A stretch of DNA of 64,000 bases from a virus. Location of the stretch: positions 1-64,000 of IMG/VR virus record IMGVR_UViG_3300023178_000037. The stretch is one strand, 5' to 3'. The translations under genes were made by a program, and so were the position numbers. The notes beneath the pieces are model-generated. The model was not told where the DNA came from. It did no database searches and was given only the letters and a program-made list of their open reading frames with translations. Positions 1-64,000 of this stretch are shown in pieces. Within the stretch, counting starts at the first letter, position 1; each line of letters begins with the position of its first letter.

Positions 1-10
1 AACTTTTCAT
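1..10 (-). CDS. 5' end of an unidentified gene (partial)
   Basis: Only the ATG (complement of 8-10) and two further codons lie inside the window, so the product cannot be named. The start is credible because a late-promoter-like GATAAATA lies at 16-23, exactly 5 nt before the ATG, an arrangement seen at four other genes in this window. It is the next gene downstream of gp46. Confidence 0.4.
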
Positions 11-15
11 AATAC

Positions 16-23
16 TATTTATC
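16..23 (-). promoter_or_regulatory. T4-type late promoter element, 5 nt before an ATG
   Basis: GATAAATA on the minus strand overlaps the stop codon of gp46. With T4 late-promoter geometry (octamer at -13 to -6) the A of the following ATG would be the transcription start. No Shine-Dalgarno fits between the element and the start codon. Confidence 0.45.
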
Positions 24-1738
24 TATTCTGCGATGCGAGAGAAGTTTTTATGTTTCTCAAAACGAATCACATTCTCAAACTTGTCATATAATACATCACC
101 TTTATGACTAATAATAAATGCATTAGTCTTCTCTGTCAAGGTGTTTAGAAGTTTTAAGAAATCATCTGTTCCATTAGTGTCAAGTGAACTATCAAAAACT
201 TCGTCTAATATCAATAGATTAGTGTTCACTGAGTTCTTCATACGTGCAACAGCTCTCCAAGTGAATAGTAATGATAAGTCAATCCTCATCTTTTCACCCT
301 GTGAGAAGTTATCGTATTTGAATACATCCCTGAACCTAGACTTGATAGTTTCTTCAAATGATTCGTTTAATTCAAAACCAACATAGAATTCTAATTGTGC
401 AAGATACTTGTTAATCAGTTTGTTCATGATTGGAACGTACTGTTTGATAATCTTTTGTCTTACACCTTGATCACGTAGAAGTGTCACTGCAATATCATGA
501 TAGTGTTTCTGTTCTACTAAATTCTCTTTCTTTCTGTGTAGGATGTCTAAAGAATCTTCTTCAGTTTCTATTTCATCTTGTACATTATTGTTCCCTGTTT
601 GTTCTTCCTCAAGTTTAGTGATCTCTCCTTGAATCTTCTTAATAAATTTTTGGTTTGAAACCACTTCCGATTGAAGAAGTCCGATATCCTTTTGTACCTT
701 TTCGATACTATCCTGTACCTGTGAGATTTCGTCGAGTCTTGATTGTGCTGAATTAATCGTCTCCTCGATTGATGCAATTGCATGGTTGATCTCATCTGCC
801 TTCGCCTTGCGTTCTGCAATGTGTTTCTCCTTGTGTTCTTGATCTAACCCCTGTTTACACGTTGGACAGTCATCATTTTCCTCATAGAATTCGACATCTT
901 TAATTGCCTTTCTACGAGCCTCTTGCAACTGTCTCTCCAATTCTGTTGCTTGTTTGAGTCTATCGCCTTGAGGGTCTTTATCCTTGATGGTGGATTTTTT
1001 CTCCACCACATCTTTCGTCTTTTCATCCACTTCTCCTAAAAGTTTATCGATGTTATTTTGTGTTTCATCAACGGTGGATTCATACTGTTTGATTTTCTTT
1101 TCACGATTTTCACGAAGTGCATTGAGTTGATTATTAAGTCCGTTGATACGTTCTTCTAATATTTCAATTTCATGATTATTGTCATTCACTTCAATCTTGT
1201 GGTCAGAAATCTTTTTCTTTAGTATGTCAGACATAGTTGTAAAGATAGAGATATCCAACAAGTCTTCTACAAGTTTACGTCTTTCAACTGCCTTTAACTG
1301 CATGAAAGGTGTAAAGTTTGCAGAACCTAGTATTGCGACTTGAGTAAAGGAACGGTAACTCATTTTGAGTACGTTCTTTTCTAGGTGTTCTTGATAGTCT
1401 CTCATGGTTGCATCTTGATTGATAAGTACATCATTCATGTACAATTCAAACTTATTTGGTTTCGCACCACGGAGTACTTTGTATCGTTTCTTACCAATAT
1501 CAAACTCAACCTCAACTACAAGGTCACGTCCATTGATAGAATTGATAAGAAGGTCTTTCTTGAGATTACGGAACCCTTTACCATAGAGTCCAAAACAAAG
1601 TGCATCTAATAGGGTAGACTTCCCTGCACCATTCTCTCCCAAGATTAATGTTGTTTGATGTGAGTCTAGTTGTATTTCAGTAAACTTGTTACCTGAGCTC
1701 AGTAAATTTTTGTATCTTACTTTTCGAAAATTTATCAT
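23..1738 (-). CDS. 46: Recombination endonuclease subunit gp46 (SbcC/Rad50-like)
   Basis: The ATPase subunit of the gp46/gp47 complex, which resects DNA ends for recombination-dependent replication and host DNA degradation. Visible motifs are Walker A GENGAGKST at residues 34-42, a long coiled-coil region at about 180-400 interrupted by a zinc hook CPTC at 291-294, the ABC signature FSQGEK at 478-483 and Walker B LLILDE at 508-513 followed by the D-loop region. The length of 571 aa is close to T4 gp46 (560). The start codon overlaps the gp47 stop (ATG at 1736-1738, gp47 stop at 1735-1737), so the two subunits are probably translationally coupled. This is a full-length gene with no missing catalytic motif. 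Confidence 0.95.
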   Translation of the reverse strand: MINFRKVRYKNLLSSGNKFTEIQLDSHQTTLILGENGAGKSTLLDALCFGLYGKGFRNLKKDLLINSINGRDLVVEVEFDIGKKRYKVLRGAKPNKFELYMNDVLINQDATMRDYQEHLEKNVLKMSYRSFTQVAILGSANFTPFMQLKAVERRKLVEDLLDISIFTTMSDILKKKISDHKIEVNDNNHEIEILEERINGLNNQLNALRENREKKIKQYESTVDETQNNIDKLLGEVDEKTKDVVEKKSTIKDKDPQGDRLKQATELERQLQEARRKAIKDVEFYEENDDCPTCKQGLDQEHKEKHIAERKAKADEINHAIASIEETINSAQSRLDEISQVQDSIEKVQKDIGLLQSEVVSNQKFIKKIQGEITKLEEEQTGNNNVQDEIETEEDSLDILHRKKENLVEQKHYHDIAVTLLRDQGVRQKIIKQYVPIMNKLINKYLAQLEFYVGFELNESFEETIKSRFRDVFKYDNFSQGEKMRIDLSLLFTWRAVARMKNSVNTNLLILDEVFDSSLDTNGTDDFLKLLNTLTEKTNAFIISHKGDVLYDKFENVIRFEKHKNFSRIAE

Positions 1739-2802
1739 AGATAGTTATGTTCATCAAGGGCTTCATTATATAATGAGGTCATCAAATCTGTAAGAGGTTT
1801 TTTCTTCCCTTGAATGTCGAGACCTTCTATGTACTTTGTGAGGATGGTTAGAGTGTCTTCAACGTCACCCATATCTTCATCATCCATAAAGTCCATGTGT
1901 TTATTATCGTCAACAACTGAAACATGAAGAGGACTTACTGCATGTATTTTGTCTAAGAATGTATCAAACCAATAAGGATTGTCTTTATTGACAACTACAA
2001 TCTTAGTAAACTTACCAGTGTATTTTGAGTAATCTGCATTTGATATTGTTTCAAATGTTTCCTTTGTATCATCATAGAATGCCTTTTCAAACATTGTAAT
2101 AGGATTGTGTACAGGAAGTAGATCACGTGTTTCAGTATCAAAGATATGAAAGTGTTTACCATCACCATAGTCAGACCAAGTGAATTGCATCTGAGACCCT
2201 AGGTATCTGATATTTGCGAATTCAGATTTTTGATGGAAGTGTCCACTTAAAACTTTCTCGAATCGTTTTACATAAGAATGGTCAAGTCCATGTTGACACG
2301 TCATGCCTGGCATCATCAATGCACCTTCAAATTCGAAGTGTCCCATACACCATTCTGCATTTGCGTTCATTAAGAATTCAACTGAGTCTGCATAGTTCTC
2401 AGGATTAATCCATGGAACCAGTGCAACATTAAACCCATCAAAATCCTTTACAATAGGTTCAGAAATAACGTTAACGTTTGGTTGATTGTATAACAACAAC
2501 TCAGGTGCATTAACATCATTGGTATTCTTATAATAGGTGTCATGGTTACCTAGAATCAAATCCATAGTAATCCCACGTTCATTCATAGGTTCTATAAAGT
2601 GATCTAGATTTGCCTTCATAGATGCAAAGTTAATATACTTTCTTCTATCAAAGTAATCTCCTAGGTGGACAATGTGTTTAATATCATGTTCATCCAAATA
2701 TGGAAAGAACACTTCATTATAAAAACGACCTTGATATTTGGCCATTTCAATCATGTCACCTCTGACACCACAATGGGTATCGTTCAGTATCGCAAATTTC
2801 AT
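1735..2802 (-). CDS. 47: Recombination endonuclease subunit gp47 (SbcD/Mre11-like)
   Basis: The metallophosphoesterase nuclease partner of gp46. Metal-binding motifs of the Mre11/SbcD family are all present: D8-x-H10, G48-D49, GNHD at 85-88, H155 in MGHFE and GHFH at 187-190. The length of 355 aa is similar to T4 gp47 (339 aa). The gene overlaps gp46 downstream by 4 nt, and its start overlaps the stop of the gp55 gene by 4 nt (2799-2802), giving a coupled 55-47-46 string. The final about 80 residues are acidic and variable, which is usual for the capping region of the family. Confidence 0.95.
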   Translation of the reverse strand: MKFAILNDTHCGVRGDMIEMAKYQGRFYNEVFFPYLDEHDIKHIVHLGDYFDRRKYINFASMKANLDHFIEPMNERGITMDLILGNHDTYYKNTNDVNAPELLLYNQPNVNVISEPIVKDFDGFNVALVPWINPENYADSVEFLMNANAEWCMGHFEFEGALMMPGMTCQHGLDHSYVKRFEKVLSGHFHQKSEFANIRYLGSQMQFTWSDYGDGKHFHIFDTETRDLLPVHNPITMFEKAFYDDTKETFETISNADYSKYTGKFTKIVVVNKDNPYWFDTFLDKIHAVSPLHVSVVDDNKHMDFMDDEDMGDVEDTLTILTKYIEGLDIQGKKKPLTDLMTSLYNEALDEHNYL

Positions 2803-3356
2803 TCTGTAAATTTATCTAATGTTGATGTTTTCTTTTTGTTTGTTCGTTTTGATTTCCTTGGTTCGTATTCAACACGATTCATGTTCTCTTGCATCCACTC
2901 TACGTTGGTATTGGTTAAACTTGGGTCATAGACTCCATCAATCGTTTCGAAAGCATCCATGGTCACATTCGTTGCATCAATCGCCTGTTGTTTTATGAAT
3001 ACCTGTTTCTTCTCCTTTTGAATTCGTCTTAGGAATGCATAATAACAGATTTGAGTGACGTATGCGAATGCATTATTTGATTTTTCTTGATTAAAGTTAC
3101 CAATATACTGAATACAATTTTCAATTGCATCACAGATCATTTCATCCCTGTAAGTATAATTGATAAAGTTTGGACGTGTAGATAGTCGAGTTGCGATCTT
3201 ATAGATACACTCTCCTATGTACTCGGTCATCCTTGGTGGGGTTTTCCCCTTTGATTCTGCGAGTTTAACCGCTTGATTAAAATCGGAGACTGCTTGAGTG
3301 AACTCTTTGTTGTTAACATAGTGTTCTGCCTTTTTAGGGTCTTTTTTAGTAGTCAT
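2799..3356 (-). CDS. 55: Late-transcription sigma factor gp55
   Basis: A sigma-like subunit that directs host RNA polymerase to late promoters. The middle of the protein (about residues 60-135 from the chosen start) has the gp55/sigma region-2-like stretch, with motifs such as INYTYRDEMICDAIENCIQ and SNNAFAYVTQICYYAFLRRI. The ATG at 3356 gives 185 aa, exactly the length of T4 gp55; an upstream in-frame GTG at 3371 would add five residues. Neither start has a clear Shine-Dalgarno. The basic, lysine-rich C-terminus could be the tail that contacts the sliding clamp in T4, but this is inferred. The many TATAAATA elements in the window are its expected targets. It is the first gene of the coupled 55-47-46 group and follows a terminator-like hairpin. 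Confidence 0.9.
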   Translation of the reverse strand: MTTKKDPKKAEHYVNNKEFTQAVSDFNQAVKLAESKGKTPPRMTEYIGECIYKIATRLSTRPNFINYTYRDEMICDAIENCIQYIGNFNQEKSNNAFAYVTQICYYAFLRRIQKEKKQVFIKQQAIDATNVTMDAFETIDGVYDPSLTNTNVEWMQENMNRVEYEPRKSKRTNKKKTSTLDKFTE

Positions 3357-3372
3357 ACGTATATAATACACG

Positions 3373-3400
3373 AAAACCCCTGATTCTACAAGGGGGTTTT
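3373..3400 (-). terminator. Rho-independent-type terminator after the Fe-S gene pair
   Basis: An 8-bp stem of AAAACCCC and GGGGTTTT (3373-3380 with 3393-3400) lies 9 nt beyond the stop of the A-type carrier gene. On the minus strand it ends in TTTT. It sits immediately upstream of gp55, so it separates the Fe-S genes from the replication genes. Confidence 0.65.
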
Positions 3401-3409
3401 ATATATTTA

Positions 3410-3733
3410 TTAAACAGTGAAATTTACAGACACACCACATCCACATGATGCAGTTTCTTTAGGATTTATAAATTTAAAAAAGGAATTGAGTCCTTCTATT
3501 ACAAAGTCTAGTGTCATACCTTCTATATATGGTACACTATCTTGGTCGATTAGTATAGAGAATTTTCCATAATCTACGATGGTATCATGTGCATCAGGAA
3601 CCATAGAGCTATCAAAGATGTATTCAAAACCAGCACAACCCCCACCAGTAACACCAACTCTGATGTGGTTAAATCCATCCCTTTGTTGCAACGATAGGAT
3701 TTGAGTAATCGCCTCATTTGTAACTTCTATCAT
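3410..3733 (-). CDS. A-type iron-sulfur carrier protein (IscA/ErpA/HesB family)
   Basis: Transfers Fe-S clusters or iron to target apoproteins in the host cytoplasm. The 107-aa length is typical of A-type carriers, and the three invariant cysteines are in place: C33 in TGGGCAGF and C97/C99 in the C-terminal SCGCG. The sequence does not decide between IscA, SufA and ErpA; the TGGGC-x-GF and CGCG context resembles ErpA. It overlaps the upstream IscU-like gene by 4 nt (3730-3733), so the pair is coupled and makes scaffold plus carrier. A terminator follows directly. The carrier may supply Fe-S clusters to phage or host enzymes during infection; that role is inferred. Confidence 0.92.
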   Translation of the reverse strand: MIEVTNEAITQILSLQQRDGFNHIRVGVTGGGCAGFEYIFDSSMVPDAHDTIVDYGKFSILIDQDSVPYIEGMTLDFVIEGLNSFFKFINPKETASCGCGVSVNFTV

Positions 3734-4164
3734 AGTCCGTTTTCAGGATAGAGATTATGTTTCCTATGTGCAGTCTTTTGTTCCCAGTCCTCTATTGCTT
3801 TATGGATACTTTCCTCTGCAAGGACTGAACAGTGAATCTTAATAGGTGGTAAATCTAATGCATCTGCAATGTCTTTATCTTTAACTAGTTTTGCTTCTTC
3901 TATTGTTTTACCTTTTAACATATCCACAAACATAGAAGAACTTGCGATTGCAGAACCACATCCGTATGTTTTAAATACAACATCCTCGATTCTGTCATCG
4001 ATATCTAGTTTTAATTGAAGTCGCATTACGTCTCCACATGCAGGAGCACCAGCCATTCCAGTTGCGACATTGGGGTCGTTGGGGTCAAATCTCCCAACGT
4101 TGAATGATTTAGGATTGTTCGTTACTTGTTCGAACCTCTCCAATACCTCTTTCGAATAGGGCAT
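3730..4164 (-). CDS. iscU: Iron-sulfur cluster scaffold protein IscU/NifU-N
   Basis: A scaffold on which [2Fe-2S] clusters are assembled. All three ligand cysteines of the family are visible: C43 in GAPACGD, C69 in YGCGSA and C112 in KIHCSVLAE. The motif LPPIK at 105-109 corresponds to the LPPVK site recognised by the HscA chaperone, which suggests that this phage protein plugs into the host Isc machinery. The length of 144 aa is slightly above bacterial IscU (about 128 aa), with the extra residues at the C-terminus. It is followed by and overlaps the A-type carrier gene. There is no clear Shine-Dalgarno; a late-promoter element lies 130 nt upstream, separated by a small open frame. Confidence 0.93.
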   Translation of the reverse strand: MPYSKEVLERFEQVTNNPKSFNVGRFDPNDPNVATGMAGAPACGDVMRLQLKLDIDDRIEDVVFKTYGCGSAIASSSMFVDMLKGKTIEEAKLVKDKDIADALDLPPIKIHCSVLAEESIHKAIEDWEQKTAHRKHNLYPENGL

Positions 4165-4288
4165 ATTCTATCTTCTCCAGTCGTTCTAACAACTCTTTGA
4201 ACCCATCAAATTCACAAAGACCTATAGGAGGATGAGAATCCTTCTCTAAGGTTTCTATTCTTTGTATAATTTTCTGTAGTTCATCCAC
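4109..4288 (-). CDS. Small hypothetical protein, GTG start (59 aa)
   Basis: A 59-codon frame running from a GTG (complement of 4286-4288) into the start of iscU, overlapping it by 56 nt. The translation is rich in Glu, Lys, Leu and Ile with heptad-like spacing (KIIQRIETLEKD and ELLERLEKIEYAL), suggesting a short helical hairpin. I do not recognise a family. It begins 4 nt after a TATAAATA element, resembling the promoter-abutting starts of other genes here, but has no Shine-Dalgarno and a non-ATG start. It could also be a fortuitous frame in the iscU leader. Confidence 0.35.
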   Translation of the reverse strand: MDELQKIIQRIETLEKDSHPPIGLCEFDGFKELLERLEKIEYALFERGIGEVRTSNEQS

Positions 4289-4292
4289 TCTA

Positions 4293-4300
4293 TATTTATA
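4293..4300 (-). promoter_or_regulatory. T4-type late promoter element (TATAAATA) before iscU
   Basis: An exact match to the T4 late consensus in an AT-rich 95-nt intergenic region. It is the only promoter-like element between the 67-aa membrane protein and the Fe-S genes, so the Fe-S pair is predicted to be expressed late. Confidence 0.55.
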
Positions 4301-4385
4301 TAAAAAAAATTAAAAAAGTCCCTTGTACATTCATAAAAATATGATATACTAATTATGTCCCACAGGGGATGCTTATATAAAGAGA

Positions 4386-4589
4386 TTATCCTGCATAGGA
4401 TGGGGATAGTAACCAAAAGATTCCTAACATCCCACCAAACATCGTCAACTGTATTAACGTTGGTATGACGACGAAATACATGAGTGGGTCAGGTTTTCCA
4501 CTGCGAAAGAAGTCTGTCCTTTCCCACTCTTTAACCTCTTCAGGTGATGCATCTCTAGGTTTATTTAGAGGTAGAGATAACTGTGACAT
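4386..4589 (-). CDS. Small single-pass membrane protein of unknown function (67 aa)
   Basis: No family is recognised. The N-terminal half (residues 1-36) is hydrophilic and charged; residues 37-62 form one hydrophobic segment (YFVVIPTLIQLTMFGG then MLGIFWLL), predicting an inner-membrane protein with its charged half in the cytoplasm. The start ATG overlaps the stop of the upstream EF-hand gene by one nucleotide (TGATG), which supports coupled translation. It is the third gene of a cluster of membrane or secreted mini-proteins and could belong to an accessory envelope function. A holin-like role is possible but nothing specific shows it. Confidence 0.65.
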   Translation of the reverse strand: MSQLSLPLNKPRDASPEEVKEWERTDFFRSGKPDPLMYFVVIPTLIQLTMFGGMLGIFWLLSPSYAG

Positions 4590-4849
4590 CAGTCAGATTT
4601 TTTTGGACACCTGTTTCTGATCATATACTCTGATGACTTTCTAAGTTCTTTCTTAGATAGTTTACCATCTTTGTTTTTGTCAGCATGCTTAAAAAGCCCA
4701 GGCTTAACGACACAACCCATTTGTGATAATTCACTAGGGACGACGAACCCATCTGAATCTAAGTCAAATTTTCTCATTCTCCAGTCATCTGCGTATGCAT
4801 TTGTTACAAACCCAAGAGTAACTATAAGTGCAAAAATTTGTTTTTTCAT
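4589..4849 (-). CDS. Secreted EF-hand calcium-binding protein (86 aa)
   Basis: The start is set at the ATG 4847-4849 because TAGGAGAACAA just upstream is a strong Shine-Dalgarno; a longer frame exists only from a TTG. Residues 1-20 form a signal peptide (MKKQIFALIV, a hydrophobic core, then an Ala-x-Ala cleavage site after AYA). The mature 66-residue protein carries two canonical EF-hand loops: D29-x-D31-x-D33-G34 ending at E40, and D57-x-N59-x-D61-G62 ending at E68. Two cysteines (C46, C81) could form a disulfide in the periplasm. It therefore probably binds calcium outside the cytoplasm. Its role in infection is unknown. It lies between a 48-aa and a 67-aa membrane protein gene. Confidence 0.8.
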   Translation of the reverse strand: MKKQIFALIVTLGFVTNAYADDWRMRKFDLDSDGFVVPSELSQMGCVVKPGLFKHADKNKDGKLSKKELRKSSEYMIRNRCPKKSD

Positions 4850-4857
4850 TTGTTCTC

Positions 4858-5004
4858 CTAAACGATAGGTGCAATGGCGAATGTGCAAGTCACGAATACT
4901 AAAACGAGAGTCACTAGTTCAAGTGCCTCTAAAAAGTCAGCTTCAGTAGTACCACGAATTCCATGCTCGGCATCACGTACTAATTTTTTGACCAATTCAG
5001 TCAT
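4858..5004 (-). CDS. Small membrane protein (48 aa)
   Basis: This frame starts at ATG 5002-5004 and encodes a charged N-terminal half (MTELVKKLVRDAEHG) and one hydrophobic segment at residues 29-47 (ALELVTLVLVFVTCTF and following), so a single-pass inner-membrane protein is predicted. The Shine-Dalgarno of the EF-hand gene overlaps its stop codon, consistent with one operon. A GGAG lies 13 nt before its own start, a little far. A TATAAATA late promoter lies 55 nt upstream. No family is recognised. Confidence 0.55.
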   Translation of the reverse strand: MTELVKKLVRDAEHGIRGTTEADFLEALELVTLVLVFVTCTFAIAPIV

Positions 5005-5059
5005 ATTGTTTTATTAACTCCATTGATAATGTGATATAACTGCACGTTATACACGTGGA

Positions 5060-5067
5060 TATTTATA
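5060..5067 (-). promoter_or_regulatory. T4-type late promoter element (TATAAATA) for the small membrane/EF-hand cluster
   Basis: An exact consensus match in the 100-nt gap upstream of the 48-aa gene. It predicts a leader of about 50 nt and expression of the 48-aa, EF-hand and 67-aa genes as one late unit. Confidence 0.55.
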
Positions 5068-5106
5068 AAACTTTTATTTCTAACAGATATATTTTTGAAA
5101 ATTATT

Positions 5107-5196
5107 TTATGGACAAACTTTGTATGATTTATAGAAAGTATATGCGCCTGTGATTATAGGCAACATCATTAGAGTTGCAAGTAAAAAAATTTCCAT
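5107..5196 (-). CDS. Membrane mini-protein (29 aa)
   Basis: The ATG overlaps the stop codon of the preceding 177-aa gene (TAATG at 5194-5198), a coupling signature used elsewhere in this genome. The 29 residues consist of one hydrophobic stretch (MEIFLLATLMMLPIITGAY) followed by a short tail with lysines and a cysteine, so a membrane peptide is predicted. No function can be assigned. Because of its size, codon statistics cannot confirm it. Confidence 0.45.
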   Translation of the reverse strand: MEIFLLATLMMLPIITGAYTFYKSYKVCP

Positions 5197-5729
5197 TAGT
5201 GGATTTTCTTCTTGTCTTTAGGTGGTCTTGCAGAAAAGAAATCTTCGTATTCGTCACGTTCCAAATCCAGTTCCTCTTGCATAGCCTCTAACCATTCTAG
5301 GTCTGCTTCTTCAGGATGTCTTTGCATGTCCATCATTCTTTTTACCAAGTCATCTAATTGTGACCTGACATCTACTTGGTCACCGATTGGTAAATTATTA
5401 TCTAGTGGAATAGTTCCAGTCTCTACCATGTTCAACCACTTAGATGATGCGTTGTCATAGAATGGAACTATTTGTTTATTAAGTGTGTTCCTATGTAAGA
5501 TCATATCATCAGGTATTGTCACCGTAGTGTCTGATGATAAAGGTGAGTAAGGATAGAAGGTTGCAATAGTTCTACCTTTCATAGTTGCAGAGAGGTGACA
5601 CATCATAGGTAATGTGACCTCGGTCTGACCTTCCAATCGTCTAGTCATACCCATAATCTCTTGACCTGTGTCAAGTCTGATTACTTCGTATTGATTAGGT
5701 ACCAAATGTAAATCCTTAGGACTAGCCAT
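5196..5729 (-). CDS. Conserved-type phage hypothetical protein (177 aa)
   Basis: Function not recognised. Residues 1-100 are predicted to be beta-rich with a short opening strand (YEVIRLDTGQEIMGMT) reminiscent of small Sm/LSm-like barrels, then residues 110-165 form an acidic helical tail (SQLDDLVKRMMDMQRHP, LEWLEAMQEELDLERDEYED). The Sm-like idea is only an impression from the strand pattern and needs a profile search. The gene overlaps the 3' end of uvsW by 8 nt (5722-5729), and its stop overlaps the start of a 29-aa membrane peptide, so it is part of the uvsY-oxygenase-uvsW transcript. Confidence 0.75.
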   Translation of the reverse strand: MASPKDLHLVPNQYEVIRLDTGQEIMGMTRRLEGQTEVTLPMMCHLSATMKGRTIATFYPYSPLSSDTTVTIPDDMILHRNTLNKQIVPFYDNASSKWLNMVETGTIPLDNNLPIGDQVDVRSQLDDLVKRMMDMQRHPEEADLEWLEAMQEELDLERDEYEDFFSARPPKDKKKIH

Positions 5730-7179
5730 CTTTTAAATCGAACTCTTGTATTTCATACGGAAAATTTTCCTCGTTGTATATATTTATTCGATCTTTAAGG
5801 TGGTTAAGTGTATAATTTTCGTTTTGTAGATCATCTGATATATCAAACAATCTCATTTTATCTTTACCTTCCGTTTTACGCAATCCTCTACCAATAGACT
5901 GTAGGTTTCTGATACGTGACTTGGATGGTGATGCGAATACAATGTTGTCGATTCGTTTGATATTAACTCCTGTAGAGAAAGTTCCGTATGATGCTAGTAT
6001 GACACTATTCTTAGACTTCTCAACAATCTCTCTAACCTTTTCTCTACTTTCAGTATCAGTTCCACCATACACATAGTGTAAGTCTTGTACTCTGCCATCT
6101 AACATGGGATATAAGACTTCACCATGTTTCTCTACATATTGAAACAACACTAGTGTGTTGCCCTTTAGGGATGCAACTAAATTAGTAATGAACTGATTAC
6201 GTCCTTGATGACTTACGAGATAATCCATCTCTTCTTGATATGTCATCTTCTTCTGTTTAGTATGACGAAGTATGACACAATCTATATTAATATTTGCAAT
6301 CGTACCTTCTTCCATGAGTTGGTATGACGATATTACTTTTTTAACTGGCCCGAATAATCCTTCGAGTTGTAATCTATGAACTTCACTTCCATCAAGTGTA
6401 CCTGTAGTACCTATACGGAAACCAGTGGAAGACATCTTCTCTAGTATACTCTTCAGTGTTTGTGCTTTGAATAAGTGTGCTTCGTCTCCGATGACTACAT
6501 CGAATGACTGTAATGTTTCTTTAGGTGCTTTAGAAAAACTCTGCCATGTGGTAATGGTAATAGGTGCATCAAACACTTCTTGTCCATGATATATCTTACA
6601 GACCTTTTCTTTGTATCCATAGTCTTCGAAGTCTTTACTCATCTGTTCTACTAGAGACGTTGTAGGAACGATTATAACGGTCTTACAGTTAGGTAAGGAC
6701 ATTTCCCCTTCAAACCACCTACACAACATATAAATGATTAGAGATTTACCACTTGCAGTTGGTGATAGTAGAAGTTGTCTACCATATTGCACTGCAGTTT
6801 TAAATGCATCTATTTGATAATCACGTGGTTCAAAGGGAAGACCCAAGCCTGGAATTAGGTCATCACCGTTAATAAAGAAATCAACATCCTCATCTGTAAG
6901 GAGTGTCTTTTCACCTATAACATCTTCAATACCACCAAACTCAAATCCACGTTCTCTACAGAACTCATCAACGTATGGTAATAGTCCGATATAAATCTTT
7001 TTAGTCTTCAGAGAGAAGAGTCTGACTTTACCATCCCAAAATTTATTTCGATAGGAAGGCATGAACTTTGCATTAGGTACAGTAAAGGAAAAGAAGTCAT
7101 ACAAATCACGTGCAAGTGAATCGTCGCAATTGACTTGCATGAAGACTTCATCAACTTTACGTACAGTAACTTTTTCCAT
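5722..7179 (-). CDS. uvsW: DNA/RNA helicase UvsW
   Basis: An SF2 helicase that unwinds branched DNA and R-loops and drives the switch from origin- to recombination-dependent replication. An N-terminal DNA-binding domain (residues 1-110) precedes the helicase core. Walker A SPTASGKS is at 139-146, motif Ia VPTTSLVEQM at 171-180, the DEAH box at 232-235, and motif VI QSIGRGLRK near residue 435. The length of 485 aa fits T4 UvsW (about 503). Its start overlaps the stop of the upstream oxygenase gene by one base, and its 3' end overlaps the 177-aa gene, so the whole group is translated as a coupled string. Confidence 0.95.
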   Translation of the reverse strand: MEKVTVRKVDEVFMQVNCDDSLARDLYDFFSFTVPNAKFMPSYRNKFWDGKVRLFSLKTKKIYIGLLPYVDEFCRERGFEFGGIEDVIGEKTLLTDEDVDFFINGDDLIPGLGLPFEPRDYQIDAFKTAVQYGRQLLLSPTASGKSLIIYMLCRWFEGEMSLPNCKTVIIVPTTSLVEQMSKDFEDYGYKEKVCKIYHGQEVFDAPITITTWQSFSKAPKETLQSFDVVIGDEAHLFKAQTLKSILEKMSSTGFRIGTTGTLDGSEVHRLQLEGLFGPVKKVISSYQLMEEGTIANINIDCVILRHTKQKKMTYQEEMDYLVSHQGRNQFITNLVASLKGNTLVLFQYVEKHGEVLYPMLDGRVQDLHYVYGGTDTESREKVREIVEKSKNSVILASYGTFSTGVNIKRIDNIVFASPSKSRIRNLQSIGRGLRKTEGKDKMRLFDISDDLQNENYTLNHLKDRINIYNEENFPYEIQEFDLKDG

Positions 7180-7859
7180 TAGATGTATGGTTTACCGACT
7201 AACCATCCTACTAGTGATATCCTTGTACCTCTTATAACTGGTGTTACTTGATGGTGTACAAAGGAAGGGAATACAATTAGACTACCTTTCTCTTGTGCAG
7301 AGAATGGAGCTCTTCTTTTTATATCTTCGATTCTAATGATATCTTCATTGTGTCTAAGATTATCAAAAGTGTGTTGTGGTTCTAACCACTCAAAATGACC
7401 ACCCTCATATTCATCAGGATGGGATAATTGTAATGTGAAACTGAGTTTTCTTTGACTACCATTCTTATATGCATCTGAACCTGCATCTGTATGCCATGTA
7501 TAGAAGTCTCCTGTAACTGGTGCATCAGGTCTATGTTTATATACAGTGTATTGTAATGGTTCTAAGTAATCATATTCCCACGATGACCAATTGTTTCTTC
7601 GTGCAACTTCACCTACACCTTCGTGTATTTTTTCAAGTAGGTCTTTGGATAATGGTTGTCTTTCATCAAACCATTTAACTTCAGATTGTCTGATTTCACT
7701 TCTTACATTGAAGTCCTCATCCAATTGATCAGGGTCACCTTCTGCAAAACCAACTCTACCCTTTTCCCATGGTAATGAATCTGACTGTCTGTGTATCTCT
7801 TGAACTTCAGTATCAGAAAAAAACTCTGAAATATAACAACAATAACTTTCTAATAACAT
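7179..7859 (-). CDS. Fe(II)/2-oxoglutarate dioxygenase, PKHD hydroxylase type
   Basis: A non-haem iron oxygenase of the prolyl-4-hydroxylase-like superfamily. The catalytic facial triad is visible as H123-x-D125 (YTWHTDAG) and H202 or H203 in FPSFVHHQVTPV, with R213 in GTRISLVGW as the expected 2-oxoglutarate ligand. The WEKGRVG and QYTVYKH surroundings resemble the PiuC/YbiX PKHD-type proteins. The length of 226 aa is normal for that family. The substrate is unknown; virion or host-protein hydroxylation is possible. It sits between uvsY and uvsW with one-base overlaps on both sides, a position often taken by accessory genes in marine T4-like phages. Confidence 0.88.
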   Translation of the reverse strand: MLLESYCCYISEFFSDTEVQEIHRQSDSLPWEKGRVGFAEGDPDQLDEDFNVRSEIRQSEVKWFDERQPLSKDLLEKIHEGVGEVARRNNWSSWEYDYLEPLQYTVYKHRPDAPVTGDFYTWHTDAGSDAYKNGSQRKLSFTLQLSHPDEYEGGHFEWLEPQHTFDNLRHNEDIIRIEDIKRRAPFSAQEKGSLIVFPSFVHHQVTPVIRGTRISLVGWLVGKPYI

Positions 7860-8302
7860 TACATACCACTCATAAATTTACGCCACTCAATAGTGTTCTT
7901 AATTGTTTGATGTCTCCATGTGATATTATCCATACATCTTTTTATGAAATCAATCTTCTCTTGGAGGTAATCCAGTTGTGTTCTTATCTTCATTATGTCA
8001 GGGTCTGCATCTAAAAAGATATTGATATCGTTCTTCATGATTTTAAGACCATCGAATGGGTCATCTGACCATCCTAGTTGTTTGATACGATCACCGTCCA
8101 TTTTACCGTTAAACCACAGCCATTTGTCTTTTAAGAGCAGTTTATACTCCAACTGTTTACCTTTATAGGAAACAATGCTGTCAGTTAATAATTCGGAGTA
8201 TTTAGCGTGTAGTTTGGGAACTTCTAATGATGATTTGTCGAGTTCAATATCATCAATCTCACAGTCTTTAGACCATTCTAATTTCAATTCATCTAATGTC
8301 AT
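7859..8302 (-). CDS. uvsY: Recombination mediator UvsY
   Basis: Loads UvsX recombinase on gp32-covered single-stranded DNA. The 147-aa length, the YKGKQLEYKLLLKDKWLWFNG core at about residues 46-66, and the C-terminal helix with FIKRCMDNITWRHQTIKN at about 118-135 agree with T4 UvsY (137 aa). The start codon is preceded by a short inverted repeat and a CATAAATA element. Its stop overlaps the oxygenase start by one base. Confidence 0.9.
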   Translation of the reverse strand: MTLDELKLEWSKDCEIDDIELDKSSLEVPKLHAKYSELLTDSIVSYKGKQLEYKLLLKDKWLWFNGKMDGDRIKQLGWSDDPFDGLKIMKNDINIFLDADPDIMKIRTQLDYLQEKIDFIKRCMDNITWRHQTIKNTIEWRKFMSGM

Positions 8303-8310
8303 AATAATCC

Positions 8311-8332
8311 AATAGTAGTATTTTCTACTATT
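8311..8332. repeat. Perfect 8-bp inverted repeat in the uvsY leader
   Basis: AATAGTAG (8311-8318) pairs with CTACTATT (8325-8332) across a 6-nt loop. Relative to the CATAAATA element at 8339-8346, T4 geometry puts the transcript start at about 8333, so the uvsY mRNA would begin with this hairpin. No T-run follows, so it is not a typical terminator. Confidence 0.5.
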
Positions 8333-8338
8333 ATACCA

Positions 8339-8346
8339 TATTTATG
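8339..8346 (-). promoter_or_regulatory. Late-promoter-like element (CATAAATA) before uvsY
   Basis: One mismatch to the T4 consensus, in the 50-nt gap between the tail-tube-like gene and uvsY. It implies that the uvsY-oxygenase-uvsW group is transcribed at least partly late. Confidence 0.45.
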
Positions 8347-8352
8347 GGGATT

Positions 8353-8895
8353 TTACGAGGTGTTTTTTATCTCGTAGTATGAAAATCTAAATGATACGTT
8401 ACAGGTTACTGCCTCTGACTCTGCCCCTGATTGCAATTCAATACCACTGATTGATATTGGGAATGCATCATGGAATCTAATAAATCTATTTGGAACGTTT
8501 TTGTTAGTGTTCATTACTAGTGTAATGTCTGAATACTGATTCATATCATTATCTACTGCACTGTAAGTACCTGAACCTGTTTTAACTGAATCTACATATG
8601 CCTCATACGATGAGGGGTCTGATACAGGAACAATCGCATCCATCCAATCAAAGATTTCTTTAAAGTTTTCTAAATCTTCATCCACTAAGAACGTACAGTC
8701 TAGTGTCTCAAATGACACTTTATCGCCTGGGAAGAATGCATCCAAACCAATTCCTGTTGCAGACGTTGTTTCAGTAAATGATAAGCCTGGGATATTGCAA
8801 GACTGTATATAGTATTCCACTGTAGGAACTTTATCTATAAGAAGTCTAAAATTATTCTTATTCAGAATTGATTTGTTTATTGTTGTTTCAGCCAT
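8353..8895 (-). CDS. gp19-like tail tube fold protein (paralogue)
   Basis: A 180-aa virion protein with the layout of T4 tail-tube-type proteins: an N-terminal segment NNFRLLIDKVPTVEYYIQSC followed by NIPGLSF, a central DCTFLVDEDLENFKEIFDWMD, and a C-terminal beta hairpin. This pattern parallels the true tube protein at 14610-15107, with the matching FRVFLPRAGN, then AAQIPPATVG. It is placed far from the tail genes, between gp23/72-aa genes and uvsY. It may be a tube-initiator or a second tube-like protein; which one cannot be told from sequence. It overlaps the upstream 72-aa gene by 8 nt. Confidence 0.7.
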   Translation of the reverse strand: MAETTINKSILNKNNFRLLIDKVPTVEYYIQSCNIPGLSFTETTSATGIGLDAFFPGDKVSFETLDCTFLVDEDLENFKEIFDWMDAIVPVSDPSSYEAYVDSVKTGSGTYSAVDNDMNQYSDITLVMNTNKNVPNRFIRFHDAFPISISGIELQSGAESEAVTCNVSFRFSYYEIKNTS

Positions 8896-9106
8896 TTAGT
8901 TTGATAATCCTTTTAGACGTTTTAGTGTCATAGTAATCTCCGTTACGATACTCTCTCTGAACTGTCTCTTCGCAAAGATATCCATCTCTAACGTATCGTG
9001 TAGCGATAGTCCTACTAATTACATCTGTCGTTTCGACTCCATCAGGGAATGCACTTTTTTCCCATGGGCCTTCTAACACTTTCACTGTTTTTGCATATTC
9101 ACTCAT
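8888..9106 (-). CDS. Small hypothetical protein (72 aa)
   Basis: No family is recognised. The product is charged and soluble, with alternating polar and aromatic residues in its second half (TRYVRDGYLCEETVQREYRN) that suggest a small beta-sheet fold. It starts at ATG 9106, has no strong Shine-Dalgarno, and overlaps the tail-tube-like gene by 8 nt, so the two are probably expressed together. A CCTAAATA sequence at 9136-9143 is a weak late-promoter candidate for the pair. Confidence 0.65.
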   Translation of the reverse strand: MSEYAKTVKVLEGPWEKSAFPDGVETTDVISRTIATRYVRDGYLCEETVQREYRNGDYYDTKTSKRIIKLNG

Positions 9107-9147
9107 ATTGTATACCTATAAAAATTGTTACTTTATATTTAGGTAAA

Positions 9148-9174
9148 AAAAAGGGTCTCAAAGAGACCCTTTTT
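9148..9174 (-). terminator. Strong Rho-independent terminator after gp23
   Basis: A 12-bp perfect stem (AAAAAGGGTCTC with its complement) closed by a 3-nt loop, followed on the minus strand by a run of eight T. It lies 20 nt past the gp23 stop. The A-rich/T-rich flanks make it work in principle in both directions. It is the clearest terminator in the window, fitting the need for abundant, discrete capsid mRNA. Confidence 0.85.
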
Positions 9175-9193
9175 AAAGTTCTTAAACTTTGGT

Positions 9194-10498
9194 TTACAGA
9201 ATGTTTGAAACTGCGAACTTTCTGTAGTAGAAGTTTGAACCATCAGATGCAAGACCATTTGCAGGTGTTGAACCTACGAATGGGTTAGATACCATTCCGT
9301 ATCTTGTTTTGAATCCGATTTTTGGTTGGAATGTATTCTCACCAACGGCACGAACCATTTGTAATGGAACGTATGGGCAATAGAATAGACCAGCATCGTA
9401 AGGGTTAGACCCTCTGTAACCAACTGTTAAGTAGTCAACACCAGCATAAGGGTCGATGTAGACTTTAACTCTACCGTTAAGAACACCAGCAAAAGTATTA
9501 CCAGTGTCATCAACGTTTAAGTTAGTTGACAATGCAGGAGCGTAATCTAATACACCTGCCATTGAAAGAGCAGACGCTACGTCTGAAGAACAAAGGATAA
9601 AGTTACCTTTACCTCTTCTTGATTCTTTAGCGATCACGTTTGATTCTCTTTCGATTTGGAATAACAATCCTTTGAACTTCTCTACTGACCATCTACCGTT
9701 TGCATCTACGTCAAGGTTGAAAGTACCTGCAGATGCTGTTAAAGCAGCACCTGTTTTAGCTTGAAGATTAACTTCTCTAACAACTTCTCTGTTGATTTCT
9801 GCAAGGATTTCTGATGATAGAATGTTTGCAAGTTCTGATTCTGCGTCAAGACCGTGGATTGCTTTTAAGTCTTGTGCAAGTTCGAGTGTGTACTCGGCTT
9901 TTAATGCTCTGGATTTTGCAGTAACAGTTGCCTTTTCAATTGTGAAAGACATTTCGTTAAATGCGTTAGATGATGAATCACCTAAAGCTTCTGCAGTTGC
10001 AGTTGACATTCCGCCTACTGTATCAGTTGCATATCCACCTGCGAATGGGTCGCCTGATGGGTCAGCGTCAACACCTGCTGAACTGTTAGGGCCGTTTGTA
10101 GCGGAGTTTCCAGTTCTAGGTTCGTTGATACCTAATGCTTCTGATTGTGCTTCTCTAGCACCTGAAGGATAGTCATTATATCTAGCCTTCATTGCGAAAA
10201 TTAACCCTGTTGGGCCTGTCATTGGTTGAACACCACAAATGTCGTAAGCAACGAGATTTGGCATAGCTCTACGTACTAATGAGATCAAAATTGGATCCCA
10301 GTTAGAAATTGCAGAACTACCAGTAGCATTTAAAGGTGCAGCTTCTTCAAGAGTAACTCTGTCTTCGTTAAGAGCTTTCTCTTGGTTTTCAAGAATAACT
10401 GCAGTAACAGCACGCTTGTAGTTATCTTCGATCTTAGGAAGATCGGAGTGTTCTAGAATCGGTTGCCACTTTTCTTGTAAGTTTTCTGATAAAAACAT
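9194..10498 (-). CDS. 23: Major capsid protein gp23
   Basis: The HK97-fold shell protein of the head. Recognisable T4 gp23 segments include AISNWDPILISLVRRAMPNL, YDICGVQPMTGPTGLIFAMK and the C-terminal PKIGFKTRYGMVSNPFV. A prohead protease site of the (L/I)xE type is visible as L50-E51-E52 before AAPLNATG, which would remove a 52-residue propeptide (T4 removes 65). The length of 434 aa is shorter than T4 (521), as in marine relatives. The leader AAAGGGGAAAACTTAAA gives a good Shine-Dalgarno. It follows the scaffold gene by 20 nt and ends at a strong terminator. Confidence 0.97.
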   Translation of the reverse strand: MFLSENLQEKWQPILEHSDLPKIEDNYKRAVTAVILENQEKALNEDRVTLEEAAPLNATGSSAISNWDPILISLVRRAMPNLVAYDICGVQPMTGPTGLIFAMKARYNDYPSGAREAQSEALGINEPRTGNSATNGPNSSAGVDADPSGDPFAGGYATDTVGGMSTATAEALGDSSSNAFNEMSFTIEKATVTAKSRALKAEYTLELAQDLKAIHGLDAESELANILSSEILAEINREVVREVNLQAKTGAALTASAGTFNLDVDANGRWSVEKFKGLLFQIERESNVIAKESRRGKGNFILCSSDVASALSMAGVLDYAPALSTNLNVDDTGNTFAGVLNGRVKVYIDPYAGVDYLTVGYRGSNPYDAGLFYCPYVPLQMVRAVGENTFQPKIGFKTRYGMVSNPFVGSTPANGLASDGSNFYYRKFAVSNIL

Positions 10499-10518
10499 TT
10501 TAAGTTTTCCCCTTTAAA

Positions 10519-11877
10519 TTAACCTAATGGTTTTAGTTTTGATAATGCAGAAGTATACTTAGACATTGTTGGGTCAAGAACTGGTTCTTTATCTTCTGAT
10601 AATTCACCTGTTCCTTCTTCAACAACAGTTTCTTCTGCAATTGTCTCACCTTCAACTGGGAAGTATGCTTCTTTCAACTCTGAAACTTTCTCTTGGAAAT
10701 CTTCAATGTCTTGGAAGTCTACACCATTTGATAGTGAAACCATCTTCTCTGTTTGTGATTCAGTTAAGTCTTTGCAGGCTTCTCTGATCACGTTACTTCT
10801 CTTGAGTGAATCTAACTCTTCAGTGACTTCCATATTCTTGGACACTTCACTGTCAAGTTTAGCTTCCATCTCGTCGAGACGATTTGCGAGTTCATCAATA
10901 ACGTCATACTTGTCTTCAGGTACATCAACGTAGTGCTCTACGAATAATGTTTTAAGACCTTCGATAAAGTTTTCGGTCATTTCTGATCTCAAACCTCTTT
11001 CGATTGCAAGTTCGTTTTCTTTCGTCCACTCTTCTGCACAATAAGTCATGTACTTGTCCACCGCTTCTGCGAGGTCTGACTTGACTTCTTCTGTCGAGGT
11101 TTTTAATTGTTCTTTGAATTGTTCTTCAAGTTCTGTCTTGATTTCAGATACTTTAGAAGACACTGCAGCTTTGAAGATTGTTTTAGCCTTTTCAGTATTT
11201 TCTTCTGATAAGTCTAATGCTTCAGAGATAGCTGATAGGTCGTCATCTATTTCCATCTCAACCAACTCAGATTCGAGTTCAGCAGATGTTTCTTCATCTA
11301 CTTTTTCTTCCTCGTCATCTTCGTCTTCGACTTCGTCTTCATCTGATTCCATTTCAGACATAACTTTTTTAACATCCTCATCGTCTTTCTTTTTCATAAG
11401 TTCAACGATGCTTCGAGCGATTTCTGCCTTTGTTAAGGACTCGTCAACTTCCTCTTCGTCATCTTTGACTTTAGAGTACATTGCCTGAAGTTTTTCTTTA
11501 TCCATACCCTTCATTGCGTTGACCATTGCCTTAATTGTTTCCATCTTAGATGGTGAGTCCTTCTCAGAATCTTCGCCCTCTGAAACTTTTTTCAATTTAG
11601 GTTGTGCATCAGGTTTACCCTCACCTTTTTGTTGAGCGTCACCACTTACTTCTTTAGTTTTTTCAGCGGACTTCACAGATGCAACTGCTTTGTCAACAGG
11701 ATTTTCTTCAGGTTTGACGACTTCACCTTTACCACTTTCAATTGAAGCGGCGTCAGATGAACCTTGTTTTACAGGCGCTTTGTCACCCTTTTCTGCCTTT
11801 GAATCAGGTTGTTGACCTTCTTCAATAGCCTCAACAGTTTCTTCAACTGTTTCTAGGTTTTTATCTAACTCTGCCAT
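10519..11877 (-). CDS. 22: Prohead scaffold (core) protein gp22
   Basis: Internal scaffold around which gp23 assembles, later degraded by gp21. The assignment rests on position between gp21 and gp23 and on composition: highly acidic and Lys/Glu/Ser rich, with a low-complexity N-terminal half (residues 1-210, including runs of D and E near 180-200) and helical coiled-coil C-terminal half. The conserved C-terminal part (about 345-405, with VIREACKDLTESQTEKM) resembles T4 gp22. At 452 aa it is much longer than T4 gp22 (269 aa); the extra length is the disordered N-terminal region. There are many (L/I)xE sites for gp21. A clear Shine-Dalgarno (AGGAGAAACAA) and a TATAAATA lie upstream. Confidence 0.88.
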   Translation of the reverse strand: MAELDKNLETVEETVEAIEEGQQPDSKAEKGDKAPVKQGSSDAASIESGKGEVVKPEENPVDKAVASVKSAEKTKEVSGDAQQKGEGKPDAQPKLKKVSEGEDSEKDSPSKMETIKAMVNAMKGMDKEKLQAMYSKVKDDEEEVDESLTKAEIARSIVELMKKKDDEDVKKVMSEMESDEDEVEDEDDEEEKVDEETSAELESELVEMEIDDDLSAISEALDLSEENTEKAKTIFKAAVSSKVSEIKTELEEQFKEQLKTSTEEVKSDLAEAVDKYMTYCAEEWTKENELAIERGLRSEMTENFIEGLKTLFVEHYVDVPEDKYDVIDELANRLDEMEAKLDSEVSKNMEVTEELDSLKRSNVIREACKDLTESQTEKMVSLSNGVDFQDIEDFQEKVSELKEAYFPVEGETIAEETVVEEGTGELSEDKEPVLDPTMSKYTSALSKLKPLG

Positions 11878-11907
11878 TTGTTTCTCCTGTTTGAGTTTTT
11901 CCTTTTT

Positions 11908-11915
11908 TATTTATA
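11908..11915 (-). promoter_or_regulatory. T4-type late promoter (TATAAATA) for gp22-gp23
   Basis: An exact consensus match 30 nt upstream of the gp22 ATG, leaving a leader of about 25 nt that contains the AGGAG site. It overlaps the 3' side of the gp21 stop region and would give a separate high-level transcript for scaffold and capsid. Confidence 0.7.
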
Positions 11916-11917
11916 TG

Positions 11918-12571
11918 TTAAAGGTTTTTAACAAACCTTTTCCATGCATTTAATTTAACTTCTTCCAACTTATTGAGCTTAGCAGACCTGAATTCATCTC
12001 TAATTGACTCAATTTCAACTGCTTTGAGGATACCACCTTCCATAACCCATTCTACACCTTCCATAATACCTTCTACGAAGGCCTCAGGAGCAGAAGGGTC
12101 TGCGACGATATCACCTGCAGTTGCAAGTTGGAAATCACTTTTAACGTATTGTGCGTTTCCCTTTTGTTCTAGTGAACCTAGACCTCTAGAAGAAACACCC
12201 AACTTTGCACCATCATCGATAAGATTTTTAACAATATTACCATTTGGTGTACTTAAAATCTTTGCACGTCCCACATAGTTATCACCATCTTCTTCTAATT
12301 TAGTGATCATGTGCGACACTTTGTCAAGATTAATCGTAGGGCCGTCAGGATGTCCCAACTCACCGAATGCACGATCTTTCTCAACGAATTCTTTTACATA
12401 ACGTTTTACCTCTTTCTGCATTACTTCTTTAGGGTAAACACGTCCATTTCTGTTCTTAATTTCTGACTGCATGAAGACACCTTCGATGAAGTAATCTTTC
12501 TTACCATCTTCGTTTTGTTCGATGATTACAGGTTGTACACCGTAATCATTAAATTCTGATATTAATTTCAT
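11918..12571 (-). CDS. 21: Prohead core protease gp21
   Basis: A serine protease of the phage T4 prohead protease family (herpesvirus assemblin-like fold), which cleaves scaffold and capsid propeptides. The catalytic His is H74 in FGELGHPDGPT and the catalytic Ser is S127 or S128 in LGVSSRGLGSL. The N-terminal YFIEGVFMQSEIKNRNGRVYP is a family signature. The length of 217 aa matches T4 gp21 (212). It overlaps the upstream 102-aa gene by 23 nt. Confidence 0.95.
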   Translation of the reverse strand: MKLISEFNDYGVQPVIIEQNEDGKKDYFIEGVFMQSEIKNRNGRVYPKEVMQKEVKRYVKEFVEKDRAFGELGHPDGPTINLDKVSHMITKLEEDGDNYVGRAKILSTPNGNIVKNLIDDGAKLGVSSRGLGSLEQKGNAQYVKSDFQLATAGDIVADPSAPEAFVEGIMEGVEWVMEGGILKAVEIESIRDEFRSAKLNKLEEVKLNAWKRFVKNL

Positions 12572-12857
12572 CTAGTAAATCTCCAGTTTTAATTCCGTCA
12601 TACGACATTTGTAACATGATTTTTTTCATGTCTTTTGTTTCTTTTTCTGCCGTTTTCATGTCTTTATAAGGGTTACCTCCAGTGAAATCATCACCGTTCA
12701 GGTAGACATGTATCTTACCCTTTTTGTCTTGGGTATAGACTATCTCTATCTTCTTCCCACCGACTTTTTCTATATCTCTCTTAACCTCTTTTTCACCTCT
12801 AGGTGCCTTGAACTTTGCTTCGTTCAATTCTTTAGATATAGATGCGAAAGTTTTCAT
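12549..12857 (-). CDS. Prohead core-region hypothetical protein (102 aa)
   Basis: A small, very lysine-rich protein between gp20 and gp21. In T4 this interval holds gp67 and gp68, minor prohead core proteins, so by position this could be a gp68 counterpart; sequence alone does not prove it. A beta segment IEIVYTQDKKGKIHVYLNGDDF is followed by a helix with repeated KK and K-E pairs. Its start codon overlaps the upstream stop (ATGA) and its end overlaps gp21 by 23 nt. Confidence 0.7.
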   Translation of the reverse strand: MKTFASISKELNEAKFKAPRGEKEVKRDIEKVGGKKIEIVYTQDKKGKIHVYLNGDDFTGGNPYKDMKTAEKETKDMKKIMLQMSYDGIKTGDLLDEINIRI

Positions 12858-13033
12858 TCGGAATCGTCACCTTCAGTTGTTGGATTGTCCATCCAGTCTA
12901 CTTGTTTCTCAACTCGTTTCATGTCAACAGCGTCAGCAGCCTTCTGTTTGATACCATCAAAGGCAGCTTCTTTTGCATCGTTCCATTGACCTTTTTCGAT
13001 ATGGTCTACAACTTTTCTTGCATTATCACTCAT
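12854..13033 (-). CDS. Small acidic prohead-core-type protein (59 aa)
   Basis: The ATG at 13031-13033 lies directly after the gp20 stop and the frame ends with an ATGA overlap into the next gene. The product begins MSDNARKVVDHIEKGQW, contains a K/A-rich helix (FDGIKQKAADAVDMKRVEK) and ends in an acidic tail. This start pattern and the position next to gp20 resemble the small core protein gp67 or gp68 of T4-like phages. The identification is by context. Short length keeps it uncertain, but overlaps on both sides support it. Confidence 0.6.
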   Translation of the reverse strand: MSDNARKVVDHIEKGQWNDAKEAAFDGIKQKAADAVDMKRVEKQVDWMDNPTTEGDDSE

Positions 13034-13036
13034 TTA

Positions 13037-14566
13037 TTAAAATCCTCCGAAATCATCGTCGTCTTCGTCACCACCCTCTGCCTTTTCGGTCTCGATTTGT
13101 TTGTCGAGGACTGCGATTTCGTCTTCTGTTTGTCTGAGAATATACTTACGTATATACTCATGACTATAATATTTACCAACGTATTCTTGAGCCTGACTCA
13201 ACGTATCAAGTCTTTCTCTTATGATTTCTGCATCCTTCAACTCTGTAAAGTGGTTGTCAGTTGCGAAATCAAACTGCATGAAGTCTTTGATACCATCAAA
13301 CTCTTCTGCAGAGACTACATCCTTCAATACAAGTTGTGTTCTTAATACATCTATGAACACTCTTGCAAATTTCTTTTGAAGTCTATTAGTAAACTTATTA
13401 AACTTCAATTCGTCTCTAGAAATCTCAGATGCACGACCCATGTTAAAACCATTGTCTGCTTCTAATCTAGTTCTAGGGACATTCAGTGATTGATATAGTT
13501 TCTTCTTGAAGTATTCTATATCTTCAATCTCTGATAAATTCTGTCCGCCTGGAAGTGTACTTATCTCTGTACCTCTTCCACCTTCTCTACGTGGTAACCA
13601 AAAATCCTCTAACATCGACATGTGTTTGCGATCATCCTTGATCTCACCAGTATCTGCATTATAAACAAGTTTGTTTCTGTACTTGTTCATAACATCGGCA
13701 AGATACTGTTCTGCCTTTGCCTTTGGAAGGTTACCTACATCAATGTAGAAAATCCTTCTTTCAGGTGCTCTTGATATTCTATAGATAACAAGTGCATCCT
13801 CCATCATTGATAACTGATTTGCAGTCTTCAATGCTTTGTGAAGGTATCCGATTACAACATTCTTAGTGTAATCTAAAAGACCTGAGGTTGTATATGTAAC
13901 TGCCTCAGGTGCAATTTTTAAGGTAGCACCTTCTGTACCACCTGTCTTATCAAAACCTTTATCATTAAAAACGTAGAACTCTTCTACCTTCTTAATCTTT
14001 TCAATACCCTTTCTATCTTTTTCTTTCTCTACGTTACGTACCTTTTTAATTTTTAAAGGGTCAATGATACGTAAATCTACAATACCAGCCTTTTGACGAT
14101 TAGAATTCACTACCTTATGCAGATAAATTCTACCGTCAACGTACCACTTTCTGAAAATTTCATGAGAGTTCTGATTGAACTTCATTAAAGATAGGATGTA
14201 TGCAAACTCGTCTTGTATCTTAGTCTTGATACTATCAGAGAGTTTAACATCTCTGAGATCGAGTGAAACAATCCTATCTGCCGAATCAGATGTGATACAC
14301 TCATTTATAATGTCTTCGATTGCAGAATCACACTCAGGTATTAACGACACTTCACGATATCTTCGAATGAGTTCTGCCTCATTCTTGATACCACCTTCCA
14401 TGTCGACATACGAACCATACGCACCACCAGTGATAAATCCGCCTGGCTGTGACTGTATGACTGGTGTTCCGTCATCGTCTACAGGTGGAACAAACGAAGG
14501 CCCTTTGACCTCCGTTGCCCTTAACTCGTCTTTTTTACGAGTTATTTCAAACCCAAATAATTCCAT
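13037..14566 (-). CDS. 20: Portal vertex protein gp20
   Basis: Forms the dodecameric portal through which DNA is packaged and to which the neck attaches. Classic gp20 segments are visible: GSYVDMEGGIKNEAELIRRYRE near residue 52, EDIINECI near 81, IYRISRAPERRIFYIDVGNLPK near 260, and MLEDFWLPRREGGRGTEISTLPGG near 320. The length of 509 aa is close to T4 (524). The ATG is placed 5 nt after a TATAAATA late promoter, predicting an mRNA with no leader. No Shine-Dalgarno fits in the spacer TCAGT. Confidence 0.96.
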   Translation of the reverse strand: MELFGFEITRKKDELRATEVKGPSFVPPVDDDGTPVIQSQPGGFITGGAYGSYVDMEGGIKNEAELIRRYREVSLIPECDSAIEDIINECITSDSADRIVSLDLRDVKLSDSIKTKIQDEFAYILSLMKFNQNSHEIFRKWYVDGRIYLHKVVNSNRQKAGIVDLRIIDPLKIKKVRNVEKEKDRKGIEKIKKVEEFYVFNDKGFDKTGGTEGATLKIAPEAVTYTTSGLLDYTKNVVIGYLHKALKTANQLSMMEDALVIYRISRAPERRIFYIDVGNLPKAKAEQYLADVMNKYRNKLVYNADTGEIKDDRKHMSMLEDFWLPRREGGRGTEISTLPGGQNLSEIEDIEYFKKKLYQSLNVPRTRLEADNGFNMGRASEISRDELKFNKFTNRLQKKFARVFIDVLRTQLVLKDVVSAEEFDGIKDFMQFDFATDNHFTELKDAEIIRERLDTLSQAQEYVGKYYSHEYIRKYILRQTEDEIAVLDKQIETEKAEGGDEDDDDFGGF

Positions 14567-14571
14567 ACTGA

Positions 14572-14579
14572 TATTTATA
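14572..14579 (-). promoter_or_regulatory. T4-type late promoter (TATAAATA) abutting the gp20 start
   Basis: An exact consensus match with a 5-nt spacer (TCAGT) to the ATG. A weak 5-bp hairpin (ACCCT, 4-nt loop, AGGGT at 14582-14595) lies between it and the gp19 stop and may reduce read-through from the tail genes. Confidence 0.65.
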
Positions 14580-14609
14580 ACACCCTAAAAAGGGTATTCT
14601 TCACTGTTT

Positions 14610-15107
14610 TTAGACTACTCTGTCCCAGTGAGAGAATTCAAAATCAACTGTGAACTCTTCTAATGCATCGACTGATTCGTATGAAAGTTCGATTGCACCA
14701 ATGTTAGAAGGGAACATGTTAAAGAATTCGTATCTCGCCAGTACTGAGTCGTCTTTATTAAGTTGTTCTACAAATGCACGTGATAATAAGTAATCTGTGT
14801 CAGTTGCACCTTCACCACTATCTAATGCTTGAATCTCTTGTTGCCAACCTTCTAAGGCTGTTCTTGCAGAGAATTCTACATCATTAATGATAGTAACACT
14901 CCATGGTTCGAAGGTTCTGTCCCCTGCGAGTTTAAGAATGTGACCTCTAAAGTTTACAGGTACCACTCCAACTGTTGCAGGTGGAATTTGTGCAGCTTTA
15001 CACAGGAATTCGATCTTATTACCAGCACGTGGTAAGAACACTCTAAATCGGTTAGCACGTGGGCCTCCACCGATCAATTGTGCTTTAAATTGGTCTATTG
15101 TTGCCAT
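14610..15107 (-). CDS. 19: Tail tube protein gp19
   Basis: Forms the inner tube of the contractile tail. The 165-aa length matches T4 gp19 (163). Family features are FRVFLPRAGNKIEFLCKAAQIPPATVG at the N-terminus (residues 21-47), RTFEPWSVTIINDVEFSAR in the middle and the closing ALEEFTVDFEFSHW. It is 13 nt downstream of the sheath gene with an AAGGAG Shine-Dalgarno, so sheath and tube are co-transcribed. Confidence 0.95.
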   Translation of the reverse strand: MATIDQFKAQLIGGGPRANRFRVFLPRAGNKIEFLCKAAQIPPATVGVVPVNFRGHILKLAGDRTFEPWSVTIINDVEFSARTALEGWQQEIQALDSGEGATDTDYLLSRAFVEQLNKDDSVLARYEFFNMFPSNIGAIELSYESVDALEEFTVDFEFSHWDRVV

Positions 15108-15120
15108 TTATCTAATCTCC

Positions 15121-17133
15121 TTAAACTGCACCGTATACTTCTTCAAACTCAACACCTGAACGTGTTGCGACGAAGTTTAATGTTACAAAGTTAATTGACT
15201 TAGCAGGTTTGATGAAGATTGAACAAACAAATTCGTTTCTATCGATAACTGAATCTGTGTTGTTTGTTTCATCACAAACTACTGAGAAGTCTACCAAACC
15301 TCTTCTATTCTTCACATCTCTTAGGAAAGGTTCTACTGCACTTCTAAACTGAGCTCTTGTGAATGCATCATTGAATTCAAAGAGTTGTGCTTGAGCGGCA
15401 GTTGCGATTGCTTTCTCCAATACGATGAAGAGTCTTCTGACGTTAATTCTGTCGAATGCACTTGTTGTTGACAATCCTGTTTTATCACCGAAGAGAACTG
15501 TACCTTGTCCTGCGAAAGTAACCACTGGGTTAACTCTTGCACGATAAAGGTCATCTCTAGATGATTTTCTTGGATTGAAAGCAAGTTTTGTAATACCTAA
15601 GTATTGTCCTCTTGAGAAACCTGCAGGTGAGTACCATGGGTCTCTTAACAAGTCAGATCGTGCCATAATCCCTGCAGTATGGGGGTTTGCAGGTATGTAA
15701 CAATATCTGTCATTGAATCTATCGTACTGATAAACCCAAGTTGAATCGAATACAACGTATGATGAACTTGTTGCAGTATCTACTGTTGCAATAACGTTTT
15801 TCAATCTGTTATTTTCAGATGTAGGTGCAAAGTGATTTGCTTCACTGTTTGCAGTACCCAAAACGTCTTTCTTCATTGGTGATGCAACAAGGATACAATC
15901 CTTTCTTGTTTCACAAAGTTGAATACCTTGGTTGATGATAGTTGTCCAATCTGCTAAACTATCACCGTTGTCTGTTCTAGTTGAACCTACGATCAAGAAC
16001 GAGATGTCAGATGCAGATGCATCTTCAAAATGATCTTGCCATGCACCGTAGATAGTCCCAGCAGTTGGTTCTGTACCATCTGAACCTGAACTCAATGATG
16101 AGTTATTTACTGCAGAAGGTCTTCCGAATGCTGTTGTAGCTGACTGTACATGTGTTCTATGTTCGTTAACTGTAGTGTGAGTTGATGTTGTATGCGCTGT
16201 CCAATAAACCCACTGTGAATCTCTTTCGATTACATCTCTGTAATAATTAGAGTTTCCATTTGAATCTTTTGAGTCAGATGCAAGGGATACAAAAGGATAC
16301 GATTCCAATACTGTGTTAGCAGTACCTGAAATTGTTCCATCCTCATCGACAACCACTACGTGTATTTCGTCGTCTGAACCACCTGCTGATAATGCAGATG
16401 CAGACTTTGCTGGAGCTTTGTTGAAAATGTTGTAGAACTCCCAATACCTATTGACGTTAGTCGCCGCAGAAACAGCAACTGTAAGTCCTGTTCCAGTAGG
16501 TTGTCCTATTGCTTCGATAGTTAATGAATCTGTTGCGATTGCAGTAATACGGTACTGTGTATTATGACCTACTTGGTCAAATTCAATGATATCTCTAACA
16601 TTGAAAGAAGCACCTTCTCCTGCACCAACAGAAATTGATGTGTTACCTTCAGCCTCATTTCCTGCAACTGCACCTACACCTGCGTTGAAATACGCATTTG
16701 CAGATGGACATACTGAAACTTTAAGTGAATTACCTAAAGCACCAGCAAATCTTGCAGTCCATTGACCTGTAGTCCCACTCAATGCACCATCTCTGGCAAT
16801 ATTTTGGTAGTCTGTATCATTTTTGATAAGTTGAGTCCCACCACTTGAGTTAGAGTTATACAACCCTGAGTTGTTTAATCTGATAACTCGTAGTGCTGAA
16901 CCATATTTCAGGAACGATTCTGCTGAATAGAAGTCTTCTGCTGAAGCATCTGTATTTGCAGGTTCGTAGAAAATGTCGACTAAACTTTTCGCATCTGAAA
17001 CTGTTACTACTTCATCAACAGGGCCCCATTGAAATGTACCAGCAAATCCTCCAACCGTGGAAGAAACTGCAGGTACAACATTTGTAAGGTCTATCTCTGA
17101 GACCTGTACGCCTGGTGATACTTGAAATGCCAT
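15121..17133 (-). CDS. 18: Tail sheath protein gp18
   Basis: The contractile sheath subunit. The N-terminus MAFQVSPGVQVSEIDLTNVV and the following GGFAGTFQWGPVDE are typical of gp18, as are the C-terminal RINVRRLFIVLEKAI and FVCSIFIKPAKSINFVTL. The length of 670 aa fits T4 (659). The variable protruding domain spans roughly residues 150-370. AGGAG lies 8-12 nt before the ATG, with TATAAATA 41 nt upstream. Confidence 0.96.
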   Translation of the reverse strand: MAFQVSPGVQVSEIDLTNVVPAVSSTVGGFAGTFQWGPVDEVVTVSDAKSLVDIFYEPANTDASAEDFYSAESFLKYGSALRVIRLNNSGLYNSNSSGGTQLIKNDTDYQNIARDGALSGTTGQWTARFAGALGNSLKVSVCPSANAYFNAGVGAVAGNEAEGNTSISVGAGEGASFNVRDIIEFDQVGHNTQYRITAIATDSLTIEAIGQPTGTGLTVAVSAATNVNRYWEFYNIFNKAPAKSASALSAGGSDDEIHVVVVDEDGTISGTANTVLESYPFVSLASDSKDSNGNSNYYRDVIERDSQWVYWTAHTTSTHTTVNEHRTHVQSATTAFGRPSAVNNSSLSSGSDGTEPTAGTIYGAWQDHFEDASASDISFLIVGSTRTDNGDSLADWTTIINQGIQLCETRKDCILVASPMKKDVLGTANSEANHFAPTSENNRLKNVIATVDTATSSSYVVFDSTWVYQYDRFNDRYCYIPANPHTAGIMARSDLLRDPWYSPAGFSRGQYLGITKLAFNPRKSSRDDLYRARVNPVVTFAGQGTVLFGDKTGLSTTSAFDRINVRRLFIVLEKAIATAAQAQLFEFNDAFTRAQFRSAVEPFLRDVKNRRGLVDFSVVCDETNNTDSVIDRNEFVCSIFIKPAKSINFVTLNFVATRSGVEFEEVYGAV

Positions 17134-17173
17134 ACTTTTTCTCCTGTTAATGTAAAAAGTTTTCTTACTGTTT

Positions 17174-17181
17174 TATTTATA
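17174..17181 (-). promoter_or_regulatory. T4-type late promoter (TATAAATA) for gp18-gp19
   Basis: An exact consensus match in the 72-nt gap between gp17 and gp18. It predicts a 35-nt leader with an AGGAG site. Confidence 0.7.
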
Positions 17182-17205
17182 AGTTTATTACTTTTAACGT
17201 TACTA

Positions 17206-18789
17206 TTATGTGTCTGTAAACCATCTATCTCCATTCACATCTACAAATGAATTACTAGATTCATCCTCTTGATGGAAGAAGCCTGGGGGTAACAGATCAT
17301 CTTCAATTAGTTTTTGTTGTTCTGAGTACAATAAATCCTTTACTGCACGATCAGTTAGAAATGTAAATTGTTCTGTTGTTACAAACCAACTGAATAAAAC
17401 TAAATTCATCACTGTGTCATCATTATAACCTCTATCTGCCTCATAACTATTACCCTTAATAACAAATGTCATTAATTCTGTAATAGTTGCTCTATCACAT
17501 AGAAGTAATCTGTTTTCTTCTAAAAGTTCTTTGAGTGTAGAACACCCAATTCTTTTTATACGTCTGTTCATCGTTATACCAATATCAGACGCCTTTTGAA
17601 GACCCTGTGCAAATACGTTAGGGTATTCAATGTCAAAATGCAACTGTGTTGCAACCGTAGAACCTTCTGCATTGTTTTCTATAATAACTAATGCTTCATT
17701 ATACGGTCTTACGTATTTATTAATTATGTCAGGTAACAAGAGCGATGAAATCATATTATCTCTATATGTTAACACCTGTCTGAACGGTTTCGCAGATACA
17801 TCGACTACGGTGAACGTAGAATAGTCCATACCACGTCCTGAGGACACGTCTACTGTACAGACATAGTTATGCTCAGGTTGAGGTAACTCATAGACTTTTA
17901 CACCGTCTTTACCCCACTCATGGTCTCTTGCTCGCATTCCTAAGAGCGTATCTGCGTTGATAAGGGTTGCACCTGTCCCTAAGAAACTATTACCGTATTC
18001 CTGTTCAAATTGCGCCTCAGAGGTATTTGCAATGGTCATCTTCTTCCATTCTTCATCTCTGCCTGGCACATCGTACCAATTAATTGTAAAATGTTTATAC
18101 TCTGATTGTCCGTGAACTGCAGATTCATATATCTTATGGAACATATTACCCACACCATTTGCAGTAGATGTAATAATAACCTTTGAGTCTTTACCTGAGG
18201 TTACCACTGGATATGTTGCAGTATAGAACTCTTCTGCACCTTCTACGAATGCAAACTCATCGAGATATAGTAAGTTGATTGACATACCACGAATCGAACT
18301 AGAAGATGTTGCGGCTGCGACTACTTTAGAATCATTACCAAATTCTATCGAACCTTTGTTAAGAATCTTAACTCCAGGCTGCAGAAAGAATGGAACAGAC
18401 TCTAACATAGTAACGAGACGTGCAATCATCTCCCTTGCAATTGCACCTTTGTTTGCAAGTATAGCAACTGTAACTTCAGGATTGAACAACAAATACCATA
18501 ATAGATATGCACAAGATGTAATTGATTTACCACTCTGACGTGATGCGAGAACAACATTAAATCTGTTTGAATTATAATGATTGATTAATTTTTCTTGATA
18601 TCCACGAAGTTCAAAAGGAACTAAACCTTCGTCAAGTGATATAATTTGAGTGTAAGATTGAATGAAATAACAAGGGTCTTTAGTACACTTCAAGTACTCT
18701 TTTAATTCTTCTTCGGTATACTGGTGGTTGATGCCAGAACGTTTGATTAAGTTATTACCGAGATAACCCTCATTCTTAGGTTGTACCAT
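17206..18789 (-). CDS. 17: Terminase large subunit gp17
   Basis: The packaging motor ATPase and headful nuclease. Walker A is SRQSGKS at 83-89, Walker B LLYLDE at 173-178. The coupling motif (TSTANG) lies near 206. The C-terminal RNase H-like nuclease carries its acidic residues in VDVSSGRGMDYST (about 304-316) and VIIENNAEG (about 362-370), with a third Asp expected in the YNDDTVMNL segment. The length of 527 aa is shorter than T4 (610), as in cyanophages. There is no intein here. It overlaps the gp16 stop by one base. Confidence 0.97.
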   Translation of the reverse strand: MVQPKNEGYLGNNLIKRSGINHQYTEEELKEYLKCTKDPCYFIQSYTQIISLDEGLVPFELRGYQEKLINHYNSNRFNVVLASRQSGKSITSCAYLLWYLLFNPEVTVAILANKGAIAREMIARLVTMLESVPFFLQPGVKILNKGSIEFGNDSKVVAAATSSSSIRGMSINLLYLDEFAFVEGAEEFYTATYPVVTSGKDSKVIITSTANGVGNMFHKIYESAVHGQSEYKHFTINWYDVPGRDEEWKKMTIANTSEAQFEQEYGNSFLGTGATLINADTLLGMRARDHEWGKDGVKVYELPQPEHNYVCTVDVSSGRGMDYSTFTVVDVSAKPFRQVLTYRDNMISSLLLPDIINKYVRPYNEALVIIENNAEGSTVATQLHFDIEYPNVFAQGLQKASDIGITMNRRIKRIGCSTLKELLEENRLLLCDRATITELMTFVIKGNSYEADRGYNDDTVMNLVLFSWFVTTEQFTFLTDRAVKDLLYSEQQKLIEDDLLPPGFFHQEDESSNSFVDVNGDRWFTDT

Positions 18790-19181
18790 TAGTCTTTATT
18801 CTTTTTCAGAAACTTCTGCAAGTCAGATGTTGACCCCACATATAGATGATTGTGTTGTGTCTTTGGTGCATCTTCACCTTCTAGTTTCTTTAATTTACTT
18901 TGTAGATCAATAAGTTTTTCTGCAGTCTCACCCACTGTTTTAATTAATTGTCCTGCAACTTCGTATGCACGTGGATGTTCCGTTTCTTTGGATAGTTCTA
19001 AGATACCATCGATTGCATCTTGTCCTCTCTCTACGAGATTATAAAGATTCTCTCTGGCATATTTGTAATCTGTTTCAATATTCTCTGTTCTTGCAGGAAG
19101 TTTGACTAAGTCTGTCTTTTCCTTAATATCAGAACTAATATCTAACAGATCATTGAGTTGTTGATCTACTTTGTCTGTCAT
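18789..19181 (-). CDS. 16: Terminase small subunit gp16
   Basis: Recognises DNA and regulates gp17. The assignment is based on position immediately before gp17, size (130 aa; T4 164 aa) and a long central helical region (residues 30-110) with LIKTVGETAEKLIDLQSKLKKLE, typical of the oligomerising coiled coil. The C-terminal LYVGSTSDLQKFLKK is similar to the conserved tail seen in marine T4-like gp16. It starts 3 nt after the gp15 gene region begins, with no clear Shine-Dalgarno. Confidence 0.88.
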   Translation of the reverse strand: MTDKVDQQLNDLLDISSDIKEKTDLVKLPARTENIETDYKYARENLYNLVERGQDAIDGILELSKETEHPRAYEVAGQLIKTVGETAEKLIDLQSKLKKLEGEDAPKTQHNHLYVGSTSDLQKFLKKNKD

Positions 19182-19183
19182 AA

Positions 19184-20230
19184 TTAAACTGCATCACTAT
19201 CTATGTCTTCTTGGAATGTAGATGGTGCGCCATCATCATAAAATGTTACCGTCTCTGCGACAACAAATGTATCTGTTGGGTCAACCGAACCTACAAACTT
19301 CAATGTAGTGTCTGCATCTAGTGTCACTGCATTACTCACTACCATTGATAATCTATCTGTTGCAATCGATGTAATAGTTGGATTCGTTGATAAGTTTGTT
19401 CCAAAAACTTCATCTGATGCACTTATCTTACTATTTATTGCACTTGAAAAAGTAATAGTTGTTGAGTTAGAAACTGCGTTAGATACTTCTGCAAATGCAG
19501 GTTCATAGTGTTTAACTTCTTTTACTAGACCTGATGAACTGATTTGTGACGTTGTAAATAACCCTGTTGCACTATTGATATAATCTCTTTCAATAACATT
19601 TGTAATAATCTTACCAGTACTTACAGGGCCGAAGAAGTATATCTTCATTGTAAAGTCTAGTGTATATTCAATAACTCTTCTCTCTTCGAATGTCCCTTCG
19701 TACTGATCATCCATACTTACTGAATTTAAAACAATAGGAACATCCCTAGTGTCAGACATATCATCGATCATTTTCATAGTGACCGTGTATTCAGGTTGAA
19801 AGTATGGTAGAATTTGTTCTACAATTTGTAATGCATCTATAGCATTCTTTGCAAGAACACTTAGTGAGAAGTTTAGATTATATGGTGCAGGTTGATATTG
19901 AAACCCTCTATTAACTCCATCAGATTCTAGTGTTGATTTACCATGTCTGATAATTTTGTTTTGTTGTCTAGTTGCATCATATTCAAAACCTGCTAGTTGA
20001 AATGCCATACGTGGAAGAGAGATTGCAGTCCTGTTACCATCAGAAAGATTAGGTTCTTCTGCAAGTCTCTGTAAAAACTTCTGTTTAGGGCCGTATGAAA
20101 TAGGTACCAATTGTTCTGTTAAAACAGTACCATCTGATTTTGTTTTCTTAACTTTGATGTTATTAAAGAGAGTACCGAATATAGAAATTGATCTTTTGAT
20201 AGTCTCATTATAAAAATATGTACCAAACAT
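19184..20230 (-). CDS. 15: Proximal tail sheath stabiliser gp15
   Basis: Caps the head-proximal end of the tail and joins it to the neck. The N-terminal MFGTYFYNETIKRSISIFGTLF and RMAFQLAGFEYDATRQQNK and the following QYQPAPYNLNFSLSVLAKN are family signatures. The length of 348 aa exceeds T4 gp15 (272); the extra about 80 residues at the C-terminus form a beta-rich Thr/Ser domain (VSNAVTLDADTTLKFVG). A similar domain occurs in gp14 next door. It overlaps the gp14 stop by one base. Confidence 0.9.
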   Translation of the reverse strand: MFGTYFYNETIKRSISIFGTLFNNIKVKKTKSDGTVLTEQLVPISYGPKQKFLQRLAEEPNLSDGNRTAISLPRMAFQLAGFEYDATRQQNKIIRHGKSTLESDGVNRGFQYQPAPYNLNFSLSVLAKNAIDALQIVEQILPYFQPEYTVTMKMIDDMSDTRDVPIVLNSVSMDDQYEGTFEERRVIEYTLDFTMKIYFFGPVSTGKIITNVIERDYINSATGLFTTSQISSSGLVKEVKHYEPAFAEVSNAVSNSTTITFSSAINSKISASDEVFGTNLSTNPTITSIATDRLSMVVSNAVTLDADTTLKFVGSVDPTDTFVVAETVTFYDDGAPSTFQEDIDSDAV

Positions 20231-21084
20231 TACGGTTCTCCAAATGGATTCGTTTCACTAAAGTCTAAGTAAGATGTGTCTTTATCTTCAAACTCTTTGT
20301 TCTGTGCGTTAGGGTCATTACTCATAGTCATGATATCTGTAATTGTTAAGATGTCGTATGATGCACCATTGTCTGCACCTACAAGTGTGTCTCCAACTTG
20401 TAGTGTTCTAGTGTTATCTTTGATTGTAAGTTTTCTAGTAGATGCAACCCACGATACAACTTCACCTACTACGACACTATTAAGTGTAACATTTTCATTT
20501 GCGTAGTATGTTCCAGTTCCTGTTGCATCCATTGTAAGTTCAATTGAATATGCTTGTTGATCTTCAACAAGATCAATGAATGTGTTACCAGTATCGAAAT
20601 CTTCTCCACTATATTCAAACAATTCACATTGAAGTTTAAACACAAACAGTTTACCAACTTGATAGAAAGGATTTTCGTGTTCTACAAACTTGATTTCAAA
20701 TAATGAACCTGACATAGGAAAATAGATTAGATCACCTTCATTTGGTCTGAGTGACGTTGCAAGGTTACTATCTAAGGAAATGAACCTTTCCCATGAACGT
20801 AAAGATAAAACAAACGTGGCTTGGTCTCTTACTTGTACACCAAACTTACTGAAAAGGTCTCCTTCTCCTTCGAAACCTTCTGTGTTTTCAATATACATTT
20901 CAACACTGTATGCATCTCCATAGATTGATTGAATGTCCTCTCCTAGTATAGAGTCCTCTTCGACTACTTCTCTAGGTAAGTAGAAACATTCGTGTCCATA
21001 GAATCGTAATGATTCAACAACTAAATCTTCGTAAAGATGTTGTTCAGTTTGGACTGCATGGTTAAAATATACATTAGTTGGCAT
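20230..21084 (-). CDS. 14: Neck protein gp14
   Basis: Completes the neck and closes the head after packaging, together with gp13. The N-terminal TNVYFNHAVQTEQHLYEDLV and ESLRFYGHECFYLPRE are characteristic. The length of 284 aa is similar to T4 (256). The C-terminal end has an acidic tail including DKDTSYLDFSETNPFGEP. The gene lies 2 nt after gp13 and overlaps gp15 by one base. Confidence 0.92.
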   Translation of the reverse strand: MPTNVYFNHAVQTEQHLYEDLVVESLRFYGHECFYLPREVVEEDSILGEDIQSIYGDAYSVEMYIENTEGFEGEGDLFSKFGVQVRDQATFVLSLRSWERFISLDSNLATSLRPNEGDLIYFPMSGSLFEIKFVEHENPFYQVGKLFVFKLQCELFEYSGEDFDTGNTFIDLVEDQQAYSIELTMDATGTGTYYANENVTLNSVVVGEVVSWVASTRKLTIKDNTRTLQVGDTLVGADNGASYDILTITDIMTMSNDPNAQNKEFEDKDTSYLDFSETNPFGEP

Positions 21085-21086
21085 AA

Positions 21087-21902
21087 TTATCCTATCATAT
21101 CCATCACAGGCATTTCATAATTTAATCTTGATTCTTCTTCCAGTCTCTGTATCTCCTCTTGCGCTTCTTGTTTCATTTGTGAACCGTCAAGTGTCACACC
21201 GCCAGGCAGTGGTATACCTTGGAACTTAGAAAGGTTTTCTCCCCATTGATACTTAACTAATGCAGTTGCATATCGTTTCAACCACATATCATTATAGATA
21301 TCTGTAAAGTCTGAGGGGTCTAATTTACGATAACATTCTATGATTAAATACTCATCATCATTGATTGCATCTAAATCCATATCTAGATATAATCTATTCA
21401 TGTGAGTGTTATATCTAATTGGTGTTCTACCGACAAGTATATGATCTAACATATTGATGTGTTGTTGTACTTGTTCGTAATATAAAATATTTGTTGACGT
21501 TAAATCCCATAAATCATTCAATCTTAATTGATACCTAAGATCAAACATATTCATATTGTGTTTATCATTAAATGGGAATATGTTAATCACTGCAAGAACA
21601 TGTTCAGGTAACACGATGTAATTCTTTTGATGTTCTGACACTTCATTAGTGTAATCGTGTGTACCAGCAGGTGTTGCAGTGAATGACTCATTAGTCTTCA
21701 TTGCAGTTTTCTTGGTGTTAGTAATCTGATGTTTTAGATACGTTTTGATTGAACCATCATAGTGATACTCTCTGAAATATTGGAGTGCTTCATCAATTCT
21801 ATCGTCGAATTGATCGTCATCAACGTTTATTTCGAGTACAGGCGCACCAAGCCTTCTCTTGATATACTCTTTTAGTGCTGATTTGCTATTTGGTTCTGAC
21901 AT
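21087..21902 (-). CDS. 13: Neck protein gp13
   Basis: A neck component binding the portal and gp14. Recognisable features are the N-terminal SALKEYIKRRLGAPVLEINV with the following DQFDDRIDEALQYF, and FDLRYQLRLNDLWDLTSTN and YDMWLKRYATALVKYQWGEN-like segments. The length is 271 aa versus 309 in T4. It is the first gene of the 13-14-15-16-17 string. A CATAAATA lies 33 nt before the ATG. Confidence 0.92.
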   Translation of the reverse strand: MSEPNSKSALKEYIKRRLGAPVLEINVDDDQFDDRIDEALQYFREYHYDGSIKTYLKHQITNTKKTAMKTNESFTATPAGTHDYTNEVSEHQKNYIVLPEHVLAVINIFPFNDKHNMNMFDLRYQLRLNDLWDLTSTNILYYEQVQQHINMLDHILVGRTPIRYNTHMNRLYLDMDLDAINDDEYLIIECYRKLDPSDFTDIYNDMWLKRYATALVKYQWGENLSKFQGIPLPGGVTLDGSQMKQEAQEEIQRLEEESRLNYEMPVMDMIG

Positions 21903-21937
21903 AGTAGTATTCCATTAATTAAATGTGTTACTACTAT
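21901..21937. repeat. 9-bp inverted repeat between the gp13 promoter element and ATG
   Basis: ATAGTAGTA at 21901-21909 is perfectly complementary to TACTACTAT at 21929-21937. One arm overlaps the gp13 start codon, the other the CATAAATA element. Its arms resemble the inverted repeat before uvsY, which has the same promoter variant. Confidence 0.45.
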
Positions 21938-21942
21938 TTATG
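21935..21942 (-). promoter_or_regulatory. Late-promoter-like element (CATAAATA) for gp13-gp17
   Basis: One mismatch to consensus, 33 nt before gp13. No other promoter-like sequence is seen before the neck and terminase group. Confidence 0.5.
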
Positions 21943-21948
21943 CGAATT

Positions 21949-22209
21949 TTAATCTTGGAAGTAAGTTCTCGACTGTAATCTGTCTATCTTTTCGTCTATT
22001 CGTTCTATCGTACTCATCATTCTTTGGAAGTCTGCTTCTATCTCTTCCCTTGTTACATACTCTTTTGCAATCTCTTCTCTTGTTTTATTAAGAAGTATAT
22101 CGATTCTTTTCTGCTCTGCGAGAACAGACCTCACTAAAAATCCAAGTGGGAAAACGACAGCCGTGATGAATACGTGCCACAAAAATTCAGGGTTTACAGT
22201 TACTTCCAT
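21949..22209 (-). CDS. Membrane-anchored coiled-coil protein (86 aa), holin or spanin candidate
   Basis: One hydrophobic segment at residues 9-29 (LWHVFITAVVFPLGFLVRSV) is followed by a charged helical region at 30-80 (heptad pattern in REEIAKEYVTREEIEADF and IERIDEKIDRLQS). This is a signal-anchor plus coiled-coil design. Such topology occurs in inner-membrane spanins and in some holins of class II/III type, but no lysis gene lies nearby, so the role is unproven. It is the last gene of the oxygenase block, 9 nt after it. A weak CTAAATA stands before the ATG. Confidence 0.7.
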   Translation of the reverse strand: MEVTVNPEFLWHVFITAVVFPLGFLVRSVLAEQKRIDILLNKTREEIAKEYVTREEIEADFQRMMSTIERIDEKIDRLQSRTYFQD

Positions 22210-22218
22210 ACATACTAT

Positions 22219-22920
22219 TTAGAAGATTGGGTTCCCCTCTGAGTCTATTTCAAATAGAAATTCATCAGGGTCGTGGTCAAAATTACTACAATTACTTCCA
22301 TCAGGATGATGGTATTTTACTTCCATATTAAATGAGATACTATAACGATCTTTGTTACTCATGTTAGGTTCAACCATGTGCATCAAACCACTTGGGAACA
22401 GAATTAACCTTCCACTTCTTGGTTCGATATTATGACTCATTCTAAACCTAGGTGAATTAGGATGGTCAGAAACCACCTTTGTGTCTTTATCTATTAATGA
22501 AATGCATCCTTCATCACCCTCTGCATGAACGTAAAATACACCACTATACCAACAACCATTATGTAAGTGTGGAGCATTCCATGCAGAAAAATCGTTAATA
22601 TTAGCCCATGAGTTACCTATATTTACTGTACACTTAGTTTGGTCTATACGATGAAACGGTAAAACCTCATCTTTAAATTGTTGTTCTATCTTTCTCATCA
22701 ATTGACTAAGTGCAGGATTTGATTCACAACCATCTACTGATTGCCATCCTGTATATTGGTTAGATACTTGTCTACCAGCAGGGTCTCTCTTTCTCATACC
22801 ATCCATTGCATCTCTGCACATTTTAAGATAGTCTTCAGTGACACCTCTACGTTGATCTAGTTCAGGGTCTAATAAATCCTTCTCAAATACAAAGTTTGGA
22901 AATAATAATCTAACTGCCAT
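22219..22920 (-). CDS. Putative 2-oxoglutarate/Fe(II) oxygenase (TIGR02466 type)
   Basis: Similar to the TIGR02466 family common in marine phages. The jelly-roll core has WNAPHLHNGCWYSGVFYVH at residues 114-132 (H118 and H120) and LFPSGLMHMVEPN at 174-186 with H181. R192 in DRYSISFN is the expected 2-oxoglutarate ligand. The usual HxD motif appears as HLHN, so the second ligand is unclear, a feature I recall for this family. The start overlaps the stop of the upstream DUF6065-like gene by 11 nt. The substrate is unknown. Confidence 0.8.
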   Translation of the reverse strand: MAVRLLFPNFVFEKDLLDPELDQRRGVTEDYLKMCRDAMDGMRKRDPAGRQVSNQYTGWQSVDGCESNPALSQLMRKIEQQFKDEVLPFHRIDQTKCTVNIGNSWANINDFSAWNAPHLHNGCWYSGVFYVHAEGDEGCISLIDKDTKVVSDHPNSPRFRMSHNIEPRSGRLILFPSGLMHMVEPNMSNKDRYSISFNMEVKYHHPDGSNCSNFDHDPDEFLFEIDSEGNPIF

Positions 22921-23803
22921 TATCTAAATCTAACTCCAATTGATTTTCTGTTTCTTCACTTACAACTTTATGAAAAGGACATTCAGGTGGTGGTGATTCT
23001 TCTTTATAAAACTTACCCTTCGGTTGCCAGTATTCACCTTTTCTATATGCACCCATTTGTAATGATACATTTCTTTCTTCATCACTCAACCCCTTATGTC
23101 GACCCCACTCATCCATAGATTTTGCATATTTACCATCTAAGTGAGTTGTCACACTAGAACGATTCTCTTGAAATGTTTGATGGTCGAACTGCATGTACGA
23201 TGCATTCCATTCTTCTCTTTTGAAAGGTACAACCTGACATAGTGGTGTACCTTCCTTAATGGTAAATGATTTCTGTACCTTTGGATAAAATATGATTTGT
23301 GCATTATCCATGTTACTGTTAAATGTATCAGTATCAATAATTCCTTGCCATGTTGCAAAGTATTGATTCTGAAATAAGAAGGGGTCTAAGTAGAAACATG
23401 AATAGCCTGGAGGTGTAACAATGTTCCAAGGGTTTCTCATTTTGAATGCATCATTGACAGGGCCATGAGTACCCATGTATTCAAATGCATTTCCCATTTG
23501 TGTATGATTATGTGAAGGTGATGCATAACCATCGTTCTTATCTTTAGTATAGAACTCTGTTGAATCGGAATCTGTTCCTACACCACAGTTAACTTCCATA
23601 TCTCTATTTGCAACGAGATACCATCCCATCTTTAACCAGTCATCCATTGCAGGACAGGCACGTACTGTTGTTATACGTTTTCCATGTACATCCATACCAA
23701 CCTTGAGGGTTTTCCACCACTCAGGTTGAACCGTTTTCGCAAGAACTGGTCTAAAGTTCTTAACCGTGTCCGTATCGTATGAATGGAATTCTATCGTCGG
23801 CAC
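22910..23803 (-). CDS. DUF6065-like phage protein (297 aa), GTG start
   Basis: Beta-rich protein with the layout I associate with DUF6065: an opening IEFHSYD and a PEWWKTLK motif, ACPAMDDWLKMGWYLVANRD at about 51-70, and a double-stranded region with GYSCFYLDPFLFQN and a C-terminal GTPLCQVVPFKREEW. A GTG is used as start; an AGGAGG lies 12 nt ahead of it. The C-terminus contains a Cys-Pro and His motif (ECPFHK) that could bind metal. It is flanked by two oxygenases, overlapping both, so a shared pathway is likely. The function is not known. Confidence 0.7.
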   Translation of the reverse strand: MPTIEFHSYDTDTVKNFRPVLAKTVQPEWWKTLKVGMDVHGKRITTVRACPAMDDWLKMGWYLVANRDMEVNCGVGTDSDSTEFYTKDKNDGYASPSHNHTQMGNAFEYMGTHGPVNDAFKMRNPWNIVTPPGYSCFYLDPFLFQNQYFATWQGIIDTDTFNSNMDNAQIIFYPKVQKSFTIKEGTPLCQVVPFKREEWNASYMQFDHQTFQENRSSVTTHLDGKYAKSMDEWGRHKGLSDEERNVSLQMGAYRKGEYWQPKGKFYKEESPPPECPFHKVVSEETENQLELDLDNGS

Positions 23804-24503
23804 TGTACTTCGTCCTCCTGTCTGTTAATTTAACCTCGTCTCCTCTGATTACTATGGAACGTCTATCCATGTATCTTGCACTTTCATTTGGTGCATCTGC
23901 ACCATGAGGTATTCTACCATCAAATAAAACTAAACGATTTGGTACAAATTCCACTTCTGCAATTTGATGGTTTTTAATATGTTCGTTTCTTCCTTGAAGA
24001 CCCTGTTGTGGTGAATCATAAATTCTTAATGTACCACCCCATTTAGGGTTCCAAAATCTGTTATAATAATATAAAAAAGATAAGTTCCAATCATCATGAT
24101 CATCACAATCTGAGTGTGTAGTTCCATGACATCCATGTGTTTGAGAATTTAAACCTGCATACTGAAATCTAACCCACTCAAATTCAAAATCTGTTTGAAG
24201 TTTTCTATTAAACCAAATCGGAACGACTGCATCTAAACGATCAATATCTCCTTCAAGATTGTCCCCACGAAGAAAACTTGCACCCCAAAAAGAATGCATG
24301 GGTAATCCTGTAGGATTGTCTCCACCGACTTGATTGGTTTTAGACCAAATTGATGTTCTAGTAAATAGGTTGTCTATGTGGTGATGAAGTTCATCACTTA
24401 AATAATTATCTATTACATAAACTTTATCTAAAGGCAACTCGCAAATTTTAAAAGGTTCGTCTAAGTAGACGACCTCTAATTGATCATCATCCTGTTTGAC
24501 CAT
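23760..24503 (-). CDS. 2-oxoglutarate/Fe(II) oxygenase (prolyl hydroxylase-like)
   Basis: The catalytic set is visible as H130-x-D132 in GTTHSDCDD, H200 in DGRIPHGADAP and an Arg in the following DRRSIVIRG strand. The core strand pattern NLSFLYYYNRFWNPKWGGTL and NRLVLFDGRIPH is typical of phage P4H-like oxygenases. The start is taken at the internal ATG 24501-24503 (247 aa); the longer frame adds 22 residues that fall within the upstream gene and look unlike the family. The substrate is unknown. It overlaps the upstream 195-aa gene by 17 nt and the DUF6065-like gene by 44 nt. Confidence 0.85.
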   Translation of the reverse strand: MVKQDDDQLEVVYLDEPFKICELPLDKVYVIDNYLSDELHHHIDNLFTRTSIWSKTNQVGGDNPTGLPMHSFWGASFLRGDNLEGDIDRLDAVVPIWFNRKLQTDFEFEWVRFQYAGLNSQTHGCHGTTHSDCDDHDDWNLSFLYYYNRFWNPKWGGTLRIYDSPQQGLQGRNEHIKNHQIAEVEFVPNRLVLFDGRIPHGADAPNESARYMDRRSIVIRGDEVKLTDRRTKYSADDRIPFIRYGHG

Positions 24504-25074
24504 TTCCCTGCGTTTCCATATAAGAGTCAGGAGCAAGTAACGGTGTTGGTATAACAACACAGTAGTCATCTACTTCCTTTAAGAAATCCTCTCTAGTGTT
24601 ATTAATTTCATCTTCGATTTGTACATAACAACACCACACTGCATCAGCATATTCTGCAACTCTTCTGGCCGCTGACCTTCTAGGATGTGAAGACCCTTCT
24701 CTACCTGCAAAAACAACTTCAATCAAATCATCAAAACCGTATCTATGCACAACCTCTTTAATGAATTCATGACAAATATTATTGATTTCTTGTTTGTGTT
24801 GTTGATTTAAATTAAAACCGATAGGTGGTTCAGAGTTTTCAATGTATAGTTCAATCGCATCCTTTTCTTCATCTGTTAAGGGAAGTGCATCTTGTTTTTC
24901 AAAATCTACACCATCTTTCCATTTTACAATCTTAATTTCTAAGTCTGCGTACACTAACATTTCATAATCAAAACCCAAGTCAGGTGCATCGCAATTGTCA
25001 AAACTGTATCTCAAACCATTAGGTTTAGTGATTTGTAGATTACCGTCTTCTGTAAATATTAATTCACTTTTCAT
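24487..25074 (-). CDS. Hypothetical protein leading the oxygenase block (195 aa)
   Basis: No family recognised. The N-terminal 70 residues are acidic and beta-like; residues 75-165 are helical (QQHKQEINNICHEFIKEVV) with a basic SSHPRRSAARRVAEYADAVW segment, perhaps a nucleic-acid or partner-binding patch. It is the first gene downstream of a perfect sigma70-type promoter, with GAGG 10 nt before the ATG, and overlaps the following oxygenase. It may be a scaffold or regulator of the block, but this is speculation. Confidence 0.7.
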   Translation of the reverse strand: MKSELIFTEDGNLQITKPNGLRYSFDNCDAPDLGFDYEMLVYADLEIKIVKWKDGVDFEKQDALPLTDEEKDAIELYIENSEPPIGFNLNQQHKQEINNICHEFIKEVVHRYGFDDLIEVVFAGREGSSHPRRSAARRVAEYADAVWCCYVQIEDEINNTREDFLKEVDDYCVVIPTPLLAPDSYMETQGNGQTG

Positions 25075-25094
25075 TTATTAAATACCTCTTTCAT

Positions 25095-25123
25095 ATTATA
25101 ACCTGTCATTGACTTTTTGTCAA
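25095..25123 (-). promoter_or_regulatory. Perfect sigma70-type promoter (TTGACA, 17 nt, TATAAT)
   Basis: On the minus strand TTGACA occupies 25118-25123 and TATAAT 25095-25100, with exactly 17 nt between. It overlaps the glycosyltransferase stop codon and lies 20 nt before the 195-aa gene. It is the only perfect host-type promoter noticed in the window and implies early transcription of the oxygenase block by unmodified host polymerase. Confidence 0.75.
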
Positions 25124-26688
25124 GCAAGTACTCTCCATTTTTTATAGATGTCTAAATTATTTATGTGGTCACAATCCATACCTTCTACCCAAGGGCCTCC
25201 CCTAGTATAATGGATACCACTGAAATCCCACTTAACATCAGGGTCATCATATCCTTCTACAAATATGTATTTCTCAGGAATCTTACTGATCTTATCAGTC
25301 CATTCAAACTGATGGAGTTGTTTACCTGTCCAAGTGTTCACTGTTTCAGGTGTAAGTTTTTTACAATCTTCATGACCATTATTAAATATCATCATACTAG
25401 ACCATAATTTTTTTGGATAGTCTATGTTCACTTCTCCGTTAAACTTAGTTTCATCATGTTTATATTGAGGATACTGAATACATGCAACTGCATCATCAGG
25501 ATGTAGATAATAGAACATAGGTAATAAAGTTTTTTCAAAAATAAAATCATCATCTATGAAAATACTAAAACCCTCGTAATTTTCTAAGTAAGGAATTAAA
25601 AACCTACTGTATGTAAACTCTGTTGATTGATTTGCATACTCTCTAGTATATTCAGGTATCTTTGATACATCTAATAGTTTTATTTCAGGTTCGTATCTTA
25701 TTTCATTAATTAAATGTCCTGCACCTGTATCTTTAAAAATACTTTGTTCAATAGAAATTTTAGATACTTCTGCGAGGTTACCATGTCTACTATCGTAACC
25801 AATGTAAATGTTTAATGGTTTACCTTTACTTAAACTATGAACCTTTTTATTCCAATTGTAAATTTTTGGTCTGAACTCTTGCACATTCATCAGGTTACTG
25901 TTATATTCTAATGCACCCTGTATCAGTGTGAATGACACATTATAGTGTCCACCCATACCCATTCTTTGTCCAAGGTCTTCTCGTAGACTTAATTTGGTTT
26001 TCCAATACTCCATGAAATCTTCGAATCCAATGGGTTCTTGATCGATGGTGTCGTATGCATCTGTAATACACAATTCCATATCAGGGTCACCCATCTCTTC
26101 AAAACAACCTGAACGTATAGAGCCTGGATGAATTCTTAGTTGATATCTACTATCTTTAACTAATTCTATTACTTGTCCTTGTATAGGTGCCCAAAGACCA
26201 TCTTCTTGTATACTGTGTATTAACCAATGTGCCTTTGCACTATGGTAATACATTGAGTTTAAAGATTCTAAATCTCGTTTGGATAATGCATATTCTTGTT
26301 CATTGACATGATCTCTTAAATCAATATACTCACCATTTGTATCGACTGTATCCATACCTGCAATTTGATTTTCATGATTGGGACGAGGTTTTTCAGTCCA
26401 TCCTACTGGTAAGAATTTATGATAACATGGTGATTCGTTTTTTAGTCCATTGAACAAAGACCACTTTTCTCTTTTTCGTTCTTTCTCAAAATCTCCCCAT
26501 TTAAAAATTTTTATAGGGGGTATAATTTCTTCAAAAACATATTTAAGAATTGCGTATGTTTCTTTATCCTTGTATTCTTGATCTAATTGAAGTGACCCAA
26601 AATGATAATAGGTATCTTTCCAGTCAGTTTTACCTGCTAGTTCTTCTTTTGCTTGGGATACGGATTCTATTTTAATAAAATTACTCAT
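25120..26688 (-). CDS. Glycosyltransferase fused to an HPGS domain (522 aa)
   Basis: The C-terminal part (about 290-522) is a GT-A glycosyltransferase of GT8-like type: IYIGYDSRHG at 294-303, STEFTYSRFLIPYL at 355-368, and the DxD metal/nucleotide site in FIDDDF (D379-D381). The N-terminal part (1-280) is a separate domain with HSAKAHWLIHSIQEDGLWAP at 149-168, then RIHPGSIRSG at 185-194 and EPIGFEDF. That second part is clearly homologous to the 278-aa protein at 62547. The protein may glycosylate virion fibres or host surface sugars; location beside the fibre genes favours the first. It is followed by the oxygenase block and preceded by the repeat fibres. Confidence 0.78.
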   Translation of the reverse strand: MSNFIKIESVSQAKEELAGKTDWKDTYYHFGSLQLDQEYKDKETYAILKYVFEEIIPPIKIFKWGDFEKERKREKWSLFNGLKNESPCYHKFLPVGWTEKPRPNHENQIAGMDTVDTNGEYIDLRDHVNEQEYALSKRDLESLNSMYYHSAKAHWLIHSIQEDGLWAPIQGQVIELVKDSRYQLRIHPGSIRSGCFEEMGDPDMELCITDAYDTIDQEPIGFEDFMEYWKTKLSLREDLGQRMGMGGHYNVSFTLIQGALEYNSNLMNVQEFRPKIYNWNKKVHSLSKGKPLNIYIGYDSRHGNLAEVSKISIEQSIFKDTGAGHLINEIRYEPEIKLLDVSKIPEYTREYANQSTEFTYSRFLIPYLENYEGFSIFIDDDFIFEKTLLPMFYYLHPDDAVACIQYPQYKHDETKFNGEVNIDYPKKLWSSMMIFNNGHEDCKKLTPETVNTWTGKQLHQFEWTDKISKIPEKYIFVEGYDDPDVKWDFSGIHYTRGGPWVEGMDCDHINNLDIYKKWRVLA

Positions 26689-26720
26689 AATATAAACTGT
26701 GATTTATTAGTATTTAGTTA

Positions 26721-27422
26721 CTATGTAATCGGTGTTGCTGGCCACTGTTGTGACAATACACCATCCCATCTTGCGACAGGAGTTCTACCTTGTCTAGCAT
26801 ACGTTGCAGGTTGTCTGTTCTGATATGTGAAAGGTGTTTGACCTTGTCTCGCATACGTACTAGGTTGTCTGTTTTGATATGTGAACGGTGTCTGCGAGTT
26901 CGAAGGATTTCTATATGTAAACGGCGACCTGTGATTATATGTAGAAGGTTGTCTTGCGTTTGCAATATAAGGATACGGTTGTTGTGCATCCCTAATGTTA
27001 GGTTCCTGTGCATTCTTAATAGTAGGTTGTTGTCCATTTCTAATGTTAGGTTCTTGTGCATTCCTAATATTAGGTTCTTGTGCATTTACTGGATTTCTAT
27101 ATGTAAATGGTGACCTATAGTTATATGTAAACGGTTGTCTTGCATTTGCACGATATGGAACCCTATATGTAAATGGCACTCTATATGTAAAAGGTTGTCT
27201 CGCATTCGCAATATAAGGAACACGATATGTGAAAGGTGACTGATAAGTCACAGGTTGTTGTGCGTTAGCAGGGTACCTTGCACTGTATGTGAAAGGAGAC
27301 TGATAAGTTACAGGCTGTTGAGCATTCGCAGGATATCTTGCGTTGTAAGTAAACGGTGCTTGGCTGTTGACCGTGGCACGAGCCTGACCTTGCATCGATT
27401 GTCTGTGGAAACCTGTTGCCAT
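26721..27422 (-). CDS. Proline-phased repeat fibre/adhesin protein (233 aa)
   Basis: Almost the whole protein (residues 12-225) consists of short units in which prolines recur at steps of 6 or 8 residues, such as QSPFTYSARYP, YIANARQPFTYR, RNPVNAQEPNIRNAQ and QTPFTYQNRQP. The units are rich in Gln, Asn, Arg, Tyr, Thr and Ala and have almost no acidic residues. The even spacing suggests an extended or beta-solenoid fold. No catalytic motif is seen. The same units occur in three other genes of this window. Its Shine-Dalgarno is GAGAGG. It lies last in the fibre cluster, next to the glycosyltransferase. A tail fibre or adhesin is the natural guess. Confidence 0.75.
   Translation of the reverse strand: MATGFHRQSMQGQARATVNSQAPFTYNARYPANAQQPVTYQSPFTYSARYPANAQQPVTYQSPFTYRVPYIANARQPFTYRVPFTYRVPYRANARQPFTYNYRSPFTYRNPVNAQEPNIRNAQEPNIRNGQQPTIKNAQEPNIRDAQQPYPYIANARQPSTYNHRSPFTYRNPSNSQTPFTYQNRQPSTYARQGQTPFTYQNRQPATYARQGRTPVARWDGVLSQQWPATPIT
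26760..27390 (-). repeat. Imperfect coding repeats of the P-phased fibre family, copy 1
   Basis: DNA-level imperfect tandem repeats of 18-24 nt underlie the peptide units. Identical words such as ATATGTAAA(T/C)GG and TTGTCTTGC recur many times and also occur in the other three repeat genes, so recombination between genes is possible. Confidence 0.7.
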
Positions 27423-27440
27423 CTTACTTAATTCCTCTCA

Positions 27441-28745
27441 TTATTTCGTACTAATATTATGAACCATTAAACTATTTGCAAAGAAGTTATGATGTGGACT
27501 GTCTACACCAAAGTGATAAACCATCTCTTCATCTGCTTCTTCTATAGATTCAATAATTGACTCTGATAAATTTTGTTTTAAAATTGCATTGTTGATGTCT
27601 TTAATTGCATCACCGATCTGCAATTCTCCGTTGACTTCTTTCATGTCATCGGCATGTCCTAATTCTACTTCTTTATTCCAATCTTCTAAATTAATAACCT
27701 TCCATCCCTGATCTTCAACATAGAATGGATGACCACCTGTTACTTTTAACCACCCACCGTCTGTAAGTTGTAGTTTATAAACTTTACACTCTCTTGGTTC
27801 CATGACATTTGATACACTTACTCTTTCCAGTTCGTTACTTTCTAGATTAAGTGAATACACCACATCACCCACTTGGATGTTTTCTATAGGTGTCATTGAA
27901 GTGTCACCCATCCAAACTTGTGTTCCAGCAGCGAAACATCCTCCTCCACCGTAGAAGTAAACTGCTAAGAAACGGAAAGGATATGTATACGGTTGTTGCG
28001 AAGAACTAGGTTGTCTTGCGTTTGCAATATAAGGCACCCTATATGTAAACGGTGATCTAAATGCAACTGGTTGTCTTGCGTTAGCAATATAAGGTACTCG
28101 ATATGTGAAAGGAGACCTAAATGCAACTGGTTGTCTTGCGTTTGCAGGATATCTAGCATTATACGTAAATGGTGTTTGACCGTTTGCAGGATATCTAGCA
28201 TTTGCAGGATATCTAGCATCATACGTAAATGGTGTTTGTCCGTTTCTTATATTAGGTTGTTGTGCATTTACAGGGTTTCTATATGTAAATGGAGACCTAT
28301 GGTTATAGGTAAACGGTGATCTGTGTTGATACGTAAATGGTGACCTATGTTGATACGTAAATGGTGACCTATGTTGATACGTAAATGGTGATCGACCTGT
28401 TGCCTGATACGTGAAAGGTGTTTGTGCGTTCCTTATATTAGGTTCTTGTGCATTTACTGGATTCTGATATTCTGCAGGTTGTCTTGCGTTTGCAATGTAA
28501 GGTGTTTGTGCGTTTGCAATGTAAGGATAAGGTTGTTGTGCGTTAGCAATATAAGGCGTCTGACTGTTTGCAATGTAAGGATAAGGATTTTGAGTTGCTT
28601 CTTGACCTGATGCATTATTCCACCCTGTAGGTGTCTTAATATAAATCTGATCAACTGCTTTCCATGCTGTGGGAGTCTTTACCCATGCACCCCTAGTTGC
28701 ATTCCAACCTGTAGGTGTTTTTACGCTTTGATTACCTGATGCCAT
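27441..28745 (-). CDS. P-phased repeat fibre protein with C-terminal Hint (intein-like) domain (434 aa)
   Basis: Residues 9-45 carry three KTPTGW-type repeats, a unit common in phage fibres. Residues 53-255 are P-phased repeats (YIANARQP, SPFTYQHR, RNPVNAQ). Residues 256-269 end in a Gly run (GGGG), then a Hint domain of 165 residues begins with C270 in CFAAGTQVWMG. Block B is TGGH (H339) in KVTGGHPFYV, and the last block is VHN with H429-N430. Only ISTK follows, so the +1 residue is Ile and not Cys, Ser or Thr; cleavage or ligation without splicing is expected, as in bacterial intein-like domains. It is probably a virion fibre subunit. Confidence 0.85.
   Translation of the reverse strand: MASGNQSVKTPTGWNATRGAWVKTPTAWKAVDQIYIKTPTGWNNASGQEATQNPYPYIANSQTPYIANAQQPYPYIANAQTPYIANARQPAEYQNPVNAQEPNIRNAQTPFTYQATGRSPFTYQHRSPFTYQHRSPFTYQHRSPFTYNHRSPFTYRNPVNAQQPNIRNGQTPFTYDARYPANARYPANGQTPFTYNARYPANARQPVAFRSPFTYRVPYIANARQPVAFRSPFTYRVPYIANARQPSSSQQPYTYPFRFLAVYFYGGGGCFAAGTQVWMGDTSMTPIENIQVGDVVYSLNLESNELERVSVSNVMEPRECKVYKLQLTDGGWLKVTGGHPFYVEDQGWKVINLEDWNKEVELGHADDMKEVNGELQIGDAIKDINNAILKQNLSESIIESIEEADEEMVYHFGVDSPHHNFFANSLMVHNISTK
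27444..27938 (-). other. Hint (bacterial intein-like) autoprocessing domain
   Basis: Codes for residues 270-434 of the repeat fibre. The catalytic Cys at position 1, the TxxH motif and the terminal His-Asn pair are present. There is no homing endonuclease insert. The C-extein is just four residues. Confidence 0.85.
27960..28600 (-). repeat. Imperfect coding repeats of the P-phased fibre family, copy 2
   Basis: Repeat region encoding residues 50-260 of the Hint fibre. Pieces near 28080-28140 (CGATATGTGAAAGGAG and following) are duplicated almost exactly at 28030-28080. Confidence 0.7.
28325..28396 (-). repeat. 24-nt tandem repeat, three copies
   Basis: Units at 28325-28348, 28349-28372 and 28373-28396 share GTTGATACGTAAATGGTGA; the first two are identical and the third diverges in its last bases. 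Each encodes one octapeptide QHRSPFTY-type unit. It is a natural hot spot for copy-number change. Confidence 0.85.
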
Positions 28746-28766
28746 TTACCTTTAATCCTCTAAAAT

Positions 28767-28789
28767 ATACTCCTATTTATTAGGAGTAT
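28767..28789 (-). terminator. Hairpin overlapping a stop codon, terminator candidate
   Basis: A perfect 9-bp stem ATACTCCTA (28767-28775) with TAGGAGTAT (28781-28789), 5-nt loop. It overlaps the stop of the 542-aa fibre gene. The following minus-strand sequence is ATTTTAGAGG, so the T tract is short. The loop side also holds AATAAATA (28774-28781), a possible weak late promoter for the Hint fibre. Confidence 0.5.
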
Positions 28790-30408
28790 AAAATCCACAA
28801 ATCACCAACTGCACCATCTGAAGAAGTTGGAGCAGAGGTTGATTGATACACATTCCTTGCAACACCACCACTGTTATTTGCGTAGTTTGTAGTAATTTGT
28901 GTAAATTCTACGTTTGATGATGTTGATACTGCCTGACCGATTGCAACTTCACCTGAACTGATTGAAACACCAGTTCCTGCAGTGATATGAGCTCTTACTT
29001 CAGCAGCACTTGGCCCTGTGTATGTAATTGTTCCACCACTGTATGCAAGTGAACCATCTCCACCAGCGTCAGTTACAGTAATTGCAGCTCTCGCTCTTGT
29101 ATCAGTATAATACAAGTTGGATGACCCTTCTGAAACATCGTCTGTATCATGGTTTGACACATCTGAAACTGTTCCAGTTACATTACCAGTTAGGTTACCT
29201 TCGAATGTTCCTGCAACAAAAGTTTCTGAACCTACTGTCCATTTGTCATTTGTTTCGTCCCAAAGAAGTGTCTTAGCAGTAGAACCACCTCTAGTGACAC
29301 TAATACCTGTATCTTCTGTAGGTGAACCTGAAGTGAAGTTACTGTTTAATGCAATGATATTATCTGCAAGGTTAATTGTTTCTGAGTTTACAGTTGTTGT
29401 AGTTCCTGAAACTGTTAAGTCACCTGAGACTGTTAGTGAATCATTAACTGCAACTACACCTGTTCCGTTTGCAGTAAGAACTAGGTTTGTATCTGCACTT
29501 CTTGACTCAATTGCATCTACATCAATTGAGTTTGAAAATGAGATTGCATTTCCATCTGATGAAGCAACGTTTGAACCTGCCTGTACTGAGATCGGCCCTT
29601 TTAATTGGATACTACCTGAACCTGTTGGGTCTAATTCAACGTCACCTGAACCTGATGTTTGGACACTAACATTTTGGTTCGCATCAGCAGAAACAACGAT
29701 TGTTCCTGAACTATCTGATACTACTTGTTGACCGTTAACATATAATGACCCTGGCCCGACATACACATCTCTCCAAGTATATGAAGATGAACCTAAGTCG
29801 TATGTGTTGTCTGCACTTGGTACGATATGACCTGTTACGTCTGAATCTGCAGTAAGTGTTATACCTGCGAATGAAGGTTTATCTGAAGTTCCAACTGCCT
29901 GACCGATACTAACTTCACCTGAACTGATTCCAACACCAGTTCCAGCAGTGATATGTGCCTGTACTTCTGATGCACTAGGCCCTGTGTAAGTGAGTACACC
30001 TGTACTGTTATCGTATGCAAGTGAACCATCTCCACCTGAATCTGTTACTGAAATCTTTCCTCTGATAGCAGCGTCAGTAATTGATAAATCAACTGCACCG
30101 TCTCCTGCATCATCGTAAGATGCAGTAATGTTAGTATGTGAACCGTTAGTTACTAACTGAGCACCAACGATATCTTGAATTTCTTCTTCAGTTTTACCAG
30201 TTGATGAGATTGTGATAGTGTCGTTTGTATCATCATAAGTTACAGTTGTTGAACCTGAACCTTGAATGATACCACCAATCTTATCTGCAATTGCTTCGTC
30301 TAAAGCAGTTCCTACTGCACTTGCAGTGATACTACCTGAACTATCAATGACTTCGGTTGTACCAACCGTAAGTCCGTTCTTGATTATGAAATTCTTTTCT
30401 CCTGCCAT
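28780..30408 (-). CDS. Tail fibre-type structural protein (542 aa)
   Basis: A long Ser/Thr/Gly/Asp-rich beta-repeat protein with almost no Cys or Trp. The N-terminus NFIIKNGLTVGTTEVIDSSG is a typical marine-phage fibre opening. Two copies of a module (IRGKISVTDSGGDGSLAYDN and RAAITVTDAGGDGSLAYSGG) each lead into an ITAGTGV(G/S)ISSGEV(S/A)IGQAV unit, and a central block [20 protein letters not shown] occurs also in neighbours. The C-terminal SSDGAVGDLWILYS resembles fibre tips of cyanophage proteins. It shares its start overlap (TAATG) with the 77-aa gene upstream. Adsorption or baseplate decoration is likely. Confidence 0.78.
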   Translation of the reverse strand: MAGEKNFIIKNGLTVGTTEVIDSSGSITASAVGTALDEAIADKIGGIIQGSGSTTVTYDDTNDTITISSTGKTEEEIQDIVGAQLVTNGSHTNITASYDDAGDGAVDLSITDAAIRGKISVTDSGGDGSLAYDNSTGVLTYTGPSASEVQAHITAGTGVGISSGEVSIGQAVGTSDKPSFAGITLTADSDVTGHIVPSADNTYDLGSSSYTWRDVYVGPGSLYVNGQQVVSDSSGTIVVSADANQNVSVQTSGSGDVELDPTGSGSIQLKGPISVQAGSNVASSDGNAISFSNSIDVDAIESRSADTNLVLTANGTGVVAVNDSLTVSGDLTVSGTTTTVNSETINLADNIIALNSNFTSGSPTEDTGISVTRGGSTAKTLLWDETNDKWTVGSETFVAGTFEGNLTGNVTGTVSDVSNHDTDDVSEGSSNLYYTDTRARAAITVTDAGGDGSLAYSGGTITYTGPSAAEVRAHITAGTGVSISSGEVAIGQAVSTSSNVEFTQITTNYANNSGGVARNVYQSTSAPTSSDGAVGDLWILYS

Positions 30409-30641
30409 TAGATACTACCTCCATCAATTTGCACGTTTGCAAGTGTTTTTGATGCAGAACTATCGGCGAGATGCGTGTCTACTCTTGAAGTAGAAAAATA
30501 CAAATTACTTGACCCTTCTGAAAGGTTGTCGGTGTCTAAGTCTGAGATTGCAGCTGCTTGTAATTTACCTGAACTGTTAATAATTTCCGTAGACCCAACT
30601 GTCAAACCGTATTCGATAACAAATGTGTTTTTAGTTGCCAT
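30408..30641 (-). CDS. Short fibre-type protein (77 aa)
   Basis: A miniature paralogue of the 542-aa neighbour: NTFVIEYGLTVGSTEIINSS matches that protein's opening, and LDTDNLSEGSSNLYFSTSRV matches its DVSEGSSNLYYTDTRARA unit. It ends with the motif IDGGSI, similar to IDGGTF at the ends of two other fibre proteins here. It may be a fibre adaptor, or a remnant of a split fibre gene. A CATAAATA lies 42 nt upstream and an AGGA site precedes the ATG. Confidence 0.7.
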   Translation of the reverse strand: MATKNTFVIEYGLTVGSTEIINSSGKLQAAAISDLDTDNLSEGSSNLYFSTSRVDTHLADSSASKTLANVQIDGGSI

Positions 30642-30682
30642 TTTTCGTGTGTCCTATGTCAAAATGTGGGTTATTATACTTT

Positions 30683-30690
30683 TATTTATG
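30683..30690 (-). promoter_or_regulatory. Late-promoter-like element (CATAAATA)
   Basis: Single mismatch to consensus, in the 65-nt gap before the 77-aa fibre gene; predicts a leader of about 36 nt. Confidence 0.5.
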
Positions 30691-30706
30691 AAAGTATGAC
30701 GTTCAA

Positions 30707-31543
30707 TCAAACATCTATTTCAATTTTTTTATATTTAAATACAGTTGAATTGGTTGAAGCAGGTGAAATTTTTAGTTTCACATTACCACTTTCAATTGCA
30801 ACTGAGAATGTAGCGAGTTCCGTAGTTCCTCCTGCAAGTACGGTACCAAACTGAGAGAAGAATGCATTACTTCCATCATGTAATACATGTATCTCAGTCA
30901 TCTGATATTCAGATGCAGTAGAATCGGATATCGATATAGTATATTTAACAGATCGATACGTTGAAGCGGAGAAAGAATCTAAATCGGTTTCTGATGTCGA
31001 GGTAGTTGTTGCAGTTCCTGAAGTTAATCCTGTTCCTGCATCCTGAAATGATAGTGTACCACTACCATTGGTTGTGAGAACTTGACCATTTGTTCCATCT
31101 GTTGTTGGATATGCAATGTTTGAACCAGTGATACTATTCGTTACATTAAGTGTCGTTGCAGTCAAATCTCCTACTTCTAAGGCTGCTTTTGCGTATCCTG
31201 TTCCTGAAGTGTTGACTGTTGTAGTTGGTTCAACCTCTAAACCATCGAATAGTTTCCAAGTAGAATCTGATGCATCTCTGAATAAACCTGTGTATTCACT
31301 TGCACCTCCATCTGATAAACCATCATCATAATTACCATACAAACCAATGTCAAGTGTGTCAGAACTCGTATTTGCATTTGCGAGTTCAAGCATTGAGTCT
31401 GCGACTGATGTAGTTGTTGAGTTAACTGTAATTGTTGTTCCATTTACAGTGAGGTTGCCTGCAATCGTAGTGTTACCATCGACAATCAAATCACCATTTG
31501 TAGAAAGCCCAATATCCGATAATAATTTTTGTTTTGTCGCCAT
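30707..31543 (-). CDS. Fibre-type protein with shared C-terminal beta domain (278 aa)
   Basis: The opening KQKLLSDIGLSTNGDLIVDG leads to [20 protein letters not shown], a fibre repeat also found in the 523-aa neighbour. Residues 180-278 form a domain shared with two neighbours: KYTISISDS, then TEIHVLHDGSNAFFSQFGT, then GNVKLKISPASTNSTVFKYK. A domain shared by adjacent fibre genes suggests a common tip or docking module. The ATG is 5 nt after TATAAATA, so the mRNA may be leaderless. Confidence 0.75.
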   Translation of the reverse strand: MATKQKLLSDIGLSTNGDLIVDGNTTIAGNLTVNGTTITVNSTTTSVADSMLELANANTSSDTLDIGLYGNYDDGLSDGGASEYTGLFRDASDSTWKLFDGLEVEPTTTVNTSGTGYAKAALEVGDLTATTLNVTNSITGSNIAYPTTDGTNGQVLTTNGSGTLSFQDAGTGLTSGTATTTSTSETDLDSFSASTYRSVKYTISISDSTASEYQMTEIHVLHDGSNAFFSQFGTVLAGGTTELATFSVAIESGNVKLKISPASTNSTVFKYKKIEIDV

Positions 31544-31548
31544 AGTAC

Positions 31549-31556
31549 TATTTATA
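31549..31556 (-). promoter_or_regulatory. T4-type late promoter (TATAAATA) abutting a fibre gene start
   Basis: An exact consensus match with a 5-nt spacer (GTACT) to the ATG of the 278-aa fibre gene. Confidence 0.6.
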
Positions 31557-31583
31557 CTTTTTTAAAAGTACAGATAAAAAGAA

Positions 31584-31600
31584 GGGGACGTAGTGTCCCC
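31584..31600 (-). terminator. Terminator after the 136-aa fibre gene
   Basis: Stem GGGGAC (31584-31589) with GTCCCC (31595-31600), 5-nt loop, followed on the minus strand by TTCTTTTTATC. It lies 24 nt after the stop codon and before the next late promoter, dividing the fibre cluster into units. Confidence 0.75.
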
Positions 31601-31623
31601 CTCTAAAGATTGCTTACTGTTAA

Positions 31624-32034
31624 TTAAGCGTCAACTACAATCCTATCGAATTGGATAACTGTAGAAGATGAAGATGCTGGTGTTACCAACAATCTTACAT
31701 CACTTCCGTCGATATCTGCATCGAAAGTTGCAAGTGAACTAGACTTCAGTGTACCATATTGAGTCATTGTTACACTACTACCATCGTGGACAAGCATAAC
31801 TTCTGTTGAATGGAAGTCACTACCTTGTGACATAGCGACGATATAACGTGCAGCTCTGAAATCTGTCTTTGCAAAGGTGTCGAGACTAAACTCAGTTGTA
31901 GAGGTTCTTGTTGAATTACCTCTCTTTGAGTTTTTATCTCTTGTTTTCTTTGCAGTAACGATTTCATCATTTGACGTATCGTATGAGAATACACGAATTA
32001 ACTCAGCAATTTTAAAAGCATTTGTCTTAGCCAT
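31624..32034 (-). CDS. Fibre-associated beta-domain protein (136 aa)
   Basis: Consists mainly of the domain found at the C-termini of the 278-aa and 274-aa neighbours: RYIVAMSQGS, then TEVMLVHDGSSVTMTQYGTL, then VRLLVTPASSSSTVIQFDRI. The N-terminal 45 residues are basic (TAKKTRDKNSKRGNSTR). It looks like a stand-alone version of the fibre module. A strong AGGAGG lies before the ATG. A terminator follows. Confidence 0.72.
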   Translation of the reverse strand: MAKTNAFKIAELIRVFSYDTSNDEIVTAKKTRDKNSKRGNSTRTSTTEFSLDTFAKTDFRAARYIVAMSQGSDFHSTEVMLVHDGSSVTMTQYGTLKSSSLATFDADIDGSDVRLLVTPASSSSTVIQFDRIVVDA

Positions 32035-32047
32035 TTCTTATATCCTC

Positions 32048-32872
32048 CTATGACATCCTAATTTGGAATGTATCCACTGTTGTATTAGTGTTAACAGGTG
32101 TAATGAGAAGTCTCATATTACCTGAATTAACGTCTGAACTCAATGAGAACAATGATGCGTTTGAATATGTATCACCGTATTGTACGAAGTACGCATTCGA
32201 CCCATCATTGATCAATAACACTTCTGCGGCATGTGTTCCTGCACTCGCATGAGTGGCAGTAATCACATACTTCACAGCCTTGTTTGCAACTGCATTAGAT
32301 GATAAAACTTGATCAGATGTTGTTGCAGTGAAAGTATTTGCAGTAAAGAAACCTTGAACTAAGTTCGCAGCCTCTGTGATTGCAACTACTTCTACAACGT
32401 CACCTGAAATGGCGTTCTCAGTAAGTGTAATAACTGTACTACTTGTTGCAGTATAGTCAGAACCTGAGACTAACTTAACACCGTTAATATACACTTGTTC
32501 TGTTCCTGAGGAATATGAAAGTGTATTACTATTATCATCTGCACCTGTAATTGAAGTACCAGTTGATGTAATAGAGTAGGTAAAAGTTACAACCCCTGAA
32601 GACGGTTGAGCGGCGAAACTTATTGTTCCACTACCATCTGTCTGTAGGACTTGACCTGAAGTACCATCTGAAGTTGGGAAAGAGTACGCATCGTTAACAG
32701 TAAGAGTTGCAGGATTTGACCCTACTTCAACAATTGAAGCAGAACCATCATCCTTCTCAGTATAGACTCTACCGTGATAGGTATTAATACCTATCTCACC
32801 TAATGATAAATCACTAGTTGATGGTACAGAATTCTGAGTTGAACTCCTCTTGAATTGAATTACTGTTGCCAT
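32048..32872 (-). CDS. Fibre-type protein, MATVIQ family (274 aa)
   Basis: Begins with MATVIQFKRSSTQNSVPSTS and then LSLGEIGINTYHGRVYTEKD, a known opening of tail-fibre proteins that display a short baseplate-binding head. The middle is a Ser/Thr/Gly beta region and includes TSGQVLQTDGSGTISF. Residues 175-274 carry the shared C-terminal domain (EVLLINDGSNAYFVQYGD, MRLLITPVNTNTTVDTFQI). It is 14 nt upstream of the 136-aa gene. Confidence 0.78.
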   Translation of the reverse strand: MATVIQFKRSSTQNSVPSTSDLSLGEIGINTYHGRVYTEKDDGSASIVEVGSNPATLTVNDAYSFPTSDGTSGQVLQTDGSGTISFAAQPSSGVVTFTYSITSTGTSITGADDNSNTLSYSSGTEQVYINGVKLVSGSDYTATSSTVITLTENAISGDVVEVVAITEAANLVQGFFTANTFTATTSDQVLSSNAVANKAVKYVITATHASAGTHAAEVLLINDGSNAYFVQYGDTYSNASLFSLSSDVNSGNMRLLITPVNTNTTVDTFQIRMS

Positions 32873-32901
32873 TTGCTACTCCTGTTATAGACTAAGTGTT
32901 A

Positions 32902-34473
32902 TTAAAATGTTCCACCGTCGATAGCAGTAATGCTTACAGCTCCTGAACTCACTGTAAAGTTATTTGAATCGTAAGAAGCAATACCTTTTGCAGATGTTGT
33001 TGCATCGTCGATAGCAACATCACCTGAAGTTACAGTGAAATATGAACCTGAGAATGAAGCAATACCTTTATTTGAGTCTGTTGCATCCTCACCTGCGATA
33101 GTGATAGCACCATCTGCATTAGTGATGTCAACACCTTCTCCAGCTGTTAAAGCTGCAAGTTCCATGTCTCCGTTAGAGCCATTACCAATCATCAATTGAC
33201 CTGCTGTTGGAGCAGCGCCGTCTAATGATGTGATTGAACCTGAAAGTGCAAGACCTGATGCCTCTAAACCACCAAATACTGCGTTACCGACTGAACCTGA
33301 GAATACTGATGAAGAGTCAGTTGCATCTTGGATGAACTTAAACTTACCATCTGAATCGTCCATACCAAAGAAACCAACTTTAGCAGCTGAACCATTGTGC
33401 CACTTAAATTTGATACCTCTGTCTAGGTTGTCATCTGATGCATCATCACCGATTTCAAATACAGGGTCTGCAACTGAAGTAGTTGTAGAGTTTACAGTTG
33501 TAGTTGTACCATTAACAGTTAAGTTTCCTGAAACTGTTAAGTTACCTGAAGCAGCGATATTAGTTGATGTAATATCGTCTGATGTCAGTGTACCGTCTAC
33601 TTGAACATTGTTAAATTGAACGTTGTCAGATGTACCAACTGACTGACCAATTGCAAATGTAACTGCTTGGTTAGCGGCAGATGTTGTTACACCTGTTCCA
33701 CCTGTGAAAGTGATTGATTGTGAATCTAAATCGATTGCACCAGTACCACTGTCAGCAGCGACATCTAAGTCTTGAGCTGTTACTTGAGAGTCAACGTATG
33801 CTTTAACTGATTGTTGTGAAGGAACTTTGACATCTGAATCAGAAGACATGTCATCTTCGTCAACAAAGAAGTCAATCATACCGAGTTCAACAGCGCTGTT
33901 TGCGATTGTTACAGCACCTGCTGAATCCATTGTTACATCACCACTGATTGCTACGTTATCAAATGAATCTGAACCGTCATGGACAAGAATGTGTCCTGAT
34001 GCAGGGCTAGAAATATCTGAGTCTGTTGCGCCAGCAAGTGTTGAAGTAGTAGATAGGAATGAAAGTGAACCACTTCCGTCTGTTCCTAGTACTTGGTTTG
34101 CACTACCATCAGCTGAAGGTAATGTAAACGTTACATTAGAAGCTACTGAATCAGGAGCTTTAAGTGCTACATAGTTTACACCATTGTCAGAATCTTCTAA
34201 TAACTGAACCTCACCACCAGCAGTCGAACCATTACCAACTTTAAAGTTAGCAGGTGTTGCAGAAGAACCTGCAAGAATGTCTGTGTAGTATTTACCACCA
34301 ATCGCATGGATTAATGGGGTTGAGTTATCGGAATCAACTGATTCGATAAACAGTTTAGCACCAGCACCTGAATTACTTCTGTCCTGAATATACGCTAATT
34401 CACCTTCCGATAAATCTGATACTGTAGGCGCAGAAGAACCAGTACTTCTTTTAATTTGAATTACTGTTGCCAT
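32902..34473 (-). CDS. Tail fibre-type structural protein, MATVIQ family (523 aa)
   Basis: The opening [20 protein letters not shown] and [14 protein letters not shown] are typical fibre N-termini. It continues with beta-rich Ser/Thr/Asp repeats, including a [20 protein letters not shown] block shared with neighbours. The C-terminus has two copies of a unit ([40 protein letters not shown]) and ends in IDGGTF, matching the 82-aa gene. The start has AGGAGAAAAAA as Shine-Dalgarno at the end of an unusually long structured leader. Confidence 0.8.
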
Positions 34474-34613
34474 TTTTTTCTCCTAAAAAATTTTATTTTT
34501 TATAAAAGTAATTTACGTAAATTTCTCTTCACTATCCGAGAAAGATCATTATATATACAGTCCTCTCACTATGAGGGTCGTGTCTCACTGAATGACACCT
34601 TGATTTGTAATAG
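34474..34613 (-). promoter_or_regulatory. Long structured 5' leader before the 523-aa fibre gene
   Basis: About 135 nt separate a TATAAATA element from the ATG, while other leaders here are 0-50 nt. It contains several local inverted repeats: GTGTC/GACAC at 34580-34598, CCTC/GAGG at 34562-34576, and the 14-nt perfect palindrome AATTTACGTAAATT at 34510-34523, shortly before the AGGAG. No open frame of note is seen. A regulatory RNA or processing site is possible. Confidence 0.4.
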
Positions 34614-34621
34614 TATTTATA
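34614..34621 (-). promoter_or_regulatory. T4-type late promoter (TATAAATA)
   Basis: An exact consensus match just before the end of the 82-aa gene, driving the long leader and the 523-aa fibre gene. Confidence 0.6.
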
Positions 34622-34624
34622 AAA

Positions 34625-34873
34625 CTAGAATGTTCCACCATCTATTGATGTGGTTGTTTCCCACTTATCAGTAGTTGCGTTGTATGAGAGAAGTCCATCA
34701 TCTGTTTCAGATGCATTAACATCTGATAACTCTTGAATTGATTTAGTTGCAAGATTAACACTTGTTGATGAGTTACCGATTGCAACTTGTTTTGCACGTA
34801 TATTTGTTGCACCTGCAATCCTAGCACCAACTGAACCTGTCGATCTATTTAATGTCCCTTTAATGTTTGCCAT
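34625..34873 (-). CDS. Short fibre-type protein (82 aa)
   Basis: A small protein with the recurring fibre phrase ELSDVNASETDDGLLSYNATTDKWETT, which is common in marine phage fibres, and the terminal motif IDGGTF also found in the 523-aa protein. The N-terminus (NIKGTLNRSTGSVGARIAG) is basic. It starts 2 nt after the 110-aa gene's stop with a GAGGAG site. The role may be adaptor or tip. Confidence 0.65.
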   Translation of the reverse strand: MANIKGTLNRSTGSVGARIAGATNIRAKQVAIGNSSTSVNLATKSIQELSDVNASETDDGLLSYNATTDKWETTTSIDGGTF

Positions 34874-34875
34874 AA

Positions 34876-35208
34876 TTAACTCCTCGTTACTCCTGGCGTT
34901 ACAATCGCTTGTCCTTCTATAACTCTAGTTGTATTTGAACCACTAGTTATATTTAGATCATAAACATATCTTCCAGCATTCAATGCAGCAGTTTGAGTGT
35001 CATCAAGTGATAATGTAACCTGTCCAGTTGCAGCTGCAATACTAGTTCCAAATGTCGCAGAGACAGTAGAAGAACTATATGTTTTTCTTATCTGTGCGGC
35101 CGCAGTATATCCATTTAAGTCTAAGATATCACCTGCTGAGTCAGTCACATCAACAGTAATACTGAAGTCTGTTCCTTGATCTATGTATAGGTTTGCAATT
35201 ATAGCCAT
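34876..35208 (-). CDS. Ig-like/BppU-type fibre accessory protein (110 aa)
   Basis: An entirely beta-predicted protein: IDQGTDFSITVDVTDSAGDI, DLNGYTAAAQIRKTYSS, then VTLSLDDTQTAALNAGRYVY and VIEGQAIVTPGV. This strand order is like the beta-sandwich in phage baseplate upper proteins (BppU N-terminal type) found in many phages. The ATG is 5 nt after a TATAAATA. It is probably a structural connector in the fibre network. Confidence 0.68.
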   Translation of the reverse strand: MAIIANLYIDQGTDFSITVDVTDSAGDILDLNGYTAAAQIRKTYSSSTVSATFGTSIAAATGQVTLSLDDTQTAALNAGRYVYDLNITSGSNTTRVIEGQAIVTPGVTRS

Positions 35209-35213
35209 ATAAC

Positions 35214-35221
35214 TATTTATA
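35214..35221 (-). promoter_or_regulatory. T4-type late promoter (TATAAATA) abutting the 110-aa gene
   Basis: An exact consensus match with a 5-nt spacer (GTTAT) to the ATG. It overlaps the stop codon of the preceding repeat-fibre gene. Confidence 0.6.
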
Positions 35222-35933
35222 CCTGAGTGTTACTTGGGTTCTTAGAGAACCTTGCAGTTGGTACAGATTGATGTATTTTTTCTACAGTACCTGTTTTATT
35301 TACGTACACTTCACTTAATTTTCTAAGTGTACCATTATCATTTACATATACTCCTTTCACTTTTGCAATCGGGCCTACAGTTCTAGTAGTTGAATATGGT
35401 GCTTGATATGTAAATGGTGACCTCACCGTGTAAGGGAACTGATAGGTTACTTGATATATAAACGGTGATTGTGCATTCGCAATATATGGTGATTGTGCAT
35501 TTGCAGTGACCCTATATGTTGACGGTGATCTATGTTGATACGTAAACGGATTCCTTGCGTTTGCAGGATTGGGTTGTTGTGCATTCCTAATATTAGGTTC
35601 TTGTGCATTTGCAATATAAGGACTTGGATTTTGTGCCTGATATGTATTAGGTTGTCTTGCGTTTCCAGTCGCTCTATAAATTAAAGGTTGTCTTGCATTT
35701 CTAATATTAGGTTCTTGTGCAGATGTAGGGTTTCTATATGTAAACGGAGACCTATGGTTATAGGTGAAAGGACTCTGTTTAGTTGCACGATATGTAAATG
35801 GTGACCTTGCAATATACGGATAAGGTGTTTGACCAATAAGAGGTTGTCTTGCCTGATAAGTCGTTTGACCTTGCGCTTGATAAGTTGTAGGTTGTTGTGC
35901 AATATATGGTATTTGATAGTATCCTGTTGCCAT
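35217..35933 (-). CDS. P-phased repeat fibre protein (238 aa)
   Basis: Residues 5-180 are P-phased repeats (QAQGQTTYQARQPLIGQTPY, SPFTYRNPTSAQEPNIRNARQ, YQHRSPSTYRV). Residues 185-238 form a different end with two KVKGVYVNDNGTLRKLSEVY-like units, a motif known in phage fibre proteins (variants of the K-x-W-x-V-x-x-x-Y-V-K type). Cys is absent. Function: most likely part of a fibre. Its Shine-Dalgarno is AGGAA. It overlaps a late promoter at its 3' end. Confidence 0.74.
   Translation of the reverse strand: MATGYYQIPYIAQQPTTYQAQGQTTYQARQPLIGQTPYPYIARSPFTYRATKQSPFTYNHRSPFTYRNPTSAQEPNIRNARQPLIYRATGNARQPNTYQAQNPSPYIANAQEPNIRNAQQPNPANARNPFTYQHRSPSTYRVTANAQSPYIANAQSPFIYQVTYQFPYTVRSPFTYQAPYSTTRTVGPIAKVKGVYVNDNGTLRKLSEVYVNKTGTVEKIHQSVPTARFSKNPSNTQV
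35395..35925 (-). repeat. Imperfect coding repeats of the P-phased fibre family, copy 3
   Basis: Same words as in the other copies, for example TCTATATGTAAACGGAGACC at 35740 region and GTTGTCTTGC-type pieces. Confidence 0.65.
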
Positions 35934-35934
35934 T

Positions 35935-37095
35935 TTATATTCCTAATGCCTGTCCATAAGTTGCGTTTAATGATATCATACCATGACTATATGTTGATGT
36001 ATATACATTATTACTTGAATCCACACCCTTAACTGTGAAACTAACACCTTGTGCTTGTGTCCATGTAGTACCATTAGGGTTTGGGCCGTTTGGTGTTACA
36101 CATGCCTTCCACAGGAATTGTCTTGCACCACTAGTTGGAACACTATAGTAAGTACCTGAACTATATCCAGCGTTAGTTGGTAATGGCCCTGAACTATAAG
36201 AGTAACAATAACTTGAACTACAGTCTTTACCACTACATGCTTGACTTGATACATCATATTTTACTGTAAATGTGGAACTGGTTGTCAATAGACCTTGATA
36301 TAAAATGTAATCAGAATAAACAGTCGCCTGATATTGATTTGTATAACCAAACCACAATGCCTTAATAGAACTTTGGGCAGTTGCATTTGAGAACTCCATT
36401 GAACACCCTACCTCAGGTGGAGGGTTTGTGGATGCTCTTGATTGCGTAGTATACCAGTACCCAGCTGAACCAGTACCAGGCCCCCAAACTTGTTCTAGTG
36501 GGTCATAGATATATGCAGCTGGTTGTCTTGCATTATAAGACGATCTTGCGTTTGCAATGTATGGATAAGGTGTTCTTCCTATAAATGGAGACTGATATGA
36601 ATATGGTGTTTGACCAATTGTAGGCACTGGTTGTTGTGCGTTACTAGGTGATTGATATGACTGTTGTGCATTTCTAATCACTGGTTGTTGTGCATTTGTA
36701 GGATTTCTATATGTAAACGGTGACCTATAGTTGTACGTAAACGGTGATTGTTTATTTGCTGGTACCTGATATGTAAATGGTGTCTGCGAATTTGCAATAT
36801 AAGGATTCGCTTGTTGTGCCGAATATGTAAATGGTGATCTGTGTTGATAAGTAAACGGAGACCTAACAGTGTAATTGAAAGGTTGTTGTGCGTTTCTTAT
36901 AAACGGAGATTGTTGAACAGCAGGTGTCCTATATGTTACAGGTTGTCTGTTGTTGTATGTTAGGGGTTGTCTTGCCTGTGCAGGTGTTCTACCAGTTGCC
37001 TGTTTGGTTTCAGGTGATTGTGCGTTAACTACTGCTTGCCCTTGATAGGGTTGTTGGAAAGTCGTCCCTGTGTTTATATAGATTTCATCAGCCAT
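35935..37095 (-). CDS. P-phased repeat fibre protein with C-terminal globular domain (386 aa)
   Basis: Residues 14-200 are P-phased repeats (TGRTPAQARQPLTYNNRQP, RSPFTYQHRSPFTYSAQQ, NAQQPVIRNAQQ). Residues 205-386 form a distinct domain with VWGPGTGSAGYWYTTQSRAS, four Cys (about 233, 292, 296 and 301, including ACSGKDCSSSYCYS), a Tyr/Ser-rich centre and SFTVKGVDSSNNVYTSTYSH. This could be the receptor-binding tip. It overlaps nothing but begins 1 nt after the 359-aa gene. No family is recognised for the globular part. Confidence 0.74.
   Translation of the reverse strand: MADEIYINTGTTFQQPYQGQAVVNAQSPETKQATGRTPAQARQPLTYNNRQPVTYRTPAVQQSPFIRNAQQPFNYTVRSPFTYQHRSPFTYSAQQANPYIANSQTPFTYQVPANKQSPFTYNYRSPFTYRNPTNAQQPVIRNAQQSYQSPSNAQQPVPTIGQTPYSYQSPFIGRTPYPYIANARSSYNARQPAAYIYDPLEQVWGPGTGSAGYWYTTQSRASTNPPPEVGCSMEFSNATAQSSIKALWFGYTNQYQATVYSDYILYQGLLTTSSTFTVKYDVSSQACSGKDCSSSYCYSYSSGPLPTNAGYSSGTYYSVPTSGARQFLWKACVTPNGPNPNGTTWTQAQGVSFTVKGVDSSNNVYTSTYSHGMISLNATYGQALGI
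36530..37070 (-). repeat. Imperfect coding repeats of the P-phased fibre family, copy 4
   Basis: Repeat-coding region with the same recurring words (TATGTAAACGGTGA, TTGTTGTGCATT) as the other three copies. Confidence 0.65.
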
Positions 37096-37096
37096 A

Positions 37097-38176
37097 TCAT
37101 ATCACAAACCATAAGTGTCCATTAGACGTACTTCCTACACTTGACGGTGCAGAAGATACTGTCTCGTAATCTAACACTACATTATCACTATCCGTTTTAA
37201 TTCCGTTAGAAGTGTTGACACTCATAGTTGTCCCTGTAAGGTCTAGACCATCTCCACCTGTTACTGAATTCGAACCTGTAAACGATATAGTGTTATTCGC
37301 ATCATCATAAGATACAGTGATATTAGTATGTGTACCAGCAGCAATTGCAGTTGCAACTGCATCTTGTGCCTGTTCGTCAGTGTAGTTTGCAGGTGCATCA
37401 GCGGATTCCCAATTCGTTGTTGAAGAGTTGTAGATTAACATCTGACCATTATTAGGAGATGATGCATCTACGTTACCCAACGATGCTAAATTGTGATTTG
37501 TTATACTGGATACGGTTCCTGTTACATTACCGACAACATTACCCTGTACATCACCTTTAACTAATGCACCACTTGGTAAGTTGATATGATTTTGGAAATA
37601 TACTTCACCATCAAATTCGATAGGTGCAGAAGTAGTTAAGAGTGTTGTCTTAGTTGCACCGTCACCATTGAAGATTAATCCATTGTCGTTTGTATTATAA
37701 ATTGTATTAGCGGCAGTTTCAGAAAAGTAACCTACAGATGCACTTCCTTGTCCTGTAAATCCTAAGTAAGAACCAGTAAATGAATAAATTACAATCTTAT
37801 CTGAGTTTGCAGCTGCTGAAACTAGGTCTATTCTATTATATGTTCCATCACCTTGAACATTACCTAATGAATAGTCATCACCCTCAAATAGGTGAACACC
37901 ATTCTTAAAAACTTGTATTCTGTTTGCAACAAATTTTAGAGTATATCCAAAGTTATCTACACCAGTAAATCTTGTATTACCGTTAGTTCCATCTGAACCA
38001 GTAAAGATATACTCTTGTAAGAAGAAAGACTTGTCTTCAAGACTGTTTAATGCATCGATAATATTACTTTTTTCAGTTGTGCGTAATCCTGATATCGCAC
38101 CGACATCATTTGCAAGATCGTTGTACTGTCTTCTAAAGTCTTCTATCGTACTGTGATTGTCAACTGTCCTAGCCAC
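37097..38176 (-). CDS. Tail fibre-type structural protein (359 aa), GTG start
   Basis: Starts at GTG 38174-38176 with GGAGAAAGTAA ahead. Residues 1-50 are helical (HSTIEDFRRQYNDLANDVGA), then IFTGSDGTNGNTRFTGVDNF and QVFKNGVHLFEGDDYSL form the beta fibre domain seen also in the 656-aa and 1509-aa proteins. The middle has NVVGNVTGTVSSITNHNLAS, and the end (VSSAPSSVGSTSNGHLWFVI) matches a fibre tip motif. It overlaps the 68-aa gene by 8 nt. Confidence 0.78.
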   Translation of the reverse strand: MARTVDNHSTIEDFRRQYNDLANDVGAISGLRTTEKSNIIDALNSLEDKSFFLQEYIFTGSDGTNGNTRFTGVDNFGYTLKFVANRIQVFKNGVHLFEGDDYSLGNVQGDGTYNRIDLVSAAANSDKIVIYSFTGSYLGFTGQGSASVGYFSETAANTIYNTNDNGLIFNGDGATKTTLLTTSAPIEFDGEVYFQNHINLPSGALVKGDVQGNVVGNVTGTVSSITNHNLASLGNVDASSPNNGQMLIYNSSTTNWESADAPANYTDEQAQDAVATAIAAGTHTNITVSYDDANNTISFTGSNSVTGGDGLDLTGTTMSVNTSNGIKTDSDNVVLDYETVSSAPSSVGSTSNGHLWFVI

Positions 38177-38375
38177 TTACTTTCTCCATCAATTGTTTTA
38201 ACATCTCTTTCATTTCAGACATGTCTTCTTTAAGTGTATTTATCTCTTCTGTTTGCATTTTAAATCTTTGTCTTCTCATTTTCTGCAACTTCCACGCTTC
38301 TTTATCTGTGGAAACGATTGCAGTAGTGTCTTCGTCTCTTTCTAAGTAAGAATGTCCGTCTACTCTAATACCCAT
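38169..38375 (-). CDS. Small coiled-coil protein (68 aa)
   Basis: Opening GIRVDGHSYLERDEDTTAIV followed by a basic helix and a leucine/methionine coiled coil (KMQTEEINTLKEDMSEMKEM and LKQLMEKVSG). It sits between the giant DUF4815 protein, with which it shares one base (38375), and the fibre gene. It could trimerise or anchor fibres to the baseplate, but this is inferred from position and helical composition only. Confidence 0.65.
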   Translation of the reverse strand: MGIRVDGHSYLERDEDTTAIVSTDKEAWKLQKMRRQRFKMQTEEINTLKEDMSEMKEMLKQLMEKVSG

Positions 38376-41300
38376 TATCCTGTCGCAATAGCTCTAAATG
38401 CAGAGATTAAAGGTGGTTTAGAAGTATTATACCCCTGTCCTACAATCTTAATTATGAATGAAGAGAACTCAGGTAAATCTTCAACGTTATACTCATACTC
38501 TTTGAAGTTTCTTCCATCTGCACCTATTTGTGAATCAGGTGAACCATCTGTGTTAAAGAATTCATATCCTATTTCATCAAACTTACGTTCATCGTCAACC
38601 TTAACGGTCTTAAATAAAACTTTAACATCAGTTCCTGCATTTTTCATGCAATCAAACATAACTCTGATACCAGTTGCAGGGTTCTTCAAGTTAATCTTCT
38701 TAGTTACATAACAGAATGCGTTGTCTTCACCTAGTGATTCCTGACTAATATTAATTGAACTTGAGAATGAATTGTCATTTGAATTTTTCTGCAACCCATT
38801 AATTCTATTTGCAAATGCAATTCCACCTAAAGTTTGTGTATCAACAAAAGGTGAAATGTATTGATTTCTAGAGAACATCATACACTTCAACTGCAGTGAC
38901 CTTCCACTTGACATCTCGTTAATCTCATTGATTCTAGATGCAATAATACTTGGTCTACTGAAGAATGCATTTTCGTTAAGTGTTACATTATCACCACTAA
39001 TTCTTCTCTGATAAACTGTACCATCAATATATCCTTCAGGTGAATTCATTGGTGTTCCTACTGCATTAATAAACATTCCTGTATTTGCACAAAGAATGTT
39101 TTGTACTTGAGTGTGGATTCCATCATAGTAAATATTTTTAGATGTTACAACATTTCTTCCACCACCAACTGTAGTGTCTGTTGCTTTATAGTCTGAAACA
39201 TAATCAGGGAATAGTGCTTGTCCTATTGTTGTAATATCTGAATTAGCATCTACGTCTGATTGAACTGCAGTTGCACTAAGATTAGGTGTAAACGAGAATG
39301 TATCTATTGTAAAGTCTGCACCAATACTAGTATGTGAATCATCTGTTGAAGTGTTTATTGCACGAACTGGAATTCCACCTAGTGTTTGTCCAATTCCTTC
39401 TACAGTTGTTGTGAAACTCCATGAAGAACCAACTGTTACTGTAACGACATCTCCTACTGCGAAATTATCACCTGCTTGTAATATTTTACATGCAGTAATA
39501 TCTGATACACCATTTGATGTAGAAACTGTAATTCTAAATGCGACTCCTGTTCCAGTTGTGTTTCCATCACTTGGAGTCGTATCAGCTTTAACAGCAGATA
39601 TTGATACATTGTCTGAACCCAATGTACTTGAAGTTCCAGTGTTATACGGTAGAGTTCCGTGTATTAAATTATATGTACCATCAACAGGAAGTGTTCCTGA
39701 ATCGGTTGCATCAGAAATTCTATACACACCTCCATTCCTATCACCTATTACACCATTAATTTGTACATTAGATGAAGTGTTGTAATGTCCATGGAAGAAA
39801 CTTTGCATTGTAATTGATGATGAATCTGCAACGGTTGAAATTGGATTTTCAGGAATGTGGTTTTCCACATCATCTTCATCTGTGGAGTTGATATCTATTG
39901 TTTCATCTGCATTATACCAAGGTATGTCTGCATTTGTCAAATTAAAACTTGAACTCTGTGCAATATCAAACTCTGCATAGTTTAGACAATATTTAATATC
40001 GTCTTCTTGTCTTGCAGTCCATGTTGAACTGTTTTGTGATACAAACATAGAACCCATATTAGAAGCTGCGACTGCAACCTCAAGACCGTTAGCAATATCT
40101 TTATCACCTGCATGAGCGTACCAAATTTCATATTGGTCTGAACTTGTATAAACCACAAAACAATATTCCATTTGTGATTTAATAATAATAGGGTTCTCAA
40201 AAGTAAATTTAGTTACTGCAGATGCATCTTCTGAAACATTAATTTCATCAGGAGTTTTTGTAACTACTGACAAAGGTATAGGTGTTTGAGTTGGATAACC
40301 ATTTTCCATACCTCTTAATTCAACAGTGATCTCTTTGTTAACATCTTTTGTTTTGAAATACAGGTCAATACTTGTTAACACCATATTTGTACCTACTGAT
40401 TCAGGGGCTGCAAATGATTGTGCAACTGGGTCAAACCAAATTCCTGTTGGGAACATACCTGCATCAAATCTAAAATCACCTATATCGATAGGTGGAAATC
40501 CTGGCGGAAGATTAGGTGGCCAATTAGGGTCATCACCACCATCTGAAATAAGTGGGCCATCGCCTGGGCCCTCAGGGTCTTCAGCACCAATTTCGTCTAT
40601 TTGTGTTTGAAGATCATCAATTCTATCGTCTAATTCTGTAAATGGATTAGGGCCTGGGTCTGATTCATTAAAGGTTGCATTGATGGTTTCACCTCTAGTT
40701 GTTATTGTTCTCGAATCATTAGTTGGAACTCTTGTAATTCTAGAAGTTCTTGTAGTTACTGTATGTCTATCAATATTTGCAACCATACCTGTTGAGGTAT
40801 ACAATGCAGTTGCAGATGATACTGGATTTGGTGAATTATACTTTTGTGAAGTTACAATTAATTCTTTAGTACCACTTGTAAAGGTATTTGCACGGAGATA
40901 GAATCGTGCCTTCAATCTACCATTTGCATCAGTCTGTAATTGAGCACCTGTGGTACCTAATGTACCTGAAGTATGCGAAGGAGAATAATAATAAGTAGCA
41001 CTTGGGCTTCCATAAGTCCATCTTTCACTTCGCATTCGTGTACTAACATCTATACCATCAAAATAAACGTAATGATAAGTGTTAGGTTTTAATCCTTGAC
41101 AAGTAACTGTGATAGTCCTTTGTTTCATGAACCTTTCAAGTTGAATATTTCTGACTCTATTTCTCTCGTCTACGGATACGTCAGTTGCATAATCAAACAT
41201 CATACCATTACGTGCTTGAACTTCAGGGGTTTCTGTGATCTCTCTTGTAAGGTCTATGCCTGGCTGCCATTCACCACCTTGTTCAGCAGACCCTGACCAT

Positions 41301-44300
41301 GAACCTGAAGTTGATATCATAGGTTCTGTAGTCGTAACTGGTGTTCCTGTCCAAGTGGTTTCCCAATCATTCCAAAGTGTTCCTGTACCATTTCTTCTAA
41401 GACCTCGTAATTCTGCTTGAATTGCACTTAAATTAGATACTGTTTGGGATGTAGGAGTAATAGAAGATGGTGTTCCAGGCCTTGTATCCATATCAGGACT
41501 GAGATTACATGTACCAGTAAATGATGTGACAAGGAATGGGTTAACATTAATTGATCTAGATGCTTGAGTTACAAACATAGATGTAAATGCTGTATCTGAT
41601 GCCTTTCTCTCTGTATATGGAAGTGTTAGGAAATCACCTGTTTGTTGAGTGTGTACTAATGACCCTGCCTCTACTTCCATTGGGAAGTCTTGAGAAACAT
41701 GAGAAGGTCTCAATTGACCCATTTTCATATCAATAGCGGCGTTATAATCAGTGTTTAATACATCACTTGCACGTTGATTCCTAAAGTTATCAACTAAGAA
41801 ACCTGATTTAAATTTATCAAATCCATCTGCATCTAAAATTTGTGTAGAACGTGTGTCTGATTCAAGTAATGACAATGTGGTTACTGTTTCTAATGCAGTA
41901 ACCCTTTGAGATATTCTACCGATATCTCGCATTGTAAATCTGCGATGATCTTTAGTTTTAACTCTGATGTCTTTAGGGTCTTTTGTAAATGCAGGTATTT
42001 TTAATTCTGCAATCTCTATTGCACCATCAACATGTGGTGGTCTTGTAGGTGTAATTCCTGCAATACCACTTGCAATTTGGAATTGACCTGATTTGTGCAA
42101 GAATAATTTATCAATTCTTGGAACATAAAATTTAAGGTCACCTTGAATTGCAGATGCATCTTTAGGTGTAGGCATAATTGCAGGGTTAGTAGAATAATTA
42201 AATCCTGTATTAGTTTCTTTCTTATCTCTTGATGATTTAAAACTTACTCCATCTTCATAAGAAAAGTGTGCATATTCAATGATTGAACTTATACTCGATA
42301 TATTTGTTAAGTCTACTGTTTGTGTTAAATCTTTATCATATAGTTGTCCTGCAACTGGTCTGTAGTCTAAACAATCTGAAAGTTCAAATGTTCCGTCAGG
42401 TTCATTACCTCCCAAGTCAACTCTGTTTGCAGCGTAAATAGGAATGTCTTTGTAAGGAACACTATATGAATTTACATCAAAGAATTCTCCTGCACCATGA
42501 GAGAAGTAATCAAATACAACCAACACTTCACCAATTGGTGCAGCTCGTCCTTGTTTTCTAATTAATTTTGAGATACCATAGTATCCATCTTTTTGACCAT
42601 CGTCAAAAAGGAAACTCTCTGTAATTTCTTTTGAACCTGCACTAAGTGAATCTATAGTTACCTGAGATTTATTGTTTTGTCCAACTGCAATCTCACCCTC
42701 TACAAATCTTTTCTTTGTTAGGTAATAGAAGTATGTTGTTGCACCTGCATTATAGTCAATTATAATTGCACGTGCATCTGAGGTTTGTCCTTTAATTTCT
42801 TCATGCAATTGTAATGCAGGAAAGGTCGCAAGGTCTTCTTGTAACGTTGCACTAGGAGTTATAGGAGCACTATCTACACCATCATAGATACCACGTATTT
42901 TAAATACATCTGCAACACCAAGTGTTATTTCCTGATCATCCATTGCAGATGTATAAACACCTGAGTATCCTGCTGATCTTTTACCTGTTATTTTTAATAC
43001 TCTACCTTTATGAAGTGTTTTTGATTTTCTCTGAGGTGTTGTTACTAGAACTGAATATGTTATTCTTAACACAACTCCATCATTTGCAGAACCAAAGTCT
43101 CCTAGTGTAATAGACTGACCACTACCGTTTGTTGCAGGATTAGCGTCTTTATAACTTTCTATATCTAATAGGTCACCCTTACTAAATGTTGGGTTTGATG
43201 CTCCTGATATATCAACCACTGCAATTGAGAAGTTATCTGTATTTTGATCTTCAAATGCACCGTCTTGTTGTGCAATAGTTACTTCACCACTTCCGATAGT
43301 TTGTACTGTTTGTTTTTTGATGTGAATTAAATCACATGTATGTTCACTGATGAAATCTCTTTCGTATGCGAAAATAGACACTGCTTGTTGAGGTCTATGG
43401 ATTTGTGATCTAAGTCTAGTACAGGATTCACCAGTAAATGATGTCTGTGTATTTGAACCTGAAATTGCACCACCAGTGTTTCTAACTGTCATTGAAGTGT
43501 CACTAGTGATTGCAGATACTGTTACTAATTCACCAGTACCCAATCTTCTAATAACATCACCTACTCTTAATTGACTTGCAAATAACGTTTCAATACCAGT
43601 TACCGTAGCACTGTTTGCAGTAAATGTCAATTGACCTCTGAGAGAAAATTCTAAATCTTTCTTAATGTCTCCAAAGAAGTATTGTGTACTACCACCTGCA
43701 GTTGGTTCTTGAGTAATTAATCCAGCCTGTTCGTAGTTGAAGTTTACTACCCCATCATTCTGTGAATCTGTAATTGCAAAATCACCTTTACCGATACATG
43801 AGATTGCATCATTACCACTAAATGAACCGATTACATCGTGGATGTATAAACAACTTCTGTTAGGGTCATCGTATGCAATGATACCTGTTGCACCAGTAGC
43901 ACTACCTGTAACGTGATCACCTGTTTGTGCAGTACCTGTATGTGCAGAATAACTAATCTTAGTAAACATTTTTATATCAAATGCAGATAAGTTAAATTCT
44001 GTAGTATCTTCGTTATATTCTCCTGCAGTTGATGAACCTGTATGATGTGTTATGTCTCTTAAACGTGCATAACCGATTTGTTCAGGACTGTTTTGATCTG
44101 TTGTTAAGGGTTCTCTATTATTTGCGATAGGGCCATCAGATGCATGTGAATCTGAAGTCATGTGATCAGAACCCATGTTCCAAAGTTTACATAGTTTATG
44201 TGCTTCTATGTTAGTTGCGTTAATACCCTTTGTGATTTCAGGTAAACCATGACAGTTAGTAACTCTAATAATGTTACCAACATTTGCAGTTGTCAACATG

Positions 44301-45466
44301 TCTTCTTCTGAGACTATTGTTCTTGCCTTAGGAAATGGAACTGTTTCTGAACCTGTTTTTGCAACTTCAAAACCTTGTACGTATGCTTTTCCAGGCGACA
44401 TCTGCATGACAAATTTAGTTTCATCACCACCGACATCTTTTTTGAACATTCCATTATTTGTTTCATCATTTAAGTGTTCTTTTAATTCGTATTCAAAGTT
44501 CTTTAATACAAAATCTCCACTTGCATCATGTGTTCTTCTTGCCATTGATTTTTCAAGAACATTATATGTTGGGTCAGTAATTTGTACTGCAATGTTACCT
44601 TTTTCAACCCTTGCAAGTTCAACAAAGTTTGAGTCTTCTATACTATCAACTGGATATTTTTTAAGTGTTAAATCTAATTGTAATCTATCTGCACCAGCAG
44701 CGTTCTGATTTGAAGCACCAGTTGCATTGTCTTGTAATGTAGCATCTTCTGCATTGGAAATTAACTTTTCTTCGATGTTTAAACCAATTTTATAAGTTGG
44801 TTGAACACTATATTTTTCCAATATGAGACTTTGTGCATCTACTTTAATGAAAAAACCTCTGAGATAGATTACACCTTCGTCTAAATCTATCGCAGAACCT
44901 TGTCCTGTAGGTTTACTGGTATCACCAGTAGTTAAGACTTTAAATTCGTTGTTGTTTGTTCCAACAATTGAGTAAACACCAGCTGCGTTTACTGTAACTT
45001 CTTGTAATTCTTCTCCCTGTATAAATGTCATACGGTTATCAAGACCGTTTACAACATACTTGAGGAACAGAGTCATCTCATCTGTTTGATTGTTTACAGT
45101 TTCTTTAGGAGTAGATTTTTTAACTTTTGCGATAACACCTGAAGTTTTACCCTGAAGAAATTTACCATGGAAGGATGTTCTATAGGTTTCTACATCAGCG
45201 TCACCTGCTGTGTTTGGGTTTTCTGTACTTACTTTTACATAGTACAATTCGAGATCGATATCAGTTCTGATTCCATCAACGATAGAACCATTTTTAAAAA
45301 TATGATTACCAAATCTTTCAATTTGGTTTTGAAGAATTGATTGTGATTGCGTTAACTCTCTTGCTTGAAGAGGTCTACCTGCCTTAAATAGTATTTTATG
45401 ATATTTTTTACTATCATCATAATCATCGAAGTAAGGTGCAATATTTAAATCGGTTTTCTCTGGCAT
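38375..45466 (-). CDS. Giant DUF4815-type baseplate/tail structural protein (2363 aa), gp10 position
   Basis: The N-terminus (KTDLNIAPYFDDYDDSKKYH, FKAGRPLQARELTQSQSILQ, NHIFKNGSIVDG) is that of DUF4815 proteins, which occupy the gp10-like place in cyanophage baseplates. DUF4815 appears to cover about residues 1-700. Middle regions are beta-rich with GTCNLSPDMDTRPGTP and VTCQGLKPNTYHYVYFDGID; a proline-rich linker lies near 1640-1660, followed by a domain with WFDPVAQSFAAPESVGTNMV (around 1680) that often precedes receptor-facing parts. It is probably assembled on the baseplate rim, linking fibres. At 7.1 kb it is the longest gene here and has no frameshift. Confidence 0.82.
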   Translation of the reverse strand: MPEKTDLNIAPYFDDYDDSKKYHKILFKAGRPLQARELTQSQSILQNQIERFGNHIFKNGSIVDGIRTDIDLELYYVKVSTENPNTAGDADVETYRTSFHGKFLQGKTSGVIAKVKKSTPKETVNNQTDEMTLFLKYVVNGLDNRMTFIQGEELQEVTVNAAGVYSIVGTNNNEFKVLTTGDTSKPTGQGSAIDLDEGVIYLRGFFIKVDAQSLILEKYSVQPTYKIGLNIEEKLISNAEDATLQDNATGASNQNAAGADRLQLDLTLKKYPVDSIEDSNFVELARVEKGNIAVQITDPTYNVLEKSMARRTHDASGDFVLKNFEYELKEHLNDETNNGMFKKDVGGDETKFVMQMSPGKAYVQGFEVAKTGSETVPFPKARTIVSEEDMLTTANVGNIIRVTNCHGLPEITKGINATNIEAHKLCKLWNMGSDHMTSDSHASDGPIANNREPLTTDQNSPEQIGYARLRDITHHTGSSTAGEYNEDTTEFNLSAFDIKMFTKISYSAHTGTAQTGDHVTGSATGATGIIAYDDPNRSCLYIHDVIGSFSGNDAISCIGKGDFAITDSQNDGVVNFNYEQAGLITQEPTAGGSTQYFFGDIKKDLEFSLRGQLTFTANSATVTGIETLFASQLRVGDVIRRLGTGELVTVSAITSDTSMTVRNTGGAISGSNTQTSFTGESCTRLRSQIHRPQQAVSIFAYERDFISEHTCDLIHIKKQTVQTIGSGEVTIAQQDGAFEDQNTDNFSIAVVDISGASNPTFSKGDLLDIESYKDANPATNGSGQSITLGDFGSANDGVVLRITYSVLVTTPQRKSKTLHKGRVLKITGKRSAGYSGVYTSAMDDQEITLGVADVFKIRGIYDGVDSAPITPSATLQEDLATFPALQLHEEIKGQTSDARAIIIDYNAGATTYFYYLTKKRFVEGEIAVGQNNKSQVTIDSLSAGSKEITESFLFDDGQKDGYYGISKLIRKQGRAAPIGEVLVVFDYFSHGAGEFFDVNSYSVPYKDIPIYAANRVDLGGNEPDGTFELSDCLDYRPVAGQLYDKDLTQTVDLTNISSISSIIEYAHFSYEDGVSFKSSRDKKETNTGFNYSTNPAIMPTPKDASAIQGDLKFYVPRIDKLFLHKSGQFQIASGIAGITPTRPPHVDGAIEIAELKIPAFTKDPKDIRVKTKDHRRFTMRDIGRISQRVTALETVTTLSLLESDTRSTQILDADGFDKFKSGFLVDNFRNQRASDVLNTDYNAAIDMKMGQLRPSHVSQDFPMEVEAGSLVHTQQTGDFLTLPYTERKASDTAFTSMFVTQASRSINVNPFLVTSFTGTCNLSPDMDTRPGTPSSITPTSQTVSNLSAIQAELRGLRRNGTGTLWNDWETTWTGTPVTTTEPMISTSGSWSGSAEQGGEWQPGIDLTREITETPEVQARNGMMFDYATDVSVDERNRVRNIQLERFMKQRTITVTCQGLKPNTYHYVYFDGIDVSTRMRSERWTYGSPSATYYYSPSHTSGTLGTTGAQLQTDANGRLKARFYLRANTFTSGTKELIVTSQKYNSPNPVSSATALYTSTGMVANIDRHTVTTRTSRITRVPTNDSRTITTRGETINATFNESDPGPNPFTELDDRIDDLQTQIDEIGAEDPEGPGDGPLISDGGDDPNWPPNLPPGFPPIDIGDFRFDAGMFPTGIWFDPVAQSFAAPESVGTNMVLTSIDLYFKTKDVNKEITVELRGMENGYPTQTPIPLSVVTKTPDEINVSEDASAVTKFTFENPIIIKSQMEYCFVVYTSSDQYEIWYAHAGDKDIANGLEVAVAASNMGSMFVSQNSSTWTARQEDDIKYCLNYAEFDIAQSSSFNLTNADIPWYNADETIDINSTDEDDVENHIPENPISTVADSSSITMQSFFHGHYNTSSNVQINGVIGDRNGGVYRISDATDSGTLPVDGTYNLIHGTLPYNTGTSSTLGSDNVSISAVKADTTPSDGNTTGTGVAFRITVSTSNGVSDITACKILQAGDNFAVGDVVTVTVGSSWSFTTTVEGIGQTLGGIPVRAINTSTDDSHTSIGADFTIDTFSFTPNLSATAVQSDVDANSDITTIGQALFPDYVSDYKATDTTVGGGRNVVTSKNIYYDGIHTQVQNILCANTGMFINAVGTPMNSPEGYIDGTVYQRRISGDNVTLNENAFFSRPSIIASRINEINEMSSGRSLQLKCMMFSRNQYISPFVDTQTLGGIAFANRINGLQKNSNDNSFSSSINISQESLGEDNAFCYVTKKINLKNPATGIRVMFDCMKNAGTDVKVLFKTVKVDDERKFDEIGYEFFNTDGSPDSQIGADGRNFKEYEYNVEDLPEFSSFIIKIVGQGYNTSKPPLISAFRAIATG

Positions 45467-45484
45467 ATCCTATCTCTTATAAGT

Positions 45485-45492
45485 TATTTATT
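45485..45492 (-). promoter_or_regulatory. Late-promoter-like element (AATAAATA)
   Basis: One mismatch to consensus, 18 nt before the start of the giant DUF4815 gene and next to a hairpin. Confidence 0.4.
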
Positions 45493-45513
45493 TGACCCCA
45501 AAATGAGGTCAAA
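45491..45513 (-). terminator. Hairpin after gp8, weak terminator candidate
   Basis: A 7-bp stem TTTGACC (45491-45497) with GGTCAAA (45507-45513) just after the gp8 stop. It has no T-run on the minus strand. Confidence 0.35.
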
Positions 45514-45516
45514 TGA

Positions 45517-46989
45517 TTACATTTCGACGATAAGTTTAATATCTTCGATCTGATCAGCGGCACGTGTTACTGCACCTCTGTTTTCAATATACATGATGTT
45601 TCCACTGTATCTTTCTACTTCAGGATGAACTGTACTGATACCACTGGAACCAATTGTTGCAACTTCAACTGCATCAACATATACAGAATCTGAGTTTACA
45701 AAACTCACATATTGTCCACCTGAGTTTGCAACAGGTATGTATTTGACAATTGCATTTGTTGAATCGACAGATACCACTCTACCAACTGCTACTGATGCAC
45801 CATTTGTTTGTGCATTTTGAATTAAGTCATCAACACTGATATTTGCAACGTTTGATGCAACAAATTGATGATATGCAGTCAATGTATCACTTGTAGATAC
45901 GGTAGTTGTTCCTAGATTGAATGGGTCTTGAATTAGACCAATTCTTCTGAAGTCGTTATCTGTTGGGAAGTCACCTGCACCTTCGTTAAACTCTAATCTT
46001 GAGTTGACAATAATGTAGTTACCACCTAGTTCTTCTACAGGGTCTGCACCATGTCCAATTAACGGTGATATAATAACTTTTACAGCACCATTTGAACCTG
46101 CCCCAATACCTGATATACTTGCGATATCGACTGATGCACGTTTATAACCTGAACCTTCTGTTGATACTTCAACGTGTGAAATTGCACCACCCACTACGTG
46201 AACTGTACATACACCGTTTTGACCGTCACCTAAAATAGGGACTCCTGTATATCCTGAAGAAGGAGAGTCGTTATAACCTGTTCCACCAGCAGTTACCACA
46301 ATGTGATGCACAGCACCATCAACTGCTTGGTTTTCAACATCCCATTGAGATGAACCATCATCGGTGGCAGCAGTACCGAGTCCAGTTTCACCATAAATTT
46401 CTGTTTGAGCACCAAGTGTCTTAACAGGGATGAAATCGTTTGTTACGAATTTAATTGTATCTGAAGCGGAGACTGAGTACATATATTTCCAAATGTATCC
46501 TCTACCAGTTGCGGCACCTGTATCAGATGTCTCGACTAATGAAGTTGGACTTGTACCTGAAGGTTTAACAGTTGAAGCAACCACTGAACCACTAGAATCT
46601 CTACCAGTTCTAATACACTTGTATACGTGATACTCATCTGTAATTACATAGAATGTTGCATCATACAAGTTAGTAGCACCTGATGCTACGCCTGGGTTTG
46701 ATGAAGAGATATCATGTTGATACTCATCATAAGATGTATTCTCTGCCCAGTTTCTTCTAACTAAACCGTGTGATACATCGGCTGTAGTTACTTTCTTGAG
46801 TGCAATCATATCTGAGAATGCATCTACTTCTTCTCCTACTGAGTTTGCAGGTGAAGGAGGTGAATTCTCATCCGTCCAGTCGAATGAACGACCAATAAAA
46901 ACATACGTTGAAGAAGCTGCTTCTCCAAAGTCTTCTCTGAATTGTTTCGCATTGTGGACACGAAACTTTTCTGTTATAATAGCTGCCAT
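45517..46989 (-). CDS. 8: Baseplate wedge protein gp8
   Basis: The family opening KFRVHNAKQFREDF and STYVFIGRSFDWTDEN, then IALKKVTTADVSHGLVRRNW and TNLYDATFYVITDEYHVYKC are typical of gp8 in marine T4-like phages. The C-terminal half has beta repeats (VTAGGTGYNDSPSSGYTGVP, GGAISHVEVSTEGSGYKRAS) and ends in GAVTRAADQIEDIKLIVEM. At 490 aa it is longer than T4 gp8 (334). Its Shine-Dalgarno is AGGAG, and two tandem late promoters lie upstream. It follows the 1509-aa gene by 42 nt. Confidence 0.88.
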   Translation of the reverse strand: MAAIITEKFRVHNAKQFREDFGEAASSTYVFIGRSFDWTDENSPPSPANSVGEEVDAFSDMIALKKVTTADVSHGLVRRNWAENTSYDEYQHDISSSNPGVASGATNLYDATFYVITDEYHVYKCIRTGRDSSGSVVASTVKPSGTSPTSLVETSDTGAATGRGYIWKYMYSVSASDTIKFVTNDFIPVKTLGAQTEIYGETGLGTAATDDGSSQWDVENQAVDGAVHHIVVTAGGTGYNDSPSSGYTGVPILGDGQNGVCTVHVVGGAISHVEVSTEGSGYKRASVDIASISGIGAGSNGAVKVIISPLIGHGADPVEELGGNYIIVNSRLEFNEGAGDFPTDNDFRRIGLIQDPFNLGTTTVSTSDTLTAYHQFVASNVANISVDDLIQNAQTNGASVAVGRVVSVDSTNAIVKYIPVANSGGQYVSFVNSDSVYVDAVEVATIGSSGISTVHPEVERYSGNIMYIENRGAVTRAADQIEDIKLIVEM

Positions 46990-47008
46990 TTTTAATAATC
47001 TCCTAAGA

Positions 47009-47027
47009 TATTTATATACTATTTATA
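47009..47027 (-). promoter_or_regulatory. Two tandem T4-type late promoters (TATAAATA) for gp8
   Basis: Exact TATAAATA elements at 47020-47027 and 47009-47016, 11 bp apart (about one helical turn). Both precede the AGGAG site and lie between the 1509-aa gene's stop and gp8. Confidence 0.65.
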
Positions 47028-47030
47028 AAC

Positions 47031-50000
47031 CTACGCAGAATTTACATAGGCACTAAATGCAATATTTGTTCTTTTTCTTTCATGAAGTGGGTAATCAGGA
47101 ATATGCATTGCAGGAAAGTAAGTTTCATAATCTGAAATTCTAATACCTTCTGATTTAGTTTCTTCAGACATGAATACACCTGTTCCATCTTCTAATAAGA
47201 AGTCATCATTATCCGTCTCATCTTTGATGAAGTACGCAATACGATAACTTCTTTGACTCTGTATTTTATTTAGTGTTCGTAAAGTATGGCCTAAAGGTGT
47301 AAATGTACTAATGTTATTTTCTGAAGATAGTTCATGCACCATCGGTGATTCATCTTCCATAACAAGTCTATTCCAATCCTCAGTATATAAATTGTTATCA
47401 AATAAATCTATTGATCTTTCACTAACAAAATAATGAGTTTCCATCTCTACTGTTGCACTTTCTAAAATTGCAACATCGTCATTTTCTAATCTAATACGAT
47501 CACCATGTGTTCCTTTTACATTTGCATCTTTATCAGGTTCAAATCGTATATGGTGTACGTGTTCTTCTAATAAAATTTTATGACCATCTTCTAATACAAG
47601 TATTTCATCTTCTTTAGTATATGATGAGAATATCTTTCCTTGGTCTGATGGTCTTCTTTCAGGTGTAGACCCAAACTGATTTATTGGTGTTTGCATCTCT
47701 CCATGGTTGTCATCTGAACGACATAGGTTCAAGACTGACATCATGTCATCCAGTCTAGGTGAATACTGAACTGGAGTATGTGCGAGTGATGCTATAACAT
47801 TAACGTTAAAGTGTCTGTTCTTACTTTCTGTGTCATAGTATTCTGCACGTTCACCTAAGTCAATACCAGCAGGGTTAGTAATATGGTCGACACCAAGTAC
47901 CGTTCCAGTTGTATTAACTCCATTTGTTACAACTGCTGATGTTGTTGTTAATGGATATGACACTGAAGTGTCTACTGTTGGTGTGTTGTTCTCTAATCCA
48001 GCAGGCATTAACACCAATAATGGGTCAGGTGTAGTGTCTTCCATTCGGAAGTAGTTTGATTGACCTGAAATAAATCCTGTTGTCTTATCTTCCAATACAG
48101 GTTTATACCCATCTTCAAATATAATATCTCCGTGTGGGAAAAAGTCATGTAACTCAATTTCTCTACTTGAGTTATAGAATGCTTGTGATATTCTAGTAGA
48201 GTCAAGTTCTTGAATCATTCCTCCACCACTAATATAACCATCCATCTGATCGTAGAAACCATCTAAGAGAATTCTACCTAAAGATTGTCCAAATGTTTGA
48301 GAGTTGATATCCTGATCGTCCTCTAGAACAATATTAAATTCTTCAGTATCACCGTGGATGATAATTGTAGGTCTAAAAGTAGTTTGAAGATCAAGTGAAT
48401 TATCAATTGGGTCACCAGTTACTGGGTCTCTATCGACTGGTATGTTTACATTAGTAAGTGTAGTATCTTCACCGAACTGAGAGTTAGTGTCAGCAGAGAC
48501 CACAACCTTTTTAATTGCAACTTCACCAAAGAAGATATGTCCAGCAGGATGTAATAAATCTTTTACTGCGGCTCTCCACTTGTTGATTGATTCTCCAATC
48601 TTAACAACATAGGAGTGTGATTGATAATAAAGGTTATCGTGTATATTAGATGCAGTTACAGATAACTGTCCTCTGTCACCTAGTGTACCTTCTTCAATAA
48701 TACCTTCACCACCAACTAAACCTCTTCCGTCAAAACGGAAGTTCTTGATAACTTCAAAGGAATCTGTAAGATTAAAGTTAACCTCTTCTCCATCTAAGAA
48801 GTCACCATCTAAATCTGTATATGTTAATATGTGTCTGTCACTATCATAACTAACAACTGATGCAGTTGTACCTGATGCTTCACCAGTTATTACAATTCCA
48901 GTAGTTAGACTTGTTGAAGGTGTTTTAATTAACATAGGATGGTGAGATGATGATGCAACTAAACCATCTTCACTAAAGTTATAACCTTGTGATTCTATAT
49001 TAATCGAACCAACACCACCGATAGTACTTGACCATGCAAATAGTTTTGCACCTGTACCACTTGATACGTTTACTTGTTTTGCAGTTTGTTGATTTAAAGA
49101 TACTGCACCTTTTATGATTTTACTTGCAACGAAAGTTCCTGTGTCTGTTGATCTTCTTGCAACTATTAATCTGTTTCTATCTTTTTCAATTTTTAAAAGT
49201 AGACCAGTTGCACTAACTGTAACACCGTCACCTTCTATTTGTTGAAGTTCTTCTCCTAGTTGATACCCACTTAAATCATCAACAAAAATATATCCACCAG
49301 TGTAAACTTTCGGTACTGTTCTATACCCATGTCCACCGTTATGAATATTAATTGTTCTAATTCTTGAATCGGTTGTTTCTAAATTGATGCGAGTTCCGTC
49401 TTCGTATGTTAGATTATTGAATTCTTGATAGATATCAACTGTTTCTCCTCCTACTAGAGGTGTGTTTAAAACAATCCTATCATTTTTTCTTGTATAACCT
49501 AATACTGCATCACTTCTTGCATATTCGATTCCATCAACAAAGACTCTAACCTTCTCATCATTAAAGATGAGATTGAAACCATGATTGTCTTTACCAGTAA
49601 ATAATGTTTGACCTGCAGTTGCTGTGAACTCAAATTGACCATATACATCTTTATTTTCTAAAATTATTTCATCACCAACTGAACCAATAATTGCACTTGC
49701 ACTTCCAGCTCCTTGTTGACCTGCATCATCAAACACCAATTGTTGTGGTAGACCAATTTGTAAAATGTCTCCACTACTTAAACTTAATTTTTCATTGACT
49801 CTCATAGATGTTCTATCATCTGAGATTTCAACTACTTGTACTCTTGGAAGATATGTACCAAAAACTTCTTGACCAACTCTGATTGAAGTGTCTAATGGTT
49901 GAGAGAAAATAAGTAAATCAGAACTTGTTGATTGTTCAGAAACTACTTTGTTTCCATCTTCATAGACGAGGTCTTGTAAATCTTCTGTTAACAGTTGATC

Positions 50001-51560
50001 AACTGTACCATCACAAACTGCAGTGAATGTGTTATGGAATCCAGTACCTGCATCTTCAATGTAAATGTGTTCGATTCCACCACCGACTAGTGCATCTACA
50101 ATACCTGTTGCTTTGACTGCATCTTTATCTCTATTTGAACCAACAAAATCTATTCTATCATTAAGTTTATAGAGTGAACCTCTTTGATCAAGTTCGTATA
50201 CAATACCTGAACTTGCATTTCTAATAATAGTGTCATTAGGAACGTCAGTTTCCAAACCTGTACCAAAAGGTTGATTTATTTGTTCAATAGTAAGTATACT
50301 TAAATCTTTAATATCAATAATACGATATTGTGTAGTGTGATTATCAAACTCAACAATATCACCTTCACTAAATTTACCCACATAACTACCACCATTATCC
50401 TCTGAGATAATGTTAATGTTTATTTCTTGTTTACCTTGTAGTTGTTCTTGGGTAGTTTTAGATAGAATTGTTGTTTCTAACACTACAGTGTCTTCGTCAT
50501 CCGTTTTCATATACGTACTTGACTGTCCGTATTTTACGTCACTAACGACACCTAAGATTCTTGCGAACTCACTTGTAACACCATCTCTATCTAAAAGTGT
50601 TACAGTTCCATTGTTTGTAAAGGTACCTATGTGATTGTCTGTTATCTCTAATGAGTAAATACCTTTATCTGATTCTAATACATATACGTTTTCAACTATA
50701 GACTCTGCAACTTTAACTGTAGACCCAGGCTCATATTGTACAATCTTGTCTGTTGCGACAGGTAATGCACTTTCATTTTCCATCCTGATGACCATACGTC
50801 TTCTCTGACTAAAGTCAGATGTTGACAGATGAAGTGTCTCATCTACAGGATAACGTATTTCAGCGTCCTCTGCAAAGAGGATACGCATTAAAAACTTGAG
50901 TGACTCTTCTGTTCCTTTCTTCTTGTATAAAGAAGTCATATTCTTTATTGCAAGACGTTTACTCTTAATGTTATTAATGTTTAATGAAGGAACAAAGTCT
51001 TTCGTAAAATACTCTAAGAATTGTTCAGTTGTATGATCAATATCTGAATAATCTAAGAGTCTGTTTTGTGCGAGTATGGTATTTTCTTTATATGTTTTTA
51101 CAACACCAGTACGATTACCATCTCGTCCTTGTATAGTTTCGCCTGGCGCAAATCCATTTCCTGATATTGCATTTAGATATAACGTAAGTCCGTTGATAAC
51201 TGTTACCTGTGCAACGGAACCACTGGTTTGACCAATGATATATTCTCCAACTTGAAACGGTTCAACCCCAACTAGTACACTATTAATACTTTTGGTTTTT
51301 TCTTGAACAATTTTAGATGTTGCAGAATCAGGAGATGGTGCAGTGGTAAAGGGTTCCAAAAGAATGGAACCCTGACCATCTTCTAAAAGAATGTCCCCTA
51401 TCTCTTCTTCAGATTCGAGGACAATTATTTCGGATTCTAGATACTCAAAATATGCTTTTAAAAACTGTTCGAATGCAGGAGATTCCTCCTGAATAAAATT
51501 CGGTATCAGTTGCGATAATCTATGAGATAGTTTATCTATTACAAAGTTATCGTGAGACAT
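47031..51560 (-). CDS. Large baseplate wedge protein, gp7 position (1509 aa)
   Basis: Placed between gp6 and gp8, where T4 has gp7 (1032 aa). The N-terminal LSHRLSQLIPNFIQEESPAF with ESEEEIGDILLEDGQGSILLE, and RLAIKNMTSLYKKKGTEESL with KFLMRILFAEDAEIRYP at about 205-245, are conserved in marine phage baseplate proteins. Further beta domains follow, including a FVDGIEYARSDAVLGYTRKN unit like those in the 359-aa and 656-aa proteins. The extreme C-terminus contains short lexical repeats (LEDG and ILLEE-type). I call it gp7-like by position only. Start with AGGAA upstream. Confidence 0.75.
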   Translation of the reverse strand: MSHDNFVIDKLSHRLSQLIPNFIQEESPAFEQFLKAYFEYLESEIIVLESEEEIGDILLEDGQGSILLEPFTTAPSPDSATSKIVQEKTKSINSVLVGVEPFQVGEYIIGQTSGSVAQVTVINGLTLYLNAISGNGFAPGETIQGRDGNRTGVVKTYKENTILAQNRLLDYSDIDHTTEQFLEYFTKDFVPSLNINNIKSKRLAIKNMTSLYKKKGTEESLKFLMRILFAEDAEIRYPVDETLHLSTSDFSQRRRMVIRMENESALPVATDKIVQYEPGSTVKVAESIVENVYVLESDKGIYSLEITDNHIGTFTNNGTVTLLDRDGVTSEFARILGVVSDVKYGQSSTYMKTDDEDTVVLETTILSKTTQEQLQGKQEININIISEDNGGSYVGKFSEGDIVEFDNHTTQYRIIDIKDLSILTIEQINQPFGTGLETDVPNDTIIRNASSGIVYELDQRGSLYKLNDRIDFVGSNRDKDAVKATGIVDALVGGGIEHIYIEDAGTGFHNTFTAVCDGTVDQLLTEDLQDLVYEDGNKVVSEQSTSSDLLIFSQPLDTSIRVGQEVFGTYLPRVQVVEISDDRTSMRVNEKLSLSSGDILQIGLPQQLVFDDAGQQGAGSASAIIGSVGDEIILENKDVYGQFEFTATAGQTLFTGKDNHGFNLIFNDEKVRVFVDGIEYARSDAVLGYTRKNDRIVLNTPLVGGETVDIYQEFNNLTYEDGTRINLETTDSRIRTINIHNGGHGYRTVPKVYTGGYIFVDDLSGYQLGEELQQIEGDGVTVSATGLLLKIEKDRNRLIVARRSTDTGTFVASKIIKGAVSLNQQTAKQVNVSSGTGAKLFAWSSTIGGVGSINIESQGYNFSEDGLVASSSHHPMLIKTPSTSLTTGIVITGEASGTTASVVSYDSDRHILTYTDLDGDFLDGEEVNFNLTDSFEVIKNFRFDGRGLVGGEGIIEEGTLGDRGQLSVTASNIHDNLYYQSHSYVVKIGESINKWRAAVKDLLHPAGHIFFGEVAIKKVVVSADTNSQFGEDTTLTNVNIPVDRDPVTGDPIDNSLDLQTTFRPTIIIHGDTEEFNIVLEDDQDINSQTFGQSLGRILLDGFYDQMDGYISGGGMIQELDSTRISQAFYNSSREIELHDFFPHGDIIFEDGYKPVLEDKTTGFISGQSNYFRMEDTTPDPLLVLMPAGLENNTPTVDTSVSYPLTTTSAVVTNGVNTTGTVLGVDHITNPAGIDLGERAEYYDTESKNRHFNVNVIASLAHTPVQYSPRLDDMMSVLNLCRSDDNHGEMQTPINQFGSTPERRPSDQGKIFSSYTKEDEILVLEDGHKILLEEHVHHIRFEPDKDANVKGTHGDRIRLENDDVAILESATVEMETHYFVSERSIDLFDNNLYTEDWNRLVMEDESPMVHELSSENNISTFTPLGHTLRTLNKIQSQRSYRIAYFIKDETDNDDFLLEDGTGVFMSEETKSEGIRISDYETYFPAMHIPDYPLHERKRTNIAFSAYVNSA

Positions 51561-51577
51561 CTAGATTAAGTTCCTAT

Positions 51578-52054
51578 TTAAGCAACAACAATAGTTGCAT
51601 TGTTGTTAGCAACTGGTAACCATACAGAACCGTTCCAAATTAAAACACATCCATCTCCAGCATCTTCTAGTTGAATCTGAGGCGCAGATGCACCTGAAGC
51701 GAACCATGAAGATACAGTAATGTCTGCATCATAAGAAGCATGCATTCCTGAACATGCGATGATTTTAATTTGACCAACATCAGTACCATTGTCTAATGTG
51801 AATGCAACGTCTGCTGAGAAGTTAGTACCATCGATGATGGTAATTGCAGTTGCAGCTAAATCTGTTGCAGCTGCTGTCTCAGTTGAGATGTCATTCAATG
51901 CAAGGTGAGTTGGAACGTTTTCAAAAAGTTGACCGATAGTCATCTTTTTGTTTACTGGGGTACCACTTGGGTTATCTACGATATGCAACAAGTCATCTGA
52001 CCCAATATCTGAATCTGCGACTGATGATAACGCACTAATTTTTTTATCTGCCAT
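51578..52054 (-). CDS. Structural protein inserted between gp6 and the gp7-position gene (158 aa)
   Basis: Opening ADKKISALSSVADSDIGSDD, then LLHIVDNPSGTPVNKKMTIG, is a motif seen at the N-termini of many phage fibre and tail proteins. The rest is a beta domain with AFTLDNGTDVGQIKIIACSG and GDGCVLIWNGSVWLPVANN, which resembles small fibre head domains. It has a very strong Shine-Dalgarno (GGAGGAAAATAG). Between this gene and gp6 there is a 70-nt gap with a weak TCAGG/CCTGA hairpin. A decoration or fibre protein is likely; the exact role is not known. Confidence 0.72.
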   Translation of the reverse strand: MADKKISALSSVADSDIGSDDLLHIVDNPSGTPVNKKMTIGQLFENVPTHLALNDISTETAAATDLAATAITIIDGTNFSADVAFTLDNGTDVGQIKIIACSGMHASYDADITVSSWFASGASAPQIQLEDAGDGCVLIWNGSVWLPVANNNATIVVA

Positions 52055-52124
52055 TCTATTTTCCTCCTATAATCCAATTGAATGGGAAACTACTCAGGGG
52101 ACTCCTGACCACTTTCTTCATAAG

Positions 52125-53996
52125 TTAATATGATGTACTAGATGTAGTTGTAAACCCTACACCAGCACTCGTTTCACCACTTGCGATGGTGTCTACTTCA
52201 CCTTTGACTTTAACATTTTCTATATCAATGTCAATCAAACTACCCCTTGTTGCGACAACATCGTCACCGTCAGGGATAATAGTGAAGTCAATCGAGCTAT
52301 CAACGTTCTTCGTGGAAGTAAACGTGATGGCGTTGATTGTAATAATTCCTTTAGTATAATCGATAGTACCTGCTTCTTTGTCTGCAAAGATTCTATTAGA
52401 ACCTTGTAAGTAATATCTTCTTAATACTCCGTTTCCGTCATCGTCAAAATATTGATCATTGACGGAATCTCCTTGTACTTTAAAACTTGTAGTAACTAAT
52501 ATACCACCTGAGGATGCATTATGTCCTGAGTGTGGATGATAAAATGCGTTTCCAAACTTAACATCGTATCCTTGTTTTTTATTAGCTTCTACAACTCTTG
52601 CTTTACGTAATCTGATATTTGTAGTGTTTGATAATATAGCACTGTTTGCATCATCAACAGCCCTTGTTAGTTTTGAATGTCTAAACACTGCATCAAAGTT
52701 GTTTAGGTTTACATTATCATAGTTTGTAATTGCGTTTAACACTACGGTCTCTAATTCACCACTTGTAAGATCAGTTTGTTTCTCATCATACTTGAATGTG
52801 GTAGAGATTAAAATTTTAGTTATGTCAGGAGATATAATAATAGGTCTTACCGTTAATATGTTCAGTGCCTTTAATTTGTTCTCCACTTGTCTCTTTTCTG
52901 TGTCTGATAAGTAGTCTGCGTTTTTAGGTTTGATTGCAAGAAACACTTTACCATATTCAGGTGGGTCATTATCTTCACCACCCCACACTGCGATTGCATC
53001 TGCATTCGGATAGTATTCAGACACTTTACCTTTATAGTCATTAAGTGTCACAAGTCTGTTTTGTGATGTGTAAAATTTGTTTGCCTTAAATTTAATTGAG
53101 TCAATAGATTCTTTCTCTGCACCACCTGTTGATGCAACTTTAGTTGATATGACTGCATCAACAAATCCGTTAATACTTTCTCTTAAATTAAATATGTTTG
53201 CACCATCAGCGTGTAATGCATCAACTATAATATAAGTTGCAGTGATAATGTCACCGTCCTTTAGTTGTTTACCTAATACCCCATCACCAAAATAAATTTC
53301 CGTATATCCTTCGTCGTTTTCTTGTGCATAATAAACTCTAGATTCAGTTGATACGTTTGATATATCAGTTGATAATGTGTATGTTTCTAATTGACCATCT
53401 GAGTCAACTGTAACTTTAAGGTGTGATTTATCTATTCTCAAATTTGAGAGTACATACTTACCATTCTTGATCTGAGAGTCATACACGTATTTGTCTGTCA
53501 TGTACGAACCTTGAACAAGTTGTACGTCTGCATATTGATATGTATTACCATTTGCAACAGGTCTTACTGGATTTGAAACAACATACTCATAGTTTTTACC
53601 ATCGTATGCAGTTGAAAATCTAGTTCCTCTAGGGATTGTCATTTCAGTAGTTGTAGGATATGTCTGATCAGCATTACGAACATTTCTTAGATTCATATCT
53701 ACAATTGCAGAAGATGCCTTTTCTGATGCAGGAGTGAATCCTAAATCTTTTGCACGTGCAACAACGTTCTTTCTTAGTTGTGCAGAATCTAAAAACAATT
53801 CAGAAGCTGCAAGGTTAGTGTTAATTGCACCAATATGTGCAGTGTATGCCATTAGATCAATGAGAATCGACATTGTTGAACCATCGAAGTCATAATCTTT
53901 AAATTTTTGTTGTCCCTTTAGATATGATTTAAGATTCTTTGCGATATCTTCAAAATCTAAATCTGAAACTGATATTTTTGAACTGTCTACTGCCAT
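52125..53996 (-). CDS. 6: Baseplate wedge protein gp6
   Basis: The main ring-forming wedge protein (baseplate J-like). The N-terminus KISVSDLDFEDIAKNLKSYL with QQKFKDYDFDGSTMSILIDL, and MAYTAHIGAINTNLAASELF are strong family signatures. The central beta part (YTLSTDISNVSTESRVYYAQ then EIYFGDGVLGKQL) and SQNRLVTLNDYKGKVSEYYP are typical. The length of 623 aa is near T4 (660). It overlaps the gp25 stop by one base. Confidence 0.95.
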   Translation of the reverse strand: MAVDSSKISVSDLDFEDIAKNLKSYLKGQQKFKDYDFDGSTMSILIDLMAYTAHIGAINTNLAASELFLDSAQLRKNVVARAKDLGFTPASEKASSAIVDMNLRNVRNADQTYPTTTEMTIPRGTRFSTAYDGKNYEYVVSNPVRPVANGNTYQYADVQLVQGSYMTDKYVYDSQIKNGKYVLSNLRIDKSHLKVTVDSDGQLETYTLSTDISNVSTESRVYYAQENDEGYTEIYFGDGVLGKQLKDGDIITATYIIVDALHADGANIFNLRESINGFVDAVISTKVASTGGAEKESIDSIKFKANKFYTSQNRLVTLNDYKGKVSEYYPNADAIAVWGGEDNDPPEYGKVFLAIKPKNADYLSDTEKRQVENKLKALNILTVRPIIISPDITKILISTTFKYDEKQTDLTSGELETVVLNAITNYDNVNLNNFDAVFRHSKLTRAVDDANSAILSNTTNIRLRKARVVEANKKQGYDVKFGNAFYHPHSGHNASSGGILVTTSFKVQGDSVNDQYFDDDGNGVLRRYYLQGSNRIFADKEAGTIDYTKGIITINAITFTSTKNVDSSIDFTIIPDGDDVVATRGSLIDIDIENVKVKGEVDTIASGETSAGVGFTTTSSTSY

Positions 53997-54418
53997 TATC
54001 GTACCCTACTTACTGAGAATTCTACTTGATTATTTCGTTTACCATTGATGATAGAATAGGTTACTGTAACATCTAATCTATTACTGTTTGTTACAGGTGC
54101 AAATCTTACACCAACATTAGTAACACGTGGTTCAATGATTTCTATTTGTTCTTTCAGTTGTCTTTTAAGACGATTAATCTGTACAGAAGTGTCTAACTCA
54201 AACAATGCACTCTGTAGATTTCCACCAAAATTTGGTTTAAAAGGTCTTTCATATTTATTGGTTAATAGAATATTTCTAACTGCACGTCTTACTGCATCTG
54301 TGTCATACTTCAATGCAAGATCACCTGTAATAGGATGTGCCTTAAATTGCAAATCTAAATCTGCTGATGCAGGGTCAATCGCAACTGTCTTACCATTGGG
54401 TTTTACGTAATCTACCAT
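53996..54418 (-). CDS. 25: Baseplate wedge protein gp25
   Basis: A small sheath-initiating wedge protein shared by contractile systems. The T4-like core LKYDTDAVRRAVRNILLTNK and YERPFKPNFGGNLQSALFEL carries the EPR-type motif (here IEPRVTNVGV at about 93-102). The 140-aa length is close to T4 (132). The ATG lies 5 nt after CATAAATA, predicting a leaderless mRNA. Confidence 0.95.
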   Translation of the reverse strand: MVDYVKPNGKTVAIDPASADLDLQFKAHPITGDLALKYDTDAVRRAVRNILLTNKYERPFKPNFGGNLQSALFELDTSVQINRLKRQLKEQIEIIEPRVTNVGVRFAPVTNSNRLDVTVTYSIINGKRNNQVEFSVSRVR

Positions 54419-54423
54419 AATTC

Positions 54424-54431
54424 TATTTATG
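54424..54431 (-). promoter_or_regulatory. Late-promoter-like element (CATAAATA) abutting gp25
   Basis: One mismatch to the consensus, with exactly 5 nt (GAATT) to the ATG of gp25. Would drive gp25, gp6 and following genes. Confidence 0.5.
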
Positions 54432-54444
54432 TCACCTTACCTAA

Positions 54445-56415
54445 TTAAACTGCAAGTTGGATTGAAACTAATCCACTATTTGGTGCATCTGTAAACTGTA
54501 TGATCTGATTTTCAACATCGATTGTGTATAGACTAGGGTCAATTAATTTATTACGAATAAAAACATCGACATTATTTGCAGTCATCGTTCCACCACCCTG
54601 CACATTGAAGTCTGTTTGACCGTCATCTGCAAATTCTCTGTCCTCTCCAAACACTGAAATAAACTTTCCTGCTTCAGGTGGAGTACTAAACACTATGTTA
54701 CCACTACTTTCAGTGAAACCACCACTTTGTCTTACACCATCTATAAACACGTATGTATTACTACCACTTCCTGCGATTGGGAATGTATCTCTTACACCAT
54801 CTGTTTCAAATGCGTTTTCTGTTGGTTCAGTATCATCATTATTAGTAGGTCTAGGTATTTTAGGTTTTTTCAGACTTGAATTTACTACTCCATCTATACT
54901 TGAAAGGGAAAGACCAATCGTTAGAGGTAAGAAACCAATTAACTCTAAGAAATCACAGAAAGTTAAGAAGAGTACATCAAATATTTTACCTAATCCAATC
55001 TTATCTAAAAACTTCTTAATCTTTTTAACCCATAAGAAAAGAACTCTCTTGTACCAGTTTACTTTAAATTTTTCTAATGCAATCATCATATCTGCAATTT
55101 CTTCTTCAAGTGATTGTGCAGTTGATTCTATTTCTGCACCTATGATTTCTCTTACAGTAAAACCAAAAATAGATAAACCTAAAATTTTATCTCGTATCAT
55201 TTGTTGGAACTTTCTTTGTTCGTCCATTATTTGATCTTCTAATTCTTTACGTCCTTCTAAAAGAATCTCTCTCGCAGCCACATCACTTTTATAGGGTTCT
55301 TCTTCTAGTAACTTATCAATTTCATCGATTTGTAATTGAATACCCAGTCTAGTTTTCTTAAACTCCTCTTTAATAATCTCTGTGACTCCATGAACCATTT
55401 CAGGAATATCCATTGATAATATGTCTGCAAGTTCACTGAAAGGTAAATCAGGTAATCCTAATAAATCCCATATTTCATCAAACAGGTCTATAAGTTTTTC
55501 AAATGCTTTAACGTGCCAGTTATTCAACCAATCTTCAATTTCAGTTTGTATACACTGGAATGCTAACTGCGCTTTCGCTTCTACATCTAAAACACCATAC
55601 TCTCCGTCAAATTGTCTACATGTGGAAGGTAAGAATGAGAATAGTTTATCAACCAATTGTGTTCTTAAATTTTCCTTGGTTAAAATATCACTTTCGATTC
55701 TTTCAATCTCTGCCTTTATTGCCTCTTCTTCTGCCTCTGTATATGCAATAGGGTCGTCTTTTAATTTACGTAGTTCTTCATGTTGATTTTCGATTTCACC
55801 TCTTAATCCCTGAATCTCTTTAACGATTTCACTTCCCATTATCTGTGCTTCAATTTCTTTTTTATAGTTTGGTGAAGTGATAATTGCAATAATGTCTATA
55901 GATATTCCATAAACATTAATTGTAAAATTGATAGGGACAAATTTACTGATAAACTCTGCAATTTTTGCTGGAACGTATACGTGGAATTCTGCGAGGAATT
56001 TAGTTACTGCCTGATTCGCTTCTTGTTGCCAGTTTCTTTTTTGTCCGTCTTTTTGCCAGTAAGGTGAAAGAAGTTCCTCAATTTTCTCTTTAACCTTTTC
56101 AACTTCTTCTACCATCTCTTCAATCTCTTCTTCCAATGCAGTGAGGACAGGATAGATTGATGATTCTAATGCATTAATCTCTTCAATTATAGCATCCTTT
56201 TCTTCCTTTGTCAAATTTGGGTCATTTAATCTGTCCCAAAGTTCTTTTATTTCTTTTTCCTTTTCTGCCTTTTCTTCTAAGAATGCGGCTCTCAACTTCA
56301 TTGGTAAAGAACCAATTGAATTCAATGCATTAACTATTTCTGCTTTAGATGGAAGGTCAAAGATGTCCCCTTCAGGACATACTATTGCTGTAGGAATCTC
56401 AATATTAATGGACAT
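54445..56415 (-). CDS. Baseplate-region coiled-coil structural protein (656 aa)
   Basis: Residues 20-310 are helical, with acidic heptads (EEEIEEMVEEVEKVKEKIEE, LESSIYPVLTALEEE); further helices continue to about 500 (PFSELADILSMDIPEMVHGV, IQLQIDEIDKLLEEE), with hydrophobic patches near 455-510. Residues 530-656 are a beta domain with TYVFIDGVRQSGGFTESSGN and VDVFIRNKLIDPSLYTIDVE, of the fibre type also seen in other proteins here. Position between gp25 and gp5 suggests a hub or central-spike-associated protein. In T4 no equivalent gene is located there. The function is unknown. Confidence 0.72.
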   Translation of the reverse strand: MSINIEIPTAIVCPEGDIFDLPSKAEIVNALNSIGSLPMKLRAAFLEEKAEKEKEIKELWDRLNDPNLTKEEKDAIIEEINALESSIYPVLTALEEEIEEMVEEVEKVKEKIEELLSPYWQKDGQKRNWQQEANQAVTKFLAEFHVYVPAKIAEFISKFVPINFTINVYGISIDIIAIITSPNYKKEIEAQIMGSEIVKEIQGLRGEIENQHEELRKLKDDPIAYTEAEEEAIKAEIERIESDILTKENLRTQLVDKLFSFLPSTCRQFDGEYGVLDVEAKAQLAFQCIQTEIEDWLNNWHVKAFEKLIDLFDEIWDLLGLPDLPFSELADILSMDIPEMVHGVTEIIKEEFKKTRLGIQLQIDEIDKLLEEEPYKSDVAAREILLEGRKELEDQIMDEQRKFQQMIRDKILGLSIFGFTVREIIGAEIESTAQSLEEEIADMMIALEKFKVNWYKRVLFLWVKKIKKFLDKIGLGKIFDVLFLTFCDFLELIGFLPLTIGLSLSSIDGVVNSSLKKPKIPRPTNNDDTEPTENAFETDGVRDTFPIAGSGSNTYVFIDGVRQSGGFTESSGNIVFSTPPEAGKFISVFGEDREFADDGQTDFNVQGGGTMTANNVDVFIRNKLIDPSLYTIDVENQIIQFTDAPNSGLVSIQLAV

Positions 56416-56420
56416 ATCAT

Positions 56421-57479
56421 TTAAAATACAACTTTCTTACCAGCAAGTACTAGATCACCTGCGGCCTGAATTCTCATGTTTTTACCTGACTTAATTGTCA
56501 GATCATCTGAAACATCAAGTAACCCTTTACCGTATGCAGTTATTTCTGCATTACCATTTGCATGAATGTTTGCGTTACCTAATACTCTTATATTCACTTT
56601 ACCACCAACATACATTTCGTGGTCTTTACATACAACATGATAGTGGTCATTTACAATGTGATGTACTTCAGAACCATCAGGATGAATTTCTGTAAATGTT
56701 CCTGATCTATGTTCTATTGCAAGACGTTCCTTTTCGAAAGTGTCATCAATTTCTAAGACGTGTCCTGACTCTGAATGCCATACATGGTTATATGGGTACT
56801 TGGGGTCTGCAGGTGAATTAGGGTAGTGTTCCATACCTTTAATTTCATTTATGTTTCGAACACTATAATCTCCTTCTCCTCTTGCAAACTTTGAAATATC
56901 TGATTCATCAAAATACAATGGATAGAATGGTAAATCTTTTTCTGCATCAATTTCATAATGGTCAACAGTTGACCCTGTTCCATCATAGTTAACAGTTCTT
57001 CCTTCTTCTGATGGTTGTTTAGGTGCAGTGTCTAATGCTTGTTCTAGTCCCCAAGTTCTAACTGAATTTTGTGCAGGGTTTGCCCCATCTGCAGTTCCTT
57101 CGTAATCTGCAGGGGTCATTCTTCTAGGGTCATTAAATCCTTTATCTACTAATCTAGATAATATGGTTCCTTCGACTGTTTCTCTGTAACCATCAACTGT
57201 AACTCCAGTCGCAACCCCTATAATAATTGGGTCTTGTTTTGTGGAGTCTCTCCAAAATCCAAATACCGTAGACCCCTCAACAAGTCCGTGAGAGTTCATA
57301 CCGATACCTGAGAGACCACTTGACGTTGGTGGAAGAATTACCTGTGCCCATGGTAAATCAGGTGTTGCAATCGCAAGTTTATCATCTGTATGAACACCAT
57401 GAACACGTACACGTACTCTTCCTATCATGAGAGGGTCATGTCTGTCTTCAACTATTCCGTAAAAATATTCTGCGTTCAT
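56421..57479 (-). CDS. 5: Baseplate central spike protein gp5, no lysozyme domain
   Basis: The N-terminal OB-fold is visible as YFYGIVEDRHDPLMIGRVRV, DLPWAQVILPPTSSGLSGIG and NSHGLVEGSTVFGFWRD (residues 5-85). The C-terminal region (about 285-352) has a VxVxGN-type beta-prism repeat (HMYVGGKVNIRVLG-like, NANIHANGNAEITAYGKG, SDDLTIKSGKNMRIQA). T4 gp5 (575 aa) has a lysozyme domain between these two; here the linker (110-270) has no such catalytic pattern. The spike may be non-lytic, or another protein supplies muralytic activity. It overlaps the gp27-like gene by one base. Confidence 0.88.
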   Translation of the reverse strand: MNAEYFYGIVEDRHDPLMIGRVRVRVHGVHTDDKLAIATPDLPWAQVILPPTSSGLSGIGMNSHGLVEGSTVFGFWRDSTKQDPIIIGVATGVTVDGYRETVEGTILSRLVDKGFNDPRRMTPADYEGTADGANPAQNSVRTWGLEQALDTAPKQPSEEGRTVNYDGTGSTVDHYEIDAEKDLPFYPLYFDESDISKFARGEGDYSVRNINEIKGMEHYPNSPADPKYPYNHVWHSESGHVLEIDDTFEKERLAIEHRSGTFTEIHPDGSEVHHIVNDHYHVVCKDHEMYVGGKVNIRVLGNANIHANGNAEITAYGKGLLDVSDDLTIKSGKNMRIQAAGDLVLAGKKVVF

Positions 57480-58957
57480 TATGTATCCTGTACTGTATTT
57501 TGGATTCTTTCAGGGCCAGATGCGTTCTGTAATGGTCTGTAATCTTCTATTTTACCTGAGAAACTTTCTTTAACCGCTTCTATATGAAGAAACCCTGTGT
57601 TTTTAGTTGGGTCTGCATCCATACACATATCTGTTACAAGATAACGATTATCATTTACATTACTTTCAATCGAACTGTCAGGTCTCTTTAATTCAGGTTC
57701 AGGTATAATTAATTTAACTATAGACCCAACTGTGAAATCTGTTCTGAGAGGAACCGTAAATTTTATTCTGTTCTGTTGGAGTGTTTCTAATAATGCCTTT
57801 CTTTCCAGTGGCCCTGTGTTATCTGATTTAAGTCCTATTAATGGTTCGTTTGAAGTTACGTCTGTTGCATCACCAAAAGAATGTGTAGTAGTGTAAGTGT
57901 ATTCAACAACACTATCGAATGCTTTATTCGGAGCTGCATCTGCATCTAACTCATCGTAATCTGCAGGTAACATACTGTCTGTTTGGTTTCTTGCCTTCAA
58001 TATAACTTCAGGTTCATCTAAACGTACCATTGGAAAGTTTCCACTTACGTGTGTACCCTTATCCATAACTTCTTTCATATCGTAATGATATGTTCTATCC
58101 ATTTTTCTAAGAGGGTCGTATACATGCATAGTTGCAGAATAAGAACCTGCAACTGTTCCTCTTAAAGTGTCAAATAGTTGAGGTCTAGAATATGAAAGTA
58201 TTGTAGAATTCAATCCCACACCTGGCACGTTTACAGGTGCATTGAGTGAATCTATTTGAGAAGTCTTAGGTCTATATTCAAATTGTTGTCCGTGTTCTCT
58301 CCCACACATTTCATCCATGGACATAAACCTAAAACCACCGTTTAGTGTTTGGAATAAAAAGAATCCTTGTTTCCAACTACCACTATTATCTTTCTCTGCG
58401 TTCTGAATAGTGTAGTCTAAAAATTTATTAACTGACCAATTAGGACAAATGAATTGAACGTTACTTGGGTCTGATTCTTCCCAAAAATCAATTTCAGTTC
58501 CTTTCATGTTACCGTAATCTTGCATTACACCCAAACAAATCTCTGACCATGAACCTGTCCACGTCCCACTTATTCTTTGTTTCTGTAAATAGAATAGACG
58601 AGGTTCACATAATTGTAAGACGTATGATTGTGTCTTGTCATCAACTCTCAGATTGTTTTGTACTTTATAAACTCTAAAAACTTTATCAATAGAATTTGAA
58701 AGTTCAGATTCTGACCCATCATTTTCTTTACCACGTAATGCAATACGAACATACTCTTGTCCGACTAGTTTGAAATTCTTTAAAATGTTGAGGGAGTCAA
58801 CTATTGAAATGTCTGCACTAACAAACTTAGAGTAGATACTTTCATACATGCGAAAGTTAACAACAATATCTTCAATTGCAAGTGTGTCACCATCTGCATT
58901 AACTAATGTCATTGACTCTAGTGCAAACTCACCAGGCCTGTAATTTCTTTGTTCCAT
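57479..58957 (-). CDS. 27: Baseplate hub protein, gp27-like
   Basis: The hub ring at the centre of the baseplate. Features of gp27-type hubs in marine phages include the opening NYRPGEFALESMTLVNADGD, IVVNFRMYESIYSKFVSADI, then YVLQLCEPRLFYLQKQRISG and DYGNMKGTEIDFWEES. The position just before gp5 is as in T4-like phage maps. Its 492 aa are longer than T4 gp27 (391). One-base overlaps with gp5 and gp53 show tight coupling. Confidence 0.85.
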   Translation of the reverse strand: MEQRNYRPGEFALESMTLVNADGDTLAIEDIVVNFRMYESIYSKFVSADISIVDSLNILKNFKLVGQEYVRIALRGKENDGSESELSNSIDKVFRVYKVQNNLRVDDKTQSYVLQLCEPRLFYLQKQRISGTWTGSWSEICLGVMQDYGNMKGTEIDFWEESDPSNVQFICPNWSVNKFLDYTIQNAEKDNSGSWKQGFFLFQTLNGGFRFMSMDEMCGREHGQQFEYRPKTSQIDSLNAPVNVPGVGLNSTILSYSRPQLFDTLRGTVAGSYSATMHVYDPLRKMDRTYHYDMKEVMDKGTHVSGNFPMVRLDEPEVILKARNQTDSMLPADYDELDADAAPNKAFDSVVEYTYTTTHSFGDATDVTSNEPLIGLKSDNTGPLERKALLETLQQNRIKFTVPLRTDFTVGSIVKLIIPEPELKRPDSSIESNVNDNRYLVTDMCMDADPTKNTGFLHIEAVKESFSGKIEDYRPLQNASGPERIQNTVQDT

Positions 58958-59667
58958 TAACTACTCATTACACGTTCAAATTCACGAACAACTCTAGACA
59001 TTATCTGAGGTTTAATGAATTTAATCAAACGTTTTTGTTCATTCTCTTCGTCTTCCATCTGCCAGTTACTTACTTCTGTATAACCTGTTGCAGAAAAATT
59101 TTGTCTTTTACCTTCTGAATCTTGGTAGTATGCGACACCATCTATCATGTCAATAACAGAATTTATTTCAAGGGTCTTTCCACTTACTTCACCAGTTAGT
59201 GTTTCTCCAACTATCCAATTACCTTTTGTTACTGCAATCCTCTTATATGTAGGTTCCACTTGTAAGACTCTTCCGTTACCACTATGTGACCTAACCTTTT
59301 CTCCTATTAAAAACTTCCTGTCTTGTTGAATGATATCTGAAACATTTTGCACTACGATATAATTGCCTGGATATTTTTCCTCCATATAAGTTTCCATGGT
59401 GCGTTGATCTTTATACCAATCAAGATAATTTTCCATGTCATTGACTAAGAAGAATGTCCAATGTAATTTACTAGAACCGTATAATCTATGTGCAACAATA
59501 TCAGGTCTCTCACCTTCTTTTATCTCGTAAAACTCATAATCAATTAATGAGTTAACTGCATCCTGTTCAATCTTTGCCTTTCTGAAAAAGTCACGTACAG
59601 TTACCCACTTACCATTTTGGAGTTTGTAATTTATCTTTGGAAAATTTTTAAAATATTTTTGTGCCAT
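58957..59667 (-). CDS. 53: Baseplate wedge protein gp53
   Basis: A wedge protein with a LysM-like N-terminal fold in T4. YFKNFPKINYKLQNGKWVTV, then RRLYGSSKLHWTFFLVNDME-like sequence (AHRLYGSSKLHWTFFLVNDM at about 59-78), and YLDWYKDQRTMETYMEEKYP are clear signatures. The 236 aa are somewhat more than T4 gp53 (196); the rest is a beta extension (TGEVSGKTLEINSVIDM). It overlaps its neighbours by one base each. Confidence 0.93.
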   Translation of the reverse strand: MAQKYFKNFPKINYKLQNGKWVTVRDFFRKAKIEQDAVNSLIDYEFYEIKEGERPDIVAHRLYGSSKLHWTFFLVNDMENYLDWYKDQRTMETYMEEKYPGNYIVVQNVSDIIQQDRKFLIGEKVRSHSGNGRVLQVEPTYKRIAVTKGNWIVGETLTGEVSGKTLEINSVIDMIDGVAYYQDSEGKRQNFSATGYTEVSNWQMEDEENEQKRLIKFIKPQIMSRVVREFERVMSS

Positions 59668-60743
59668 TATCCACCTCTCATATTATCTTCTAATGCACTT
59701 GCGCTTTGTTCTCCACCAGCACCAAGTGCAGTTGCAGTCGGACTGATTGCAAGATAATTATTTTGTGATAGAATTTTGATTTCTAAAAACTCTAGTGTCA
59801 TTGTTGTTTTCATAGGTTGTCCATCTGCATGAACAGAGAATTTTTGTCCACCTGTATGATCAACATCACACTTGGTACACACCATAGGTAAGAACCCATC
59901 TAATTTGGATGCAATAGGCCCTACGTAAGTTACATCGAATATGTTTGGATAGTTAAAGAAGTTTTCTGTTTCTGAACCACCTACTGATGCGAATGTATCA
60001 GGTAACATTGATGACCTAAACCCAAAAATTATATTATTGACCATGGTTGCTTCTTCTTGACTTCTTGGATAGAAGTCATAACTAAAGTTCCATGATCTAA
60101 ATGCAACCCCATCCAACATTTGTTCTTGCATAGGATTGATTGCACGACCTGCCATGAAGTTTGAAACGTCACCTGTTAATTTGTTCCAAGTGTTTTGTCC
60201 TGCAGCTTTGATTGCGTTAAGTGCTTCTTCTCCTGCAGTCTTTAAGAAATCACCCTCAACATCGTTAGATGCAGCATTTATTGATCTCATCAAACCTTGT
60301 TTTGCAGGGCCAAAGTCTTTAGCCGCATAAGTTACGTTTGCTTGAGAGATAACTGAGTCAGGTACGTATAGGTGTGCAGAGAATCCATCGAATGGTGTTG
60401 ATTGACCTGACATTAGATTTCCTGGCTGGTGTTTACGTGGTCTTGTTTCAAAATGAATATAATTGTTAAACAATTCATGTTGAGGATAAACTGTGTCTAG
60501 GTATCTTACATTAGTACTACTTTCATACCATGAACCCACTTCGACTGCTGAACTGACCTGTGCTTCAAGTGCATCTCTTCTTTCTTTAAGTTTCTCTCTC
60601 GCTTCAGTTGCTTGCTCACCTAATTCATCAATGAGGTTATCATAGTTTAATCTTTCGATTTTACTTTGAATACCTTTAATTGAATTAATGGTTTTGTTTG
60701 CTTTACCTACTAAGTCGAGTAACTTATCTACGAAATTTGACAT
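59667..60743 (-). CDS. 48: Baseplate tail-tube cap protein gp48
   Basis: Caps the hub and initiates the tail tube. The family N-terminal coiled segment (KLLDLVGKANKTINSIKGIQ), FDGFSAHLYVPDSVISQANV, WNFSYDFYPRSQEEATMVNN and YPNIFDVTYVGPIASKLDGF are typical of gp48 proteins. The length of 358 aa is almost equal to T4 gp48 (364). It is the first gene of the leftward operon. AAGG lies ahead of the ATG, with CATAAATA 39 nt upstream. Confidence 0.9.
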   Translation of the reverse strand: MSNFVDKLLDLVGKANKTINSIKGIQSKIERLNYDNLIDELGEQATEAREKLKERRDALEAQVSSAVEVGSWYESSTNVRYLDTVYPQHELFNNYIHFETRPRKHQPGNLMSGQSTPFDGFSAHLYVPDSVISQANVTYAAKDFGPAKQGLMRSINAASNDVEGDFLKTAGEEALNAIKAAGQNTWNKLTGDVSNFMAGRAINPMQEQMLDGVAFRSWNFSYDFYPRSQEEATMVNNIIFGFRSSMLPDTFASVGGSETENFFNYPNIFDVTYVGPIASKLDGFLPMVCTKCDVDHTGGQKFSVHADGQPMKTTMTLEFLEIKILSQNNYLAISPTATALGAGGEQSASALEDNMRGG

Positions 60744-60753
60744 TTAAATACCT

Positions 60754-60761
60754 TATAAATA
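60754..60761 (+). promoter_or_regulatory. T4-type late promoter (TATAAATA) for gp4 and following genes
   Basis: An exact consensus match on the plus strand, 25 nt before the gp4 ATG. Predicted transcript start about 60767. Confidence 0.65.
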
Positions 60762-60781
60762 AACTAAAAGAGTTTTACAGT

Positions 60782-60789
60782 TATTTATG
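60782..60789 (-). promoter_or_regulatory. Late-promoter-like element (CATAAATA) for gp48 leftward operon
   Basis: One mismatch to consensus. It overlaps the gp4 start codon and faces left. The predicted transcript start near 60776 would lie to the right of the plus-strand start, so the two 5' ends would overlap by about 10 nt. Confidence 0.5.
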
Positions 60790-61233
60790 TCATACAGTGG
60801 AAAGTTCAAACCGAAGAACTATAAAAAATACAAAGGTGACCCTACTAAAATCTTCTATCGTTCTCTATGGGAACGTAAATTTATGGTGTATTGCGATAAT
60901 AACGATGCAATTATAGAATGGGGTAGTGAAGAAATTGTAATTCCATACAAATCACCTATCGATAAGAAACCACATAGATACTTCCCTGACTTCTATATAA
61001 AATACGTGAATAGTAAGGGTCAGTCTGTTCGTGAAATTATAGAAGTTAAACCAAAGGCACAGACACTACCACCCAAAGAACAGAAACGTAAGACACAGAA
61101 ATTTTTACGTGAGATAGCAACCTACGCAACCAATCAGGCAAAATGGAAAGCCGCAGAAGAGTATTGTGCAGATCGAAGAATGCACTTTCGTATATTAACA
61201 GAAGATCATCTTCTACCCAAGAAAAAGAAATGA
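60787..61233 (+). CDS. 4: Head completion protein gp4
   Basis: Needed for head completion; related to TnsA-like nuclease folds. The opening SGKFKPKNYKKYKGDPTKIF then YRSLWERKFMVYCDNNDAII and IEWGSEEIVIPYKSPIDKK are clear family signatures; YFPDFYIKY and IIEVKPK hold the acidic/Lys nuclease-like motif (D-x, E-x-K). The length of 148 aa matches T4 gp4 (150). It is the first rightward gene; its stop overlaps the next start (ATGA). Confidence 0.93.
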   Translation: MSYSGKFKPKNYKKYKGDPTKIFYRSLWERKFMVYCDNNDAIIEWGSEEIVIPYKSPIDKKPHRYFPDFYIKYVNSKGQSVREIIEVKPKAQTLPPKEQKRKTQKFLREIATYATNQAKWKAAEEYCADRRMHFRILTEDHLLPKKKK

Positions 61234-61850
61234 AAGCAGTTGTATTTGATTTAGATGGAGTGTTAATAGATTCTCTTCCTAATATGAAAATGGCATGGGG
61301 GATAGTGCAACTCCATCATAAGATTGACATACCATTTTCTGAATATGAGAAACAGATTGGTAAACCCTTCTTTGATATTCTAACTGCAATCGGTATCACT
61401 GAAAATCATAGAGAAATAAAGAACACTTATAATGAGGCATCTCACATGACACTAGATGAGATAAAGATTTATCCTCATGCGATATCAACATTAAAAGAAT
61501 TGAGAGATAGGAACTACAAGATTGCGATATGTACATCTAAAGACTATGACAGAGTGTTACATGTATTTGCATCTTTAATATTAGATGGTGAGAAATTTCC
61601 TAGATTTGATTTCATCTGCGCTCCTAAAGAGGAAATTAGAGGTAAACCAGCTCCTGATCAATTACTATATACCTTAGCACACTTAAACGTTGACCCTAAA
61701 GATGCATACTTCGTTGGAGATATGCAATCTGATAAAGAGTGTGCAGAACGTGCTAATGTAAAATTTATACATGCAAAATATGGATTCGGTGATTTAAAAT
61801 GCGAACACTATCTAGACCAACTGTCGGACTTAACCAAGTTATTGGATTAA
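61230..61850 (+). CDS. HAD-superfamily phosphatase (206 aa)
   Basis: The start is the ATG at 61230 (overlapping the gp4 stop as ATGA), giving FDLDGV with nucleophile D7 and D9. Motif II lies in CTSKDYDRV (about residue 98), motif III Lys in IRGKPAPDQLLY (about 136) and motif IV in VGDMQSDKECAE (about 163). This is an HAD class IA hydrolase of the phosphoglycolate phosphatase/beta-PGM type with a helical cap (res. 17-85). The phosphorylated substrate cannot be inferred; its place directly before kdsB suggests a sugar phosphate. It overlaps kdsB by 52 nt. Confidence 0.85.
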   Translation: MKAVVFDLDGVLIDSLPNMKMAWGIVQLHHKIDIPFSEYEKQIGKPFFDILTAIGITENHREIKNTYNEASHMTLDEIKIYPHAISTLKELRDRNYKIAICTSKDYDRVLHVFASLILDGEKFPRFDFICAPKEEIRGKPAPDQLLYTLAHLNVDPKDAYFVGDMQSDKECAERANVKFIHAKYGFGDLKCEHYLDQLSDLTKLLD

Positions 61851-62566
61851 TTCCTGCACGTTGGAACTCATCTCGTTTTGAGGGTAAACCCCTTGCAGAA
61901 ATATGTGGTATACCTATGATTCATAGAGTATATAATCAATGTCTTCAATGTGAATCGTTAGATAGAATAGTAGTCTTGACTGACGATGAACGAATCAATC
62001 AGTATTGTGCATCCAATGAAATTCCATGTGTTGTAATTGATGAACCATGCGAGACAGGAACAGACCGTTGTGCGAAAGCGATTGAACTCTTAGATGGAGA
62101 TTACTTTGTAAATATCCAAGGTGACGAACCCCTAATCGACCCTTACACTATTGACACTTTGGTTAGAACATTTTTAGAAAATCCTGATCACTGGATGGCA
62201 GGAAATGCGTATGTAAAAATGCATGACGATTTAAAACTGCATGATAAGAATGTAGTTAAAGTTGTGTTCGATGTAACAGACAGTGCGTTGTTTTTTTCAC
62301 GTTTACCTATCCCATATCCTAAAGGTGATATGGAACAATACTATCAACAGTTGGGTTTATACGTTTTTACACGTGAAAGTTTAGAACGATTCTCAGACTT
62401 AGAACGTCTTCCATTAGAAAGATCGGAAGAAATTGAAATGTTGCGTTTTTTAGAACATGACTATAAGGTGAGAATGGTAGAAGTAACAGATGTGGGACTG
62501 TCCGTAGACACCCCTCACGATTTAAAGGAAGTAGAGAGATACATTAATGATATACAATATAACTAA
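61799..62566 (+). CDS. kdsB: CMP-KDO synthetase (3-deoxy-manno-octulosonate cytidylyltransferase)
   Basis: Activates KDO with CTP to CMP-KDO, the donor for lipopolysaccharide core and some capsules. Signature sequences are VIGLIPARWNSSRFEGKPL (residues 14-32), the VNIQGDEPLIDP segment at about 98-109 and the C-terminal VDTPHDLKEVER. The length of 255 aa matches bacterial KdsB. The only usable start is ATG 61799 inside the HAD gene, with 13 extra residues before the canonical opening and a weak GGTGA. It is probably used to modify host surface sugars or phage glycans. Confidence 0.92.
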   Translation: MRTLSRPTVGLNQVIGLIPARWNSSRFEGKPLAEICGIPMIHRVYNQCLQCESLDRIVVLTDDERINQYCASNEIPCVVIDEPCETGTDRCAKAIELLDGDYFVNIQGDEPLIDPYTIDTLVRTFLENPDHWMAGNAYVKMHDDLKLHDKNVVKVVFDVTDSALFFSRLPIPYPKGDMEQYYQQLGLYVFTRESLERFSDLERLPLERSEEIEMLRFLEHDYKVRMVEVTDVGLSVDTPHDLKEVERYINDIQYN

Positions 62567-63383
62567 CCCTAATTATACAATTGATGAAGAGAATCTTGCA
62601 AGATTAAAAGAAGACTTTGAAAGAGTAAGTGAATATTCTAAACCAAAACTTGTAAGATTGAATGATGCATTTCATCATTACAATCTAGTAGATGCTGATC
62701 ATCCAACATTACACTTTGCAAAAGGTCTATTAGAACATGGACACAGAGAACCCATACAAAAAGAAACGTTCATGGAAAAAATGAATGATCAAAAAGACAA
62801 TGTGTTATTTCATGCAGTTAAGTGTATGTTTTTAATACATGAAGAATTAATGAGAGGATTCTACTCACTTCCACAAGCTTATATAAATCATGACACTGGT
62901 AAATGGGTTGTACATCCAGGCTCGTTTCGTGTCAAAACACTTGTTCATACAGGTAAATGGGAACAGAATTTTATTGTATGGGATGATAAAGATATTCTAG
63001 AAGAAGACCCCATTGATTTTGACACTTGGTGTGGACACTTCTTACATAATGCAGAGTTTGAAAGAGACCTTCATGTTGCAGTAGAACCTCAAAATCATAG
63101 AGGTAAAAAAAGTCCTATTATAGAATTTCATGTTGGTGAAGATAGAGAAATGATGTACGCTCTTGCTCACAAAGTACACAATCGATTTAAAGTGAAACCT
63201 TATCTAAAAGGAGAGTGTCATCCTGACTTAGAAATATATTTTAGTGATGACCCCACTTCGAAGATACACGTTACGACTGCAGAGGGGTATGTTCTACAGG
63301 AACATGACCTAGTACACTTCCTAAATTTACATCCAACTATTAGAGATTTTAACACTGATAGAGTATTCATTTCATCGAATTAA
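62547..63383 (+). CDS. HPGS-domain protein, paralogue of the glycosyltransferase N-terminus (278 aa)
   Basis: Residues 89-170 align with residues 149-230 of the glycosyltransferase fusion at 25120: HAVKCMFLIHEELMRGFYSL against HSAKAHWLIHSIQEDGLWAP, VVHPGSFRV against RIHPGSIRS, and DPIDFDTW against EPIGFEDF. The general pattern, a His/Lys helix then HPG-S and an Arg, is unlike any family I can name; a ParB/Srx-like site is a guess. The C-terminal part (200-278) is beta-like. It follows kdsB with a 20-nt overlap and so may act in the same sugar pathway. Confidence 0.7.
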   Translation: MIYNITNPNYTIDEENLARLKEDFERVSEYSKPKLVRLNDAFHHYNLVDADHPTLHFAKGLLEHGHREPIQKETFMEKMNDQKDNVLFHAVKCMFLIHEELMRGFYSLPQAYINHDTGKWVVHPGSFRVKTLVHTGKWEQNFIVWDDKDILEEDPIDFDTWCGHFLHNAEFERDLHVAVEPQNHRGKKSPIIEFHVGEDREMMYALAHKVHNRFKVKPYLKGECHPDLEIYFSDDPTSKIHVTTAEGYVLQEHDLVHFLNLHPTIRDFNTDRVFISSN

Positions 63384-63391
63384 TATAAATA
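63384..63391 (+). promoter_or_regulatory. T4-type late promoter (TATAAATA) near the gp2-like start
   Basis: An exact consensus match 7 nt before the ATG of the next gene; the predicted leader would be one or two nucleotides. Confidence 0.55.
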
Positions 63392-63398
63392 ATAGACG

Positions 63399-63980
63399 AT
63401 GGCAGGTCTATTTGAACAATTTGATGAACTTTTACCAGCAGAGATAGAAGAAAAATCTGCAGAAAGTATCGATTGGTTCAGAAAGAATCTCAGAACAATA
63501 AGATTAAGAGTTGATGAAGTGTCACGTTCACAAGGTGTCACTGTTCAACCGTCTGAGATGAAGACAGGAGAGATGTTCTTATACTTGTATGATGCAAAAC
63601 ATAAAGAAACACTTCCATGGTACGACAAGTTTCCGTGCATGATTCTCTTAGAGAAGAATGCAAAGGGTTTTATGGGACTTAATCTACACTACATTGCACC
63701 TAGATTTCGTGCAAAGTTGTTAGATGAATTATACAAGATTAGTACAGACGAAGAACTAGAAGAACGAACTAGATTCAGAATAACATACGAACTATTGAAG
63801 AAGATTACAGATTTAAAGTATGGTATTCCTTGTGTTAAGAAATATTTGTGGGGTCACGTAAACAGTCGTATTCAAAGAGTAGACCCTGAACATTGGGACG
63901 TAGTGAGTATGTTACCACTACAAAGATTTAACGAAAATGCAAACACAGTGTATGCAAACAGTAAGAGGTATTTTAACTAA
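63399..63980 (+). CDS. Putative DNA end protector protein (gp2-like)
   Basis: The stretch MFLYLYDAKHKETLPWYDKF with PCMILLEKNAKGFMGLNLHY and IAPRFRAKLLDEL (residues 59-111) recalls the core of T4-like DNA end protector proteins, which cap packaged DNA against RecBCD after injection. In T4, gp2 lies close to gp4, as here. At 193 aa it is smaller than T4 gp2 (274). The identification is from memory of the motif, not an alignment. Other options are a minor head/tail completion protein. Its stop overlaps the next ATG (TAATG). Confidence 0.5.
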   Translation: MAGLFEQFDELLPAEIEEKSAESIDWFRKNLRTIRLRVDEVSRSQGVTVQPSEMKTGEMFLYLYDAKHKETLPWYDKFPCMILLEKNAKGFMGLNLHYIAPRFRAKLLDELYKISTDEELEERTRFRITYELLKKITDLKYGIPCVKKYLWGHVNSRIQRVDPEHWDVVSMLPLQRFNENANTVYANSKRYFN

Positions 63981-64000
63981 TGGGATTATTCGACTTTAAA
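63980..64000 (+). CDS. 5' end of a gene (partial)
   Basis: Seven codons (MGLFDFK) are visible before the window ends. The ATG overlaps the preceding stop codon. The product cannot be identified from this. Confidence 0.45.

Follow-up and report, generated by a model that had tools for sequence, protein, structure and literature searches.

The window analysed here, a stretch of 64,000 nucleotides, comes from a 72.5-kb virus record (IMGVR_UViG_3300023178_000037) that belongs to a marine T4-like myovirus and includes major head protein, portal, sheath, terminase and baseplate wedge genes. A 1509-residue structural protein of this record has partial relatives that include proteins of Methylophilales, Pelagibacter and Synechococcus phages. 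Within the structural gene cluster, positions 27441–28745 (−) encode a repeat protein of 434 residues, followed by a stop codon. Its conserved upstream neighbour (28780–30408, −) matches PHROG 697, “structural protein.” Downstream lies a second repeat protein of 233 residues (26721–27422, −), which has no Hint domain and is kept as a neighbour in Hint-bearing and Hint-less relatives, and then another conserved neighbour (25120–26688, −) with a weak, below cut-off match to Glyco_transf_8, whose gene was used for the tree of loci. Two further proteins with the same repeat type are encoded upstream in the window, at 35217–35933 and 35935–37095 (−).

The N-terminal module (residues 1–48; 28602–28745, −) contains three (V/I)KTPT-x-W units and is common to Hint-bearing and Hint-less homologues; many columns are invariant over residues 4–64 in an alignment of 20 proteins (A3). 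The repeat region (residues 49–265; 27951–28601, −) is built of SPFTY, PYIANARQP and QEPNIRN-type units and leads into Gly266–Gly269 (27939–27950, −), the end of the N-extein, in which Gly269 is the predicted thioester donor, judging from the sequence and from the Gly found at −1 in relatives. A Hint domain that resembles type A BILs spans residues 270–430 (27456–27938, −), as supported by Pfam, a profile, AlphaFold2 and structure matches, and it is the sole Hint found in the 72.5-kb record. The remaining C-extein, I431-S-T-K434 (27444–27455, −), is read from comparison with Hint-less homologues as the remnant of a natural C-terminal tail. Neither PHROG nor Pfam gives a tail-fibre match for the protein, and its full-length model (pLDDT 58.3; repeats below 50, blocks mostly 30–40) has no confident monomer fold and was left out of the fold search. 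From the position of the gene and the repeats, it is nevertheless plausible that the protein is a fibre.

Fold and catalytic residues of the Hint domain

The domain matches Pfam PF14890 (Intein_splicing) over residues 280–430 with 45.1 bits (cut-off 35.8, E 1.2e-11) and NCBIfam TIGR01445 (intein_Nterm) with 25.8 bits (cut-off 24.5). Its AlphaFold2 model, for which 50 domains were aligned (A2), reaches a pLDDT of 90.9, and the best Foldseek match is BIL2 (6y75, E 2.0e-11), on which VIA-align places 148 residues with a Z of 21.9 and an rmsd of 1.9; the DnaB and cyanophage-like gp41-1 mini-inteins follow at Z 19.8 and 19.5. A profile made of 11 Hint domains, including that of the window, ranks BIL2 (5.8e-15) and the C. 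thermocellum BIL 2lwy (8.5e-15) first among solved structures; a chain with the name “Intein C-terminal splicing domain-containing protein” (2e-10) and a DnaB intein (2.9e-9) rank lower. The profile thus favours BIL structures, whereas the structural scores lie near those of DnaB inteins (Z 19.8 versus 21.9 for BIL2), so that structure alone cannot tell a BIL from an intein. The same profile finds PDB chains of Ataxin-1 (E 9.9e-5), and the Pfam AXH (Ataxin-1) model matches the Hints of the relatives L131, L117, L154 and L145 above its cut-off (up to 141.7 bits); together these matches connect AXH with Hint domains at the sequence level.

The first-pass annotation had placed an intein-like Hint domain at 27444–27938, a stretch that corresponds exactly to codons C270 to K434, and the translation contains each of the residues it listed. 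These are Cys270 (27936–27938, −), the predicted nucleophile of the N-S acyl shift; the block B motif T336-G-G-H339, followed by Pro (27729–27740, −); and His429-Asn430 (27456–27461, −), at which Asn cyclization and cleavage on the C-terminal side are predicted. Asn430 is indeed followed by Ile, with only the four residues ISTK left before the stop. In A2 the initial Cys, the block B His and the terminal His-Asn are invariant and the block B Thr nearly so, at a mean column identity of 36%. With this full catalytic set the Hint would be expected to form a thioester after GGGG, as had been proposed.

IMG/VR was scanned with the whole protein, the Hint profile and two relatives, and the best 80 of 99, of at least 157, of 142 and of 249 relatives were kept per scan, as were the best 80 of 365 in a further scan. 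They were fetched by short peptide patterns, some taken from the Hint itself and those of one scan including His residues, so degenerate Hints may be under-counted. Among the matches listed, at least 36 distinct ORFs of the fibre type carry a Hint, one of them being that of the window, and all 36 show the Cys start, [T/S]xxHP, and HN with a short tail; the loss of Cys, His or Asn in relatives, which the first-pass annotation had named as evidence against processing, is not seen in this set. At position +1 stands G (12), F (10), M (7), Y (2), A (2), I (1), R (1) or L (1), and Cys, Ser or Thr in 0 of these 36; for 31 of them this absence would have a chance of 0.003 if the sequences were independent, which they are not. 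In the 31 distinct Hints with both boundaries set, 4–29 tail residues follow the domain, and position −1 is Gly in 31/31, with Gly-Gly in 25/31. The 107/107 count of a wider Hint set, for which model coverage had to be nearly complete and the T-x-x-H pattern was a loose one, is not relied on; the +1 residue in that set is Ser in 15, Thr in 1 and Cys in 1. All Hint gene pairs listed have dN/dS below 1, with values of 0.19–0.45 at dS up to about 0.25 and up to 0.79 in saturated pairs.

A weak match to PT-HINT (E 0.0059, below cut-off) would be consistent with a Hint that releases a toxin, as in polymorphic toxins. However, four residues and no toxin domain follow the Hint in the window protein, and the 4–29 residues found in the 31 delimited fibre-type relatives are similarly short, which leaves this reading extremely improbable.

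Tails with and without the insert

The N-terminal module is shared, among the matches listed, by 32 distinct proteins with a Hint and 57 distinct complete proteins without it. Of the latter, 40 end within 45 residues past the last repeat, many of them with a Gly run plus a few residues; the other 17 carry a longer extension that is read as another C-terminal domain. The closest Hint-less relatives among the matches listed, L005 and L008, are syntenic with the window on both sides (neighbours 52–81% identical) and end in ...YFFGGGGGGGGGFYPQDLK and ...YFFGSPGFGTGFNPLTK, to which ...YFYGGGG-[Hint]-ISTK is the counterpart in the window. Comparing 29 distinct fibre C-exteins with 32 distinct Hint-less ends gives a suffix score of 254 (versus 152.6 ± 21.0), a score reached by 0 of 2000 shuffled C-extein sets, and Hint-less ends fit the C-exteins better than the C-termini of other ORFs (p 0.0045). 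The pairs include TGFVPLKR/TGFNPLTK, TKTFEP/SPNPFEP and RQQK/GQQQK; the likeness is strong for TKTFEP, TGFVPLKR, RQQK and GEKK and weak for ISTK, and for the first three C-extein residues it is not significant against Hint-less tails (p 0.104). With the Hint removed, tails have a median length of 21, versus 20 in Hint-less tails (p 0.11, which indicates non-difference only).

By these comparisons, the Hint is an insertion in a Gly-rich linker before a short C-terminal peptide and not a terminal fusion. The earlier description of a domain “ending a fibre protein” is misleading in this respect: the Hint-less alleles show that it lies upstream of a retained C-terminal peptide. An inactive inserted Hint would equally leave a homologous tail, which counts against taking the tail as a sign of self-excision.

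The likeness of the ends might also arise because both kinds encode the signal that starts translation of the following gene, in which case the C-extein would be uninformative on splicing. In many relatives the stop codon shares bases with the ATG that comes next (TAATG) and the final codons are rich in purines, and owing to these possible ribosome-binding sites the excess of Lys/Arg ends (27/29 C-exteins, 18/32 Hint-less tails and 241/998 other ORFs) is no proof of peptide selection; it was dropped as such a proof, being confounded by ribosome-binding signals. In the window, however, the ATG that opens the next gene lies 21 bases past the last codon and has its own GAGGA, so that this caveat does not reach the window's own tail, and TGFVPLKR/TGFNPLTK, TFEP/PFEP and RAVLRR are not purine-only. 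We consider the start signal a rather unlikely explanation, and one that would leave the insertion and the catalytic residues untouched.

The same insert is present in two baseplate-hub-like families. Family A, which matches the baseplate-hub model PF09931 just below the family cut-off, has a Hint in 7 of 53 distinct proteins among the matches listed. With the Hint removed, its tails measure 26–28 aa versus 24–34 in 45 complete Hint-less proteins; the suffix-6 match is reached in 0/2000 shuffles and 0/1000 other-ORF samples, and the suffix-5 match in 3/2000 and 1/1000. Family B has a Hint in 4 of 41 proteins (among the matches listed), tails of 22–33 versus 22–34 aa in 34 complete Hint-less proteins, and a suffix-6 match reached in 0/2000 shuffles and 0/1000 other-ORF samples. 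In this family the end RAVLRR is common to the Hint-bearing L161 and L152 and the Hint-less L434, and the Hint-bearing L163 ends in RNEQQK versus RNEQQR in L410 and L413. The hub Hints (L117, L133, L120, L161, L154 and L163) lie in a Gly-rich tail and have Lys at +1. Four Roseobacter phages carry a family A homologue of Hint-less length between the tape measure and tail protein genes. Roseobacter phage CRP-811 was considered as a cultured source of a Hint-bearing hub, from a match to L117 residue 281, and rejected; its annotation gives a 552-base gene and then another, so that a Hint there is unsupported and the phage does not count here as a cultured example.

Hints also occur in other arrangements. 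Among the matches listed, more than one Hint start occurs in 30 of 91 distinct Hint ORFs (e.g., L131, L139, L140, and L148), with a maximum of four in one protein of 895–916 residues (starts at 308, 466, 616 and 765 in L131) and linkers as short as IPPK or KF. In the Gly-rich proteins L142, L144 and L146 (Gly_rich_2 in Pfam for L146) a long stretch rich in Gly flanks the Hint on either side, and their sequences make them good candidates for splicing with a long C-extein. L145 and L147 have Hints with Cys at +1 (AHNCGGG) near the C-terminus of other viral proteins and, on this evidence, could splice like ordinary inteins. BFVD includes predicted viral proteins annotated as “Hint domain containing protein.”

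Presence and exchange of the Hint between phages

The neighbour-gene tree covers 81 loci among the matches listed (30 with a Hint, 35 with a short tail and 16 with another domain), and Hint presence requires 7 changes on it, at least 6 of these changes being forced by well-supported branches. The stretches fetched for the 57 Hint-less loci, read on both strands, yielded no Hint at any other place; Hint-bearing stretches were read on the match strand. L015 and L400 have neighbour proteins that are 95% identical, whereas their Hints are 44% identical and their C-exteins differ, which points to exchange of a C-terminal cassette. The cassette that differs consists of the last repeats, the Hint and the tail.

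The best 80 of 91 bacterial and archaeal relatives, with identities of 22–38%, include no close cellular source of the Hint. A tblastn search of 50,697 cultured-phage records with the whole protein gave no match at 1e-5, and the relative L042 gave partial matches only, in 6 records. The L003 Hint matched 42 cultured-phage records, and the 40 listed lie in genes for helicase, terminase, P-loop NTPase, coil containing or hypothetical proteins; many are unnamed, and those with a named function are helicase, P-loop NTPase and terminase.

The modular C-termini of this protein, with a longer extension in 17 of the 57 distinct Hint-less homologues, and the divergence of the L015 and L400 Hints beside a conserved neighbour are also what a variable fibre tip would show. 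The Hint might then be an unprocessed structural part of that tip, serving for example in receptor binding, with its chemistry unused. A mere scaffold needs no catalytic residues, however, and the invariance of Cys, block B His and HN in 50 domains whose columns are otherwise 36% identical on average counts against this possibility, which appears improbable.

Proposed processing and comparison with known systems

Comparison shows the fold, the catalytic residues and how well they are conserved, an insertion that leaves the C-extein in place, and the syntenic presence and absence of the domain; that the reactions take place, in which order, and how much product is rejoined and how much cleaved, we infer. 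The domain is probably a self-excising type A BIL-like insert whose outcome would be either religation to GGGG-ISTK or a fibre that stops at GGGG. It would act in the Gly linker between the repeat shaft and the short C-terminal peptide of what is probably a fibre protein. After translation, Cys270 would take the acyl group of Gly269 as a thioester, and Asn430 would cyclize beside His429 and free the C-terminal peptide. Given that there is no Cys, Ser or Thr at +1, the acyl group of the thioester would then pass either to the Ile431 amine set free by cleavage, producing the rejoined GGGG-ISTK, a type of end that Hint-less relatives carry directly, or to water, producing a fibre that ends in GGGG. 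These steps are those of well-established Hint chemistry.

The first-pass annotation went too far in stating that such a domain “cannot splice out cleanly,” since type A BILs without a +1 nucleophile are reported to splice by aminolysis, with cleavage dominating (PMC4031507, in part). PMC7664689 describes BILs as lacking the +1 nucleophile and giving mainly cleaved products, and the review PMC7765530 states that type A BILs are unable to ligate. A C-extein of only four residues may also diffuse off ahead of religation.

Cleavage or transfer could accordingly be the only outcome, as in Hedgehog or BUBL proteins, so that the tail would never be rejoined and the fibre would end in GGGG or pass the Gly269 acyl group to the amine of another protein. 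The missing +1 nucleophile, the tetrapeptide C-extein and the Gly (31/31) or Gly-Gly (25/31) that precedes fibre-type Hints are in keeping with this outcome, and isopeptide bond formation is reported (PMC8616854, in part) for BIL2, the solved structure nearest to the window domain. Against it, HN is kept in 36/36 fibre-type Hint proteins among the matches listed, so that C-terminal cleavage appears to be selected too, and the C-exteins retain the character of natural tails. Cleavage or transfer alone is thus considered unlikely, and self-excision is preferred.

An extension by analogy would make phage BILs built-in ligases that pass the Gly-thioester of a fibre or hub to an amine of a virion subunit or of the host surface. 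The result would be covalent cross-links made without an enzyme, or fibre ends in a tunable mixture. It is modelled on BIL2, which according to passages of PMC8616854 joins a ubiquitin-like C-terminus to a lysine through an isopeptide bond, and on the Lys at +1 in the hub families and the Gly donor; we regard it as speculative and doubtful. The comparisons gave no evidence for the cross-linking of the fibre to another virion component or to the cell that the first-pass annotation had suggested.

Titles and the opening parts of abstracts in the open literature, with few subscription journals or preprints among them, yielded no Hint, BIL or intein in phage fibre or structural proteins, which is weak evidence of novelty; PMC3556154 and PMC5259590 concern terminase and ribonucleotide reductase inteins. 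Here BIL-like domains occur in structural-type proteins of three families, mostly after a Gly run near the C-terminus, with Hint-less alleles available for comparison in all three. An insert that comes and goes in related phages suggests self-editing virion proteins. If active, these domains would let phages alter or diversify virion protein ends post-translationally, and BIL domains would gain a setting in which one natural role is testable. They also add to the supply of compact domains for ligation, candidates that may accept Gly donors and need no +1 nucleophile.

Among known systems, the Hog domain of Hedgehog (1at0) shares the fold (VIA-align Z 16.0) and the thioester chemistry, whereas the window domain ends in His-Asn, is followed by a C-extein and lacks the additional region for sterol recognition, the protein stopping at ISTK. 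Inteins carry Cys, Ser or Thr at +1 and typically interrupt conserved enzyme sites, such as the active site of an essential enzyme. The DnaB and cyanophage-like gp41-1 mini-inteins resemble the window Hint in fold, at nearly equal Z, in the existence of intein-free alleles and in having no endonuclease domain. By contrast with class 1 inteins, the window Hint has Ile at +1 and sits in a variable tail, the C-terminal Gly linker of a repeat protein, and not in a conserved enzyme active site. BIL2 of the Tetrahymena BUBL1 polyubiquitin locus (6y75, 6tmm) is the best match by profile, Foldseek and VIA-align, and transfer of a C-terminus to an amine is reported for it (PMC8616854, in part); it is flanked by ubiquitin-like domains in a ciliate, whereas Pfam finds none in the window protein. 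Type A BILs (C. thermocellum BIL, 2lwy) share the Hint fold, the N-terminal Cys, the block B T-x-x-H, the C-terminal His-Asn, the absence of a +1 nucleophile (I431 here) and the location in variable host proteins, which here means a variable region of a non-conserved protein, as seen from the modular C-termini and the swap between L015 and L400. Unlike them, the window Hint belongs to a virion-type protein of a marine phage, sits in a Gly-rich linker a few residues ahead of the C-terminus and has alleles without a Hint at its locus. Judged by sequence and predicted structure, the window domain works like a type A BIL, and none of the features tested spoke against that class.
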